The position numbers and the translations under genes are program-made. 64,000 nucleotides of DNA from Hyphomicrobiales bacterium (GTDB taxonomy: Bacteria; Pseudomonadota; Alphaproteobacteria; Parvibaculales; Parvibaculaceae). The number at the start of each line of letters is the position of its first letter. The stretch's first letter is position 1. The DNA lies in NCBI GenBank assembly GCA_016124805.1, contig WGND01000001.1, positions 310,001 through 374,000 on the forward strand. The letters are read 5' to 3'. A model generated the notes under the pieces. It did no database searches. It was not told the origin of the DNA and saw only the letters and a list, made by a program, of their open reading frames with translations. This document shows, piece after piece, positions 1-64,000 of this stretch.

Positions 1-2701
1 GTGCACCGACCTGCTTGTCATTGAGGTAGGAGCCGGCGGGGCTGGCAACCTTGATGTTGCCGGCAGGCGAGATGTGGTCTGTGGTGATGGAGTCACCAAA
101 GAGACCAAGGATGCGGGCTTCCTTCACATCGGTGAGTTTGGGAAGCTCTTTCTTGAGGCCTTCAAAGTAAGGCGGGTTCTGCACATAGGTTGAACCGCCG
201 TCCCAGTCATAGGTGAGACCACCTGTGACCTTGATGGCCTGCCATGGCGCATCGCCTTCGAAGACGTTGGCATAGCGTTCGGCAAACATCTCGGGCGTCA
301 CGCAGCTGCGCACTGTCTCGGCCACTTCGTGGGTGGTCGGCCAGATGTCGGCCAGATAGACGGGCTGACCGTCGCTGCCTGTGCCGATGGCGTCCTTGGT
401 GAGGTCGATCTGCGTGGAGCCGGCGATGGCATAAGCCACCACGAGCGGCGGTGAGGCGAGATAGTTGGCCTTCACATCCGGGCTGACACGGCCTTCGAAA
501 TTGCGGTTACCCGAGAGCACAGCCGAGGCGACCAGGTCATATTTGTTGATGGCCTGGCTGATTTCGGTAGGCAGCGGACCGGAATTGCCGATGCAGGTGG
601 TGCAGCCATAGCCGACGAGATCGAAGCCGAGGGCGTCGAGATCGGTCTGCAGGCCGGAGTTGGTCAGATAGTCGGTGACGACCTGGGACCCGGGTGCCAG
701 CGAGGTTTTGACCCAGGGCTTCACATTGAGGCCTTTGGCGCGGGCCTTGCGAGCCACCAGACCGGCGGCGACCAGCACCATTGGGTTTGAAGTGTTGGTG
801 CAGGAGGTGATGGCGGCAATCACGACATCGCCATGACCAAGGTCATAGGATTTGCCTTCAACGGGCACACGCTGGTCGGCCTGACCGGGTTTGCCAAATT
901 CATTGGCGAGCGCATTGCCGAAATTGGTCGCCATGTCGGTGAGCGCGACACGGTCCTGCGGACGCTTGGGACCGGCAAGGCTCGGCACGACCGAAGAGAG
1001 GTCGAGTTCCAGCATGTCGGTGAAGACAGGGTCGGGCGTGTCCGACTCGCGGAACATGCCCTGTGCCTTGGCATAGGCTTCGACCAGATCAACACGATCG
1101 GAGTCACGGCCCGTGGCGCGAAGATATTTGATTGTCTCCTTGTCGATCGGGAAAAAGCCGCAGGTCGCGCCATATTCCGGCGCCATATTGGCGATGGTGG
1201 CCCGATCCTCAAGCGTGAGGTAATCGAGACCTGTGCCGAAATATTCAACGAATTTGCCGACCACGCCCTTTTTGCGGAGCATCTCGGTGACGGTGAGCAC
1301 CATATCGGTGGCGGTGACGCCGTCATTGAGCTTGCCGGTGAGGCGGAAGCCGATGACTTCCGGGATCATCATGGAGACGGGCTGGCCGAGCATGGCTGCC
1401 TCGGCTTCAATGCCACCCACACCCCAGCCGAGCACGGCCAGGCCATTGACCATGGTTGTGTGGCTGTCGGTGCCCACGCATGTGTCGGGATAGGCGACTT
1501 CCGTCTTGCCTTCGGTCTTCGTCCAGACGGTCTGGGCGAGATATTCAAGATTGACCTGATGGCAGATGCCGGTGCCGGGCGGCACGACGCGGAAATTGTT
1601 GAAGGCCTTGGAACCCCAGCGCAGGAACTCATAGCGTTCCTTGTTGCGCTGATATTCGATTTCGGTGTTTTCCTTGAAGGAGGTCGGCGTGCCGAACTTG
1701 TCGACCATGACCGAATGGTCGATCACGAGGTCCACAGGGACGAGCGGGTTGATCTTTGTGGGCTCGCCGCCGAGATTTTTCACAGCGTCGCGCATGGCGG
1801 CGAGATCCACCACGGCGGGCACGCCGGTGAAATCCTGCATCAGCACGCGGGCCGGGCGATAGGCGATTTCACGATCCGATGTGCGGTTCTTGAGCCATCC
1901 CTGAACGGCCTTGATGTCGGCGGCACTGACGGTGCGGCCATCTTCAAAACGCAGCAGGTTTTCGAGCAGCACCTTCAGCGAGAAGGGCAGGCGGGAAATG
2001 CCCTTGAGGCCCTTTTTCTCAGCTTCCGGCAGGCTGTAATAGGTATAGCTGCGCTTGCCGACCTTGAGGGTTTGCCTGGCATTGTAGCTGTTGCTATTGG
2101 ATTTGCTGACAGCAGCCTTCTTGGCGGCGGCAGGCTTTTTGGCGGTGGCGGCGGGCTTGGCGGCTGCGACCGGTTTTTTTGCAGGCGCTTTTTTTGCGGC
2201 AGGCTTTTTCGCCACAGCCTTTTTGGCCGGGGCCTTCTTGGCAGCAGGCTTCTTGGCGACGGTCTTTTTGGTGACCGGTTTCTTGACGGCTGTTTTCTTG
2301 GCCGCAGCTTTCTTTGTCGCGGCTTTCTTTGTCGCGGCTTTCGGGGCGGCCTTTTTGGGCGTGGCTTTTTTCGCGGCAGGTTTCTTCGCGACAGCCTTTT
2401 TGGCCGGAGCCTTCTTCGCCACGGGCTTCTTGGCGGCGCTCTTCTTGGTCACAGCTTTCTTTGCCGGTGCCTTTTTCGCGACATCCTTTTTCGCAGCAGG
2501 CTTCTTGGCAGGGGCTGCCTTCTTGGCAACGGCCTTCTTCGCGGGGGTCTTCTTGGCAGGCTTTGCCTTGGCGGCCTTTGCTGCCGGTTTCTTGGTGGCC
2601 TTCTTGGCTGCTGGGGCGGCAACCGTTTTCTTCTTCGCAGGTTTTGCTGCGGTCTTTTTCGCGACGGCTTTCTTTGCCTTCGCCACTACCTTTTTCGCCA
2701 T
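1..2701 (-). CDS. acnA: Aconitate hydratase AcnA with Lys/Ala-rich N-terminal extension (3' end outside window)
   Basis: Converts citrate to isocitrate in the TCA cycle using a [4Fe-4S] cluster. The aconitase part begins about residue 205 with [19 protein letters not shown] and [14 protein letters not shown], the usual AcnA N-terminus. Cluster cysteines lie in [10 protein letters not shown] (near residue 632) and [12 protein letters not shown] (near residue 699); [12 protein letters not shown] is also present. The C-terminal part is cut by the window edge. The first ~200 residues are a KKPAAKKA-type low-complexity stretch, in the same frame as the aconitase with no stop between. No ATG lies between the ATG at 2701 and the aconitase; the last in-frame GTG (2215) is still inside the Lys-rich part. 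GAGGA 8-9 nt before the ATG at 2701 supports that start. The aconitase assignment is certain; the exact start, and so the full extension length, is likely. Confidence 0.93.
2108..2701 (-). repeat. Coding low-complexity repeat: histone H1-like KKxA tract of AcnA
   Basis: On the minus strand this DNA repeats AAGAAG or AAAAAG followed by Ala, Pro, Val or Thr codons, giving about 198 residues of units such as [15 protein letters not shown]. Composition is nearly only Lys, Ala, Pro, Val and Thr, with no hydrophobic core, so it should be disordered and strongly positive. It resembles the C-terminal tails of bacterial H1-like and AlgP-type proteins. The repeat also opens the complementary strand, which gives a long spurious frame there. 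Confidence 0.85.
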
Positions 2702-2831
2702 GAATCTGATTCCTCGATGTGCGGGCTCGGCTACCGGGGCGTGGACTTCATGCAAGGGATTCGTGCACGCTGTCCGGAGGGTGGCGGGCAATATATCGGA
2801 AATCGATTTCGCCGCCGCCGAACTGCCTTGA

Positions 2832-2860
2832 GCCTATATGCTTAACGGCGCGACTATAAT
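2832..2860 (+). promoter_or_regulatory. Possible promoter of the crotonase-ccm operon
   Basis: A perfect TATAAT lies at 2855-2860, about 90 nt before the crotonase gene start at 2953. No convincing -35 hexamer stands 16-18 nt upstream; TTGAGC at 2828-2833 is 21 nt away, which is too far. It sits between the divergent acnA and crotonase genes. The call rests on the -10 box alone. Confidence 0.3.
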
Positions 2861-2952
2861 GTTTTTCAGCGCGCAATGCCATGGCGTGCTGATCAGATGC
2901 ACAAAAATGAATGAAGAAAATTCAATCACGTCACTTATCGGGGAGAGAACAG

Positions 2953-3762
2953 ATGCAGACGGCCGTGCGCATGGAAAAGAACGGTGCTGTCACAACAATC
3001 ATTCTTGATCGGGCGCAGGCGCGAAATGCGGTGGATCGCGCCACGGCAGATGCGCTGGCTGCGGCCTTTCTCGATTTTGAACAGGACGAAGCGGCATCCG
3101 TCGCGGTGTTTTGGGGTGCTCACGGAGCATTCTGCGCCGGGGCGGACCTTAAGGCCGTGGCCAGCGGCAAAGGTGGCAATCGCCTGAGTGATATGGCGAC
3201 CGGTGATGCCCATGACAGGCATGATGCGACAGGGCCCATGGGACCCTCGCGCATGGTGCTGACCAAGCCCGTCATTGCGGCAATTTCGGGTCATGCCGTT
3301 GCCGGTGGCATGGAGCTCGCGCTCTGGTGCGACATGCGGGTGATGGAAGAAAGCGCCGTGATGGGCGTCTTTTGCCGTCGCTGGGGCGTGCCGCTCATTG
3401 ATGGCGGCACGGTGCGGCTGCCGCGCCTGATCGGCCATGCCCGGGCCATGGACCTCATTCTCACCGGCCGGGCCGTGAGCGCGCAGGAGGCGCTTGGCAT
3501 GGGGCTGGCAAACCGGGTGGTGGCCGACGGCCAGGCCCGCGAGGCGGCAGAGGCGCTGGCGGCGGAAATTGCGCGTTTTCCGCAAGGCTGTCTGCGGCAT
3601 GATCGCCTCTCGGCAATTGAACAATGGGATTTGCCTTTCGATCTTGCTATGGCAAATGAGTTCGCCCACGGTCGCGAGGTGCTTGCCAGCGGCGAAACGG
3701 TGAAGGGGGCGGCCCGTTTTGCTTCGGGCAAGGGGCGCGGCGGCGCCTTTGACGACATCTGA
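2953..3762 (+). CDS. Enoyl-CoA hydratase/isomerase-family protein (crotonase fold)
   Basis: A 269-residue crotonase-superfamily protein. The oxyanion-hole region FCAGADLKAV and the conserved GGMELALWCD, which carries the first catalytic-type Glu, are present. The second catalytic Glu of true hydratases is not where expected: the segment reads RRWGVPLIDGGT, as in a common subfamily of unknown substrate, so hydratase activity should not be assumed. I chose the ATG at 2953 because GGGGAGA precedes it; an in-frame ATG at 2911 has no such site. It lies 16 nt before ccmA and may be cotranscribed with it, but nothing ties it to cytochrome maturation. Substrate unknown. Confidence 0.85.
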   Translation: MQTAVRMEKNGAVTTIILDRAQARNAVDRATADALAAAFLDFEQDEAASVAVFWGAHGAFCAGADLKAVASGKGGNRLSDMATGDAHDRHDATGPMGPSRMVLTKPVIAAISGHAVAGGMELALWCDMRVMEESAVMGVFCRRWGVPLIDGGTVRLPRLIGHARAMDLILTGRAVSAQEALGMGLANRVVADGQAREAAEALAAEIARFPQGCLRHDRLSAIEQWDLPFDLAMANEFAHGREVLASGETVKGAARFASGKGRGGAFDDI

Positions 3763-3778
3763 CCTGCAGGACGCGTTC

Positions 3779-4411
3779 ATGAGCCATACGGCGACAAGCC
3801 TGACGATTACGGATCTCGCCTGCGAGCGCGGGGCGCGAAGGGTGTTTGACGGGCTGTCGCTCTCGCTGGAGGGGGGCGAGGCGCTGGTGCTGACGGGACC
3901 CAATGGCGTGGGGAAATCCAGCCTGCTGCGCCAGATTGCCGGTCTTGTGGAGGTGTCATCAGGCTCGATTTCGCTGGCACCGGCCGATGAAGATCATCCG
4001 ATGGCGGCCCGCCTGCATTATGTCGGCCATCTTGATGCCTTGAAGCCTGCCATGAGCGTGCATGAAACGGCCCGCTTCTGGGCTGATTTCTATGGTGGCG
4101 CTGCCGATGTCATGCCGGCTCTGGACGCCTTTGATCTTGTGCCGCTTGCCACATTGCCTGTGGCCTATCTTTCGGCGGGCCAGAAACGCCGCCTCGGGCT
4201 GTCGCGTCTGCTGCTCGCCTCGCGTGTGCTGTGGCTTCTTGATGAGCCAACGGTCGGTCTCGATACGGCATCGATTGAGCGGCTGAAGGGGCTGATGGAA
4301 GCCCATCTGGAAGGCGGCGGCATGATCATGGCCGCCACACATCTTGATCTGGGGCTGGCGCAGGCACGCCACTTCAATCTGGCAGATGTGGCCCGGCAGG
4401 TGACCGCATGA
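3779..4411 (+). CDS. ccmA: Heme exporter ATP-binding protein CcmA
   Basis: ATPase of the CcmABCD complex, which handles heme at the inner membrane for cytochrome c maturation (System I) and releases holo-CcmE. The 210-residue single ABC domain shows Walker A GPNGVGKSS (near residue 41), signature LSAGQKRR, Walker B LWLLDEP and the switch His in AATHLD. GCAGG lies 8 nt upstream of the ATG. Its last four bases ATGA contain the ccmB start, so the two are translationally coupled. ccmE, ccmF and ccmH are not in the window. Confidence 0.95.
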   Translation: MSHTATSLTITDLACERGARRVFDGLSLSLEGGEALVLTGPNGVGKSSLLRQIAGLVEVSSGSISLAPADEDHPMAARLHYVGHLDALKPAMSVHETARFWADFYGGAADVMPALDAFDLVPLATLPVAYLSAGQKRRLGLSRLLLASRVLWLLDEPTVGLDTASIERLKGLMEAHLEGGGMIMAATHLDLGLAQARHFNLADVARQVTA

Positions 4412-5085
4412 GGAGGGCTTTCAGCGCTGTCCTGATGCGTGATCTCCGGCTGGCCACACGGGCGGGTGGTGGTGGTGGCATGGCCGTTTTCTTCTTTCTC
4501 ATTGTGGTCACCATCGTGCCGCTGGGCATCGGCCCGGACCTGAACCTGCTGGCGATGATTGCGCCCGGCATGTTGTGGGTGGGGCTGCTGCTGTCGGCTC
4601 TTCTGACACTTGATCGCTTGTTCCAGGCCGATTTTGAAGATGGATCAATGGATATTCTGATGATGGGCGACCTGCCGCTTGAGGCGCTGGTGGCCGCCAA
4701 GGCGGTCGGCCACTGGCTGACAACCGGCTTGCCACTGGTCATTGCCGCGCCGCTTCTGGGCCTGCTGCTCAATCTGGATGAGAGCGCCTATCCGCCGCTG
4801 ATGCTTGCCATGTTGCTGGGCTCGCCTGCCTTGAGTTTTCTGGGCACCATCGGGGCGGCGCTGACGGTGGGCGTGCGTCGCGGCGGGCTTCTGGCCTCGC
4901 TGCTTGTGATGCCGTTTTATATTCCGGTGCTGATTTTTGGTGTCGGGGCGGCAAGTGCGGCTACCAGCGCCATGCCGTCAGGCGTCTATGGCCAAAGCCT
5001 GAGCCTGCTCGGCGCTGTCAGCCTTGTCAGCCTGGTGGTGGGCCCCGTGGCTGCTGCCGTTGCTCTCCGGGCCAATTTGCGATGA
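4408..5085 (+). CDS. ccmB: Heme exporter permease CcmB
   Basis: Integral membrane partner of CcmA. The 225-residue protein shows about six hydrophobic segments starting with MAVFFFLIVVTIVPLGIGP, and the family-typical stretches ALLTLDRLFQADFEDGS, LPLVIAAPLLGLLL and LVMPFYIPVLIFG. Length is normal for CcmB. It overlaps the ccmA stop by 4 bp and is followed after 75 bp by ccmC. Confidence 0.95.
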   Translation: MRRAFSAVLMRDLRLATRAGGGGGMAVFFFLIVVTIVPLGIGPDLNLLAMIAPGMLWVGLLLSALLTLDRLFQADFEDGSMDILMMGDLPLEALVAAKAVGHWLTTGLPLVIAAPLLGLLLNLDESAYPPLMLAMLLGSPALSFLGTIGAALTVGVRRGGLLASLLVMPFYIPVLIFGVGAASAATSAMPSGVYGQSLSLLGAVSLVSLVVGPVAAAVALRANLR

Positions 5086-5160
5086 TGTGGGACGTTTTGC
5101 CCCGACAGGCCCCGGATCGTGCGTCTTGCTCGTTGGGGCTGGTGGGGCTAAATCACTGAT

Positions 5161-5907
5161 ATGTCAACATTGTCCACCAGCCAGCGTTTGCAGGCCTTTG
5201 CCAATCCGACCCGCTTCATGTCCCTGTCGGGACGGATTCTGGGGCCGATGGCAGCTGTGACAGCCCTTTTGCTGTTGTCGGGGCTCTATTTTGCGCTGCT
5301 CGATTCGCCGCCCGACTATCAGCAGGGCGAGACCGTACGCATCATGTATGTGCATGTGCCTTCGGCCTGGCTTGCCATGATGGGCTACATGATCATGGCG
5401 GGGGCATCAGCCATTGGACTGATTTTCCGCCATCCGCTTGCTGATGTCTGCGCCAAGTCTGCCGCGCCGATTGGTGCGGCGTTCACCTTTCTCGCCCTTG
5501 TCACGGGCTCGCTCTGGGGCAAGCCCATGTGGGGCACGTGGTGGGTTTGGGATGCGCGGCTGACCTCCATGCTCATTCTGCTGTTTCTCTATCTGGGCTA
5601 TATCGCGCTCTGGGCAACGATTGAGGAGCCGGCGCGCGCGGCGCGTGGCGCGGCTGTGCTGGCGCTGGTCGGGGCCCTCAATGTGCCGATCATTCATTAC
5701 TCGGTCGTCTGGTGGAATACACTGCATCAGCCCGCCAGTGTGTTCCGCATGGGCGGCCCCACCATTGCCGCGTCCATGCTGACGCCGCTGATGCTGATGG
5801 CGCTTGGTTTCACCATGCTGTTTGTCACCCTGCTGCTGGTGCGCATGCGGGCCGAAATTCTGCGTCGCCGTGTTCGCGGCCTGTTGCTGGCGAAGGCGGA
5901 TATGTGA
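5161..5907 (+). CDS. ccmC: Heme exporter protein CcmC
   Basis: Multi-spanning membrane protein that presents heme to CcmE. The 248-residue product has the tryptophan-rich heme-handling motif GTWWVWDARLTS facing the periplasm and the two flanking His-containing loops (YVHVPSAW and HYSVVWWNTLHQP), all hallmarks of CcmC. The stop shares its last base with the ccmD start (TGATG). The C-terminal RMRAEILRRR is an ordinary cytoplasmic tail. Confidence 0.96.
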   Translation: MSTLSTSQRLQAFANPTRFMSLSGRILGPMAAVTALLLLSGLYFALLDSPPDYQQGETVRIMYVHVPSAWLAMMGYMIMAGASAIGLIFRHPLADVCAKSAAPIGAAFTFLALVTGSLWGKPMWGTWWVWDARLTSMLILLFLYLGYIALWATIEEPARAARGAAVLALVGALNVPIIHYSVVWWNTLHQPASVFRMGGPTIAASMLTPLMLMALGFTMLFVTLLLVRMRAEILRRRVRGLLLAKADM

Positions 5908-6104
5908 TGGCCGAATTCTTTTTCATGGGCGGATATGCGGCCTATGTCTGGCCGGTATATGGCTTGGCTTTGCTCGTTGTTGTCGGCCTTGTCGGGCAGA
6001 GCCTCCTTGACTATCGCCGTCAGCTGCGCCTTGTAAGCGAGCTTGAAAGCAAAGCCGGTGGTCGGGCGCGGCGTGCGGCCAGGACGCACCGGAGCGATGC
6101 ATGA
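5907..6104 (+). CDS. ccmD: Heme exporter protein CcmD
   Basis: Small single-span subunit that stabilises the CcmABC-CcmE complex. The 65-residue product has the CcmD pattern: FFMGGYAAYVWPVYGLALLV as the membrane helix, followed by DYRRQLRLVSELE and a basic tail. The start overlaps ccmC by one base and the stop overlaps ccmG (ATGA), which fixes it in the operon. Confidence 0.9.
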   Translation: MAEFFFMGGYAAYVWPVYGLALLVVVGLVGQSLLDYRRQLRLVSELESKAGGRARRAARTHRSDA

Positions 6105-6655
6105 TGTGGCAACCGCGTCTCACAGCCATTGTGCCGATTGCCCTTTTTCTGATTTTGGCAGGACTTTTTCTGACCGCCATTTATCGCGGTGATCCCTCGC
6201 GCCTGCCGTCGGCGCTGGTGGGCCGCTATGTGCCGACATTCGACCTGCCGGCCGTTGAGGGGCTCGACGTGCCGGGTCTGTCCTCAAAGGATTTTGGTAC
6301 CGGTCAGCCCATGGTCGTGAATGTCTGGGCATCCTGGTGTGTCCCCTGCCGCGAGGAGCATAGTGTGCTCGTGGCGCTCAAGGGGCTTACCGATGCGCCG
6401 ATTGTGGGGCTGAACTACAAGGATGATGCGGAATCGGCGACGCGCTTTCTGGGGACGCTGGGCAATCCGTTCACGCGGATTGGGGCCGACACCACAGGGC
6501 GCGTGTCCATTGACTGGGGTGTCTATGGCGTGCCCGAGACATATGTTGTCGATGGGCGGGGTCTGATCGTGCTCAAGCATGTCGGCCCCCTGACGCCCGA
6601 TGCCCTGGAAACAGAAATCCTGCCAGCGCTCAAACAGGCCCATATGGGCAAGTGA
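6101..6655 (+). CDS. ccmG: Periplasmic thiol:disulfide interchange protein CcmG/DsbE
   Basis: Membrane-anchored thioredoxin-like protein that reduces apocytochrome c or CcmH cysteines before heme attachment. The 184-residue product has an uncleaved N-terminal anchor (about residues 8-27) and a thioredoxin fold with active site WASWCVPCREE and the cis-Pro region YGVPETYVVD. It starts inside the ccmD stop (ATGATG: 6101 or 6104). Last gene of the ccm cluster; no hairpin terminator was seen in the 63 bp before the convergent MarR gene. Confidence 0.95.
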   Translation: MMWQPRLTAIVPIALFLILAGLFLTAIYRGDPSRLPSALVGRYVPTFDLPAVEGLDVPGLSSKDFGTGQPMVVNVWASWCVPCREEHSVLVALKGLTDAPIVGLNYKDDAESATRFLGTLGNPFTRIGADTTGRVSIDWGVYGVPETYVVDGRGLIVLKHVGPLTPDALETEILPALKQAHMGK

Positions 6656-6718
6656 ACGCGGCAGGAGATCTTATTTCGATCGGGACTGAACCAGCCCCGG
6701 CTATTGTCTGTTTAAAGA

Positions 6719-7279
6719 TCAGGCCTTTTTGCGGGCAGCCGGTTTCTTTTTGGCGACCGGCTTCTTTTTTGCGGCTGCGGGCTTCTTCTTCGCAGGGGCC
6801 TTTTTTGCCACCGGCGCTTCGACAGCCTTCATGTTTTCAATGGCGCCATTGAGATGGCCCAATGCCTTGACCAGTTCAGCCTGCACACCCTTTGGCAAGA
6901 CATCCAGCAGCGCTTTTTCAGCGGCGATTGCCTTTGGCATTGCACCATTGAGAGCGCGCCGACCGGCGGCTGTCAGGCGTACCGCATTGGCGCGCGCATC
7001 TTCGGCGGTTCGCTTGCGGGCCAGCAGGCCATTTTTGATCATGCGGCTGATCATGTCTGCAAGGGTCGAGCGGTCGATGCCGGTGCGATTGACCAGATCG
7101 GTCTGGCTCAGGCCTTCTTCTTCGTTCACGGCGAAGAGCACAATGAACTGCCGCGGTGTCAATGTGCTGTCGCCCATATGCTGGACGAACTGGTCATAGG
7201 CAAATTGCTGCGTGCGACGCAGCATGTGGCTCAGCGAGCTTTCAAGATCAAAGCTTCCAGTTGTTTTCTTGGCTGCCAT
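6719..7279 (-). CDS. MarR-family transcriptional regulator with H1-like C-terminal tail
   Basis: A winged-helix regulator of 186 residues. The core (about 10-145) has the MarR pattern: LTPRQFIVLFAVNE, LSQTDLVNRTGIDRSTLADM (recognition helix) and KNGLLARKRTAEDARANAV (wing), with helical ends for dimerisation. The last ~32 residues are [15 protein letters not shown]-type repeats ending RKKA, resembling the extension on AcnA in the same window. Such a tail would add non-specific nucleic-acid affinity (inference). Effector and targets cannot be told. A palindrome 20 bp upstream may be its own operator. Confidence 0.88.
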   Translation of the reverse strand: MAAKKTTGSFDLESSLSHMLRRTQQFAYDQFVQHMGDSTLTPRQFIVLFAVNEEEGLSQTDLVNRTGIDRSTLADMISRMIKNGLLARKRTAEDARANAVRLTAAGRRALNGAMPKAIAAEKALLDVLPKGVQAELVKALGHLNGAIENMKAVEAPVAKKAPAKKKPAAAKKKPVAKKKPAARKKA

Positions 7280-7298
7280 TTAGATTTCCTTCGGCGCG

Positions 7299-7312
7299 TG
7301 TTCGTAAGAACA
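7299..7312. promoter_or_regulatory. Candidate MarR operator (TGTTC-N4-GAACA)
   Basis: The perfect inverted repeat TGTTCGTAAGAACA stands 20 bp upstream of the MarR ATG, a usual place for an autoregulatory operator. A related half-site pair, GAACGGTGTTC (7574-7584), lies before the Nudix gene but with the arms in the opposite order. Inferred from position and symmetry only. Confidence 0.4.
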
Positions 7313-7619
7313 ATCAGGGGAAGATCGCGCAGTGATGCGGTGTGAATGCTCACGCCAGCGATCTGGATTAAACTGTTACAGGCCATCCCATTGTGAGTAA
7401 CGCATTGGGGGGTGGGATGCCCATGAGATATAGATGTTCCGGATTTGTCGTCACGGCGTATAGCTCTATAAATATCATATGCACCCGATGGTGCCCGATA
7501 TGCAAGAGCCTGAAACGCCTGAGTCAAAAATATCGGCCATACGGAACAATTTTCAGGTTCCATATCTTGACATGAACGGTGTTCGTATATCCGTAGGCGG
7601 ACCATAGGAATTATTTAGA
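7313..7619. other. Intergenic region between divergent MarR and Nudix genes
   Basis: Apart from the palindrome just before it, this stretch holds no gene I can support. It has TTGACA at 7567-7572 without a properly spaced -10, a loose inverted pair CATCCCA/TGGGATG (7383-7421) with a 25-nt loop, and a lower GC content than its flanks, consistent with two divergent promoters. No structured RNA was recognised. Confidence 0.5.
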
Positions 7620-8231
7620 ATGAGTGAAAAAGACGAGAGCCGCCGCCTTGATCATCATGTCACGGGCCGGTTTCGCGACGCTTCGGGCACCGAGACGCTG
7701 ACTTTTTCAAAACGCGTCCCGCATGGAGACAGTTTGCCGCGCGACATATGCGACCGCTGCGGATTTATTGATTATGTGAACCCGAAAATTGTTGTCGGCT
7801 CGGTTGTAGCGCATGAAGGACGCATCATGTTGTGTCGTCGCGCGATTGAGCCCCGTATGGGCTACTGGACATTGCCGGCCGGTTTCATGGAACTGGGCGA
7901 GAGTGTGGAAGATGGTGCGCGGCGCGAAGCACGTGAAGAAGCCAATGCCGAAATTGACCTGATCGATCTGCTGGCTGTTTATTCCATCCCGCGTATCGCG
8001 CAGGTGCAGATCATGTATCGCGCCAGATTGGCGAAACCGGAATTTTCCGCCGGTGAGGAAAGTCTGGATGTCGGATTGTTCGGCTGGGATGAGATTCCGT
8101 GGGATGAACTTGCGTTCCCCAGTGTGCATTGGGCGCTTCGTCAATATCGCAGCGTGATGGATCAGACGGTTTTTGCGCCCTTCTCAAATCCGGAAGGTGA
8201 GACGGGAAATCACTTCCCGCAAAAACCCTAG
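7620..8231 (+). CDS. Nudix hydrolase with N-terminal zinc-ribbon-like segment
   Basis: Hydrolyses a nucleoside diphosphate linked to another group, probably a nucleotide sugar or dinucleotide; exact substrate unknown. The 203-residue product has the Nudix box starting at GFMELGESVEDGARREAREE (near residue 90) with the metal-binding REAREE core. Before it, CDRCGFIDYVNPKIVVGSV resembles the partial zinc ribbon of NADH pyrophosphatase-like Nudix proteins, but only one CxxC is present. AGGAA upstream supports the ATG. Its stop overlaps the convergent ispZ by 4 bp. Confidence 0.88.
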   Translation: MSEKDESRRLDHHVTGRFRDASGTETLTFSKRVPHGDSLPRDICDRCGFIDYVNPKIVVGSVVAHEGRIMLCRRAIEPRMGYWTLPAGFMELGESVEDGARREAREEANAEIDLIDLLAVYSIPRIAQVQIMYRARLAKPEFSAGEESLDVGLFGWDEIPWDELAFPSVHWALRQYRSVMDQTVFAPFSNPEGETGNHFPQKP

Positions 8232-8881
8232 GCCGCCGTGCCATCCTTTTCAGCTTCATCCGTTTTGGCCGCTGGGGCATATATCGTCAGTACGGGAATT
8301 TGGGCCATGCCGAAAACCATGGTGAGCGGCATGATGCCAAAGACCTTGAAGCTCACCCATGTGTCCGTTGACACATTGCGCCAGACAATTTCATTGAGCA
8401 CGGCAAGAAGCAGGAAAAAAAAGCCCCAGCGGCGTGTCAGCACCATCCAGCCTTCGTCGGTGAGATCAAAGGCGCCATCAAAAAGCCTCTTCATGATGGG
8501 ATTGCCCATATAGGCTGCGCCCAGAAGACCCGCCGAGAACAAAACATTTGTTATGGTGGGCTTCAGTTTGATGAAGAGATCATCATGCAGAAAAATCGTC
8601 ATGCCGCCCATGACGAAAACAAAGACGCCCGTGACGAGCGGCATGGTCGGAATTTTGCGGAACAACAAATAGGACGTGATGAGCGAGATGGCGGTGGCAA
8701 TCATGAAGCCGCCGGTGGCCCAGAAAATATTCTGGGATTCGGCAATGCCGAAGAAATCATCCGCCTTGGCATTCAGAATGAAGAAGACGGCAAGGGGCCC
8801 CATCTCGATGGCCATGCGGATCCATTGCGAGCCGGACATGCCCGCCATGTTCCGATCATCATTTGCCACTGGTTGGCTCAT
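8228..8881 (-). CDS. ispZ: Intracellular septation protein A family (YciB/IspZ)
   Basis: Inner-membrane protein of the YciB/IspA family, implicated in septation and envelope maintenance. The 217-residue product has five to six membrane helices and the family signatures GPLAVFFILNAKAD, ISLITSYLLFRKIPTMPL, ILHDDLFIK-like FLHDDLFIKLKPTI and LNEIVWRNVSTDTWVSFKVFG. AGGGAGAGACAG precedes the ATG. Last gene of the dapF-mtaB-ftsY-ispZ run, 71 bp after ftsY. Confidence 0.93.
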   Translation of the reverse strand: MSQPVANDDRNMAGMSGSQWIRMAIEMGPLAVFFILNAKADDFFGIAESQNIFWATGGFMIATAISLITSYLLFRKIPTMPLVTGVFVFVMGGMTIFLHDDLFIKLKPTITNVLFSAGLLGAAYMGNPIMKRLFDGAFDLTDEGWMVLTRRWGFFFLLLAVLNEIVWRNVSTDTWVSFKVFGIMPLTMVFGMAQIPVLTIYAPAAKTDEAEKDGTAA

Positions 8882-8952
8882 CTGTCTCTCCCTTTGCCTG
8901 ACTTCTTACGTGACGAAGATGACATTGGTTCATGTTGCAGGGCTCGGCGACG

Positions 8953-9909
8953 TCAGGCAGCACCCGTGATGGCGCGGGCATAGGTCTCGGCGTTGAAAGG
9001 CTGGAGATCGTCAATGCCTTCGCCAATGCCGATCATATGTACGGGCAGGCCGAAGCGTGCGGCAATGGCGACAAGAATGCCGCCGCGCGCCGTACCATCC
9101 AGTTTGGTCATGACAAGCCCGGTGACACCAGCCATTTTGCCAAAAATATCGACCTGATTGAGCGCGTTCTGTCCGGTGGTGGCGTCGAGCACGAGAAGCG
9201 TGGCGTGCGGTGCCTCGGGATCAATCTTGCGGATGACGCGGAGAATTTTTTCAAGCTCGGCCATGAGATCGGTTTTGTTCTGCAGGCGACCGGCTGTGTC
9301 GATCAGGAGCACATCGGCTTTTTCTTCGCGCGCGCGCGCCACGGCTTCATAGGCAAGGCCTGCTGAATCACCACCGATTTTTGTTGAGCAGACAGGCGCA
9401 TTGATGCGCGTGCCCCAGATTTTCAGCTGCTCGATAGCAGCCGCGCGGAAGGTGTCGCCGGCGGCGAGCATGACGCTCTTTCCTTCGGCGCGCAGCCTGG
9501 CGCCGATTTTGCCGATTGTTGTTGTCTTGCCTGCGCCATTGACGCCGACCACGAGAATGATGAAAGGCCTTTTGCTGTCGTCGATGACAAGCGGCTTTTC
9601 GACATCACGCAACCGACCGGCAATATCTTCAGCGAGCACGCGGCGAATTTCTTCGGTGGCAATTTCCTTGTCAAAGCGATCCTTGGCCAGCGCCTTCGTG
9701 ATGGACGCGGCGGTATCCACACCGAGATCGGCGCTGATCAGGAGGTCTTCGAGTTCTTCCAGCGTTTCAGCATCAAGCTTGCGCTTGGTGAAAATGCCGG
9801 TGATACCGTCGGAGAGATTTTTGGTCGAGCGGGACAGCCCCTCCTTCATCCGCTGGAAGAGGGATTTCTTTTTGGCATCCGTTTCGGTGCTGATGTCGTT
9901 CTCGCTCAT
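8953..9909 (-). CDS. ftsY: Signal recognition particle receptor FtsY
   Basis: GTPase receptor that docks SRP-ribosome complexes at the membrane. The 318-residue product is the compact NG form without the long acidic A domain of E. coli. Motifs: G1 GVNGAGKTTT (near residue 122), AAGDTFRAAA, G3 DTAGRLQ, G4 TKLDGTARGG and the C-terminal GIGEGIDDLQPF. An amphipathic N-terminal SLFQRMKEGLSRS fits membrane targeting. Start and mtaB stop overlap (ATGA). Its partner Ffh is encoded 6 kb away in this window. Confidence 0.97.
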   Translation of the reverse strand: MSENDISTETDAKKKSLFQRMKEGLSRSTKNLSDGITGIFTKRKLDAETLEELEDLLISADLGVDTAASITKALAKDRFDKEIATEEIRRVLAEDIAGRLRDVEKPLVIDDSKRPFIILVVGVNGAGKTTTIGKIGARLRAEGKSVMLAAGDTFRAAAIEQLKIWGTRINAPVCSTKIGGDSAGLAYEAVARAREEKADVLLIDTAGRLQNKTDLMAELEKILRVIRKIDPEAPHATLLVLDATTGQNALNQVDIFGKMAGVTGLVMTKLDGTARGGILVAIAARFGLPVHMIGIGEGIDDLQPFNAETYARAITGAA

Positions 9910-11171
9910 GCGGCCACTTGGCCTTCAAAGCTTTGCCCGTCATGACGCGCCAGATGCAGGTTGACGATGTCGCCGGGCCTGGCAATGCCATCGGCAACGC
10001 GCACAGGCGTGAACTGATGGGTGCGACCGAGCAAGGCGCTTTCCATCAGCACGGGGCGCGTCAGGCCAAGGCCTGCATCGAGATGGGCCTGCACACGGGC
10101 AGCACCCTTGGCCCGCAGTCGTTCAGCGCGTGACTTGATGAGACCGCGCTCAACCTGGGGCATTTTGGCGGCAGGCGTGCCGGGCCGCGGACTATAGGGG
10201 AAGACATGCAGCCATGTCAGTTCGCATTCATCGGCAAGTCGCATTGTATTTTCAAACATCTCGTCGGTTTCAGTGGGGAAGCCCGCAATGAAATCGGCGC
10301 CGAAAACAATGTCGGGGCGCAGACGCCGGGCTTCCTGGCAGAAGGCAATGGAATCGGCGCGCAGGTGGCGACGCTTCATGCGTTTCAGGATCATGTCGTC
10401 GCCCGATTGCAGCGACAGATGAAGATGCGGCATCAGGCGCTCTTCTTCGGCAATGAGGCGCAGCAGTTCGTCATCGGCTTCAATGGAGTCGATGGAGGAG
10501 AGGCGCAGGCGCTCAAGTTCCGGCACGAGCTTGAGGATGCGGCGCGAGAGATTGCCAAGGCTTGGTGTGCCGGGCAGGTCGCCGCCATAGGAGGTGATGT
10601 CGACGCCGGTCAGCACGACTTCGCGATAGCCGTTCTCGACGAGCTTGCGAACCTCGGCCACGACCTCGCCGGCGGGCACACTGCGCGAATTGCCACGGCC
10701 ATAAGGAATGATGCAGAAGGTGCAGCGATGATCGCAGCCATTCTGTACCTGCACGAAGGCGCGCGAACGGCCTTCAAGACCCTGCACCAGATGCCCGGCT
10801 GTTTCGCGCACCGACATGATGTCGTTGACGCGGATGCGTTCATTGGATTGCAGCGCGAGGGCAGGGGTCCAGCTGCGCGCCTCCATCTTTTCAGCATTGC
10901 CGATGACGAGATCGACCTCGCCCATCTCGGCGAATTCTTCCGGATTGATCTGGGCCGCGCAGCCCGTGACGATGATGCGGGCGGCGGGGTTCTCGCGGCG
11001 CGCCTTGCGGATCGCCTGCCGGGCCTGCCTCACGGCTTCATTGGTCACGGCGCAGGTGTTGAAAACGATGGCACCTTCAAGACCGGCGGCTTCGGCATGG
11101 TTCTTCATGACTTCGGATTCATAGGCATTGAGCCGGCAGCCGAAGGTGACGATTTCGGTGGGCTTGTTCAT
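9906..11171 (-). CDS. mtaB: tRNA t6A37 methylthiotransferase MtaB
   Basis: Radical-SAM enzyme converting t6A37 to ms2t6A37 in ANN-decoding tRNAs. The 421-residue product has the N-terminal UPF0004 domain with cluster cysteines (FGCRLNAYES, NTCAVTNEA, VTGCAAQ), the radical-SAM motif CDHRCTFCIIPYGRG, and a short C-terminal TRAM-like part. The GCRLN N-terminus and order beside dapF separate it from MiaB and RimO. Overlaps both neighbours by 4 bp. Confidence 0.94.
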   Translation of the reverse strand: MNKPTEIVTFGCRLNAYESEVMKNHAEAAGLEGAIVFNTCAVTNEAVRQARQAIRKARRENPAARIIVTGCAAQINPEEFAEMGEVDLVIGNAEKMEARSWTPALALQSNERIRVNDIMSVRETAGHLVQGLEGRSRAFVQVQNGCDHRCTFCIIPYGRGNSRSVPAGEVVAEVRKLVENGYREVVLTGVDITSYGGDLPGTPSLGNLSRRILKLVPELERLRLSSIDSIEADDELLRLIAEEERLMPHLHLSLQSGDDMILKRMKRRHLRADSIAFCQEARRLRPDIVFGADFIAGFPTETDEMFENTMRLADECELTWLHVFPYSPRPGTPAAKMPQVERGLIKSRAERLRAKGAARVQAHLDAGLGLTRPVLMESALLGRTHQFTPVRVADGIARPGDIVNLHLARHDGQSFEGQVAA

Positions 11172-12037
11172 GCGCCGGCCCCCGCGAGCAGGCGATCATC
11201 AAGATCGCCTTCAAAGTCGAATGTGGCGGGTCCTGTCATGTAGATGTGGTTGTCGCTTTCGCGCCACTCCAGTTGCAGGTCGCCTCCGGGCAGGCTGACG
11301 GTGATGTTGCGTTCGGTCCGGCGACGACGCACGGCAGCAACGACCGTTGCGCAGGCCGCCGTGCCGCAGGCCTTGGTAAGGCCCGCCCCGCGTTCCCATG
11401 TACGCAGCTTCACATGAGTGGGGCTCAGCACTTGCGCGATGGAAATATTGGCGCGTTCGGGAAAGAGCGGATGATGTTCCAGCATGGGGCCGCTTCGCCC
11501 CAGATCAATGGCATCGACATCATCGACAAAAAAGATCGCATGCGGATTGCCGACATTGACGACGCCGGGCGAGTGCATGATGGGTGCGCCCAGCGGGCCG
11601 ACCTCAAGCTCGATCATGCGGGTATCCTGAAATGCCTCCGAGAGGGGGATTTCGTCCCAGCGTGTGCGCGGCTCGCCCATGTCGACAGTGATGTTGCCGT
11701 TGTCGGCGTGGCTCGCAATGGTGTCGCCTGCCAGCGTTTCGATGGTGACGTTGTCGGCGCCCGTCTCATCAAGCAGGATCTGGCCGATGCAGCGCGCCGC
11801 ATTGCCGCAGGCTTCCACAACACCGCCATCCTGATTGCGTACGCCCATGAAGGCGGTGCCGCCCTCGCGCGGATTTTCGATGGTGATGAGCTGGTCGCAA
11901 CCCACGCCCTTTTCGCGATCAGCAATAGCGCGCGCCAGTTCATCGCTCATGGCGATGGGGTGGTCGCGCAGATCCAGCACGACAAAATCATTGCCGAGGC
12001 CGTTCATCTTGCGGAAATGGATGCCTGAATTGCTCAT
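11168..12037 (-). CDS. dapF: Diaminopimelate epimerase DapF
   Basis: Interconverts LL- and meso-diaminopimelate for lysine and peptidoglycan synthesis. The 289-residue product begins close to the family N-terminus (FRKMNGLGNDFVVLD) and has both catalytic cysteines in EACGNAARC and KACGTAACATV. I chose the ATG at 12037; an in-frame ATG at 12124 would add 29 residues without similarity to the family. There is no clear ribosome site; TATATC lies about 12 nt before the ATG, so a leaderless message is possible but unproven. First gene of the dapF-mtaB-ftsY-ispZ operon. Confidence 0.93.
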   Translation of the reverse strand: MSNSGIHFRKMNGLGNDFVVLDLRDHPIAMSDELARAIADREKGVGCDQLITIENPREGGTAFMGVRNQDGGVVEACGNAARCIGQILLDETGADNVTIETLAGDTIASHADNGNITVDMGEPRTRWDEIPLSEAFQDTRMIELEVGPLGAPIMHSPGVVNVGNPHAIFFVDDVDAIDLGRSGPMLEHHPLFPERANISIAQVLSPTHVKLRTWERGAGLTKACGTAACATVVAAVRRRRTERNITVSLPGGDLQLEWRESDNHIYMTGPATFDFEGDLDDRLLAGAGA

Positions 12038-12168
12038 TATGGGTGGATATATGGCGCTTTTGGTCGCGAAATACCAGTGGTTTGGAGTCGTGATGGTTTG
12101 CTTGCCGGTGGCTGGCTGAGGCATTAGAAAGCAGCCATGGAGGCCGGATGGACCGGAATGAGTGAATT

Positions 12169-13107
12169 ATGAGCCAGACACCCTTTCTTGTTGCAGCCCT
12201 CTATAAATTTGTCCGCATGGACGGGCTTGCCGAAAAGCAGGTCGAATTGCAGCAGCTTTGCGAGGCAGAGCAGGTGCGCGGCACGCTTTTGCTGGCACCG
12301 GAAGGGGTGAATGGCACGATTGCAGGGCCGGATGGCGGCGTGGCGGCGGTGCTGGCCCATTTGCGCGGGCTGCCGGGGCTCGAGGCGCTGGCGCCCAAAT
12401 TTTCCCGCGCCGCTGAACAACCCTTTTACCGCATGAAAGTGCGCCTGAAGCGCGAGATTGTGACCATGGGTCAGCCGGATGTGGACCCCAATCTCGTTGT
12501 CGGCACCTATGTGAAGCCGGCGGACTGGAACGCGCTGATTTCAGAGCCAGATGTCATTCTCATCGACACGCGCAATGATTATGAGGTCGAGATCGGCACA
12601 TTTGTTGGTGCCATTGATCCGCGCACCCATAGTTTCCGCCAGTTTCCCGAATTTGTCGATGGGCTGAAAAAGTCAGGCGAAAAGCCCAAGGTCGCGATGT
12701 TCTGCACCGGCGGCATCCGCTGTGAAAAGGCCAGCGCCTATATGAAGCAGCAGGGCTTTGAGGAGGTTTACCATCTCGAAGGCGGCATTTTGAAATATCT
12801 CGAAACGGTGCCTGAGGCTGAAAGCCTCTGGGAGGGCGACTGCTTTGTCTTCGATCAGCGGGTTTCAGTGCGGCATGGGCTGGTGCAGGGCGATTATGAC
12901 CTTTGCCATGCCTGTCGTCGGCCTCTGGCGGCCGAGGACAAGGCTTCCTCGCTGTTTGAAGAAGGCGTGAGCTGCCCGCGCTGTCATGCTGAGACGACGC
13001 CCGAACAGAAACGCAATTTCGCCGAGCGCCAGAAGCAGATCGCGCTGGCGCAGGCCCGTGGTGAAGTCCATATCGGGGCCTCCCTGCATGAAGGGGATGA
13101 TGCCTGA
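12169..13107 (+). CDS. trhO: tRNA uridine(34) hydroxylase TrhO (rhodanese family, YceA-like)
   Basis: Oxygen-dependent hydroxylation of tRNA U34 to ho5U (established for E. coli TrhO/YceA). The 312-residue product has the N-terminal acylphosphatase-like region ([14 protein letters not shown]), a rhodanese domain with active loop [11 protein letters not shown] (near residue 179), and a C-terminal CHACRRPL...CPRCH pair resembling a zinc knuckle. Its final base is shared with the next gene start (TGATG). Confidence 0.93.
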
Positions 13108-13589
13108 TGGAAAGCCTGTTGCCGCTGGCCGCCAAAGCCGCTGCGCGTCTGAAAGAGCGCGGTGACAGTCTGGCGGTGTCGGAATCATCCATGGGGGGGC
13201 TCATGTCGGCCTCACTTGTCGCGCAGCCCGGCGCCTCGGCCTATTTTCTGGGCGGGACCATTATTTACACCCGCGAAGCCGGGCAGGCGCTGCTCGGAAT
13301 GACGGGGTCGCCTGCGCCCAAGGGTGTGCGTCCGCTGACCGAGGATTATGTGCTGGCGATGGCGCGTCTGGTGCGTGAGCGCATGGGCGCGACCTGGGCC
13401 ATGGCGGAGATGGGGGCGAGTGGCCCCTCCGGCTCGCCTTATGGCCCCCCGGCGGGCACGGGCGTGATTGCGATTGCAGGACCTGTTGAGCGGGCTGTGA
13501 CCGTGAGCACAGGCTCGCAGGACCGGGCCGCCAATATGCGCGCTTTTGCAGCTGGCGGCCTCACGCTGTTGATTGACGTGCTGGGCTGA
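13107..13589 (+). CDS. CinA C-terminal-domain protein (PncC-like, divergent)
   Basis: A 160-residue stand-alone CinA C-terminal domain, the family of nicotinamide-nucleotide amidohydrolases. The fold signatures are there: SLAVSESSMGGLMSASLV, YFLGGTIIYTREAGQALLG and GASGPSGSPYGPPAGTGVI. They diverge at usually fixed positions: the Thr of ESxTGG is Met, and the Lys normally ending YSNEAK is Gly (YTREAG). The Ser and Tyr are kept. It may have lost or changed the deamidase activity; function therefore uncertain. Coupled to trhO by a 1-bp overlap. Confidence 0.8.
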   Translation: MESLLPLAAKAAARLKERGDSLAVSESSMGGLMSASLVAQPGASAYFLGGTIIYTREAGQALLGMTGSPAPKGVRPLTEDYVLAMARLVRERMGATWAMAEMGASGPSGSPYGPPAGTGVIAIAGPVERAVTVSTGSQDRAANMRAFAAGGLTLLIDVLG

Positions 13590-13609
13590 TTGATGTGCCG
13601 GGCTGGGTT

Positions 13610-15763
13610 TCAGCCCTTGCGTTTCAGATAGCCGGGCGCGTTTCCCTTGCCGCCTGGCTTTTTGCCATCCGGTTTTTTCCCGACGGGTTTGCGGCCAGCG
13701 AATTTCTTGCCCACCGGCTTGCTGCCATCAGGCCGCTTGCTGGCATTGATCAGATCGCCTTTCGGCTTCTGAGGCGCGGCTTTGGCTTCCTCGCGGGGCT
13801 TGTATTCCCGGGGCTTTTCGTCGCGCGGTTTATATTCACGCGGTTTGTCGTCGCGTGACTTGTTGCTGTGCGGCTTGTCGCCGGAAGGAGCCTTGTCCTT
13901 CCAGCCGGGCTTGCCGTCAAATTTCGGCTTGCCCTTGCCTTGATATTTTTTGTCTTGATATTTCTTGCCCTCAGGCTTCTTGCCATAGGGTTTGTCGTCA
14001 TTTTTGGGTTTGTCGAAAGATGCGGGCTTTTCAGCCTTCTCCTCGCGCGTCGGCTTGGCTTCGGCCATGGCTTCGGCGAGCTTTTCGACCACGGGGTCAG
14101 GGCGCGGCGCAGATTTCGGGGCCGGTTCATTGCCCTTCATGCGCGTGAAGTGGATCGAGCCGTCTTCGATGTCGACGCGGTTGACCGACTCTTCAAAGCG
14201 ATCGGCAATATGACCGGCAATCTCGACGCGGGATTCGCGATCGAGAATCTTGATCGAGCCGATCTCTTTCTTTGTCACATGACCACGACGGCAGATGAGC
14301 GGCAGCAGCCAGCGCGGTTCGGCATTCTGCTGGCGGCCAACCGTCATCTTGAACCAGACGCCATTTTCCATGGCATTGCGATTGGGGCGCTCTTTGGGTT
14401 CGCGGCGTTCGCCACGGTCTCCGCGATCCCCACGGTCATTGGGACGCGGGTCGCTGAAGGGCGCATCAAGCATTTCTTCGGCGGCGGGCAGCGTCGCTGA
14501 ATAGAGCTTGGCAAAGGCGATGGCGATTTCTTCGGGCGACTTCACTTCGAGAAGTGCGCGCGCGAGCGTCTGGTCTTCTTCGGTCGGCGTATCGGTCAGC
14601 ACCGGATTTTCCATCATGCGCTGATGATCGCGCTGACGAATATCGGAGATGCTGGGCGGCGTGCCCCATTTGGGATGAAGGCGGGCGGCAGACAGCATGC
14701 GCTCGGCGATCTTGCGGCGGTTATGTGCGACAAGCACAACGCAGGTGCCCTTGCGACCGGCGCGGCCGGTGCGGCCCGAGCGATGCAGCAGGGCTTCGCG
14801 GTTCTGTGGCAGATCAGCATGAATGACGAGATCGAGATTGGGCAGGTCTATGCCACGGGCGGCAACGTCGGTGGCAACGCAAACCGTGGCGCGGCCATCG
14901 CGCAGTGCCTGCAGCGCATGGGTTCTTTCGCCCTGGCTCAACTCGCCCGACAGTGCCACAGCAGCAAAGCCGCGTTCGGTCAGACCGCTATGCAGATGTT
15001 TGACGCCTTCGCGCGTGGCACAGAACACAAGTGCACCCGGTGCCCCGAAATAGCGCAGCACATTGACAACCGCATGGTCACGTTCTGTCGGCGCGATGCG
15101 CATGGCCTGATATTCAATATCGGCATGCTGTTCCTGCTCATTGGCGGTAGCGAGGCGCAGCGCATTTTTCTGGAATGTCTTGGCAAGTGTGGCGATTGGC
15201 TTGGCGACCGTTGCTGAAAAGAGCAGCGTGCGACGCTCGGCAGGGGCGGCGTCGAGAATGAATTCGAGGTCTTCGCGGAAACCGAGATCGAGCATCTCAT
15301 CGGCTTCATCAAGAATGACGGCGCGCAGATGTGAGGCATCCAGCGAACCGCGCTCGAGATGGTCGCGCAGACGGCCGGGTGTACCGACAACAATATGGAC
15401 GCCCTGTTCAAGCGCCCGGCGCTGGGCCCGCATTTCCATGCCACCCACGCATGAGACAACCTTGGCGCCGGTCTGGGCATAGAGCCATTCAAGCTCACGC
15501 TGCACCTGAAGGGCGAGCTCGCGGGTTGGGGCGACGACAAGCGCCAGCGGCTCGGCAGCGCGCGGTAGCGTTTCAGCGCCTTCAAGAAGCGTGGGGGCGA
15601 CAGCCAGACCGAAGGCAACCGTTTTGCCTGAACCTGTGCGGGCCGAGACGAGCAGGTCGCGATCACTGGCCTCCGGGGCGAGCACGGCGGACTGTACGGG
15701 CGTGAGCTTGGCATAGCCCTTCGCCGTCAAGGCGCGCAGCAAGGCAGGTTCAATGGCGTCCAC
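13610..15763 (-). CDS. DEAD-box RNA helicase with DbpA-type RNA-binding domain and basic tail
   Basis: ATP-dependent RNA helicase, probably in ribosome assembly or RNA turnover. Motifs: Q-motif region LTPVQSAVL, I SARTGSGKT, Ia APTRELALQ, II DEAD (ILDEADEML), III FSATV, V ATDVAARGID, VI HRSGRTGRAGRKG. A DbpA/CsdA-like RNA-binding domain lies near 470-570 (ENGVWFKMTVGRQQNAEPRW, HVTKKEIGSIKI). The last ~140 residues are a Lys/Pro/Asp/Gly-rich tail (GDKPHSNKSRDDKPREY) ending KRKG. The start is a GTG at 15763; the frame has a stop 63 nt further upstream and no ATG between. Its stop lies in a small GGGCTG/CAGCCC hairpin (13600-13616) facing the CinA-like gene. Confidence 0.93.
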   Translation of the reverse strand: MDAIEPALLRALTAKGYAKLTPVQSAVLAPEASDRDLLVSARTGSGKTVAFGLAVAPTLLEGAETLPRAAEPLALVVAPTRELALQVQRELEWLYAQTGAKVVSCVGGMEMRAQRRALEQGVHIVVGTPGRLRDHLERGSLDASHLRAVILDEADEMLDLGFREDLEFILDAAPAERRTLLFSATVAKPIATLAKTFQKNALRLATANEQEQHADIEYQAMRIAPTERDHAVVNVLRYFGAPGALVFCATREGVKHLHSGLTERGFAAVALSGELSQGERTHALQALRDGRATVCVATDVAARGIDLPNLDLVIHADLPQNREALLHRSGRTGRAGRKGTCVVLVAHNRRKIAERMLSAARLHPKWGTPPSISDIRQRDHQRMMENPVLTDTPTEEDQTLARALLEVKSPEEIAIAFAKLYSATLPAAEEMLDAPFSDPRPNDRGDRGDRGERREPKERPNRNAMENGVWFKMTVGRQQNAEPRWLLPLICRRGHVTKKEIGSIKILDRESRVEIAGHIADRFEESVNRVDIEDGSIHFTRMKGNEPAPKSAPRPDPVVEKLAEAMAEAKPTREEKAEKPASFDKPKNDDKPYGKKPEGKKYQDKKYQGKGKPKFDGKPGWKDKAPSGDKPHSNKSRDDKPREYKPRDEKPREYKPREEAKAAPQKPKGDLINASKRPDGSKPVGKKFAGRKPVGKKPDGKKPGGKGNAPGYLKRKG

Positions 15764-16123
15764 GGGCAGGCCGGGCTCAACCGGCGTGTTTTCGGCGGGG
15801 GTCGTGTCGGTCGATTGGGTCAGGGTGTCGTCTTTCTAAGGGCCTGGCAGGCTTCTTGATCGTCTGTCAGCAATGAGTGTGATTGTGCGCTATATACAGG
15901 TTTCGGGGCCAAGGCGAAGGGTTGTTGTCGCCGCAGGGGGCCAAAAAGCCCCGATTTGGCCAATCGGCTTGACAGTTTTGGACCTTGCGCCTAATTTCCG
16001 GCCCGAATTTCGGGACATTCTAACACCCCGACCCGCCCCAGGCCTATGCCGGGGTCAACTGCCGCCGGCGATGTTCGCTCGCGGGAGCCATTTTGCTTTG
16101 TATGAACGGATCTCGCCAGAGCC
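15764..16123. other. Intergenic region between helicase and ffh
   Basis: A 360-bp divergent intergenic stretch. It contains the likely ffh promoter (15969-15997) and a short GGGGC/GCCCC hairpin around 15936-15951. I looked for the 4.5S/SRP RNA tip (a GGAAGGAAGCAGC-like core) and did not find it. No gene is supported. Confidence 0.5.
15969..15997 (+). promoter_or_regulatory. Probable sigma-70-type promoter of ffh
   Basis: A perfect -35 TTGACA (15969-15974), 17-bp spacer, then -10 TAATTT (15992-15997), about 127 bp before the ffh ATG. This would give a leader of roughly 120 nt. No operator symmetry was recognised. Confidence 0.6.
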
Positions 16124-17662
16124 ATGTTCGAAAACCTGACAGGTCGTCTCGGCGACGTTTTTTCATCCCTTAGAGGCCGCGGGTCTCTGAGCGAGAAAGA
16201 CGTTGATGAGGCCATGCGCGAGGTTCGCCGCGCCCTGATCGAGGCCGATGTAGCGCTGCCGGTGGCGCGCGACTTTATCGATAAGGTCAAGGCCCGTGCC
16301 GTGGGTGCCGAAGTCCTCAAATCCGTGACGCCCGGCCAGCAGGTCATCAAGATCGTCCATGACGAGCTGGTGGAGATGCTGGGTGGGGCCAATGCGGATG
16401 GCGCACTTTCTTTCCAGGCCGCGCCGCCGGTCGCCTTCATGATGGTGGGTCTGCAGGGCTCGGGTAAGACGACCTCGACGGCCAAGATCGCCAAAAGAAT
16501 GACCATGCGCGACAAGCGCAAGGTGCTGATGGTCTCGCTGGATACGCGCCGCCCGGCTGCGCAGGAGCAGCTTCGCGTGTTGGGTGAGCAGGCCGGCGTT
16601 GCCACATTGCCCATCGTTGACGGCCAGCAGCCGGTGCAGATTGCCCGCCGTGCCATGGAAGCTGCCCGTACGGGTGGCTATGACGTGGTGATGCTCGATA
16701 CGGCAGGCCGCATCCATATTGATGAAGAGCTGATGGCGGAGGTTGCGGAAATTCGCGACATCGCCAAACCGCATGAGACCCTGCTGGTGGCCGACAGCCT
16801 GACCGGTCAGGACGCGGTCAATGTGGCCCAGCAGTTCAATGAGCGCATTGGCGTCACGGGCATCGTGCTGACACGGACCGATGGCGATGGCCGTGGTGGT
16901 GCGGCGCTGTCCATGCGGGCGGTGACCGGCGTGCCGATCAAGCTTCTGGGCACGGGCGAAAAGGTTGATGCGCTGGAAGATTTCCGCGCTGACCGCGTCG
17001 CGGGCCGCATTCTGGGCATGGGCGATGTTGTCAGCCTTGTCGAGCGCGCCGCTGAAACGATTGATGCCGAAAAAGCGCAGAAAATCGCCGCGAAGATGAA
17101 GAAGGGCGAGTTCGACCTTGATGACATGGCCGAACAGCTTGCCCAGATGAAGCGCATGGGCGGCATGGCGGGCGTCATGAGCATGCTGCCGGGCATGGGC
17201 AAGATGCAGAAGGCGGCGGCGGGCGCGCATATGGATGACAGCGTCGTCAAACGCCAGGCCGCGATCATCTCGTCGATGACCAAGAAGGAACGCCGCAATC
17301 CGAAGCTTTTGAATGCCAGCCGCAAGAAGCGCATCGCGGCAGGCTCGGGCACGGAAGTGCAGGAGATCAACCGTCTCCTCAAGCTCCATCGCCAGATGGC
17401 CGACATGATGAAGATGATGGGTCGCCAGAAGGGTGGCGGCATGTTTGCCAAGCTTGGCGCGGCGCTGGGCGCGGGCGGCTTTGATGAGGCGACCGCAGGC
17501 GGTGTTGACCCGGAAGCGCTGGAAAAAATGATGCCCAAGGCAGGCGCGGGGATGCCGAGGCTGCCCGGTTTGCCGGGTGCGGGCGGTCTGCCGGGATTGC
17601 CCGGGTCACGTGGCGGGATGCCGGGTTTGCCCGGTCTGCCTTCGGGCAAAAAGAAGAAGTGA
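16124..17662 (+). CDS. ffh: Signal recognition particle protein Ffh
   Basis: Binds signal peptides and SRP RNA and, with FtsY, targets nascent membrane proteins. The 512-residue product has the N domain (1-90), a G domain with GLQGSGKTTS (near residue 108), SLDTRRPAA, DTAGRIH and TRTDGDGRGG, and a Met-rich M domain (LAQMKRMGGMAGVMSMLPGMGK, split here as LAQMKRMGG and MSMLPGMGK). The C-terminus is a Gly/Pro/Leu repeat (PGLPG units) ending in KKKK, longer than in E. coli. The bS16 gene follows after 107 bp. Confidence 0.97.
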   Translation: MFENLTGRLGDVFSSLRGRGSLSEKDVDEAMREVRRALIEADVALPVARDFIDKVKARAVGAEVLKSVTPGQQVIKIVHDELVEMLGGANADGALSFQAAPPVAFMMVGLQGSGKTTSTAKIAKRMTMRDKRKVLMVSLDTRRPAAQEQLRVLGEQAGVATLPIVDGQQPVQIARRAMEAARTGGYDVVMLDTAGRIHIDEELMAEVAEIRDIAKPHETLLVADSLTGQDAVNVAQQFNERIGVTGIVLTRTDGDGRGGAALSMRAVTGVPIKLLGTGEKVDALEDFRADRVAGRILGMGDVVSLVERAAETIDAEKAQKIAAKMKKGEFDLDDMAEQLAQMKRMGGMAGVMSMLPGMGKMQKAAAGAHMDDSVVKRQAAIISSMTKKERRNPKLLNASRKKRIAAGSGTEVQEINRLLKLHRQMADMMKMMGRQKGGGMFAKLGAALGAGGFDEATAGGVDPEALEKMMPKAGAGMPRLPGLPGAGGLPGLPGSRGGMPGLPGLPSGKKKK

Positions 17663-17769
17663 GAATTCGCGGATCGGTCAGGCCATGAGGGTCGCCGGAC
17701 GCGCAAGAGACGACAGACATAACGCGTTTATGGATTTCGCGTTTTAGAGAGACTGAAAAGGAACGACAA

Positions 17770-18189
17770 ATGGCTCTGAAAATTCGCCTTGCCCGTGGTG
17801 GCACGAAGAAGCGTCCCTTCTACCGCATCGTTGTGGCTGACACGCGCTCACCGCGTGATGGCCGTTTCATCGAGAAGGTGGGCACATTCAACCCGCTGCT
17901 GCACAAGGACAATGAGGCACGCCTCGTGCTCGATGTTGAACGCGCCCGTCATTGGGTGGGCCTTGGCGCGCTGCCGACCGACCGTGTGTCACGCTTTCTG
18001 GATACAGCCGGCGTGATGCCGCGTGCGGCCCGCAACAATCCGAACAAGGCCAAGCCGAAGGCAAAGGCCCAGGAACGTCTTGAAGCGGCCCGCATTGCGG
18101 CTGAAGAAGCTGCTGAAGCCGCCAAGGCTGCCGCTGAGGCCCCTGCCGAAGAAGCACCTGCCGCTGAAGAAACACCGGCTGAGGCCTGA
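17770..18189 (+). CDS. rpsP: 30S ribosomal protein bS16
   Basis: Small-subunit protein. The 139-residue product starts [20 protein letters not shown], the typical bS16 N-terminus, with [14 protein letters not shown] following. The core ends near residue 85; the rest is a Lys/Ala/Glu-rich tail ([17 protein letters not shown]) like those of many alphaproteobacterial bS16 proteins. AAAAGGA lies upstream of the ATG. First gene of rpsP-rimM-trmD-rplS. Confidence 0.96.
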
Positions 18190-18212
18190 TCACCATTCGA
18201 GATGGCGCAGCC

Positions 18213-18773
18213 ATGGTGAAATCCGACGAGGCGTTGGCCGGTAAGGTCTGTCTTGGCGTAATCGTCAGTTCGCATGGCGTGCGCGGTCTTGTGCGCGTGA
18301 AGCCGTTCACGGAGGAGCCCATGAATGTGGGCGCCTATGGGCCGGTGGAAACGGGTGATGGCAAGCGCCGCTTTGCCGTTGAGGCGATGAGCATGGCCAA
18401 GGGGCTGGTGTTGTGCCGCCTTGAGGGTGTCAATGACCGTGACATGGCCGATGCCTTGCGGGGGACGGAACTTTACGTGCCCCGCGAGCGTCTGCCCGAG
18501 CCTGAGGAAGATGAAGACTTCTATCAGGCCGATCTGATCGGTCTTGAGACGGTTGATGCGCAGGGTCGCCATTATGGCCGTGTGCTGGGCTTCCAGAATT
18601 TCGGGGCCGGTGACCTGATCGAGATTGACCCGGTGACGGGCGGGGCGAGCGTGTTGATGCCGTTTACGGCGGATAACGTGCCTGCTGTCGATATGGAGGC
18701 GCGGCTTGTGATCATCGATCCCCCGTTGGGGCTCTTTGAGGATGAGGGCGAGGCAGGTGAGGCCCATGACTGA
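18213..18773 (+). CDS. rimM: Ribosome maturation factor RimM
   Basis: Assists 30S head assembly near bS16/uS19. The 186-residue product has the N-terminal barrel ([20 protein letters not shown]) and the PRC-type C-terminal barrel ([30 protein letters not shown]). It follows rpsP after 23 bp and overlaps the trmD start by 8 bp, as in the conserved operon. Confidence 0.95.
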
Positions 18774-19509
18774 AGGGGCGCCTGCCACGCCATGGGTTGC
18801 CCATGTGCTGACACTCTTTCCGGAGATGTTTCCGGGCTCTCTGGGCCTGTCTCTGGCCGGAAAGGCACTGGAATCGGGCATCTGGAGTCTGGAAGCGGTG
18901 GACATTCGCGATTTTGCGCGCGATAAACACCGCTCCGTTGATGATACCCCGGCAGGCGGCGGGCCCGGCATGGTGATGCGGGCCGATGTGATGGCGGCGG
19001 CGATTGATGCGGTTCATCCGGGAAATGGCGTCAAGCCATTGATTTATTTAAGCCCTCGGGGCGCGCCTTTGACCCAGGAACGGGTCCGGGCGTTGGCTGA
19101 GGGGCCGGGTGTGACCCTGGTTTGCGGTCGTTTTGAAGGCCTGGACGAGCGGGTCATTGAAGCGCGCGGGATGGAAGAAGTCAGCCTCGGCGACTTTATC
19201 CTCTCCGGCGGGGAGCCAGCGGCGCTGGCGCTTCTGGATGCCGTGGTCCGGTTGCTGCCCGGTGTGATGGGCGCGACGGCTTCGGGCGAAGATGAGAGTT
19301 TTGAAGGCGGATTGCTTGAATATCCGCATTATACGCGGCCTGCCCTGTTTGAGGGCCGCGAAATACCGGCGGTTTTGACCTCCGGTGATCATGCCAAGGT
19401 TAAGGCTTGGCGTCGGGCAGCCGCTGAAAGCCTGACAAAGGCCCGACGGCCTGATCTTTGGGATAAATTTCTCAAAGATATGACGAAAGATGGTCGCAAG
19501 ACCGATTGA
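18766..19509 (+). CDS. trmD: tRNA (guanine-N1)-methyltransferase TrmD
   Basis: Methylates G37 of tRNAs with AdoMet, preventing +1 frameshifts. The 247-residue SPOUT enzyme begins [20 protein letters not shown] and has [24 protein letters not shown] and the knot [15 protein letters not shown], then the HYTRPA segment. The ATG at 18766 lies inside the rimM end; an earlier in-frame ATG at 18736 would extend it into rimM without family similarity. Confidence 0.96.
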
Positions 19510-19579
19510 ATTGTGTTACGGAAGCGCGCTTGCGGGCCAGATGGGTCTGCGACGCCTTCATATCTGAGGTTTGAGAGCC

Positions 19580-19978
19580 ATGAATATCATCGAGCAGATC
19601 GATCAGGAACAAATGACAGCGCTGACAAGCGGCGGCAAGGTCATTCCCGATTTCGCACCTGGCGATACCGTTTCGGTCAGCGTGAAGGTTGTGGAAGGCA
19701 CGCGCGAGCGTCTGCAGGCCTATGAAGGTGTGTGCATCGGTCGCGCCGGCGCCGGCATCAACCAGAATTTCACCGTCCGCAAGATTTCCTACGGCGAAGG
19801 CGTGGAACGTGTGTTCCCGCTCTACAGCCCGCTGGTCGAGTCGATCAAGGTGGTCCGCAAGGGTCGCGTTCGTCGCGCCAAGCTTTATTACCTGCGTGGT
19901 CTGCGCGGCAAGGCTGCCCGAATTACCGAGAAGAAGGATTTCAAGTCCCGTCGCGGCGAAGCAAACGGCGCAGCCTGA
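19580..19978 (+). CDS. rplS: 50S ribosomal protein bL19
   Basis: Large-subunit protein at the 30S/50S interface. The 132-residue product starts [15 protein letters not shown] and has [52 protein letters not shown] and [17 protein letters not shown], all diagnostic. I chose the ATG at 19580 as the usual N-terminus; another lies 9 nt upstream. A strong terminator follows. Confidence 0.96.
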
Positions 19979-20013
19979 ATTCATCAGCCTTAACAGGTCG
20001 ATGCAGCAAGCAA

Positions 20014-20053
20014 GCGGGCAGGGCGCCAGACGCCCGGGCCCGCTTTCTTTTTT
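20014..20053 (+). terminator. Rho-independent terminator after rplS
   Basis: GCGGGC (20014-20019) pairs with GCCCGC (20038-20043), enclosing a second short GGCG/CGCC stem, followed directly by TTTCTTTTTT. It closes the rpsP-rimM-trmD-rplS operon. Confidence 0.85.
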
Positions 20054-20197
20054 CTGATGCGCCATTTTCCGAGATGCCACGGGAATGTTGCGAGGTGGTG
20101 ATGAGATATCCCCGCCCCAAGCATAGCCCTTATACTATTGAGACATGAACGGCTGCCAGAGGATCAACATCCCGCGCCGAAGACAGGAGCAAGAAAT

Positions 20198-21604
20198 ATG
20201 TCCACACCCCGCACCATGTACGACAAGATCTGGGACGCCCATCTTGTGGACATGCAGGAGGATGGCACGGGCCTTCTCTATATCGACCGCCATCTCGTGC
20301 ATGAAGTGACAAGCCCGCAGGCCTTTGAAGGGCTGCGCATGGCCGGCCGCAAGGTGCATGCACCTGCCAAGACGCTCGCGGTTGCCGACCATAATGTGCC
20401 GACCACGGATCGCGCCCATGGCATTGCGGATGAAGAAAGCCGCATCCAGGTGCAGACGCTGGAAGACAATGCCAAGGCCTTCGGCATTGAATATCTGCAG
20501 ATGTCCGATATCCGTCAGGGCATTGTGCATATTGTCGGCCCGGAACAGGGCTTCACGCTGCCGGGCACCACGATTGTCTGTGGCGACAGCCATACCTCGA
20601 CGCATGGTGCCTTTGGCGCGCTCGCCCATGGCATCGGCACATCGGAAGTCGAGCATGTGCTGGCCACGCAGACGCTGATCCAGGCCAAGGCCAAGAACAT
20701 GCGCATCAATGTGATGGGCAAGGCGCCGGAAGGCTTTACGGCCAAGGATATCGCGCTTGCCATCATCGGCCATATCGGCACGGCGGGCGGCACGGGCTAT
20801 GTGATCGAATATGCCGGTGAAGCGATCCGTGACCTGTCGATGGAAGGCCGCATGACGGTCTGCAACATGACGATCGAAGCCGGTGCCCGCGCCGGCATGA
20901 TCGCACCGGACGAAAAAACCATTGCCTATTTCAAGGGCCGCCCGATGGCGCCCAAGGGCGAGAACTGGGACAAGGCAGCGGCCTATTGGCTGACGCTGCC
21001 ATCGGATGAAGGCGCGCATTTCGACAAGGAAATCAATCTCGATATCGCCAATCTGCCGCCGATGATCACCTGGGGTACGAGCCCTGAAAATGTCATCAAG
21101 ATCACCGACCGCGTGCCGGATCCGGAAAAAGTGACCGATGAAAACCATCGTCACGCGCTGGAACGCGCGCTGGCCTATATGGGCCTGACGGCGGGTACGC
21201 CGATCACGGATGTGAAGATCGACCGCGTCTTCATCGGCTCCTGCACCAATGGCCGCATCGAAGACCTGCGCGCGGCTGCCGCTGTTGCCAAAGGCAAGAA
21301 GGTTGCCGCCACCGTCAATGCGATGGTGGTGCCGGGGTCGGGCCTTGTGAAGGAGCAGGCGGAAGCTGAAGGCCTTGACAAGATTTTTGTCGAAGCCGGT
21401 TTTGAATGGCGCGAGCCAGGTTGTTCCATGTGCCTTGCCATGAATGCCGACAAGCTCGCCCCGGGCGAACGCTGCGCCTCGACCTCGAACCGCAATTTCG
21501 AAGGCCGTCAGGGCCGTGGCGGCCGCACGCATCTCGTTTCGCCGCAGATGGCGGCGGCGGCAGCGATTGCCGGTCACTTTGTTGATTTTCGCGAGATGAA
21601 TTAA
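20198..21604 (+). CDS. leuC: 3-isopropylmalate dehydratase large subunit LeuC
   Basis: With LeuD isomerises 2- to 3-isopropylmalate in leucine synthesis. The 468-residue product has FeS cysteines in [11 protein letters not shown] and GCSMCLAMN, plus [20 protein letters not shown] and [23 protein letters not shown] about 10 nt upstream fixes the ATG at 20198 rather than 20138. The 140-bp leader before it carries TATACT (20131-20136) but no matching -35, and its one short frame is not Leu-rich, so no attenuator was recognised. Confidence 0.97.
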
Positions 21605-21615
21605 GGAGACGCCAA

Positions 21616-22221
21616 ATGGACAAGTTCAACAAACTCACAGGCGTTGCGGCACCGCTGCCACTGATCAATATCGATACCGATATGATCATCCCCAAGCAGT
21701 TCCTGAAAACGATCAAGCGCACGGGGCTCGGCAAGAACCTGTTTGACGAAATGCGCTATGACGAGCAGGGCAACGAGATTGCTGATTTCGTGCTCAACAA
21801 GCCGGCCTATCGCAAGGCACAGATTTTGGTGACGGGCGAAAATTTCGGCTGCGGCTCCTCGCGCGAACATGCGCCCTGGGCGCTGGCCGACTTCGGCATC
21901 AAATGCGTGATCGCGCCGAGCTTTGCCGACATCTTCTACAATAACTGTTTCCAGAACGGCATCCTGCCCATCGTCCTGCCGCAGGCCGACGTCGACAAGC
22001 TGATGGATGATGCCGAGCGCGGCCAGAACGCCGTTGTGACAGTTGATCTGGAAGCCCAGGAAATTCGCGGGCCAGATGGCGGTGTGATCACATTTGACGT
22101 CGATCCCTTCCGCAAGCATTGCATGCTTGAAGGCCTTGATGGCGTGGGTCTGACGCTAAAGAAGGTCGATACGATCAAGACCTATGAAGATCGACAGGCG
22201 GTAGAGCAGCCCTGGCTGTAA
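21616..22221 (+). CDS. leuD: 3-isopropylmalate dehydratase small subunit LeuD
   Basis: Swivel-domain partner of LeuC. The 201-residue product shows [34 protein letters not shown] and [20 protein letters not shown], the family landmarks. GGAGA precedes the ATG, 11 bp after leuC. The leuB gene follows after a 75-bp gap holding a palindromic repeat. Confidence 0.97.
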
Positions 22222-22230
22222 ATATCAATA

Positions 22231-22279
22231 TGTCGCCCGGGATCCGATCCGGGCATCCGGAGCAGGTCCGGCAATGACA
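22231..22279. repeat. Palindromic intergenic element between leuD and leuB
   Basis: TGTCGCCCGG at the left and CCGGCAATGACA at the right bracket an inner CCCGGGATC/GATCCGGG pair. The form resembles dispersed intergenic palindromes of alphaproteobacteria. In a leuCDB message it would fold as a hairpin between leuD and leuB. Confidence 0.6.
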
Positions 22280-22296
22280 ATGAGAGCAAGAGCAGA

Positions 22297-23403
22297 ATGA
22301 CGAAGAACATCCTCATCGTGGCCGGCGACGGCATTGGCCCGGAAGTCATGGGCGAAGTCGAGCGCGTGATCGCCTGGTATAATGACAAGCGCGGCTTTGA
22401 CGCCAAGGTCGAGAACGAGCTGGTCGGCGGTTGCTGCTATGACGCGCATGGCGTGGCGGTGACGGATGAAACGGTTGCCAAGGCCAAGGCGGCAGATGCC
22501 GTGATGCTGGGTGCGGTGGGCGGCCCCAAATGGGATGATGTGCCTTATGAAGGACGCCCTGAGGCGGGCCTGCTGCGTCTGCGCAAGGACCTGGAGCTCT
22601 TCGCCAATCTGCGGCCCGCGCTCTGCTTTGCAGCCCTTGCCGATGCCTCGTCGCTGAAGCGGGAAATTGTCGAAGGTCTCGACATCATGATCGTGCGCGA
22701 GCTGACGGGTGGTGTTTACTTCGGCGAGCCCAAAGAGATCACTGATATCGGCAATGGCGAGCGTCGCGGCGTTGATACGCAGGTCTATACAACCCATGAG
22801 ATCACACGCATTGCCGAAGTCGCTTTTGATCTGGCGCGCAAGCGCGACAATCGCGTGATGTCGGTTGAGAAGCGCAATGTGATGAAGACCGGCGTGCTCT
22901 GGTATGAGGAAGTTGCCAAGCTGCACAAGGCGAAGTTCTCCGACGTGAAGCTTGAGAACATGCTGGCCGATAATTGCGCCATGCAGCTCGTGCGCAATCC
23001 CAAACAGTTCGACGTCATCGTGACCGACAATCTCTTTGGCGACGTGCTTTCCGACATTGCCTCCATGCTGACAGGCTCGCTGGGCATGCTGCCCTCGGCA
23101 TCGCTCGGGGCCAAAGACGCCAATGGCAAGGCCTGCGCCATGTATGAACCCGTGCATGGCTCGGCGCCGGACATTGCCGGCACGGGGGCGGCCAATCCGA
23201 TTGCCTCGATCCTCAGCTTTGCCATGGCGCTGCGCTATACATTCGAGTTGGGTGCTGATGCCGACCTGCTGGAAAAGGCCGTCGATCAGGTGCTGGCCTC
23301 GGGTCTGCGGACCGGCGACATCATGCAGGACGGCATGAAAAAAGTCGGCACGCGCGAAATGGGCGATGCGATCCTCGCGGCCCTTGATAAATTGAACGGT
23401 TGA
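22297..23403 (+). CDS. leuB: 3-isopropylmalate dehydrogenase LeuB
   Basis: NAD-dependent oxidative decarboxylation of 3-isopropylmalate. The 368-residue product starts [20 protein letters not shown] and has [39 protein letters not shown], the metal/NAD region [20 protein letters not shown] and [20 protein letters not shown]. Length is normal. It is followed by a cluster of palindromic repeats, then asd. Confidence 0.97.
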
Positions 23404-23413
23404 GTTTTGTTGT

Positions 23414-23453
23414 CATCCTTCGAGACGGACCTTCGGTCCTCCTCAGGATGAGG
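23414..23453 (+). repeat. Intergenic palindromic repeat, copy 1
   Basis: A 40-bp unit starting CATCCTTCGAGACGG and ending CTCCTCAGGATGAGG, with an inner GGACC-TTC-GGTCC stem and outer CATCCT/AGGATG arms. One of three copies between leuB and asd. Confidence 0.8.
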
Positions 23454-23472
23454 AAGAAATTTAGTCCGACGA

Positions 23473-23512
23473 CATCCTTTGAGACGGACCTTCGGTCCTC
23501 CTCAGGATGAGG
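23473..23512 (+). repeat. Intergenic palindromic repeat, copy 2
   Basis: Identical to copy 1 over 40 bp except one C to T change in the left arm (CATCCTTTGAGACGG). It lies 59 bp downstream of copy 1 in the same orientation. Confidence 0.8.
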
Positions 23513-23529
23513 TTAACTCAAAAATATGT

Positions 23530-23569
23530 CCTCACCCTGAGGAGCCGCAACGCGGCGTCTCGAAGGGGG
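23530..23569 (-). repeat. Intergenic palindromic repeat, copy 3 (inverted, variant loop)
   Basis: Read on the minus strand this 40-bp unit has the same arms (TCCTTCGAGACG-like and CTCCTCAGGGTGAGG), but the inner stem is CCGCGTTGCGG in place of GACCTTCGGTC. It ends 25 bp before the asd ATG. Same family, opposite orientation, compensatory inner stem. Confidence 0.75.
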
Positions 23570-23594
23570 CGGGCCGAGCTGCAGGAGAGAAAAG

Positions 23595-24617
23595 ATGGGC
23601 TACAAGATCGCCGTTGTGGGTGCGACCGGAAATGTGGGCCAGGAAATGCTCAACATTCTGGCGGAACGCGATTTTCCGGCTGATGAAGTGGTGGCGCTTG
23701 CCTCGCGCGCGAGCGTCGGGCGCGACGTCTCTTATGGCGACCGCACGCTGAAAGTGAAAGCCATTGAGCAGTTCGATTTCAAGGGCACCGATATCTGCCT
23801 GATGGCGGTCAGCGCGTCGCTTGCCGGTGAATGGGCGCCCAAGATCGCTGCCAAGGGTTGCATCGTGATCGACAATTCCTCGCGCTTCCGCATGGACCCC
23901 GATGTGCCGCTGGTGGTGCCGGAGGTCAATCCGGGCGCGATTGCGGGCTATACCAAGAAGAACATCATTGCCAATCCGAATTGCTCGACGGCACAGATGG
24001 TTGTCGCGCTGAAACCCCTTCATGATGCTGCTGTCATCCGTCGTGTGGTCGTCTCGACCTATCAGGCCGTGTCGGGGGCGGGCCGCGAGGCGATGGACGA
24101 GCTCTTCACGCAGACACGTGCTGTCTTTGTGAATGATGAGATCGTGCGCGAACAGTTCACCAAGCAGATTGCCTTTAACGTGATCCCGCATATTGACGAT
24201 TTCATGGAAGACGGCACCACCAAGGAAGAATGGAAGATGGTGGTGGAAACAAAGAAGATTCTTGATCCCAAGATCAAGCTGACGGCCACCTGTGTGCGGG
24301 TGCCGGTCTTTGTCGGTCATTCCGAAGCGATCAATATCGAATTTGAAAATCCCATGAGCGATGAAGAGGCGCGCGCGCTGCTGCGTGAGGCGCCGGGCGT
24401 GCTGGTGGTCGACAAGCGCGAGGATGGCGGCTACATCACGCCGCTTGAATGCGTGGGTGACTTTGCCACCTATATCAGCCGCATCCGCGTGGACCCGACC
24501 ATCGATAATGGCCTCAACATCTGGGTTGTCTCGGATAATCTGCGCAAGGGTGCGGCGCTTAATGCGGTGCAGATTGCCGAAACACTGGGCGCGCGTTATC
24601 TGAAAAAGGCGGCTTGA
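23595..24617 (+). CDS. asd: Aspartate-semialdehyde dehydrogenase
   Basis: NADPH-dependent reduction of aspartyl phosphate, the branch point to lysine/DAP, threonine and methionine. The 340-residue product has the Rossmann GATGNVGQEML, ALASRASVG, DNSSRFRMDPDVPLVVPEVN, active-site Cys in NPNCSTAQM, and YQAVSGAG. GGAGA precedes the ATG. Adjacent to leuCDB as in many alphaproteobacteria, separated by the repeats above. Confidence 0.97.
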   Translation: MGYKIAVVGATGNVGQEMLNILAERDFPADEVVALASRASVGRDVSYGDRTLKVKAIEQFDFKGTDICLMAVSASLAGEWAPKIAAKGCIVIDNSSRFRMDPDVPLVVPEVNPGAIAGYTKKNIIANPNCSTAQMVVALKPLHDAAVIRRVVVSTYQAVSGAGREAMDELFTQTRAVFVNDEIVREQFTKQIAFNVIPHIDDFMEDGTTKEEWKMVVETKKILDPKIKLTATCVRVPVFVGHSEAINIEFENPMSDEEARALLREAPGVLVVDKREDGGYITPLECVGDFATYISRIRVDPTIDNGLNIWVVSDNLRKGAALNAVQIAETLGARYLKKAA

Positions 24618-24621
24618 GAAC

Positions 24622-24638
24622 TGCACAATAACTGTGCA
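24622..24638. promoter_or_regulatory. NtrC-type enhancer site upstream of amt-kinase gene (candidate)
   Basis: TGCACAATAACTGTGCA has the TGCAC-N7-GTGCA layout of NtrC sites such as those before glnA. It is 150 bp upstream of an ammonium-transporter gene, where NtrC control is expected. A sigma-54-like TGGCGC...ATGCC at 24691-24707 follows, but its GG-GC spacing is one base too long, so the promoter itself is doubtful. The palindrome could also be a weak hairpin after asd, though no T-run follows. Confidence 0.5.
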
Positions 24639-24787
24639 ATCAACCGCATACGGATGATTGTTAACCCTTTGTCAGTAATTTTTGTCATGCTGGCGCTCAA
24701 AAATGCCGACAAATTCTCGGCTATAGCGAGGAAAATTAATCATTTCGCGTAAGGCTACCCTTTGAAGTTGTAACCAGGGGGTATGCT

Positions 24788-26941
24788 GTGGAGTCGACAG
24801 CCCAATCAATCGACACTGTGTGGGTTCTGGTATGCACCGTGCTGGTGCTGCTGATGCAGGCGGGCTTTGCCTGTCTTGAATCAGGTCTCGTCCGGGCCAA
24901 AAACTCCATCAATGTCGCCGTCAAGAATGCCGTTGATTTTTGTATCGCGGGCCTTGGTTTCTGGGTCATCGGCTTTGCCCTGATGTTTGGTACGAGCGCC
25001 TATGGCGTCATCGGCACGACCGGCTTTGCCATCAAGGGGGCCGCCGGCGACAGTGCCGCCTCGGCCTGGGTGATGGTTTTCTTCTTCTTCCAGCTGGCCT
25101 TTTGCTCCACCTCCACCACGATTGTCTCGGGCGCTGTGGCCGAGCGCATGAGCTTTCTTGGCTATATGGTGACCGCCGCCATTCTCAGCATTCTGATTTA
25201 CCCGGTTTTCGGCCACTGGGCCTGGGGCGGCCTGCTGACGGGCGAAGCGTCCGGCTGGCTCGAGAAGCTTGGCTTCATTGATTTTGCGGGTTCCACCGTC
25301 GTTCACAGCATTGGCGGCTGGATCGCGCTTGCGGCCATTCTCGTCATGGGCTCGCGTATCGGCCGTTTTGGACCGGGCGGTCATCCGATTGAAGGTCATG
25401 ACATGCCGATGGCGACGCTTGGCATGTTTCTCCTGTGGATCGGCTGGTTCGGCTTTAATGGCGGCTCCACGCTGGCGCTGAATGCCTCTGTTCCTTTCGT
25501 GCTGGTGCATACGATGCTGGCGGCGGCGGCAGGCGGCTTTGCAGCGACCATTCTGAGCTGGGTGCGTTCGGGCCTGCCCAGTGTCAGCAGCACGCTGAAC
25601 GGCATTCTGGCGGGGCTGGTGGCCATCACGGCCAATTGCCATGTGGTGGATACAGGCGCCGCCGTTGCCATTGGCATGGTGGGTGGCATGGTCTGCGTCT
25701 TTGCCAGTGATCTGCTTGCCTATCTTGAAATTGACGATGCGGTGGATGCCGTGCCGGTGCATCTGGCAGCGGGCATCTGGGGCACGCTGGCGGTGGCGAT
25801 TTTCGGCAATGAGGCCATGTTCCCGAATGGCAATACCCGCCTTGAACAATTGGGCGTGCAGGCGCTCGGGGTGGTTGCGGCCGGTCTTTTTGCCTTTACC
25901 GTTTCCTATTGTCTGCTGCGTCTCATCAATCGCTATGCGCCGCTGCGTGTGAGCAGCGAAGATGAATCGATTGGCCTCAATGTCTCTGAGCATGGCGCTT
26001 CAAGCGCTCTGCTGGATGTGCTGGGTGCGATGGAACATCAGGCCGCGCGGGGTGATTTCTCCCGCTCGCTGCCGGTCGAGCCCTTCACCGAAGCCGGCGA
26101 AATTGCCAAGCGCTACAATCTTGTGCTCGACAAGTTCAACAATGAAGTCGAACAGCGTGAAAAGACACTGGGCGATCTGCGCGAAGCGCGTGATCTGGCC
26201 GAGCTTGCCAATGCATCCAAGTCCCAGTTTCTGGCCAATATGAGCCATGAGCTGCGCACGCCGCTCAATGCCATTATCGGCTTTTCCGAACTCATCAATA
26301 ATGAGCTTTTCGGCCCGGTCGGCAATGATCGCTACAAGGAATATGTGGGTGATATTCACAAATCATCGAGCCATCTGCTCAGCCTGATCAATGACATTCT
26401 CGATCTCTCCAAGATCGAGGCTGATCGCTATGAGCTTTATGAAGAAGAGCTCGATGTCGCCGAGGTGATCGCCACCTGTCATCACATGATCCGTCATCGT
26501 GCCTCTGAAGCCGGTGTCGAGCTGTCGATGGTGATGGATCCCAAGCTGCCGCTGTTGCTGGCGGATAAACGCGCCCTGCGCCAGATGATCCTCAATCTGG
26601 TTTCCAATGCGGTGAAATTTACGCCGCGTGGCGGCTATATTGAACTCTCCGCGCATCTGGAGCCCGATCAGCGTATCGCGTTGCGTGTGCGCGACACGGG
26701 CATTGGCATTTCGCGTCAGGACATTCCGACGGCCCTTGAGCCCTTCCGCCAGATCGGCAAGGATTCCAATGTCTATTCCTCCGAGGGGACGGGTCTTGGT
26801 CTGCCGCTGACCAATGCGCTGGCGCGTCTGCATGGCGCCACGCTGGTGATCGAGTCCGAGCCCAATATCGGCACCACGATCACGATCCGCATGCCCTATG
26901 ATCGTGTGGTTCAGATCAATCAGATTGCCGCAGCCGGCTAA
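24788..26941 (+). CDS. Ammonium transporter (Amt) fused to a histidine kinase
   Basis: A 717-residue fusion. Residues 1-385 are a full Amt/Rh channel with about 11 membrane helices: ACLESGLVRAKNSINVAVKN, FCSTSTTIVSGAVAERMSF, and the twin pore histidines in DFAGSTVVHSIGGW and AVPVHLAAGIWGTL. After a charged linker (about 395-475) comes a HisKA domain with the phospho-acceptor in FLANMSHELRTPLNAIIGFS, then an HATPase with N-box LNLVSNAVKFTP, G1 DTGIGI and G2 GTGLGLPL. No receiver domain, and no response regulator or PII gene nearby. The start is a GTG. Likely an ammonium sensor or transceptor; signal direction and partner are unknown. It overlaps the convergent pdxY by 4 bp. Confidence 0.94.
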   Translation: MESTAQSIDTVWVLVCTVLVLLMQAGFACLESGLVRAKNSINVAVKNAVDFCIAGLGFWVIGFALMFGTSAYGVIGTTGFAIKGAAGDSAASAWVMVFFFFQLAFCSTSTTIVSGAVAERMSFLGYMVTAAILSILIYPVFGHWAWGGLLTGEASGWLEKLGFIDFAGSTVVHSIGGWIALAAILVMGSRIGRFGPGGHPIEGHDMPMATLGMFLLWIGWFGFNGGSTLALNASVPFVLVHTMLAAAAGGFAATILSWVRSGLPSVSSTLNGILAGLVAITANCHVVDTGAAVAIGMVGGMVCVFASDLLAYLEIDDAVDAVPVHLAAGIWGTLAVAIFGNEAMFPNGNTRLEQLGVQALGVVAAGLFAFTVSYCLLRLINRYAPLRVSSEDESIGLNVSEHGASSALLDVLGAMEHQAARGDFSRSLPVEPFTEAGEIAKRYNLVLDKFNNEVEQREKTLGDLREARDLAELANASKSQFLANMSHELRTPLNAIIGFSELINNELFGPVGNDRYKEYVGDIHKSSSHLLSLINDILDLSKIEADRYELYEEELDVAEVIATCHHMIRHRASEAGVELSMVMDPKLPLLLADKRALRQMILNLVSNAVKFTPRGGYIELSAHLEPDQRIALRVRDTGIGISRQDIPTALEPFRQIGKDSNVYSSEGTGLGLPLTNALARLHGATLVIESEPNIGTTITIRMPYDRVVQINQIAAAG

Positions 26942-27783
26942 AGGCTTTCAATGGCGCAGGCTGTGAGAGGCTGTTCCAGAAGTTGCTGGCCCGGCCCGAG
27001 CAGCAGGCTTTCCGATTTCTCATCAATGCTGAAGGCGACCATGTCGGCTGTGGTGGCGCTGGCGCACGCCATGGCCTCGGCAACCGTCATGCCATTGAGG
27101 TGATGGCCGAGAAAAAGGGCGGCAAAAAGATCGCCTGTGCCCTTGGGGGTGGTGAGGGGCGCGACGGCAAGATGTTTGGGCGTCTGACAGCGCCAGACAT
27201 GGTCAGCCGTGATGGCGAGGCTTGCGATGAAGGCCGCATCGGCGGGCGATGAGGTGGCCACGACCAGCGAACATTTCAGTGAGCGGGCCGCCGCAATGGC
27301 TTCCCCTGTGTTGCGGATTTCGCAACCGGCCAGAACCCCAAGCTCAAAAATATTAGGTGTGATGATGTCGGCAAGGCCTGCAAGATGGCGCAGGGCATCT
27401 GTAATGCCTTCGCTGACATAGCTGCCTTCTTCCGCATCACCGCAGATCGGGTCGCAGAGATAGATGGCCTCCGGATTGGCGCGCCGCAGCCGGCCGAGCA
27501 GCGCTTCAATGGCGCCGGCCTGATCGGCATGGGCCAGATAGCCGGAAATCAGCGCGTCGCATTGTGCCAGCAGCCCCAGCTCGTCGAGATTGGCGCCCAT
27601 CGCCTCGATATCGCCTGCCGCGACGGGGAGCACCTGCGGGCGGCCAAGGCCCGGATGATGGGAGAGAATGAGGCTCGGGATGGGCCAGACATTGTGGCCG
27701 AGCCGCATGAGCGGAAAGCTGCTCGCAGAATTGCCGACGGCCCCCATCACGACCTGACTGGAGATGGAGAGGATCGTTGACAT
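26938..27783 (-). CDS. pdxY: Pyridoxal kinase PdxY
   Basis: Phosphorylates pyridoxal in B6 salvage. The 281-residue ribokinase-fold protein shows ILSISSQVVMGAVGNSAS at the N-terminus, ALISGYLAHADQ, YLCDPICGD, DIITPNIFELGVLAG and the ATP/anion-hole motif PKGTGDLFAALFLGHHL. PdxY fits better than PdxK by the start and the CDPICGD segment. No partner in the neighbourhood; upstream is the divergent lyase gene. Confidence 0.92.
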   Translation of the reverse strand: MSTILSISSQVVMGAVGNSASSFPLMRLGHNVWPIPSLILSHHPGLGRPQVLPVAAGDIEAMGANLDELGLLAQCDALISGYLAHADQAGAIEALLGRLRRANPEAIYLCDPICGDAEEGSYVSEGITDALRHLAGLADIITPNIFELGVLAGCEIRNTGEAIAAARSLKCSLVVATSSPADAAFIASLAITADHVWRCQTPKHLAVAPLTTPKGTGDLFAALFLGHHLNGMTVAEAMACASATTADMVAFSIDEKSESLLLGPGQQLLEQPLTACAIESL

Positions 27784-27905
27784 GAATTATGGTCCTGATG
27801 ATGTGAATTCGGGGAAAGGTGCTTCACACCCCCGCTCAGGCTTTATACTGTGCAGGCTCACAGCGAAAATCCATATGTAAGACGATCAGAAAGACAGAGA
27901 GTTCC

Positions 27906-28817
27906 ATGTCGGAGAAGAAAATGCCCGCCAGCGCCGCCCGTCCCCGCCGCAGTGTCCTTTATATGCCCGGCTCCAATTCGCGCGCGCTGGAAAAGGCGCG
28001 TGATATTCCCGCCGACTCGCTCATTCTTGATCTCGAAGATGCCGTGGCGCCGGATGCCAAGGCAGAAGCACGCCAGCAGGTCTGTGATGCGGTGAAGGCG
28101 GGTGGCTATGGTCGCCGGGAAATCGTGATCCGCGCCAATGGCCTCGACACGCCCTGGGGGCTGGATGACCTCAAGGCGGCGGTGGCGGCCGGGCCTGACG
28201 CCATTCTCGTGCCGAAAATCAATACGCCTGCCGATGTTGACCGGGCTGAAGCGGCCATGAAGCAAGCCGGTGCCGATGCTTCCATCGCGCTCTGGTGCAT
28301 GATCGAGACGCCGCTGGCGCTGCTCAACATCCAGGCGATTGCGGCCAAGGCCATAGCACCGGATGCCCGCATGACGGTCTGGGTGATGGGCACGAATGAC
28401 ATTGCCAAGGAGCTGCGCTGCGCCCATACGCCCGAGCGCCTGCCCATGATGACATCGCTCGGCCTGTCGCTGCTGGCCGCGCGCGCCTATGGCATCGTCA
28501 TTCTCGACGGCGTCTATAATGACATCAAGGAAGAGGCCGGGTTTGCCGCCATGTGCGAGCAGGGTCGCGATCTGGGTTTTGATGGCAAGACGCTGATCCA
28601 TCCCTCGCAGGTGGGCCCCTGCAACATGATCTTCTCGCCCGATGCGGAGACGGTTGCCTTTGCGCGCAAGACCATCGAGGCCTTCGCGCTGCCCGAGAAC
28701 AAGGGCAAAGGCGTGCTCAAGGTGGAAGGCCGCATGGTCGAAATCCTCCATGCGGAAATTGCCGAGCGTACGGTGGCGATTGCCGATGCGATCGAGGAGA
28801 TGGCCAAAAGCGCCTAG
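27906..28817 (+). CDS. HpcH/HpaI (CitE-like) CoA-ester lyase
   Basis: A 303-residue TIM-barrel protein of the citrate-lyase beta/malyl-CoA lyase family. Motifs: RRSVLYMPGSNSRALEKARD, DSLILDLEDAVAPDAK (metal Asp/Glu), ILVPKINTPADV, MIETPLALLN, VMGTNDIAKELR, and HPSQVGPCNMIFSP. Nearby mesaconyl-CoA hydratase suggests a (methyl)malyl-CoA lyase or malyl-CoA thioesterase role in the ethylmalonyl-CoA pathway, but it is not a close match to what I recall of Rhodobacter Mcl1, so no symbol is given. I chose the ATG at 27906 (GAGAG upstream) over an in-frame start at 27819. It overlaps the convergent TfoX gene by 4 bp. Confidence 0.85.
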   Translation: MSEKKMPASAARPRRSVLYMPGSNSRALEKARDIPADSLILDLEDAVAPDAKAEARQQVCDAVKAGGYGRREIVIRANGLDTPWGLDDLKAAVAAGPDAILVPKINTPADVDRAEAAMKQAGADASIALWCMIETPLALLNIQAIAAKAIAPDARMTVWVMGTNDIAKELRCAHTPERLPMMTSLGLSLLAARAYGIVILDGVYNDIKEEAGFAAMCEQGRDLGFDGKTLIHPSQVGPCNMIFSPDAETVAFARKTIEAFALPENKGKGVLKVEGRMVEILHAEIAERTVAIADAIEEMAKSA

Positions 28818-29194
28818 TCAGGCGCTTCCATCTTCCTTCGGGCGGCAGCTGCGGCCTTGGATGAATGCTTGTCGGGGGCGAGCGCGGCATCGGTCGCCTT
28901 GCGCGCCCATCTCAACAGGCTGTCTTCGTCATCCATGATCTCATCGGGGACGGTGTAATATTTATGGATTTCAATCTCGCGATCGCCCTTGCTGTAGGTG
29001 AAGGGGCGGCAGCCGGCTTCCATATAGTCGGTGCGGGTCTTTTCGTTGACGGCGAAATAGAGGGCGTCCTCCGTCATCATGGCAAATTGCAGGCCGCGCC
29101 ATTTCAGGGTTTTCAGGCCAAAGAGACGGCCTTTCGAAATTTCGCCCAAGGGTGATAAGACATCACAGAGATAATCACTAAACTCATCTCCCAT
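28814..29194 (-). CDS. TfoX/Sxy N-terminal-domain protein
   Basis: A 126-residue protein with the TfoX_N pattern: LSPLGEISKGRLFG, RGLQFAMMTEDALYFAVNE and AGCRPFTYSKGDREIEIHKYY, then a basic tail. It lacks the C-terminal TfoX domain, so it is not a full Sxy competence regulator; the function of such stand-alone domains is unknown. AAAGGAA precedes the ATG at 29194, which is better than the upstream in-frame ATG at 29275. It sits between the lyase and the hydratase on the opposite strand, 55 bp from the hydratase start. Confidence 0.85.
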   Translation of the reverse strand: MGDEFSDYLCDVLSPLGEISKGRLFGLKTLKWRGLQFAMMTEDALYFAVNEKTRTDYMEAGCRPFTYSKGDREIEIHKYYTVPDEIMDDEDSLLRWARKATDAALAPDKHSSKAAAAARRKMEAPD

Positions 29195-29249
29195 ATGACA
29201 TTCCTTTCGGTCTCCCTCGCCGGGGCCCATGCAGACAGAGGCTTGCAGC

Positions 29250-30302
29250 ATGACCAGCAAAACCAATGCGGGCAATTATTTTGAGGACTTCAAGGTCGGT
29301 CAGGTGCTGAACCACGCGACGCCGCGGACGGTGACGCAGGGCGACAGGGCGCTCTATCAGGCGCTTTTCGGCTCGCGTTTTTCGCTGCAGTCCTCAGATG
29401 AGGCGGCGCGGGCGGCAGGTTATGCGCAGTCGCCCATTGACGACATGCTGGCCTTTCATGTCGTGTTCGGCAAGACGGTGCCCGATGTCTCGCTCAATGC
29501 GGTGGCCAATCTCGGCTATGCCGATTGTCATTTCATGAAACCCGTTTTTCCCGGCGATACGATTTCTACCAGCTCGAAGGTGATCGGGCTCAAGGAAAAC
29601 TCCAATGGCGAGACCGGCGTCGTCTATGTGCGCTCCAATGGTCGCAACCAGCGTGGCGAGACGGTGATTGACTATGTGCGCTGGGTCATGGTGCGCAAGC
29701 GCGACAAGGCCGCGCCCGCACCGGAGGCGGATGTGCCGCACCTGCCCGAGAGCGTGGCACCGGAGCATTTCCATTTTCATGAGGGCGTCAATTTCAAGGG
29801 GTTTGACCTGACCGCCTCGGGCAGCCCGCATCTCTGGGACGATTATGAGATCGGCGAAAAGATCGATCATGTGGATGGCAGCACCATTGAGGAAGCCGAG
29901 CACATGATGGCGACGCGCCTTTACCAGAATACAGCCAAGGTGCATTTCAATCAGTATACGGAAGGAAAGGGCCGCTTTGGCCGTCGCTTGATCTATGGTG
30001 GTCATGTGATTTCGCTCGCCCGCGCGCTCTCTTTCAACGGGCTTGGCAATGCCGTGCTGGTGGCCGCCATCAATGGGGGGCGCCATGTGGCCCCCTGCTT
30101 TGCCGGTGATACGGTTTTTGCCTGGAGCAAGGTCCTCGACAAGGCGGCGATTGCCGGTCGCGAGGATCTGGCGGCGCTTCGGCTGCGCACCTATGCGACC
30201 AAGGATCGGCCCTGCCATGATTTTCCCGGCGCGCTTGAAAAGGGCTATGACGAGGGCGTCATTCTCGATTTTGACTATTGGGTTCTGATGCCGCGTCGCT
30301 AG
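29250..30302 (+). CDS. mch: Mesaconyl-CoA hydratase (beta-methylmalyl-CoA dehydratase)
   Basis: Hydrates mesaconyl-C1-CoA to beta-methylmalyl-CoA in the ethylmalonyl-CoA pathway of acetyl-CoA assimilation. The 350-residue double hot-dog (MaoC-like) protein shows NYFEDFKVGQVLNHATPRTV, HVVFGKTVPDVSLNAVANLG, EKIDHVDGSTIEEAEHMMAT, RRLIYGGHVISLARALSFNG, CFAGDTVFAWSKVLDKA and RPCHDFP. These agree closely, from memory, with characterised alphaproteobacterial Mch, including the DFDYWVLMPRR end. I chose the ATG at 29250; 29229 is in frame with no better ribosome site. Confidence 0.92.
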   Translation: MTSKTNAGNYFEDFKVGQVLNHATPRTVTQGDRALYQALFGSRFSLQSSDEAARAAGYAQSPIDDMLAFHVVFGKTVPDVSLNAVANLGYADCHFMKPVFPGDTISTSSKVIGLKENSNGETGVVYVRSNGRNQRGETVIDYVRWVMVRKRDKAAPAPEADVPHLPESVAPEHFHFHEGVNFKGFDLTASGSPHLWDDYEIGEKIDHVDGSTIEEAEHMMATRLYQNTAKVHFNQYTEGKGRFGRRLIYGGHVISLARALSFNGLGNAVLVAAINGGRHVAPCFAGDTVFAWSKVLDKAAIAGREDLAALRLRTYATKDRPCHDFPGALEKGYDEGVILDFDYWVLMPRR

Positions 30303-30362
30303 GAATGCTTCTGGCCGTAACGTCCCTGCCAGTTGATATTCATTCGCAACAAAGGGGCCAAG

Positions 30363-30390
30363 TTGCCGTGTGGGCACAGTGCCCTATTTG
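30363..30390 (+). promoter_or_regulatory. Possible sdhC promoter
   Basis: TTGCCG (30363-30368), 16-bp spacer and TATTTG (30385-30390), about 107 bp before sdhC. Both boxes match only partly. It lies in the 194-bp gap before the operon, where a promoter is needed. Confidence 0.3.
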
Positions 30391-30496
30391 ATATCCCGGA
30401 CGGGTGGTGATGGGCATTTGCCTTCCGTCCTGCCAAGCGATAAACAACGACTAGACGAAATTCCTTCCACTGCTTGTTCAAGCCGGGGTTCCAGAA

Positions 30497-30901
30497 ATGG
30501 CTGATACCCAACAGGCCGCCAGGCCTTTATCGCCTCATCTTCAGATCTATCGCCGCACTCTGACGATGATGCTGTCCATTATCCATCGCATCACGGGTGT
30601 GGGGCTCTATATGGGCACCGTCCTGCTGGCGGCATGGCTGATTGCGCTGGCCATGGGCCCGGATGCCTATGACAGCTTCATGGGGCTGGCAGGCAGCCTG
30701 ATCGGCCGTCTCATCATGTTCGGTTACACCTGGGCGCTGATCCACCACATGTTCGGCGGCATTCGCCATTTCATCTGGGATACGGGTCGCGGATTCAGCC
30801 TTGGACTGGTCGAAGTGATGGCGTGGATCCATGTAATTGCCTCGATCACCCTGACGGTTCTGGTCTGGGTGGCGGGCTATATGATGCTGGGGGCCATGTG
30901 A
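30497..30901 (+). CDS. sdhC: Succinate dehydrogenase cytochrome b556 subunit SdhC
   Basis: Membrane anchor subunit binding heme b and ubiquinone in complex II. The 134-residue product has RPLSPHLQIYRRTLTMMLSI, SIIHRITGVGLYMG and three hydrophobic helices; the heme-ligand His lies in WALIHHMFGGIRHFIWD. First gene of sdhCDAB; its TGA shares a base with sdhD. Confidence 0.96.
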   Translation: MADTQQAARPLSPHLQIYRRTLTMMLSIIHRITGVGLYMGTVLLAAWLIALAMGPDAYDSFMGLAGSLIGRLIMFGYTWALIHHMFGGIRHFIWDTGRGFSLGLVEVMAWIHVIASITLTVLVWVAGYMMLGAM

Positions 30902-31284
30902 TGTCAGAAATGCGTACGCCTTTGAGCCGGGTTCACGGTCTGGGCTCTGCCAAATCCGGGTCCGGGCACTTCATCGCCCAGCGCATGACGGCGCTGGCCC
31001 TTGTGCCGCTGGCGATCTTCCTGCTGGCGTCGCTCGTCGCCGTGACGGGTGCGGACTGGCAGACGGCGCATGATTATGTCGCCAACCCACTGAGCGCCAT
31101 TCTGCTGCTGCTCTTTATCGGCGTTGGCATTGTGCATATGCGTCTGGGTATGCAGGTGGTGATTGAGGACTATGTCCATGGTCACGGGCTCAAGATTCTG
31201 GCGCTGGTTGCCAATTCTTTCTTTGCTGTACTGGTCGGTCTGACCTGCATCTATGCAGTGCTCAAGATCGGTTTTGGTTCCTGA
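30901..31284 (+). CDS. sdhD: Succinate dehydrogenase membrane anchor subunit SdhD
   Basis: Second membrane anchor of complex II. The 127-residue product has RTPLSRVHGLGSAKSGSGHF, the quinone-site RMTALALVPL, and three helices; HMRLGMQVVIEDYVHG carries the heme-ligand His and the conserved DYVH. It starts on the last base of sdhC and ends 21 bp before sdhA. Confidence 0.95.
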   Translation: MSEMRTPLSRVHGLGSAKSGSGHFIAQRMTALALVPLAIFLLASLVAVTGADWQTAHDYVANPLSAILLLLFIGVGIVHMRLGMQVVIEDYVHGHGLKILALVANSFFAVLVGLTCIYAVLKIGFGS

Positions 31285-31305
31285 TTCAATTACGAGAGCG
31301 GTTCA

Positions 31306-33102
31306 ATGACTGCGTCAAAAGCATATAGCTTCAATGATCACACCTATGATGTGGTCGTCATTGGTGCCGGTGGCGCCGGCCTTCGCGCGACGCTGGGTTG
31401 TGTTGAAAAGGGCCTGAAAACGGCCTGCATCACCAAGGTGTTTCCGACGCGCAGCCACACGGTTGCCGCACAGGGCGGCATTTCCGCCTCGCTCGGCAAT
31501 ATGGGTCAGGATGACTGGCGCTGGCACATGTATGACACCGTGAAGGGGTCTGACTGGCTGGGCGATCAGGACGCGATTGAATATCTCTGCCGCCATGCGC
31601 CCGAAGCCGTTTACGAGCTTGAGCATTTCGGCGTGCCTTTCAGCCGCACCGAGGAAGGCAAGATCTATCAGCGTCCCTTCGGCGGCATGACCACGAATTT
31701 CGGTGAAGGCATCGCCCAGCGCACCTGCGCGGCGGCTGACCGCACCGGCCATGCCATCCTGCATACGCTTTACGGCCAGTCGGTGCGCCGCCAGGCTGAA
31801 TTCTATATCGAATATTTTGCCATCGACCTCATCATGGATGAGGAAGGGGCCTGCCGTGGCGTCGTCGCCATGGATATGGCAACGGGCGAAATGCACCGTT
31901 TTTCGGCCTCGCTCGTCATTCTGGCGACGGGTGGCTATGGCCGCGCCTATTTCTCCGCTACCTCGGCTCATACCTGCACGGGCGATGGCAATGCCATGGT
32001 GCTGCGCGCGGGCCTACCGCTGCAGGACATGGAATTTGTGCAGTTCCATCCCACGGGCATTTATGGCGCGGGCTGCCTCATCACGGAGGGTGCGCGCGGC
32101 GAAGGCGGCTATCTGACCAATTCACAGGGTGAACGCTTCATGGAGCGCTATGCGCCCAGCGCCAAGGATCTGGCTTCGCGTGACGTTGTTTCGCGCGCCA
32201 TGACGGTGGAGATCAAGGAAGGTCGCGGCGTCGGCACCGACAAGGACCATATCTTCCTGCATCTTGATCACCTCGATCCCAAGGTGCTGCATGAGCGCCT
32301 GCCGGGCATTTCGGAATCGGCGCGTATTTTCGCCGGTGTCGATGTGACCAAGGAACCGATCCCCGTGCTGCCGACCGTGCATTACAACATGGGCGGTATT
32401 CCGACGAACTTCCATGGTGAAGTACTGACGCTGAAGAATGGCAATCCGGACACGGTCGTGCCCGGCCTGATGGCCATTGGTGAAGCGGCCTGCGTGTCGG
32501 TTCACGGCGCCAACCGCCTCGGGTCCAACTCGCTGATCGATCTTGTTGTGTTTGGTCGCGCCGCTGGCATTCGTGCCGCCGAGCTTGTCGAGCCCGGTGC
32601 GCGCCAGCCCGAAATGAAAAAGGATGCAGGCGACAATTCCATTGCGCGTCTGGATCACTTCCGCAACGCCAATGGCGGCACACCCACGGCCGAGCTGCGC
32701 CTCAAGATGCAGCGCGCCATGCAGGAAGATGTTGCCGTGTTCCGCACCGGCGAGACGCTGGAGCAGGGCCGCAAGCGCATTCACGATGTTGTTGGCGGCA
32801 TTGCCGACATCAAGGTGACGGACCGTTCGCTGGTCTGGAATTCCGATCTCATCGAGACGCTGGAATTCGACAATCTCATCGTGCAGGCGGTGGCCACGGT
32901 TGAAGGCGCCTGCGGGCGCGAAGAAAGCCGCGGTGCCCATGCGCGCGAAGACTTCCCGGATCGCGATGATGAAAACTGGATGAAGCACACGCTGTGCTGG
33001 GTTGACGCCAATGGCAAGCCATCGGTCGATTTCCGTCCGGTGCATGCCTATACGCTTTCCAACGACATTGAATATATCAAGCCGAAGGCGCGCGTTTACT
33101 AA
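31306..33102 (+). CDS. sdhA: Succinate dehydrogenase flavoprotein subunit SdhA
   Basis: Catalytic subunit oxidising succinate to fumarate with covalent FAD. The 598-residue product has the dinucleotide fold [16 protein letters not shown], the flavinylation His in [38 protein letters not shown] and the substrate-site [10 protein letters not shown] and [25 protein letters not shown] lies upstream of the ATG. Confidence 0.98.
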
Positions 33103-33131
33103 CGCGTTGCTCAAGGGGTAAGGACTAGGTC

Positions 33132-33911
33132 ATGGTTCAGCTTACACTGCCGAAAAACTCGACGATCAACAAAGGCAAGACATTCAAGGCGCCCAAGGGC
33201 ACCAAGAAGGTCAAGGCGTTTCGCATCTATCGCTGGAACCCGGATGATGGTCAGAATCCGAGCATCGATACTTATGAGATCGATCTGGCCGCCTGCGGGC
33301 CGATGGTTCTTGATGCCCTGATCAAGATCAAGAACGAGATCGATCCGACACTGACCTTCCGCCGCTCCTGCCGCGAAGGCATTTGCGGGTCCTGTGCCAT
33401 GAATATTGACGGCACGAACACGCTGGCCTGCACCAAGGGCATCGACGAAGTGTCCGGGGATGTGAAGATTTATCCGCTGCCGCATATGCCGGTGGTGAAG
33501 GACCTTGTGCCGGACCTGACGAATTTCTATGCCCAGCATGCCTCCATTGAGCCCTGGCTGCAGACGAAGACGCCCGAGCCTGCCAAGGAATGGCGCCAGA
33601 GCCATGATGACCGCGCCAAGCTTGACGGCCTTTACGAGTGCATTCTCTGCGCCTGCTGCTCGACCTCCTGCCCGAGCTACTGGTGGAATGGTGACCGTTA
33701 TCTGGGCCCGGCCGCACTGCTTCAGGCCTATCGCTGGCTGATCGATTCACGCGATGAAGCCAAGGGGGAGCGTCTTGACAGTCTGGAAGACCCGTTCCGG
33801 CTCTATCGCTGCCACACCATCATGAACTGCGCCAAGACCTGCCCGAAGGGTCTCAATCCGGCCAAGGCCATTGCCGAGATCAAGAAGATGATGGTGGAGC
33901 GTCAGGCCTGA
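33132..33911 (+). CDS. sdhB: Succinate dehydrogenase iron-sulfur subunit SdhB
   Basis: Passes electrons from FAD to quinone. The 259-residue product carries the [2Fe-2S] cysteines ([18 protein letters not shown]), the [4Fe-4S] motif [16 protein letters not shown] and the [3Fe-4S] motif [26 protein letters not shown] and TAAGG lie upstream. A strong terminator follows 24 bp after the stop. Confidence 0.98.
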
Positions 33912-33935
33912 GGCCTGTTTCAAACACGCATTGCG

Positions 33936-33970
33936 AAAGGCCGTCCTTAAGGGGCGGCCTTTTTTCTTTT
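33936..33970 (+). terminator. Rho-independent terminator after sdhB
   Basis: AAAGGCCGTCC pairs with GGGCGGCCTTT around a 5-nt loop (one G-U pair), running into TTTTTTCTTTT. It ends the sdhCDAB operon. Confidence 0.88.
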
Positions 33971-33990
33971 GCGGATGGGGAAATGGAAGC

Positions 33991-34027
33991 GCCCGCACCT
34001 CTAACTCTGGGGGAGGGAGGTGCGGGC
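33991..34027. other. 11-bp inverted repeat between sdhB and arsR
   Basis: GCCCGCACCTC (33991-34001) and GAGGTGCGGGC (34017-34027) form a perfect 11-bp stem with a 15-nt loop. No T-run follows on either strand, so it is not a standard terminator. It lies 110 bp before the arsR promoter. Confidence 0.6.
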
Positions 34028-34137
34028 TTGTCGTCACGATTTTGAGGGATGTGACGGCCGGGGGTGGAGCCCTCAGCAGTAGAAGAACGCGGGGGCATCC
34101 GGATTCCGGCGCCATTTGCCCGGCGTCACGCGATGGC

Positions 34138-34174
34138 TTGACGGCTGTCTATATTTCAATGATATTGGAAATAT
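34138..34174 (+). promoter_or_regulatory. arsR promoter with overlapping ArsR operator
   Basis: -35 TTGACG (34138-34143), 17-bp spacer and -10 GATATT (34161-34166). The interrupted palindrome ATATTTCAAT...TTGGAAATAT (34151-34174) covers the -10 and reaches into the ATG at 34173. Its position suits repression by ArsR. With this -10 the transcript would start about at the ATG, implying a leaderless message. Confidence 0.6.
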
Positions 34175-34508
34175 GGAATCAAAAACCGCCATACCCGTTC
34201 TCACCGCCCTGGCGCAGGAAACGCGCCTGGCCATTTTCCGCGCGCTGGTGCGGGCACATTCCGCCATTGAAGGCGAGGGTGGGCTCGGGGCAGGCGAAAT
34301 CGCCGAGATGCTCTGCGTGGCCCCGGCGACGCTCTCTTTCCATCTGAAGGAGATGGCCCATGCCGGGCTTGTGGTCTCGCGCCGCGAGGGACGCTCAATC
34401 ATTTACAAGGCCGATCTGGGTGTGATGCGGGGGTTGACGGATTTTCTGCTGGATGATTGCTGCAAGGGTGCCTGCGGGACCCTGGAAAAAGCCGATCTTT
34501 GCTGTTGA
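34173..34508 (+). CDS. arsR: ArsR-family metalloregulator
   Basis: Arsenite-responsive repressor by context. The 111-residue winged-helix protein begins ALAQETRLAIFRALV, with recognition segment LCVAPATLSFHLKEMAHAGL and wing SRREGRSIIYKA. Cysteines that could bind As(III) are at the C-terminus (DDCCKGACG and DLCC) and one in the helix (EMLCVAP), unlike the classical CxC in the E. coli protein. I chose the ATG at 34173; the in-frame ATG at 34116 would lie upstream of the promoter. arsC starts 8 bp after the stop. Confidence 0.9.
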   Translation: MESKTAIPVLTALAQETRLAIFRALVRAHSAIEGEGGLGAGEIAEMLCVAPATLSFHLKEMAHAGLVVSRREGRSIIYKADLGVMRGLTDFLLDDCCKGACGTLEKADLCC

Positions 34509-34516
34509 GGTGAAAA

Positions 34517-35023
34517 ATGAGCGCCGAGAAAACACGCTTCAATGTTCTGTTCCTGTGCACGGGCAATTCGGCCCGCTCGATCATGGGGGAAGCCTGCATG
34601 AATGCGATGCATGGCGACAAGTTTCAGGCCTATAGCGCGGGCAGCCATCCCATGGGTCGCGTGAACCCGCATGCAATTGACATTCTGCAGCATGCCAAAA
34701 TACCGACGGAGAAGCTGCGTTCCAAATCATGGGACGAGTTTGCGGAAGCCGGCGCCCCCCATATGCATTTTGTCTTTACCGTCTGCGACAATGCGGCGGG
34801 CGAGGTCTGTCCCGTCTGGCCCGGACAACCCATGAGTGCGCATTGGCCTTTCGAGGATCCGGCTGCCTTTGTCGGCAGTGAGGATGCGACCCGGAAAAAA
34901 TTCCTTGAGGTTTTTCTCCAGATCCGCCGTCGTATCGATCTGTTTGCCAATCTTCCCTTTGACCGTCTTGATCGCATGTCCCTGAAAAGGGAACTGGATG
35001 ATCTGGGCAAGGCGCGCGGCTAA
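34517..35023 (+). CDS. arsC: Arsenate reductase ArsC (LMW phosphatase type)
   Basis: Reduces arsenate to arsenite. The 168-residue protein has the phosphatase loop LFLCTGNSARSIMGE (CX5R), SAGSHPMGRVNP, the second-shell Cys in FTVCDNAAGEVCPVWPG, and DPAAFVG. This is the thioredoxin- or glutaredoxin-linked low-molecular-weight phosphatase class, not the E. coli plasmid type. It sits between arsR and the aquaporin. Confidence 0.9.
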   Translation: MSAEKTRFNVLFLCTGNSARSIMGEACMNAMHGDKFQAYSAGSHPMGRVNPHAIDILQHAKIPTEKLRSKSWDEFAEAGAPHMHFVFTVCDNAAGEVCPVWPGQPMSAHWPFEDPAAFVGSEDATRKKFLEVFLQIRRRIDLFANLPFDRLDRMSLKRELDDLGKARG

Positions 35024-35036
35024 AGGACCATTCTTC

Positions 35037-35717
35037 ATGTTGACGAAAAAGGGGCTGCGAGCGCTGGGGGCCGAGGCCGTCGGCACATTTCTGTTGCTGG
35101 CCACCGTTGTCGGCTCGGGTATCATGGGCGAGCAGCTCTCGCCCGGCAATGCGGCGGTCGCCCTGCTCGGCAATTCGATTGCGACGGGCGCCATTCTCTA
35201 TGTGCTGATTTCCTATCTGGGGCCTGTGTCAGGGGCGCATTTCAACCCGGCGGTGACGCTTGTTTTCTGCCTGCGGCGTGAGCTCCCGCTTGCGCAGGGC
35301 GCCGCCTATATTGCCATCCAGGTGCTCTTTGCCGTGCTGGGCGCAATGGCGGCGCATGCGATGTTCGATATGGATTTGATCCAGTCCTCCCTGCATCAGC
35401 GCAGCGGCGGTGGGCAATGGCTGGGCGAGGTGATTGCGACCTTCAGCCTGCTGATCACCATTCTGGGGGCTGTCCGGTTTCGCCCGCTGGAAGTGGCACC
35501 CATGGTCGCCATGGTGATTGTGGCGGGTTACTGGTTTACCTCGTCGACATCCTTTGCCAATCCGGCTGTGACGCTGGCGCGCAGTTTCACCAATACGTTT
35601 TCAGGTATCAGGCCGGACGACGTTGCCGGATTTGTTCTGGCGCAGCTGGCCGGCGCGCTGCTCGCCGCGCTGGTCGCCCATTGGCTGTGGTCTGACGAAA
35701 AACCTCTCGCACAATAA
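35037..35717 (+). CDS. Aquaporin/glycerol-facilitator family channel (AqpS-like)
   Basis: A 226-residue MIP-family channel with six membrane helices and the two half-helix motifs GAHFNPAVTLVF and TSFANPAVTLARSF. In Sinorhizobium the ars-operon aquaporin AqpS releases arsenite made by ArsC; the identical context here suggests the same. No arsB, acr3 or arsA is present. AAGGA precedes the ATG at 35037. A 10-bp hairpin lies directly after the stop. Confidence 0.9.
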   Translation: MLTKKGLRALGAEAVGTFLLLATVVGSGIMGEQLSPGNAAVALLGNSIATGAILYVLISYLGPVSGAHFNPAVTLVFCLRRELPLAQGAAYIAIQVLFAVLGAMAAHAMFDMDLIQSSLHQRSGGGQWLGEVIATFSLLITILGAVRFRPLEVAPMVAMVIVAGYWFTSSTSFANPAVTLARSFTNTFSGIRPDDVAGFVLAQLAGALLAALVAHWLWSDEKPLAQ

Positions 35718-35751
35718 ATCGGCCCGCGCTCCGGTGAGGAGGCGGGCCGAT
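35718..35751. terminator. Hairpin between convergent aquaporin and Ala/Glu-rich gene
   Basis: ATCGGCCCGC (35718-35727) pairs perfectly with GCGGGCCGAT (35742-35751). T-runs are weak on both sides, but its place between two convergent genes suits a shared terminator. Confidence 0.6.
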
Positions 35752-35784
35752 CATCATTCAGACATTGTCTGTCAGCAGAGCAGA

Positions 35785-36186
35785 TTATTCTGCAGCGGCA
35801 GGTGTACCTTCAGCAGGTGCTTCGTCGCCGGTCTTCATGTTGTCAGCGGCGTCTTCCATTGCCTTGCCGGCATCATCCGCCATGTTCGACATGGCTTCAC
35901 CAGCATCTTCGGCCGCTTCGCCAGCGGCATCAGCGGCATCAGCGGCGCTGTCCATGGCTTCGCCAGTGGCTTCGGCGGCATCTTCAACAGGTGCCATCAT
36001 GCTGTCTTCAGGCGCGGCTTCTTCGGCAGGGGCTGCAGCTTCATCAGCCGTTGCAGCGGAGTCATCCGACATTGCCGGCGTTTCCATGGCGGCTTCGTCG
36101 CCACCCTTTTTCGTCATATTGAAGCCGATCACTGCGATGACAGCGATCACGATGATGGCAATAGCTATCTTCATGAAATTCGACAT
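35785..36186 (-). CDS. Membrane-anchored Ala/Glu/Asp-rich protein, unknown function
   Basis: A 133-residue protein with one N-terminal membrane helix (IAIAIIVIAVIAVIGF, about 5-22) and a long acidic, low-complexity remainder made of AEEAA, AADAADAAGEAAEDAGEAM-like units with Met and Asp, ending TPAAAE. No Cys lipobox, so it should stay anchored as a type-II segment with the acidic part outside (inference). GAGGGAAA lies upstream of the ATG. I do not recognise a family; the 11-residue periodicity suggests an alpha-helical, LEA-like structure. Confidence 0.7.
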   Translation of the reverse strand: MSNFMKIAIAIIVIAVIAVIGFNMTKKGGDEAAMETPAMSDDSAATADEAAAPAEEAAPEDSMMAPVEDAAEATGEAMDSAADAADAAGEAAEDAGEAMSNMADDAGKAMEDAADNMKTGDEAPAEGTPAAAE

Positions 36187-36505
36187 AGTATTTCCCTCTT
36201 GGCGCATGTATGCGCCTCAATGTTTCAGACAGTCCCTGTCACAGGGTCGCGATCTGTTCAGGCCCCCCCTCCGTATCTTGCTAGAACTTTCAGGTGCCCG
36301 TGAGCGATGTTAGAGAGAATCGGGGGTACTTTGCCACCATCAAACGATGAAATTCGTAAGTTTCTTTGCGGTTTTCGTTCAAATATCCGTTTTGCGGGTG
36401 TTGATTATCTTGAGCGCAAGGTGCATTGACCTTTTCAACCCCCCTTGCGGGTTCTCTGCTGCAGGCGCTAACAATCAAAAACAACAAGAAGCAAAAGGTA
36501 GATTC
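36187..36505. other. Intergenic region between the anchored protein and mmsA
   Basis: A 319-bp divergent gap. It holds the perfect hairpin GGCGCAT-GT-ATGCGCC (36201-36216) in the presumed leader of the minus-strand gene and an AT-richer stretch (36330-36440) where the mmsA promoter should lie. I could not fix -35/-10 boxes. The upstream in-frame start at 36347 has no similarity to MmsA. Confidence 0.5.
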
Positions 36506-38008
36506 ATGTCAAAGGAACTGACGCATTTTATCGGCGGCCAGCATGTGCAGGGCACAAGCGGGCGCTTTTGTGATGTGACCAATCCGAATACGGGCGAAGT
36601 GACCGGACGGACGCCTTTGGCCAGTCTGTCTGAAATGCAGGCCGCGGTGAAAGTGGCGGCCAATGCCTTTCCCGATTGGGCGGCCACAAACCCGCAGCGC
36701 CGCGCCCGTGTGATGTTTGAATTCAAGCGCCTGCTCGAAGACAACATGCAGGAACTGGCTGAAATGCTTTCGGCCGAGCATGGCAAGGTGATCGCCGATT
36801 CCAAGGGTGATGTGCAGCGCGGTCTGGAAGTCATCGAATTTGCCTGCGGCATTCCCCATCTGATGAAGGGGGAATTCACCGAAGGGGCAGGCCCCGGCAT
36901 CGACATGTATTCCATCCGCCAGCCGCTTGGTGTGGTGGCCGGGATCACGCCGTTCAATTTTCCAGCCATGATTCCGATGTGGATGTTTGGTGTGGCCATT
37001 GCCTGCGGCAATACATTCATCTGCAAGCCATCGGAAAAAGATCCCTCGCTGCCGATCCGACTGGCTGAACTTTTCATGGAAGCCGGTGCCCCGGCCGGTG
37101 TTCTCAATGTCGTCAATGGCGACAAGGAAGCCGTCGATGCCATCCTCACCGATCCCACCATTCAGGCGGTGAGCTTTGTCGGCTCCTCCAACATTGCCCA
37201 ATATGTCTATGCAACGGGCGCGGCACATGGCAAGCGCGTGCAGGCGATGGGCGGGGCCAAGAACCACGCCATCATCATGCCGGATGCGGATATGGATCAG
37301 GTCGTCAATGATCTGATCGGCGCGGGCTATGGCTCGGCTGGTGAACGCTGCATGGCGATCTCGGTTGCGGTGCCGGTGGGCGAGGAGACGGCTGACCGCC
37401 TGATCGAGAAGCTTGTCCCGCGCGTGCAGGCGCTCAAGGTGGGTCCGTCCACCGCAGCGGATTCCGACTATGGTCCGGTCATCAGCAAGGCGCATCTCGA
37501 CAAGGTTGAAGGCTATATCGATCTCGGCGTGAAGGAAGGCGCCAAGTTGCTCGTCGATGGTCGTGGCTTCAAGCTGCAGGGCTATGAGAATGGTTATTTC
37601 ATGGGCGGGTCACTGTTTGATCATGTGACCGATGACATGAAGATTTATAAGGATGAAATCTTCGGTCCGGTGCTCTCGGTCGTCCGTGCCAAGACGTTTG
37701 AGGAAGCCGCCGAGCTGCCGACCAAGCATGAATATGGCAATGGCGTTGCGATTTTCACCCGTGACGGCGATGCCGCGCGCAGCTTTGCCTCGCGTGTGCA
37801 GGTCGGCATGGTCGGCATCAATGTGCCGATCCCCGTACCGCTCGCCTATCACAGCTTTGGTGGCTGGAAGCGGTCCGCCTTTGGTGACACCAATCAGCAC
37901 GGGACGGAAGGCGTGAAATTCTGGACCAAGATCAAGACGGTGACGTCGCGCTGGCCATCGGGCGGCGTCAAGGAAGGCTCGTCTTTCGTGATCCCGACGA
38001 TGAAGTAG
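36506..38008 (+). CDS. mmsA: Methylmalonate-semialdehyde dehydrogenase (CoA-acylating)
   Basis: Converts methylmalonate semialdehyde to propionyl-CoA in valine (and inositol/thymine) breakdown. The 500-residue aldehyde dehydrogenase has GVVAGITPFNFPAMIPMWMF, NTFICKPSEKDPSLP, the catalytic Cys in GSAGERCMAISVAV and EIFGPVLSVVRAKTFEEA. The ITPFNFPAMIPMW and RCMAIS segments mark the MmsA/IolA branch. It stands alone, without mmsB; propionyl-CoA would feed the same C4-CoA metabolism as mch. Confidence 0.94.
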   Translation: MSKELTHFIGGQHVQGTSGRFCDVTNPNTGEVTGRTPLASLSEMQAAVKVAANAFPDWAATNPQRRARVMFEFKRLLEDNMQELAEMLSAEHGKVIADSKGDVQRGLEVIEFACGIPHLMKGEFTEGAGPGIDMYSIRQPLGVVAGITPFNFPAMIPMWMFGVAIACGNTFICKPSEKDPSLPIRLAELFMEAGAPAGVLNVVNGDKEAVDAILTDPTIQAVSFVGSSNIAQYVYATGAAHGKRVQAMGGAKNHAIIMPDADMDQVVNDLIGAGYGSAGERCMAISVAVPVGEETADRLIEKLVPRVQALKVGPSTAADSDYGPVISKAHLDKVEGYIDLGVKEGAKLLVDGRGFKLQGYENGYFMGGSLFDHVTDDMKIYKDEIFGPVLSVVRAKTFEEAAELPTKHEYGNGVAIFTRDGDAARSFASRVQVGMVGINVPIPVPLAYHSFGGWKRSAFGDTNQHGTEGVKFWTKIKTVTSRWPSGGVKEGSSFVIPTMK

Positions 38009-38039
38009 AACCAGTTTTGGGAAGTAAAACCAGTTTTGG
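38009..38039 (+). repeat. Short direct repeat after mmsA
   Basis: Two copies of AACCAGTTTTGG (38009-38020 and 38028-38039), 19 bp apart, right after the mmsA stop. Function unknown; possibly slippage duplication. Confidence 0.6.
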
Positions 38040-38054
38040 TGAATGGCTCGACAA

Positions 38055-38084
38055 AAATGGCGCTTCCGCAAGGAGGCGCCATTT
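38055..38084 (+). terminator. Probable terminator after mmsA
   Basis: AAATGGCGC (38055-38063) pairs with GCGCCATTT (38076-38084) around a 12-nt loop; only a short T-run is present. It lies 47 bp after mmsA and 33 bp before nat. Confidence 0.6.
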
Positions 38085-38116
38085 GCTTATGTGGCGACCC
38101 AATCAGGAGGCCCATG

Positions 38117-38953
38117 ATGACAGACCCTGCCGCGTCAATTGATCTCAATGCCTATTGCGCCCGCATCGGCTATGTCGGTGCACGCGAGGCGACACTGGAT
38201 GTGCTGAAAGCGCTTCACTGGGCGCATGCCTTGTCCATTCCCTTTGAAAATCTTGATGTACTGGCGAGGCGCCCAATTCAGCTGGATATGCGCTCGCTTC
38301 AGAAAAAGCTGATAGCCGATCGCCGCGGCGGTTATTGCTTTGAGGTCAACGCGCTCTTTGTCGCTGCCCTGCGCGCCATCGGCTTTGAGGTGACGACGCT
38401 TATCGGGCGGGTACGCTGGAAGGCGCCGGCTGAGCTTGAGACAAACCGCTCGCATATGCTGTCGGTTGTCGATTTGCCGGAAGGCCGTTTTCTTGTCGAT
38501 ATCGGCTTTGGCGGTCTGACGATGACGGGCCCCATTCCTTTCGTGACGGATCGCGAGCTTGAAACGCCGCATGAGCCGCGCCGATTGATGGTGCATGGGG
38601 AGGGCTATGAGCTGCAGGCAAAGCTTGCCGATGACTGGGTGCCGATCTACCGCTTCACGATGGAGCCCAATGGGCCGGTGGATTATGAGCAGGCGAGCTG
38701 GTTTACCTCTACCCATCCGTCATCGATCTTTGTGCAGTTCCTGATCGTCGCGCGTCCAACTGATGAAGGACGTGTCACGCTATTCAATACCAATCTTACC
38801 ATTCGCCATCGTGATGGCGAGGTTGAAACCCGGCAGCTTGAAACCGAGGCGGCGATTGCCGATGCGCTGGCCACCCATTTTGATCTGCCGCTGACGCCGG
38901 CAGATCAGGCGCTGATGCTGACACCCTATCTGGAAAGCTGGCGCGCGCTTTAA
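38117..38953 (+). CDS. nat: Arylamine N-acetyltransferase
   Basis: Transfers acetyl from acetyl-CoA to arylamines or hydrazines. The 278-residue protein has the Cys-His-Asp triad: RRGGYCFEVNALF (near residue 69), RSHMLSVVDL and LVDIGFGG, and the N-terminal ALHWAHALSIPFENLDVL. AGGAGG (38105-38110) is 6 nt before the ATG at 38117, better than the ATG at 38114. A lone gene; natural substrate unknown. Confidence 0.93.
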   Translation: MTDPAASIDLNAYCARIGYVGAREATLDVLKALHWAHALSIPFENLDVLARRPIQLDMRSLQKKLIADRRGGYCFEVNALFVAALRAIGFEVTTLIGRVRWKAPAELETNRSHMLSVVDLPEGRFLVDIGFGGLTMTGPIPFVTDRELETPHEPRRLMVHGEGYELQAKLADDWVPIYRFTMEPNGPVDYEQASWFTSTHPSSIFVQFLIVARPTDEGRVTLFNTNLTIRHRDGEVETRQLETEAAIADALATHFDLPLTPADQALMLTPYLESWRAL

Positions 38954-39072
38954 GAGGCCTGCCGGGCAGATGGATGTGGGTTTGAGGCTCTGGAATGATC
39001 CGTGACCTGCGACGCTTTTCAGGTTATTCCCTGAAGGCAATGTAATGTGGCGTGATTTTGGGGGCGTTTGAG

Positions 39073-40194
39073 ATGGCCAAGGGTCCGCTGAAGGCCTATC
39101 GGGACAAGATCAAGAAGGGCGAGATCGCGGCTGATCCGGCGCAGGCGTTAGTCGCCGAGCATCTTCAGCGGCTGGCTGACATGCTGGCGGGCTGGCGACC
39201 GGGACGTCGGTTGGGGCCGCTGGCCATGTTCGGCATTGGCCGCAAGGTGACGCCGCCTGAGGGCCTCTACATCTGGGGCGGCGTGGGGCGCGGCAAGTCC
39301 ATGCTGATGGATCTCTTTTTCGAGAAGGTTGCCGTCTCGCCCAAACGCCGCGTGCATTTCCATGCCTTCATGCAGGAAACCCATGGCCTGATCCATGACT
39401 GGCGCCAGCGCGAAAAGGCCGGGAAGGTGAAGGGGGCCGATCCCATTCCCCCTGTTGCCGCGCAGATCGCGAGCAAGGCGTCGCTGCTCTGCTTTGACGA
39501 GTTTCAGGTGCATGACATTGCCGATGCGTCCATTCTCGGGCGTCTGTTCGAGCATCTCTTCGAACTGGGTGTCGTGGTCGTTACCACCTCCAACCGCCCG
39601 CCCGATGATCTCTACAAGGGCGGTCTCAACCGCCAGCGCTTTCTGCCCTTCATTGATCTCGTCAAGGACCGCATGACGGTGCTGCTGCTCGACAGCCAGA
39701 CCGATTACCGTCTTGATCGCATCAAAGGGCTGCCGGTCTATTACACACCGCTTGATGCGGCATCTGATCGCGCGCTTGATGAAACCTTCTTCAAGCTAAC
39801 CGACCGCAAAAAGGGTGACCCGGCTGTGCTGGATGTCAGGGGCCGCGCGCTTGATGTGCCGGAGGCCTGTCATGGCGTCGCCCGCTTCACCTTTCGTGAT
39901 CTCTGCGCCCGGCCTCTGGGGGCGGCGGATTATCTCAAGCTTGCCGAGACCTATCACACGGTCATTCTGAAAGATGTGCCGGCAATGGGGCCTGAGCTGC
40001 GCAATGAGGCCAAGCGCTTCGTGACGCTGATTGATGCGCTTTATGAAGCCAAGACGAAACTCATTCTCTCCGCTGCCGTGCCGGCCACAGCGCTCTACGA
40101 AGCGGGGGACGGCGCGTTTGAATTTGAACGCACCGTGTCACGTCTGATCGAGATGCAGAGCAGCGACTATTTCTCGTTGCGCGCAGCCGACTAG
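39073..40194 (+). CDS. zapE: AFG1-like ATPase ZapE
   Basis: AAA-type P-loop ATPase related to mitochondrial AFG1; in E. coli ZapE acts on the Z-ring. The 373-residue product has Walker A IWGGVGRGKSMLMDLFF, HFHAFMQETH, Walker B LLCFDEFQVHDIADA, sensor VTTSNRPPDDLYKGGLNR and the C-terminal RTVSRLIEMQSSDYF. I chose the ATG at 39073 (GGGG upstream) over a GTG at 39052. Its stop overlaps the convergent methyltransferase by 4 bp. In many alphaproteobacteria zapE lies near mdh, as here. Confidence 0.93.
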   Translation: MAKGPLKAYRDKIKKGEIAADPAQALVAEHLQRLADMLAGWRPGRRLGPLAMFGIGRKVTPPEGLYIWGGVGRGKSMLMDLFFEKVAVSPKRRVHFHAFMQETHGLIHDWRQREKAGKVKGADPIPPVAAQIASKASLLCFDEFQVHDIADASILGRLFEHLFELGVVVVTTSNRPPDDLYKGGLNRQRFLPFIDLVKDRMTVLLLDSQTDYRLDRIKGLPVYYTPLDAASDRALDETFFKLTDRKKGDPAVLDVRGRALDVPEACHGVARFTFRDLCARPLGAADYLKLAETYHTVILKDVPAMGPELRNEAKRFVTLIDALYEAKTKLILSAAVPATALYEAGDGAFEFERTVSRLIEMQSSDYFSLRAAD

Positions 40195-40814
40195 CCGGGC
40201 TTGCGGGCCGTAATGACATGCGATGATCCGACATTGGGGTGGCGGATGATCGATGTGAAGCCCGCCCGCTGCAGAAGCGTGACGGCGGCGGCAGTCTCCT
40301 GCGGATGACGGCTCCAGGGATTTGGCAGCCAGCTGCGGTCGCGGTTATTTTCGTGATCGCGCAGGATCAGCACGAGCTGGCCCTCTCGTTTCAGCACCCG
40401 ATTGGCTTCCATCAGCGTGGCGACAGGGTCTGCCCAGAACTGAAAGCAGTGAAGTGCGGCCACATGGTCAAACATGCTGCTCTGCCAGGGCAGCCTGTCG
40501 GCTTTGCCAAGCTGCAGATCATGCATGCCACCCTTGCCATTGAGGCGCTTGCTGGCGATCTCGAGCATGAGGGCGGAGGGGTCAATGCCGGCCACCATGC
40601 CGAGCGGCGTGCTTTCCGCGAGATCGCAAAGCAGCCGTCCGGTACCAAATCCGATTTCCAGAATGGTGTCGGTTGGCTGGGGCTGCAGCAGTTCCAGACA
40701 GCGGTCATAGCTTGCCCGATTGCCCCATTCCATCAGCCGCCCGAAGAGGCGACCGGTGACGCCATGCGGATGCATCGGCTGGGGATGTGTGATCCGGTTG
40801 TTCATCGCGATCAT
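40191..40814 (-). CDS. SAM-dependent methyltransferase (class I)
   Basis: A 207-residue Rossmann methyltransferase: motif I ILEIGFGTGRLLCDLAE, motif II GMVAGIDPSALMLEIASKR, and ALHCFQFWADPVATLMEANR, then VLKREGQLVLILRD. It resembles ubiquinone/menaquinone- or arsenite-type methyltransferases, but the substrate cannot be named; no CxxC arsenite site is seen. It starts 1 bp after the padR stop, so both are one unit and PadR may control it. Confidence 0.85.
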   Translation of the reverse strand: MIAMNNRITHPQPMHPHGVTGRLFGRLMEWGNRASYDRCLELLQPQPTDTILEIGFGTGRLLCDLAESTPLGMVAGIDPSALMLEIASKRLNGKGGMHDLQLGKADRLPWQSSMFDHVAALHCFQFWADPVATLMEANRVLKREGQLVLILRDHENNRDRSWLPNPWSRHPQETAAAVTLLQRAGFTSIIRHPNVGSSHVITARKPG

Positions 40815-40815
40815 C

Positions 40816-41388
40816 TCAGCTCTGCTCTATCGCGGCGGTGGCCGCATCAATGGCCTGGGCCATTTTCAGACTGGCTTCCCGATTAGCAGGTCTTTGCAAC
40901 CGTTGATCCAGCGCGAGCCTCATATTCTGGATCGCCCGAACGACCTCAGGTGCCGGACCTGTGCCGAAGCTCTCGCGGGCTTCCTTCAGCCGGGCTTCCA
41001 CATCGGCGATGGTGGCTTTGTGTTCGGCCAGATAGGCACTGCCTTCCGCGGTAATGCTGTAGCGCTTCTTGTTGCCCTCAACCGCTTCGACGGTCGCAAG
41101 GCCCATGTCTTCGAGCAGGGTCAGCGTGGGATAGATCACGCCAGGGCTGGGGCTGTAGGCGCCATTGAAGCTTTCTTCGAGATCCTTGATGACTTCATAG
41201 CCGTGGCGTGGCTTTTGCGCGATCAGGCCCAGAATGATGAAGCGCAGGTCGCCCTGATCGAAAAGGCGGCGTCTGCGACCATGCGGGCCATGGCGGCGGG
41301 GGCGACCACCCTCAAGGCCATCCAGATCATGGTGCCAGCTGTGGCGGCCATGGCGATGGCCGTGGCGACGTTTCATTTTTGCAAACAT
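40816..41388 (-). CDS. PadR-family regulator with His-rich N-terminus
   Basis: A 190-residue regulator. The winged helix (about 45-125) shows LRFIILGLIAQKPRHGYEVI, GVIYPTLTLLEDMGLATVE and NKKRYSITAEGSAYLAEH, the PadR/Vir pattern, followed by a C-terminal dimer helix. The first ~40 residues are full of His, Arg and Gly (RRHGHRHGRHSWHH, RRHGPHGRRRR), a possible metal-binding arm (inference). GGAGAA precedes the ATG at 41388; the in-frame GTG at 41409 lies inside the operator array. It probably represses itself and the methyltransferase. Confidence 0.88.
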   Translation of the reverse strand: MFAKMKRRHGHRHGRHSWHHDLDGLEGGRPRRHGPHGRRRRLFDQGDLRFIILGLIAQKPRHGYEVIKDLEESFNGAYSPSPGVIYPTLTLLEDMGLATVEAVEGNKKRYSITAEGSAYLAEHKATIADVEARLKEARESFGTGPAPEVVRAIQNMRLALDQRLQRPANREASLKMAQAIDAATAAIEQS

Positions 41389-41408
41389 GTTTTCTCCATT
41401 GAGTTTCA

Positions 41409-41480
41409 CGATATATCGCTTCTTAAGATATATCGAAGATCAAGATATATCTTCGAAATGGATATTCAAGATATATCTTG
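41409..41480. promoter_or_regulatory. Array of four GATATATC palindromes (probable PadR operators)
   Basis: GATATATC occurs at 41410-41417, 41427-41434, 41444-41451 and 41470-41477, i.e. at steps of 17, 17 and 26 bp. Each is the centre of a larger palindrome, for example CGATATATCG, AAGATATATCTT and CAAGATATATCTTG. The array lies 21-92 bp before the padR ATG, where its promoter must be. Confidence 0.7.
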
Positions 41481-41515
41481 AAGAAAAAGAGCGACCTGCC
41501 TTACGCGGGTCGCTC
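41481..41515 (-). terminator. Rho-independent terminator after the lipoprotein gene
   Basis: On the minus strand GAGCGACC pairs with GGTCGCTC around an 11-nt loop and runs into TTTTTCTT. It separates the lipoprotein gene from the padR operator array. Confidence 0.8.
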
Positions 41516-41543
41516 CCTTCAAAACATCAATGAGAACGGCTGT

Positions 41544-42080
41544 TTAGAGGCCGGTTGCCGGTGTTTCGGCGGCGGCGACCTTCTTGCCTGACGCATTTTT
41601 ATCGCCGTCCTTGAGGGTCAGCTCATAGGACCAGGACTGGCCAAATGTGGCCGACAACATGCCGAAGACAAGCGGGTCCGGCTTCTTGCGGCTTTCCTGA
41701 CGGGCGATTTCCAGCGAGAAATCAGCGGCGGCGCGGCGGTCAACAGGGGCAAAGCCGAGGGCGAGGGGGTCCATCTCGCGGCTGGCAAGCTGCTGCGCTG
41801 GCACGGCGTTGCGGGGTTTTGCTGCGGTTGTGCAGACGGGTGAGGTGTCATGAAGCAGATCGGACAGGGTCTGGCAGTCGCGCGCGGCGAGATGGCTGTT
41901 CTTGCTGTACATGACGCGCTCGCTCAAGCCTGCCATGGCGGCCAGACGGCCGAGCGCCGAATTTGCCGCGGGCATGGAGCAGCCGGCAAGGCTGAGCGCC
42001 AGCGCGGACAGAAGCAGCCCGCGCGAGAGCAGCCTTTGTCCCGAGATGTGATTTTCGGATCCGGATTTGACTTTGGTCAT
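41544..42080 (-). CDS. Putative lipoprotein, unknown function
   Basis: A 178-residue protein with a basic N-terminus and lipoprotein signal (GLLLSALALSLAGC, Cys near residue 34). The rest contains YSKNSHLAARDCQTLSDLLH, TSPVC (a possible Cys pair), ADFSLEIARQESRKKPDP and LSATFGQSWSYELTLKDGD. I do not recognise the family. I chose the ATG at 42080; an in-frame ATG at 42116 would put extra polar residues before the signal. It has its own terminator. Confidence 0.75.
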   Translation of the reverse strand: MTKVKSGSENHISGQRLLSRGLLLSALALSLAGCSMPAANSALGRLAAMAGLSERVMYSKNSHLAARDCQTLSDLLHDTSPVCTTAAKPRNAVPAQQLASREMDPLALGFAPVDRRAAADFSLEIARQESRKKPDPLVFGMLSATFGQSWSYELTLKDGDKNASGKKVAAAETPATGL

Positions 42081-43379
<1,299 letters not shown>

Positions 43380-43404
43380 GCGTCACGGCGCTTTGATAGG
43401 TTGA

Positions 43405-43438
43405 ATGGGCGGGCAGAAATGCCCGCCCATTTTCTTTT
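43405..43438 (+). terminator. Rho-independent terminator after mdh
   Basis: A perfect 10-bp stem ATGGGCGGGC/GCCCGCCCAT with a 6-nt loop, followed by TTTCTTTT. It separates mdh from the MBL gene. Confidence 0.9.
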
Positions 43439-43528
43439 GGCACCCTGCTTGCCATTTTATGGCCGCAACACTAATGTGCTCCATTAGAGATGGGGCAAGA
43501 GACCCCGGTGATTGATCGGAGGGACGGC

Positions 43529-44653
43529 ATGGGTGGTTCATTGGCGCGTATTGTCGGCGGGCTTGTTGCCTTTGTGATTGTGCTGGGTGTTATCGGCTTT
43601 GGGGTGCTCTGGCTTTCGCCAAGCCTGCAGGATGCCGTGTTTGCCCGTGTTGCCCGCAGCCAGATTGCCAAGAGCAATGCGGCGCTGCTCGACGACAAAT
43701 CTCTCAAGGTCATTCTCTGTGGCACGGGATCGCCAATGCCTGATCCCCATCGCGCCAATGCCTGTACGGCGGTCATTGCTGGCGGTCACATGGTGCTGAT
43801 TGATGCAGGCCCCCGGTCCTGGTCGAAGATTGCCCAGATGCGTCTGCCCGGCGGGGCCATCGAGGCGGTCTTCCTGACACATCTGCATTCTGACCATTTT
43901 GGCGGTCTTGGCGAAGTCAACCTGCAGGGCTGGGTCAATGGTCGTCCGCAGCCTCTGGATGTTTATGGTCCTTCCGGCCCGAAAGATCTTGTGAATGCGG
44001 CTGGTACACCAGCCGTTGTCGCGGGTCTGCTGGAGGCCTATCGCGCCGACAAGGAATTCCGCGTTGCCCATCATGACGAGGCCCATATGCCGCCTTCGGC
44101 GGAGGGGATGGTCGCGCATGAGATTCCGACCATGACGCAGGGGGAGGCTGTAACGGTCTATGACAAGGACGGGCTCAAGATCAGTGCCTTTCTGGTCAAT
44201 CATCTGCCCATCGAACCGGCCTTTGGCTACCGCGTCGAATATGGCGGCCGCGTTGCCATCATCAGCGGCGATACGATCAAGAATGAAAATCTGGCGTTGA
44301 TGTCGAAAGATGCCGACCTGCTGGTGCATGAAGCGCTCAACAAGGAAATGGTTGCCGGCCTTGCTGAACAGGTTGAGGCCTCGGGCAGCGAGCGTCTGGC
44401 GAAAATGCTGCGCGATACCCTTGGCTATCACACCTCCCCCGTTGAAGCCGCTGAAATTGCCCATGGCGCTGGTGTGAAACTGCTTGTCTATTCCCATATC
44501 GTGCCGCCGTTGCCCAATGGGCTCGCTCGTCACATGTTTCTGCGTGGCGTCTCGGATGTGCAGGGCGATACCGATGTCGAAATCGGTGATGACGGTCTGA
44601 TGATCACGCTGCCCGAGGGCAAAAAAGATTATCAGCTGAAGTCGCTTCTCTGA
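43529..44653 (+). CDS. Membrane-anchored MBL-fold metallo-hydrolase
   Basis: A 374-residue protein with an N-terminal membrane helix (about 9-29) and a metallo-beta-lactamase domain: LCGTGSPMPDPHRANAC, VLIDAGPRSW, the metal motif THLHSDHFGG, IISGDTIKNENL and a final HIVPPLP. It resembles the RNase Z/arylsulfatase-like group, but the anchor implies a periplasmic substrate, so tRNA processing is unlikely. GGAGG 7 nt before the ATG at 43529 favours that start over 43490. Substrate unknown; it interrupts the usual mdh-suc arrangement. Confidence 0.85.
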   Translation: MGGSLARIVGGLVAFVIVLGVIGFGVLWLSPSLQDAVFARVARSQIAKSNAALLDDKSLKVILCGTGSPMPDPHRANACTAVIAGGHMVLIDAGPRSWSKIAQMRLPGGAIEAVFLTHLHSDHFGGLGEVNLQGWVNGRPQPLDVYGPSGPKDLVNAAGTPAVVAGLLEAYRADKEFRVAHHDEAHMPPSAEGMVAHEIPTMTQGEAVTVYDKDGLKISAFLVNHLPIEPAFGYRVEYGGRVAIISGDTIKNENLALMSKDADLLVHEALNKEMVAGLAEQVEASGSERLAKMLRDTLGYHTSPVEAAEIAHGAGVKLLVYSHIVPPLPNGLARHMFLRGVSDVQGDTDVEIGDDGLMITLPEGKKDYQLKSLL

Positions 44654-44783
44654 CGTCGCGTGAAGCGTCAATTGCCGCTTTGATAGGCATCAAAGCCCAT
44701 CCATAAGAGCGGTCAGTTGACAGTTCTGTCAGGATATTGGTGACTTTTTGCGAGGGCTCCTGCGCATTATCGCGGACTGGCGG

Positions 44784-44811
44784 TTGCGTCGCACAGTGCG
44801 GGTGATATAAC
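44784..44811 (+). promoter_or_regulatory. Probable promoter of the suc operon
   Basis: TTGCGT (44784-44789), 16-bp spacer and a good -10 TATAAC (44806-44811), about 67 bp before sucC. A second TTGACA (44716-44721) has no partner. Confidence 0.5.
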
Positions 44812-44877
44812 TCGGGCCCATCCGCATACTCATCGGGCGACACTTACTCCTCAGCCCCAATAGCCGGACGGACCCAT

Positions 44878-46047
44878 ATGAATATTCACGAATACCAGGC
44901 CAAGGCTGTACTCGCGAAGTACGGCGTTGCCGTGCCCAAGGGGCATGCTGCATTCACCGCTGACGAAGCTGTTGAAGGCGCCAAAGAGCTTGGCGGACCC
45001 GTCTGGGTTGTCAAAGCACAGATCCATGCCGGCGGACGCGGCAAGGCCGGCGGCGTCAAGGTCGTGAAGTCTGTCGACGATGTGCGCAAGGAAGCCGAGC
45101 GCCTGCTGGGCTCCATTCTGGTGACGCATCAGACCGGCCCCGAAGGCAAGCAGGTCAATCGCCTCTATATCGAGGAAGGTTCCTCGATCGAGCGCGAACT
45201 CTATCTCTCGATTCTCGTCGATCGCGCCACATCGCGCGTCTCCTTCATCATCTCGACGGAAGGCGGCATGGATATCGAGGAAGTGGCGCATAAGACGCCT
45301 GAAAAAATTCTCACATTCGACGTCGATCCGGCCTCGGGCATCAGTTCTTTCCATGGCCGCAAGGTTGCCTTTGCGCTCGGTCTGACCGGTGGGCAGGTCG
45401 CTGATTGCGTGCAGCTGATCGACAAGCTTTATGACGCCTTTGTCAGCGAAGACATGAGCCAGCTTGAAATCAATCCGCTGGTGGTGACGGGCGAAGGCAA
45501 TCTCGTGTGTCTCGACGCCAAGATCAATTTCGACTCCAACGCGCTCTATCGTCACAAGGACATTGTCGAGCTGCGCGATCTGACCGAAGAAGACCCGGCA
45601 GAAGTCGAAGCCTCCAAATATGACCTCAGCTATATCAAGCTCGACGGCAAGATCGGCTGCATGGTCAATGGCGCGGGCCTTGCCATGGCGACGATGGACA
45701 TCATCAAGCTTTATGGCTCGGAGCCGGCAAACTTCCTCGATGTGGGAGGCGGCGCGACCAAGGAAAAGGTCACGGCGGCTTTCAAGATCATTCTGAGCGA
45801 CCCCAATGTCGAAGGCATTCTGGTCAACATCTTCGGTGGCATCATGCGCTGCGATATCATTGCTGAAGGCGTGATCGCGGCGGCTCGCGAGCTCGCCCTG
45901 AAGGTGCCGCTGGTGGTGCGCCTTGAAGGCACCAATGTGGAACTCGGCAAAAAAATCATGGCTGAATCCGGCCTGCCCATTATTTCTGCAGACAATCTCG
46001 CCGATGCGGCCGAGAAGATCGTCAAGGCCGTGAAGGAGGCTGCATAA
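44878..46047 (+). CDS. sucC: Succinyl-CoA synthetase beta subunit SucC
   Basis: ADP-forming succinyl-CoA synthetase (ATP-grasp) subunit. The 389-residue product begins [20 protein letters not shown] and has [50 protein letters not shown] and the power-helix region [15 protein letters not shown]. Its stop shares a base with the sucD ATG (TAATG). Confidence 0.98.
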
Positions 46048-46949
46048 TGTCCGTTCTGGTCGACAAGAACACCAAGGTCATTTGTCAGGGCTTCACTGGC
46101 AAGCAGGGCACATTTCACTCCGAGCAGGCCATTGCCTATGGCACGAAGATGGTTGGCGGCGTGGCCCCCGGCAAGGGTGGTTCAAGCCATCTCGATCTGC
46201 CCGTCTTCAACACGGTCGGCGAGGCTGTGGCCAAAACCGGGGCCACGGCTTCGGCGATCTATGTGCCGCCGCCTTTCGCGGCTGATGCCATTCTGGAAGC
46301 CATTGATGCCGGGATCGAACTGGCTGTCTGCATCACCGAGGGCATTCCCGTTCTCGACATGGTGCGGGTCAAGCGGGCACTTTCGGGCTCCAGGACGCGT
46401 CTTGTGGGGCCGAACTGCCCCGGCGTCATCACGCCCGGCCAGTGCAAGATCGGCATCATGCCGGGCCATATCCATCAGCCAGGCAATGTGGGCATTGTCT
46501 CGCGTTCGGGCACGCTGACCTATGAAGCCGTGGCCCAGACAACGGCAGCCGGCCTTGGCCAGACCACCTGCATCGGCATTGGCGGGGACCCGGTCAACGG
46601 GACGAATTTTATCGATTGCCTGGAGCTCTTCCTCAATGACCCGAAGACGGAATCGATCATCATGATCGGTGAAATCGGCGGTACCGCGGAAGAAGAGGCA
46701 GCCGAATTCCTCAAGGCCTCCAAGATCAAGAAGCCGGTTGTGGGCTTCATCGCGGGTGTGACGGCCCCTCCCGGCCGCCGCATGGGCCATGCCGGTGCCA
46801 TCATTTCAGGCGGCAAGGGTGGCGCGGAAGACAAGATGGAGGCCATGCGTTCGGCCGGCATCACCGTCTCGCCCTCTCCCTCGGCGCTCGGCACAACGCT
46901 GGTTGAGGTCCTCAAGGGTGGAAAACGTAAGGGCCTTTTCTCGAAATAA
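46047..46949 (+). CDS. sucD: Succinyl-CoA synthetase alpha subunit SucD
   Basis: CoA-binding, phospho-His subunit. The 300-residue product has [87 protein letters not shown] and the catalytic His in [20 protein letters not shown]. It is coupled to sucC; sucA follows after 136 bp. Confidence 0.98.
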
Positions 46950-47037
46950 TTGATTACTGACATTCGATTCATACATAACGTGATAAGATTAATTCCATGA
47001 TCAATGTCGTCTGACCGGACGATTTCACGTATTTCAG

Positions 47038-47061
47038 GGGGGTGTGGCCCGCCACACCCCC
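47038..47061 (+). other. Perfect 11-bp hairpin directly upstream of sucA
   Basis: GGGGGTGTGGC and GCCACACCCCC flank two cytosines, giving a very stable stem-loop that ends 24 nt before the sucA ATG at 47086. No T-run follows, so it is not a normal terminator. It covers the alternative in-frame GTG at 47044. It may control sucA translation or mRNA processing in the sucD-sucA gap. Confidence 0.75.
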
Positions 47062-47085
47062 ACTGAGCGACACGGGCCCCTCGAT

Positions 47086-50004
47086 ATGAGCAATGACGGC
47101 GCCAATGAGCGCTTAGAGCGCACTTCCTTCCTTTACGGCACGAATGCCCCCTTTGTTGAAGAGCTCTATGCCCGGTATCAGGAGAATAAATCCTCCGTTG
47201 ATGCTGAATGGCAGCGCTTTTTCGAGAGCCTTGGCGACCCCAAGGAAGATGTGATCAAGGAGGCCAGAGGCGCTTCCTGGGAAAGGGCTGACTGGCCCTA
47301 TCATGCCAATGGCGAGGCCGAGGTCAGCGACAAGCTGATCGGCGCCAAGATTGCCCAGCGGGCCCCGGAGGGCATTTCACAGGCTGAAATCCGCGCTGCG
47401 ACCCTCGATTCCGTGCGCGCCCTCATGATGATCCGCGCCTATCGCATCCGCGGGCATATGGACGCCGATATCGACCCGCTCAAGATGCGCAGCGAATCCC
47501 TGCATCCCGAATTGCAGCCCGAAAGCTATGGCTTTGGGGAGGGCGATCTCGACCGGCCGATTTTCATCGACCATGTGCTGGGGCTGGAAACAGCGACCGT
47601 GCGCCAGATGCTGGAAATTCTGCGCCGGACCTATTGCGGGACGCTGGCTGTCGAATTCATGCATATCGGCGATCCCGAGGAGAAGGCCTGGATTCAGGAA
47701 CGCATTGAAGGGCCGGACAAGGAAATCAGCTTCACCGACATGGGCCGCTCGGCCATTCTCGACAAGCTGATTGCCGCTGAAGGCTTTGAAAAATTCTGCG
47801 GCGTGAAATATGTCGGCACCAAGCGCTTCGGCCTTGATGGCGCGGAAGCCATGATCCCGGCGCTTGAACAGATCATCAAGCGCGGTGGTGCGCTGGGCGT
47901 GAAGGAAATCGTTTTCGGCATGGCCCATCGCGGGCGTCTGAACGTGCTCACCAATGTGATGTCGAAGCCCTATCGCGCCGTTTTCCATGAATTCAAGGGT
48001 GGCTCGTCCACGCCGGAAGATATTGATGGGTCGGGTGACGTGAAATATCACCTCGGTGCGTCCTCTGATCGCGAGTTTGATGGCAACAAGGTGCATCTGT
48101 CGCTGACGGCCAATCCCTCGCATCTTGAAATTGTTGATCCTGTTGTGCTCGGCAAGGCACGCGCCAAGCAGGATCAGAATCATGACCGCGAGCGCGGCTC
48201 GGTCATTCCGCTGCTCATCCATGGCGATGCCGCCTTTGCCGGCCAGGGCATCGTTGCTGAATGTCTTGGGCTTTCGGGGCTGAAGGGTCACCGCACCGGC
48301 GGCTCAATCCATTTCATCATCAACAACCAGATCGGCTTCACGACGAGCCCGATCAACAGCCGCTCCTCGCCCTATCCCTCTGATGTGGCCAAGATGGTGC
48401 AGGCGCCGATCTTCCATGTGAATGGCGATGATCCTGAAGCTGTCGTCCATGCTTGCAAGATCGCCACGGAATTCCGTCAGCGCTTCAACAAGCCTGTCGT
48501 GATCGACATGTTCTGCTATCGCCGCTTTGGTCACAATGAAGGCGATGATCCCAGCATGACGCAGCCGATCATGTATCAGAAGATCAAGGAACAGCCGACA
48601 ACGCTGAAAATCTATTCCGACCGTCTGGTGCGCGAAGGCGTGATGACGGCTGAAGAGGTTGAGGAACGCCTGACCGCTTTTCGCGATCAGCTGGAAGGCG
48701 AGTTCCAGTCCGTCAATGGCTTCCGTCCCAACAAGGCGGACTGGCTGGATGGCCGCTGGGCGGGTCTTGCCAAGGCTGAAGGCGAGGCACGTCGCGGCGA
48801 GACAGATGTGGAGCTTGATCGCCTAAAGCGTATCGGCCTGAAACTTTCCGAGGTGCCGGAAACATTCAACCTGCACAAGACCATCGGTCGTTTCATGGAA
48901 AACCGTCGCAAGATGATCGAGACGGGCGAGGGGATCGACTGGGGCATGGCCGAGGCGCTCGCCTTTGGCACGCTGGTTGATGAAGGCATCAAGGTGCGGC
49001 TCTCGGGCCAGGACTCCGAACGCGGCACCTTCGTGCAGCGTCACTCGGTGCTCAATGATCAGGTCACTGAAGAAAAATATGTGCCGCTGAATAATCTGTC
49101 TGAAGGTCAGGCGGAATATGAAGTCATCAATTCGATGCTGTCCGAGGCCGCCGTTCTCGGCTTTGAATATGGCTACAGCCTTGCCGAGCCCAATGCGCTG
49201 GTGCTGTGGGAAGCGCAGTTTGGTGATTTCGCCAATGGCGCGCAGGTGGTGATCGATCAGTTCATCAGCGCGGGCGAGCGCAAATGGCTGCGAATGTCGG
49301 GCCTCGTAATGCTGCTGCCGCATGGCTATGAAGGGCAGGGGCCGGAACATTCATCGGCGCGTCTGGAACGCTATCTGCAGCTTTGCGCCGAAGACAATAT
49401 GCAGGTTGTGAACTGCACGACGCCCATGAATTATTTCCATGTGTTGCGTCGCCAGATGCATCGCAATTTTCGTAAACCCCTCATCATCATGACGCCGAAG
49501 TCGCTTCTGCGTCACAAGCGGGCGGTCTCGCGTCTTGAGGAATTCGGCCCCGGCTCGTCCTTCCATCGCGTGTTGTGGGATGATGCTGAAATGCTGGAAG
49601 ACCAGCCGATCAAGCTTGTGCCCGACAAGGAAATCAAGCGCGTCGTGCTGTGCTCGGGCAAGGTTTATTACGATCTCTATGAAGAACGTGAGAAGCAGGG
49701 CATCAGCGATGTCTATCTGCTGCGCGTCGAGCAGCTTTATCCTTTCCCGGCCAAGTCCCTGATCACGGAGCTGTCACGCTTCCCGCAGGCTGAATTTGTC
49801 TGGTGTCAGGAAGAGCCCAAAAATATGGGCGGCTGGAGTTTCATGGAGCCGAATATCGAATGGGTTCTCGGCCATATCGGTACGCGCTTCCGTCGCGCGA
49901 CCTATGCGGGCCGGGCGGCCTCGGCGTCCACAGCGACAGGCCTGATGAGCAAACATATTCAGGAGCTCAACCAGTTCCTGAATGACGCACTGCATACTGA
50001 CTAA
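47086..50004 (+). CDS. sucA: 2-oxoglutarate dehydrogenase E1 component SucA
   Basis: Thiamine-diphosphate enzyme decarboxylating 2-oxoglutarate. The 972-residue product has the N-terminal [78 protein letters not shown], the ThDP region [15 protein letters not shown] and [11 protein letters not shown], and [20 protein letters not shown]. The ATG at 47086 matches the usual N-terminus but has no clear ribosome site; the GTG at 47044 is buried in the hairpin. Confidence 0.97.
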
Positions 50005-50033
50005 TTTTCATCCCCCGAAAGGCGTTATCATTC

Positions 50034-51320
50034 ATGTCCACGGAAATCAGAGTTCCCACGCTGGGCGAATCCGTTACTGAGGCAACCGTTGCACAATGGT
50101 TCAAGAAACCAGGCGACACGGTTTCGGTTGATGAGCCGCTGGTGGAGCTTGAAACAGACAAGGTGACCGTTGAAGTGCCGGCACCGGCTTCGGGCGTGCT
50201 CGCCGAAATCTCGGTGCAGAATGGCGAGACGGTCAATGTCGGCGCGCTGCTGGGTGAGATTGGTGAAGCCGGGTCGGCTGCCAAGGCCGCACCCAAGAAG
50301 GCAGAGGAAAAAGCCCCCGAGCCAAAGAAGGAAGAGCCGAAAGTCGAGGCCGCCAAACCGGCTGCTGCGCCTGCCAAGGCACCGGCAAAGACGGCAGCGC
50401 CTGCCGATGCGGATCTCGCCCCTTCGGTACGTCGCGTCGTTTCGGAGAACAAGCTCAACCCGGCCGAAATTGAAGGCACGGGCAAGGGCGGTCGTATCAC
50501 CAAGGGTGATGCGCTGGATGCGGCTGGCAGTGCCGCGGCCACACCGCCCGCTCCCAAGAACATCACGCCTGCCGCATCGCCTGCGCCTGCTTTTGTGCCG
50601 CCTGCTGCCCGCGATGAAGGCGCGCGCGAAGAGCGCGTGAAGATGACGCGTTTGCGCAAGACCATTGCGACGCGTCTGAAGGAAGCCCAGAACACAGCGG
50701 CCATGCTCACCACTTTCAACGAAGTGGATATGACGGCGGTCATGGGGCTGCGCAAGAAATACAAGGATGTCTTTGAGCGCAAGCATGGTGTGCGCATCGG
50801 CTTCATGGGCTTTTTCATCAAGGCCTGCATCCATGCGCTGCAGGAAATTCCGACCGTGAATGCGGAAATTGATGGCGAGGAACTCGTCTACAAAAACTAT
50901 TATAATATCGGCGTCGCCGTCGGGACAGATCGCGGTCTTGTCGTGCCCGTGATCAAGGATGCGCAGGATTATTCAATCGCTGATCTGGAAAAGGCGATCA
51001 ATGATTTTGGTGGCCGCGCCCGCGACGGGGCCTTGAAGATTGATGATCTGCAGGGTGGCACCTTCACCATTTCCAATGGGGGCGTTTATGGCTCGCTGAT
51101 GTCGATGCCCATTCTCAATGCACCGCAGTCGGGTATTCTGGGCATGCACAAGATTCAGGAGCGTCCTGTTGCCATTGAAGGCAAGATCGAGATCCGTCCC
51201 ATGATGTATCTCGCGCTCTCCTATGATCATCGCATTGTCGATGGCAAGGAAGCCGTGACCTTCCTCGTCCGCGTGAAAGAGTCGCTGGAAGATCCAGAGC
51301 GTCTGTTGCTTGATCTCTGA
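50034..51320 (+). CDS. sucB: Dihydrolipoyllysine succinyltransferase E2 SucB
   Basis: Core of the 2-oxoglutarate dehydrogenase complex. The 428-residue product has one lipoyl domain ([19 protein letters not shown], lipoyl-Lys near 43), an Ala/Pro/Lys linker, an E3-binding domain ([30 protein letters not shown]) and the catalytic domain ([54 protein letters not shown] with the catalytic His). It lies 29 bp after sucA. Confidence 0.98.
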
Positions 51321-51364
51321 TCGGGACATGGCTTGTAATCGCGTGACAATAAGGGCTTGAGACA

Positions 51365-52756
51365 ATGGCAGACGCATTTGACCTGGTGGTAATCGGCGCA
51401 GGACCTGGTGGCTATGAATGTGCCATCAAGGCGGCACAGCTTGGTCTGAGCGTGGCCTGCGTTGAAAAGAACCCGACGCTGGGCGGCACCTGCCTCAATA
51501 TTGGCTGCATCCCGTCAAAGGCGCTGCTGCATGCCTCCGAGCTTTTCGAGGAGGCCGGTCACAAATTTGAAGATATGGGGATCAAGGTCAGCGCGCCGAA
51601 GCTTGACCTGAAAAAGATGCTCGCCTTCAAGCAGGAAGCCATTGACGGCAACACCAAGGGCATCGAGTTCCTCTTCAAGAAGAACAAGATCGAATGGGTT
51701 CAGGGTCTGGGCACGATCACGGCGCCGGGCAAGGTGCAGGTCGGTGACCGCGTTCTTGAAGCCAAAAACATTGTCATCGCGACCGGCTCGGATGTCGCCC
51801 GTCTGCCGGGCATCGAAATTGACGAGAAGGTGATTGTTTCCTCAACCGGCGCGCTCTCCTTTGAAAAGGTGCCAGCCAAGCTGCTGGTGATCGGCGGCGG
51901 CGTGATCGGGCTTGAGCTTGGTTCCGTCTGGGCGCGTCTCGGGGCGCAGGTCACGGTTGTTGAATTCCTGGACGGCATTCTGCCGGGCATGGATGGCGAA
52001 GTGGCCAAGAATTTCCAGCGCATCCTCAAGAAGCAGGGCTTTGACTTCAAGCTTGGCAAGAAAGTGACCAAGACGGAAAAGCGTCGCGGGTCCGTTCGCG
52101 CCACGATTGAACCGGCTGCCGGTGGCGAAGCTGAAACGCTTGATGTGGATGCTGTTCTCGTTGCGGTCGGTCGCGTGCCCTATACCGAGGGTCTTGGTCT
52201 CGACAAGCTCGGCGTGACGCTCGACAAGCGCGGTCGCGTCGAAGTTGATGATTTCATGATGACCAATGTGCCGGGCATCTATGCCATCGGCGATACGATT
52301 TCAGGCCCGATGCTTGCACATAAGGCCATGGAAGAAGGCGTGGCGTTGGCCGAGCATCTGGCCGGTGAATATGGCTTTGTGAATTACAATCTCGTGCCGG
52401 GTGTTGTTTACACCTCGCCCGAAGTTGCCTCTGTCGGCAAGACGGAAGAGCAGCTGAAGGAAGCCGGTATCGACTATAATGTCGGCAAGTTCCCCTTCAC
52501 GGCGAATGGCCGCGCCAAGGCCAACAAGACGACGGATGGCTTTGTCAAAATTCTGGCCGACAAGAAAACCGATCTTGTTCTGGGCGCGCATATTATCGGT
52601 GTTGGTGCCGGTGAGATGATCGCCTCTCTGGCCATTGCCATGGAATTTTCGGCAAGCTCGGAAGATATTGCGCGCACCTGTATTGCCCATCCGACGATGT
52701 CGGAAGCCATCAAGGAAGCGGCGCTCGCCACGACCGGCCTTCCCATTCACATGTGA
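51365..52756 (+). CDS. lpdA: Dihydrolipoyl dehydrogenase E3
   Basis: FAD enzyme re-oxidising lipoamide. The 463-residue product has [20 protein letters not shown], the redox disulfide [17 protein letters not shown], the NAD fold [40 protein letters not shown] and the catalytic His/Glu in [19 protein letters not shown] lies before the ATG. Last gene of sucCDAB-lpdA, 13 bp from the convergent xerC. Confidence 0.98.
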
Positions 52757-52769
52757 CCTCGTTTGCGCG

Positions 52770-53768
52770 TCACTCCTTGGCGCGCGGATGGGCCTTGTCA
52801 TAGACCTCCAGAAGCCGCGCTGAATCCACCTCGGTATAGACCTGCGTGGTGGAGAGGCTTGCATGGCCCAGCAATTCCTGGATCGCGCGCAGATCGCCGC
52901 CATGGGCCAGAAGATGCGTCGCGAAGCTGTGGCGCAGCGCATGGGGTGTGGCGCTGTCAGGCAGGCCCAGCCGCAGGCGCGCCTTGATCATGACCTCCCG
53001 GATGCGCCGCTGATCAAGCCGCTTGCCGCGGGCGCCGACAAAGAGCGCGTCCGTCGGCGCCAGCCCGTAAGGGCAGAGTGCGAGATAGATGTCGACGGCC
53101 TCGCGTGCGACAGGCAATACGGGCACGATGCGTTCCTTGCGCCCCTTGCCGATGATGCGCAGGGAATCGGAGAGCGGGGCCTGTTTGCGGTTGAGCGACA
53201 GGGCCTCGGAAATGCGAAGCCCACAGCCATAAAGCAGCGTGAGGATGGCGGCATCGCGGGCATTCTGCCAGGGCATGCCGGCTGTCTGCAGCACATCGTC
53301 AAGCAATGCCTGCGCATTGGAAATGGTCAGCGGCTTTGGCAGCGCATGGGGGAGTTTTGGCGAGCGCAGGCCCCTAATGGCGCTGTTGGAGAGAACGCCT
53401 GTTCTGTCCATGAAGCGGAAAAAGGAACGCAGGCTTGAAATGGTGCGGGCAAGGCTCCGGCTTTGCAGGCCGTCATTGCGCCGCGCGGTGACGAAAGCGC
53501 GGAAATCGCGCGTCTCAAGGGCACCGAGTGCCTTCATATCAGCGGCATCGCCCAGATGTTCGACAAGAAAATCGAAAAACCGCGAGAGGTCCCGATGATA
53601 ATTGATGATGGTGGCCGGACTGGCGCGGCGTTCACCCGTTAGATGGGCAAGCCAGTTTCTGATCTGCTGACGCGCATCGTCTCCTGCTGGCATGGTCCGC
53701 GCCATGGCCTCGGGGGACAGGCTGTCCTCTCTGACGAGAACTATGTCGTCGGGGGCAGGTCGAGCCAT
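52770..53768 (-). CDS. xerC: Site-specific tyrosine recombinase XerC
   Basis: Resolves chromosome dimers at dif with XerD. The 332-residue product has the SAM-like N-terminal domain (about 30-120) and all catalytic residues: Arg in LLYGCGLRISEALSLNR, Lys in IGKGRKERIVPVLP, HxxR in HALRHSFATHLLAHG, His in LLGHASLSTTQVYTE, and the Tyr in the same segment. The start overlaps the end of the DUF484 gene by 28 bp, as this pair often does. Confidence 0.94.
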   Translation of the reverse strand: MARPAPDDIVLVREDSLSPEAMARTMPAGDDARQQIRNWLAHLTGERRASPATIINYHRDLSRFFDFLVEHLGDAADMKALGALETRDFRAFVTARRNDGLQSRSLARTISSLRSFFRFMDRTGVLSNSAIRGLRSPKLPHALPKPLTISNAQALLDDVLQTAGMPWQNARDAAILTLLYGCGLRISEALSLNRKQAPLSDSLRIIGKGRKERIVPVLPVAREAVDIYLALCPYGLAPTDALFVGARGKRLDQRRIREVMIKARLRLGLPDSATPHALRHSFATHLLAHGGDLRAIQELLGHASLSTTQVYTEVDSARLLEVYDKAHPRAKE

Positions 53769-54481
53769 CGGGCGATGCAGCGCTCCACGATGCGGGAAAG
53801 GAATTCCAGAAGATCGCCCGCCTGTTCCGGGTGGAACTGTTCGGCTTCATAAGCACCCAGCGCCAGCAGGCCTGGCGGCGAGGCGGGCGAGAAGTTGAGA
53901 CGCACCAGCGCTTCGGAGCGCACATCCGGGGCGAGATCACCATAAAGGCTGGGGCTGCCTTCGACATTGGCGACAAGGCGATAGGATGTTTTGTGGCCGA
54001 GGATGCGGTCGACGCCACCTGGCTCAAGGACGCGCAGTCCATGCGTGCCATAGGCGGCGACATGACGGGGGGACTCGATGCAGATGGTGGCGGCGCGTGT
54101 GCCAAGTGTTTTGGCAAGACCTTCGGGATTGGTGATGTAGTCGATAATGTCTTCGATGCAGCGGGCATCAAGCATGTAAAGCGTCGCCTGATGCACCTGC
54201 TCGCGCGCCAGACTGTTCAGCGAGGAGGCTTCGATGAGTTCGGACTGAATGTCGCGCAGCGTGCGCACCTGTGCCTGCAGGCGCGTGATCATGAATTGCT
54301 GCATGTCGAGCACATTATGTCCGGTCGACATGGTGGGCGGGACCAGATAGCTGACCCATGTGTCGTCATTCAGCAGGAATTCGGGATGGGCCTGCAGATA
54401 GGCGGTCACTTCCTCAGCCGAGAGGCTGGGAATGGCAACGCCGATCATCTGGCTCCCTGTCATGTCTGTCTTGGTATTCAT
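53741..54481 (-). CDS. DUF484 family protein
   Basis: A 246-residue GAF-like DUF484 protein, commonly next to xerC but of unknown role. Segments AYLQAHPEFLLNDDTWVSYL, HNVLDMQQFMITRLQAQVRT and the end LLEFLSRIVERCIARWLDLP are typical. It lies 21 bp after fsa and overlaps xerC, so fsa-DUF484-xerC may be one transcript. Confidence 0.9.
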   Translation of the reverse strand: MNTKTDMTGSQMIGVAIPSLSAEEVTAYLQAHPEFLLNDDTWVSYLVPPTMSTGHNVLDMQQFMITRLQAQVRTLRDIQSELIEASSLNSLAREQVHQATLYMLDARCIEDIIDYITNPEGLAKTLGTRAATICIESPRHVAAYGTHGLRVLEPGGVDRILGHKTSYRLVANVEGSPSLYGDLAPDVRSEALVRLNFSPASPPGLLALGAYEAEQFHPEQAGDLLEFLSRIVERCIARWLDLPPTT

Positions 54482-54502
54482 TCAGCGTCTCCCCAAAGCG
54501 CT

Positions 54503-55159
54503 TCAGAGAATTTTCTGTCCGGTCTTCGCCCAGTCAGCCATGAAGGCTTCAATGCCCTTGTCGGTCAGCGGATGCTGAACCAAGCTCTTGAGAATGGCGG
54601 GCGGCACGGTTGCCACATCAGCGCCGGCAAGAGCGGAGTCCTTGACGTGATTGGCGGTGCGGATGGAGGCGGCGAGAATGGCTGTCTCCACATCCGGGTC
54701 ATTGTCATAGATCTGGCGGATGTCATGAATGAGATCCATGCCTTCCAGATTCATGTCGTCCAGTCGCCCGATGAAAGGCGAAATGAAGGTGGCGCCTGCA
54801 TTGGCTGCCAGCATGGCCTGATTGGCCGAGAAGCAGAGTGTGACATTGACCATGATGCCCTCATCGCTGAGCGCCTTACAGGTTTTGAGGCCGTCCCATG
54901 TCAGCGGCACTTTTACCGCGACATTATCGGCAATCTTGGAGAGCTTCTTGCCTTCAGCCAGCATTGTCTCATAGTCGAGCGCAGCTACTTCAGCGCTGAC
55001 GGGACCGTCAACAATGTCGCAAATCTCGGCAATGACATCGAGAAACTGGCGACCGCTTTTGGCAATAAGCGAGGGATTGGTTGTTACGCCATCCAGAAGG
55101 CCTGTGCTGGCGAGTTCCTGGATTTCAGCGATATCGGCGGTATCAACGAAGAATTTCAT
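54503..55159 (-). CDS. Fructose-6-phosphate aldolase / type-3B transaldolase
   Basis: A 218-residue TIM barrel of the small transaldolase family. [33 protein letters not shown], the Schiff-base Lys in [40 protein letters not shown] and SPFIGRLDD are present. From sequence alone, transaldolase and fructose-6-phosphate aldolase cannot be separated; a pentose-phosphate role is likely. GAGACA precedes the ATG. Confidence 0.93.
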
Positions 55160-55306
55160 GATGTCTCTTGTTCAGGCAAGGGCTGCAGGTGATCTTGAGG
55201 TCTCTTTTGAGCCCATGCTGGTCGTAGCGCAAGGGGTCGTCGATACTCTTGCTTTATCAGTCGTTACAGTGTCGCCTCGCATTTGCTCTCCGTCATCAAG
55301 AATCAA

Positions 55307-57490
55307 ATGACAATTACGAATAAAAATATGCCGCATTGCGTCAGTGTTCTGATTCCACTCGCTCTACCAGGACCTTACGACTATCAGGTTCCTGATGGGT
55401 TAACCGTGGAGCCGGGAAGCTATGTTGTTGTGCCTTTGGGCCCGCAGGAGCTTGTCGGCGTTGTCTGGGGCGTGGGGCAGGCCGAGATTGCGGCCTCCCG
55501 AATCAAGCCGCTGCGCGAAGTTCTCGACGTGCCGGTAATGCCAGAGGTGTTACGGCGATTTGTCGACTGGGTTGCACAATATACAGTTAATCCGCCGGGC
55601 TCGGTTTTGCGTCTGGCGATGCGGGTGCCCGGTGCGCTGGAGCCTGCGCGCATGCGCATTGCCTATCGCCTGACTGATGCGCGGCCTGCCCGCATGACGC
55701 CCGCTCGCGAGCGTGTTGTTGCGGTGGCCGGTGACGGCTTTGCCCGCACGATACGCGAAATGGCTGATGAATCAGGCGTTTCGGACGGTGTGGTGCGCGG
55801 CCTTGTGGAGGCGGGCACGCTGCGCCCTGTCGAGTTGCCAGCCGAAGCCGCATTTGAGGTGCCGGACTGGCGGACAAAAGGGCCAGCGCTGTCGGAAGAG
55901 CAAACAGAAGCCGCCGAGAGATTGCGCGCAGTGGTGGCAAAGGGTGGTTTTGCCAGCCTGCTTCTGGATGGCGTGACGGGTTCCGGAAAAACAGAAGTTT
56001 ACTTTGAGGCTGTTGCCGAAGCTCTGGCGCAAGGCAGGCAGGCGCTTATTCTGCTGCCGGAAATTGCGCTGACCAGTCAGTTTCTGACGCGGTTTGAAAA
56101 GCGTTTCGGCATTTTGCCCGCCGAATGGCATTCGGAACTGTCCACGCGGGAGCGTCGTCGTGTCTGGCGCGGTGTTGCCAATGGAGAGGCCCGTGTCGTG
56201 GTGGGCGCGCGATCGGCGCTGTTCCTGCCGTTCCCCGAGCTCGGTCTCATCGTCGTGGATGAAGAACATGAAGCCGCCTTCAAGCAGGAAGATGGCGTGA
56301 GTTATCATGCGCGCGACATGAGCGTGGTGCGTGCCTCGCTTGGCCAGTTTCCCGTGATCCTGAGTTCGGCAACACCGTCACTTGAAACATCGGTCAATGC
56401 CGATCAGGGACGCTATGAGCGTCTGGTTCTGAGGGAGCGTCATGGCGTTGCCCTGATGCCGTCCATTGAAGCCATTGATATGCGCGCCTATCCGCCGGAG
56501 CGCGGCCAATGGCTCTCGCCGCTGCTGGTGAAGGAAATGGTGGCGGCGATGGCGGCGGGCGAACAGTCCATGCTGTTTCTCAACCGGCGCGGCTATGCCC
56601 CGCTCACGCTTTGCCGTACATGCGGGCATCGCATTGAATGTCCGCAATGCTCGGCCTGGCTGGTGGAGCACCGCTTCCGGCGCGAGCTTGCCTGTCATCA
56701 TTGCGGCTATACCGCACCCGTGCCCAAAGCGTGCCCTTCCTGCGGCGCGGAAGATTCGCTTGTTGCCTGCGGGCCCGGGGTCGAGCGCATCGCTGAAGAA
56801 GTGGCGTCGCTCTTTCCCGAGGCCCGCATTTCACTGCTCTCAAGTGACAATCTGCGCGGGCCTGCCTCGCACAGGGCGGCCTTTGAAGCCATTGAAGCCC
56901 GCGAGATTGATATTATCATCGGTACACAGATTGTTGCCAAGGGACATCATTTCCCCTGGCTCACGGTTGTTGGCGTGGTCGATGCCGATCTCGGTCTTGA
57001 GAATGGCGATTTGCGCGCGGCCGAACGAACCTTCCAGCTGCTGCAGCAGGTGGCGGGCCGGGCGGGCCGCGCGGATCGCCCGGGCCGCGTCTTTCTCCAG
57101 ACCTATATGCCCGAACATAGCGTGATGCAGGCGCTGGTGGCGGGCAAGCGGGATGCCTTTCTGGATCGTGAGGCAGCGGCCCGCGAGCGCCTGTCGCTGC
57201 CGCCATTCGGGCGCCTTGTCGGTGTCGTGGTGTCGTCTGCTGATGCAGGCCTTGCGCAGCGCACCGCGCGGGAGATGGCGCGTCGCGTGCCTGCCGCCGA
57301 TAATGTCACCGTGCTTGGCCCTGCACCGGCACCGCTGGCCCTGTTGCGCGGGCGGACAAGGTTGCGGTTTCTCGTCAAGGCGGAGCGCAATGTGAATGTG
57401 CAGGCCTTCACGCAAGCCTGGCTCGCGGAGATGAAGCTGCCCAATGCCGTGCGCGTGTCGGTGGATATTGATCCCTACAGCTTTCTTTGA
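55307..57490 (+). CDS. priA: Primosomal helicase PriA
   Basis: 3'-5' helicase restarting stalled replication forks. The 727-residue product has the N-terminal DNA-binding part (VLIPLALPGPYDYQVPDGLT, GSYVVVPLGPQELVGVVWG), Walker A LDGVTGSGKTEVYF (near residue 225), VVDEEHEAAFKQEDG, SSATPSLET, the zinc-binding cysteines CRTCGHRIECPQC and CHHCG...CPSCG, and QQVAGRAGRADRPG. The ATG at 55307 is preferred to a TTG at 55283; an ATG at 55328 is also possible. It ends 14 bp from the convergent glycosyltransferase. Confidence 0.94.
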   Translation: MTITNKNMPHCVSVLIPLALPGPYDYQVPDGLTVEPGSYVVVPLGPQELVGVVWGVGQAEIAASRIKPLREVLDVPVMPEVLRRFVDWVAQYTVNPPGSVLRLAMRVPGALEPARMRIAYRLTDARPARMTPARERVVAVAGDGFARTIREMADESGVSDGVVRGLVEAGTLRPVELPAEAAFEVPDWRTKGPALSEEQTEAAERLRAVVAKGGFASLLLDGVTGSGKTEVYFEAVAEALAQGRQALILLPEIALTSQFLTRFEKRFGILPAEWHSELSTRERRRVWRGVANGEARVVVGARSALFLPFPELGLIVVDEEHEAAFKQEDGVSYHARDMSVVRASLGQFPVILSSATPSLETSVNADQGRYERLVLRERHGVALMPSIEAIDMRAYPPERGQWLSPLLVKEMVAAMAAGEQSMLFLNRRGYAPLTLCRTCGHRIECPQCSAWLVEHRFRRELACHHCGYTAPVPKACPSCGAEDSLVACGPGVERIAEEVASLFPEARISLLSSDNLRGPASHRAAFEAIEAREIDIIIGTQIVAKGHHFPWLTVVGVVDADLGLENGDLRAAERTFQLLQQVAGRAGRADRPGRVFLQTYMPEHSVMQALVAGKRDAFLDREAAARERLSLPPFGRLVGVVVSSADAGLAQRTAREMARRVPAADNVTVLGPAPAPLALLRGRTRLRFLVKAERNVNVQAFTQAWLAEMKLPNAVRVSVDIDPYSFL

Positions 57491-57504
57491 CGGGCGTTCG
57501 CCGG

Positions 57505-58569
57505 TCAGGCTTTCTGGATATAGCGGATCAGGCTGCCGAAGGCTGCATCGGGCGAGAGCTGCTCGCGGGCATATCGCAGGGCCCCGGCGCGCAGATGATG
57601 GCGATAGTCTTCTGACGCGGCCACTTCGAGAATGGCGTTGCGGAAATCGCTCGCCGTTTTGGCGACACGACAGAACTCGTAATCAACCGGCGGGCAGCCA
57701 TCAATGCCCTCCGGTGTCGTGATCAAGGGGATGCCGTACCCGAAAGCCTCCACGCTTTTGATTTTCATGCCGCCTGCAATATGGGTCGGGTTCATGGTGA
57801 AGCTGATCGTTTCATAAAATTGCGCCGTCGACTCCACGAAGGGCAGAAAGTCAAAACGCGGAAATTCATCTGCCACCTTGGGCATGTTGGAAATGGAACC
57901 GCAGATGCGCAGGGGATGTGCGGCGAGATCGCCTTCCTGCAGGACCTGGTCATGCAGCCATTTGAGGCCATGGCGATTGGCAGTCGCGGCACTGCTCAGG
58001 ATGCCGCCGACAGGGCTTGGTGTCAGCGGCACGTCCCTGTCGGGCGCGACATGCGGGGAGAAGAGGCATTTCTTTTTACCAAGCAGCGGAATGGCAAGCT
58101 CCATCTCCATTTTTGAAATCAGCAGGACACGATCAAATGTGTCCAGTACCGCGAATTCGTCGGCTTCATCCATGGGCATGATGGGCGCAAGGCCCGCCGC
58201 CCGAAAGCTGTCGGCCCGGAGATAAAGAAGATCATGCGAATCGATGATCATCGGAATTTTTGGCGGGAAAAGGGCCCGCGTGGTTTTGGCCAGCGGCGCA
58301 TAGACAATCATGCCGATATCGGGTTTGAGCTTTGCTATCAGCTGCCGGATGCGGGACGGGTCGATATTCCCCCGTGCGTCGGGCGGCAGGAAATGGAGGG
58401 TCGCGCTGCCGATTTGCGGTGGCTGGACCTCATCCTGACCAAGAATGATGCAATGGGTCTCGACCGACGGGCTGAGATATTCGAGCAGCACCTGCATGCG
58501 GGCAATGCTGCCCAACCCCATCGAATGAACGGGAATATCGGTCAGAATGACAATTTTTTTCCTGGGCAT
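57505..58569 (-). CDS. Glycosyltransferase-like protein (GT4/GT-B type)
   Basis: A 354-residue GT-B-like protein. The N-terminal half has VILTDIPVHSMGLGSIAR and IDSHDLLYLRADSF; the C-terminal half carries the nucleotide-sugar motif NPTHIAGGMKIKSVEAFGYG followed by IPLITTPEGIDG. Donor and acceptor unknown. It is isolated from any polysaccharide cluster, lying between priA and the atp operon. Confidence 0.8.
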   Translation of the reverse strand: MPRKKIVILTDIPVHSMGLGSIARMQVLLEYLSPSVETHCIILGQDEVQPPQIGSATLHFLPPDARGNIDPSRIRQLIAKLKPDIGMIVYAPLAKTTRALFPPKIPMIIDSHDLLYLRADSFRAAGLAPIMPMDEADEFAVLDTFDRVLLISKMEMELAIPLLGKKKCLFSPHVAPDRDVPLTPSPVGGILSSAATANRHGLKWLHDQVLQEGDLAAHPLRICGSISNMPKVADEFPRFDFLPFVESTAQFYETISFTMNPTHIAGGMKIKSVEAFGYGIPLITTPEGIDGCPPVDYEFCRVAKTASDFRNAILEVAASEDYRHHLRAGALRYAREQLSPDAAFGSLIRYIQKA

Positions 58570-58879
58570 GCTGCTTTTCGCCGCTGAAAGAGGCGCTTAC
58601 GGTGGATTGGTATGGTTAAATATTCGTATAAGGTAGGCTGTCAGCCTTTGACGGGTGCAAAACGTCATTCGAGATTGCCCAAAATGCCGCAGATGCGAGC
58701 TATTTGTCGGGCAAGATGTTGCACCTTTTGAGGTCCCGTGTTACCTAACGCGCGGTCTTGGGGATGGTGCCAAACACACCACGCTTCAGGGTGGCTAAAA
58801 GTCAATATTTTCAATGCTTTGGCGGGTCGTCACTTTCGGCACGTCAAACCCCCTCGGGTCAGACAGGCGAGCGCCGCAC
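58570..58879. other. Intergenic region upstream of the atp operon
   Basis: A 310-bp divergent gap between the glycosyltransferase and atpH. A weak candidate promoter is TTGCAC (58719-58724), 17-bp spacer and TACCTA (58742-58747), about 130 bp before the atpH start. No gene is supported. Confidence 0.4.
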
Positions 58880-59436
58880 GTGTCATCAGAACAACTCGTT
58901 TCCGGTATGGCAGGCCGTTACGCAACGGCACTGTTCGAATTGGCGGATGCTCAGGGCAGCCTGGACGCTGTTGCGTCCGATCTTGCCAGCATTCGGGCTC
59001 TGCTCGACAGCAGCGATGATCTGGTTCGCCTGGTTCGCAGCCCCGTTTTCGACGCTGACGCCAAGTGGCGCGCCGTCTCGGCGATTCTCGAAAAGACCGG
59101 TATCAGCGGCCTGGTTTACAATTTCATCGGTATCGTGACCCGCAAGCGCCGCCTTTTCGCGCTGCCCGGCATGATTTCCGGTTACACTGCACTGCTCGCC
59201 CTCAAGCGGGGCGAAATGTCGGCGGATGTCACCAGCGCCCATGCGCTTGACGAAAGCCAGATTGCAGCACTTAAAACTGCTCTGAATGCCGCAACCGGCC
59301 GTGATGTTTTCATCAATATGGCGGTCGATTCCGGTCTTCTGGGCGGTCTCGTTGTTAAGGTGGGTTCTCGAATGATCGACAGCTCGCTTCGTACCAAACT
59401 CAATTCACTTAAGCTTGCCATGAAAGAGGCCTCCTG

Positions 59437-59437
<1 letters not shown>
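58880..59437 (+). CDS. atpH: ATP synthase F1 delta subunit AtpH
   Basis: Peripheral-stalk protein linking F1 to subunit b. The 185-residue product begins at a GTG ([20 protein letters not shown]), as in other alphaproteobacterial AtpH, and has [20 protein letters not shown] and [20 protein letters not shown]. An in-frame ATG at 58814 would add 22 unrelated residues. It couples to atpA by a 1-bp overlap. The F0 genes atpB, atpE and atpF are not in the window. Confidence 0.93.
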
Positions 59438-60966
<1,529 letters not shown>

Positions 60967-61005
60967 GACGGCAAAGACGAGAGAAAAGGCATCAGGTAAC
61001 GGCGC

Positions 61006-61899
61006 ATGGCGAGCCTAAAGGAACTTAGAAACCGCATCGCGAGTGTTCGCGCGACGCAGAAAATCACGAAGGCGATGCAGATGGTCGCCGCCGCGAAACT
61101 GCGCCGTGCCCAGGATGCTGCCGAGGCGGCACGTCCTTATGCCGAGCGTATGAGCGGTGTGCTGGCCAATCTTGCCGCGGGCATGAAGGGCGCTGAAGGC
61201 GCGCCCGAGCTTCTCGTGGGCACGGGCAAAAATGATGTGCATCTCATCGTCGTTGCCACGGCTGACCGTGGTCTTTGCGGTGGTTTCAATTCCTCGATCT
61301 CGCGCAAGGCCCGTGAACATATTCACGGTCTGCTGCGCGACGGCAAAACGGTCAAGATCCTCTGCGTCGGTCGCAAGGGTCGTGATGCGCTCAAGCGTCT
61401 CTTCGGCGACAAGATCGTTCACACATTTGAATTTACCGGCATCAAGCAGATCGGTTTCGAGCAGGCGGACAACGTCGCCCGCATGATCCTGAAGATGTTT
61501 GACGAAGGTGAATTCGACGTCTGCACACTGTTCTTCTCCGAGTTCCAGTCGGTGATCACACAGATCCCGACAGCGCATTCGCTGATCCCGGCCGAAGTCG
61601 GTTCGGATGATGCCGCCGAGAAGGCGCTCGCCGAACTGGGGGGCGCGACATATGATTACGAGCCCGAGGAAGAGGAAATCCTCAAGGAACTGCTGCCGCG
61701 CAATCTGGCGGTGCAGGTCTTCCGCGCGCTTCTTGAAAATGCCGCAAGCGAGCAGGGCGCCCGCATGAGCGCCATGGACAATGCGACACGTAATGCTGGC
61801 GAGATGATCGACAAGCTTTCGATCACCTATAACCGTTCACGTCAGGCCATCATTACCAAGGAACTGATCGAAATCATCTCCGGCGCTGAAGCCCTTTAA
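61006..61899 (+). CDS. atpG: ATP synthase F1 gamma subunit AtpG
   Basis: Central rotor shaft. The 297-residue product has the N-terminal coiled coil ([40 protein letters not shown]), [20 protein letters not shown] and the C-terminal coil [44 protein letters not shown] lies before the ATG. Confidence 0.97.
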
Positions 61900-61945
61900 G
61901 GCTGCCAGCGACGCGATGGCGGGTTGTAAGACGGACGATACATAA

Positions 61946-63721
<1,776 letters not shown>

Positions 63722-63756
63722 TCCATCGGGGCTGATCTGCTGCAAGGTGAATGTGA

Positions 63757-64000
63757 ATGGCTGAGAAGCTGAAATTCGATCTGGTATCGCCCGAGCGTCT
63801 CCTGCTTTCGGAGATGGTTGATCTCGTCGTCGTTCCCGGCGTCGAGGGTGAATTCGGTGTCATGTCACAGCATGCGCCGATCGTCTCGGTCATGCGTCCG
63901 GGCATTGTTCAGGTGCAGATTGAAGGCCAGGCCGACCAGCATATTTTCGTGCGTGGCGGTTTTGCGGAGGTGACACCGGCGGGCCTGACCATTCTGGCTG
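63757..64000 (+). CDS. atpC: ATP synthase epsilon subunit AtpC (5' part)
   Basis: Inhibitory/rotor subunit of F1; only the first 81 residues lie in the window. AEKLKFDLVSPERLLLSEMV, DLVVVPGVEGEFGVMSQHAP and HIFVRGGFAEVTPAGLTIL are typical of the epsilon beta-barrel. AAGGTGA precedes the ATG, 35 bp after atpD. The frame is open to the window end. Confidence 0.93.
   Translation, partial: MAEKLKFDLVSPERLLLSEMVDLVVVPGVEGEFGVMSQHAPIVSVMRPGIVQVQIEGQADQHIFVRGGFAEVTPAGLTILA

Follow-up and report, generated by a model that had tools for sequence, protein, structure and literature searches.

The four copies of the GATATATC palindrome ahead of padR are most likely, to judge from comparison of sequences, an autoregulatory operator of an NfeR-like PadR regulator whose gene would form an operon with that of a methyltransferase. 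They lie in a 64-kb stretch of DNA, the whole of which is called the window below. All four are exact and are assigned to the minus strand: O1 at 41410-41417, O2 at 41427-41434, O3 at 41444-41451, and O4 at 41470-41477. The four identical 8-bp palindromes with steps of 17, 17, and 26 bp that the sequence-only reading of this DNA had placed in the padR promoter are thus confirmed to the base. Zero-mismatch GATATATC is confined in the window to these four positions, and in the whole assembly (3,211,644 bases) it is found at 16 places, 4 in the array and 12 elsewhere. When the 155-bp gap between the two genes (41389-41543) is shuffled with its dinucleotides preserved, the shuffles contain on average 0.015 copies of GATATATC, with a maximum of two, reached once in 20,000 shuffles, while the commonest single 8-bp palindrome of the shuffled gap, taken from 5,000 shuffles, reaches three copies in two of them and four in none.

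The regulator, P0001, is a padR-family protein of 190 amino acids encoded on the minus strand at 40816-41388, with the ATG at 41388. It comprises the PadR domain PF03551 (Pfam, 1e-17, 64.3 bits versus a cut-off of 27) and matches by sequence eight distinct solved PadR chains, the best being 3l9f (1.4e-8); three NCBIfam models are matched as well, none of them above its cut-off. The domain is preceded by an N-terminal extension rich in histidine and arginine, with eight histidines among residues 1-41. No cysteine is present in the whole 190-residue translation, and the extension is devoid of cysteine in 45 of the 77 homologues in which the script could define one, 70 of 147 being left undefined. 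The padR stop is followed after one base by a gene on the same strand (40191-40814) coding for a SAM-dependent methyltransferase of 207 amino acids (Pfam PF08241, 1.7e-18), and we infer that the two genes constitute an operon. On the other side of the array lies an open reading frame of the minus strand (41544-42116), lipoprotein-like by eye and matching neither Pfam nor NCBIfam; frames 37-41% identical to it precede padR in four related loci. Behind this upstream gene an intrinsic-terminator-like hairpin of the minus strand was noted by eye at 41489-41515, with an 8-bp stem, an 11-nt loop, and a T-rich tail at 41488-41480. It is not among the calls of the terminator scan, which considers loops of 3-8 nt only. 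The array is located between the padR ATG and this hairpin, and therefore within a promoter region of its own of ca. 100 bp.

Homologues of padR are carried by 9 of 61 relatives and, at the level of the class, by 55 of 387 genomes (E cut-off 1e-20 in both cases); at the level of the phylum the figure is 90 of 396 (laxer cut-off 1e-12), the window's own genome being counted in each. All these matches, together with three further loci and that of E. coli, make up a set of 147 loci, the window included, to which some genomes contribute more than one (G684 three, G748 and G511 two each). With start codons chosen by script, GATATATC is found within 150 bp upstream of the padR homologue at 109 of the 147 loci and ranks first among the 256 palindromes, the next being found at 9; an exact copy is absent from the same interval at 38. 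The first 150 coding bases, used as a control, contain it at 2 of 147. Of the 133 upstream stretches of 100 bp that are mutually distinct, 91 have a copy. An earlier count of 67 loci, based on a different start-codon rule and 260 bp upstream, gave an exact site at 55 and a site with at most one mismatch at 63, three loci having three sites and one having four; L069 and L071 have three sites in that count and not under the 147-locus rule. The pair GATATATC-N9-GATATATC, i.e., copies 17 bp apart, occurs in 7 of the 387 class genomes, in all seven directly upstream of padR, and the reversed-pattern control gave none among the matches listed.

The palindromes also have a preferred place relative to a promoter-like element. 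CTTG is found 19-21 bases before the first exact site at 49 of the 109 loci and before any exact site at 56, the window being counted only among the latter, while each of nine other three-base bins holds CTTG at 0-12 of the 109; among mutually distinct loci it stands 19-21 bases ahead of an exact site in 42 of 89. The commonest offset for the first exact site of the homologues is 19 (23 of 109). O4, which comes first among the exact sites of the window, has no CTTG at 19-21 bases, and O3 has one, at 19. This position rule places a predicted -35 hexamer, TTGAAT, at 41464-41469 of the minus strand, and spacers of 16-18 bp lead to a predicted -10 hexamer, TATCTT, lying across GATATATCTT at 41442-41447 of the same strand with a 16-bp spacer. 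The predicted -10 is thus overlapped by O3, while the padR transcript would start near 41435, with O2 at the start (about +2 to +9) and O1 in the leader (about +19 to +26). The consensus promoter scan does not list this promoter among its calls, so that the prediction derives from the comparison of homologues alone. The 8-bp core of O4 adjoins the predicted -35 and is embedded in an 18-bp perfect palindrome (41465-41482) overlapping it. A degenerate fifth copy, GATATTCA on the plus strand and TGAATATC on the coding (minus) strand, is located at 41461-41468, exactly one 17-bp step past O3; with three mismatches, it may be a chance match.

The flanks of 108 homologous first sites yield the consensus TTAAGATATATCTTAA, in which, as in the scores derived from it, the symmetry is built in because both strands were averaged; without strand averaging the consensus is TT(T/A)AGATATATCTTAA. 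The flank scores in the window are highest for O4 (7.39), followed by O2 (7.01) and O3 (1.62), and lowest for O1 (-2.09).

We regard it as highly probable that the array serves padR, the gene behind it, as operator, in a self-repression that extends to the methyltransferase gene. In the mechanism that we infer, of which binding by P0001, cooperativity, repression, the operon, and the effector are all conjectural elements, each GATATATC together with its T/A-rich flanks would be the site for one PadR dimer. The -10 would be covered by the dimer bound at O3, the start by that at O2, and the leader by that at O1, the dimer at O4 would extend to the -35, and it is proposed that RNA polymerase would thereby be excluded, so that the regulator would repress both its own gene and the one behind it. 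An effector, perhaps a metal bound by the histidine-rich N-terminus, would abolish the binding and induce both genes. The motif, its phylum-wide link to padR, and its preferred place with respect to the -35-like element emerge from the comparison and support the earlier assignment of the palindromes to PadR, which very probably named the right protein. The cooperative binding of several dimers and the sharp switch that were suggested along with it are hypotheses. Counting against the operator reading are the 38 of 147 loci devoid of an exact copy, the silence of the promoter scan, the weak flanks of O3 and O1, and the fact that neither the number nor the spacing of the sites is kept within the genus.

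The number of exact copies per locus in the set of 147 is none in 38 cases, one in 61, two in 44, three in two, and four in two, i.e., an array of four is rare (2/147), and the view that padR has here more sites than usual holds. The second four-site array, at L123 (G762:C4:400-1800), precedes a padR homologue in a genome of another class, and its steps of 38, 19, and 19 bp are not unlike the 26, 17, and 17 bp of the window. In the 67-locus count, seven other loci of the genus have two exact sites each, with steps of 17, 24, or 27 bp, and a locus of the family, L012, has three. Across the loci, the steps between exact neighbours range from 8 to 97 bp, the commonest being 17 (14 of 54, two of the 14 supplied by the window), 38 (8), and 27 (7). 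The term 'phased' is a loose one, as the step of 26 bp does not fit a multiple of 17, and in the helical sense it is wrong: neighbouring sites are offset at 10.5 bp per turn by ca. 223 degrees (17 bp) or ca. 171 degrees (26 bp) and do not share one helix face. Loci with one, two, three, and four sites at varied spacing form a natural series, providing material for testing how the number of sites affects the response of an autorepressor.

It is quite conceivable, though we would not bet on it, that only the core pair O3/O2 matters, with O4 and O1 weak or redundant and the switch no sharper than in the relatives. One or two exact sites are found at 105 of the 147 homologues, two are present in each of the seven other genus loci, and the flanks of O1 score -2.09; however, the best flanks are those of O4, while O3, a member of the proposed pair, has poor ones, and L123, from another class, likewise has one site set apart from three regular ones.

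A further reading, which we hold as a tentative one of somewhat less than even chance, is that pairs of sites make up one long two-fold symmetric operator for a dimer of dimers, and not sites for independent dimers. Among 61 site pairs (steps 16-27 bp, at most one mismatch), 22 have a step of 17 and 9 a step of 16. Complementarity between the outer flanks of a pair, counted within each locus, amounts to 399 of 854 positions, versus a mean of 300 when the right arms are exchanged among pairs, and to 229 of 610 versus 173 for positions 5-14 alone, neither value being reached in any of 2,000 shuffles; the shuffling overstates the case, since pairs that share a locus, or come from related loci, do not count as independent. 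L089 has arms of 22 bp about a 9-bp centre, with one mismatch, located in the second palindrome. Against this reading, the steps of the pairs vary between 16 and 27 bp, the kinship of the loci inflates the result of the shuffling, and the window's own pairs are complementary at only 9, 6, and 5 of 14 flank positions. Taken together, the flanks suggest that some lineages form a higher-order complex with symmetry, of which the window's pairs would bear a weak trace. A bolder version appears unlikely to us: NfeR-like PadR proteins would assemble into a multi-dimer, two-fold-symmetric complex on ladders of palindromes spaced by ca. 16-19 bp, the ladder would have grown in this lineage to four or five rungs, and the system would have exchanged ferric reduction for a methyltransferase and a new signal. 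Upstream of padR in L089, L090, L008, and L007, the pair flanks are complementary at 14, 13, 12, and 11 of 14 positions, respectively, and by eye these pairs reach as far as the -35 on one side and almost to the start codon on the other.

That an unrelated factor binds the array is very improbable, as the motif is tied to padR throughout the phylum (109/147), and the seven genomes that a search with nothing but the motif pair brought up all have the pair before padR. Hardly any credence can be given to a role of the palindromes at the RNA level, where they would form an attenuator or a leader hairpin: the terminator scan did list TCGAAGATATATCTTGATCTTCGA inside the array, and relatives carry long inverted repeats, but the left arm would lie between the predicted -35 and -10 and hence be untranscribed, the tail TATATCTTAA has no T run, and the scan gives three such sites versus 2.0 in shuffles, and the reading was set aside on these grounds.

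The operator reading is best compared with NfeR (YqjI) of E. coli. Pairwise alignment of P0001 with NfeR, over the DNA-binding and C-terminal domains, gives 36% identity (52/145, residues 46-189, E 8e-32, one comparison), and both proteins combine a PadR domain with a histidine-rich N-terminus. In work by Wang from 2011 and 2014, NfeR is reported to repress its own gene as well as yqjH. The intergenic region of nfeF-nfeR (yqjH-yqjI; L051) has exact copies of GATATATC at 2019 and 2249, one near each gene, and presumably these are the very palindromes that NfeR binds. Their flank scores, 6.8 and 7.98, reveal flanks similar to those at the padR promoter of the window. According to PMC7981267, which cites Wang's work of 2011 and 2014, NfeR acts as repressor of the adjacent ferric reductase gene, nfeF, and an excess of nickel relieves the repression. 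The two systems differ in that the E. coli one has two exact sites spread over the whole intergenic region, with degenerate copies seen by eye, while in the window four serve one promoter, and in that the partner gene codes in E. coli for a divergent Fe(3+)-chelate reductase and in the window for a co-directional methyltransferase. Moreover, the assembly of the window has no SIP match and P0001 has no cysteine; in NfeR, N-terminal cysteines are needed for the nickel response. The system of P0001 probably works like NfeR; its signal may differ, because both a SIP-type ferric reductase and cysteine are missing, and as it lacks the partner reductase and the cysteines it is not to be classed as NfeR proper. 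The kind is thus already known, an autorepressing NfeR-like PadR, and the variant consists in the number of sites, the cargo, and the missing cysteines. Repressors of the PadR and LmrR type are winged-helix proteins repressing themselves at dyad operators, the dyad being ATGT-N8-ACAT; they differ from the window in both operator sequence and copy number. Literature searches, judged from the search results alone, returned no paper on the present operator. The candidate operator TTAAGATATATCTTAA with its promoter layout would apply phylum-wide to histidine-rich NfeR-like PadR regulators, and the targets of such regulators would therefore be predictable by motif.

The neighbours of padR were surveyed at 63 of the 147 loci. 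Of 51 downstream frames, 32 were compared with Pfam and 19 were dropped by eye as near-duplicates or for a wrong-frame look; of the upstream ones, Pfam was applied at 33 of 63 loci. Among the 32 downstream frames that were scanned, DUF2218 is found in 17 and SIP in 3. These padR-DUF2218 and padR-SIP loci of other Pseudomonadota have the same kind of regulator and mostly GATATATC upstream, and differ from the loci of the genus in what lies downstream, DUF2218 or SIP in the former and a methyltransferase in the latter. Neither SIP (PF04954) nor DUF2218 has a match in the assembly, which is 99.76% complete. In the genus a SIP match is found in 1 of 27 genomes, and an iron link within the genus was rejected, as the sole SIP/DUF2218 locus (G019, L169, 6,001 bases) contains GATATATC in three one-mismatch copies and in no exact one.

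As to a wider regulon, a genome search for further copies of the array, proposed earlier, revealed no second array among the 12 other single sites. Eleven of these are located inside open frames (stop to stop, unannotated, with L083 the least sure) and have flank scores of -3.6 to -18.6; the remaining one, L084 (G000:C12:140039), is a single intergenic site scoring 6.15, which starts 67 bp ahead of a gene for what we take to be a CYTH-domain protein. At 22 other loci of the genus taken for this gene, of which L191 has no readable upstream stretch, no counterpart of the site, exact or with one mismatch, was found at the 21 readable ones (200-314 bases upstream). With three mismatches allowed, the 17-bp pair is found at three places beyond the array, versus one forward match for the reversed control. 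A wider regulon was therefore rejected, 11 of 12 sites being in open frames and the intergenic one having no counterpart in the genus. With this lone intergenic site and no SIP or DUF2218 in the assembly, control by the array is most likely local, i.e., confined to padR and the methyltransferase gene.

Among the eight genus loci, the five with a downstream frame all have a methyltransferase there, while at the three others the script found no such frame. The enzyme is not the same throughout: four loci (L005, L007, L008, and L009) have an O-methyltransferase (PF01596) behind padR, and the window has another methyltransferase, which looks like a replacement of the regulated gene within the genus. 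The methyltransferase partner raises the testable question of what such regulators sense outside enteric bacteria. The methyltransferase of the window is 17% identical to the type of the four loci, the two having different best Pfam families and the same place behind padR.
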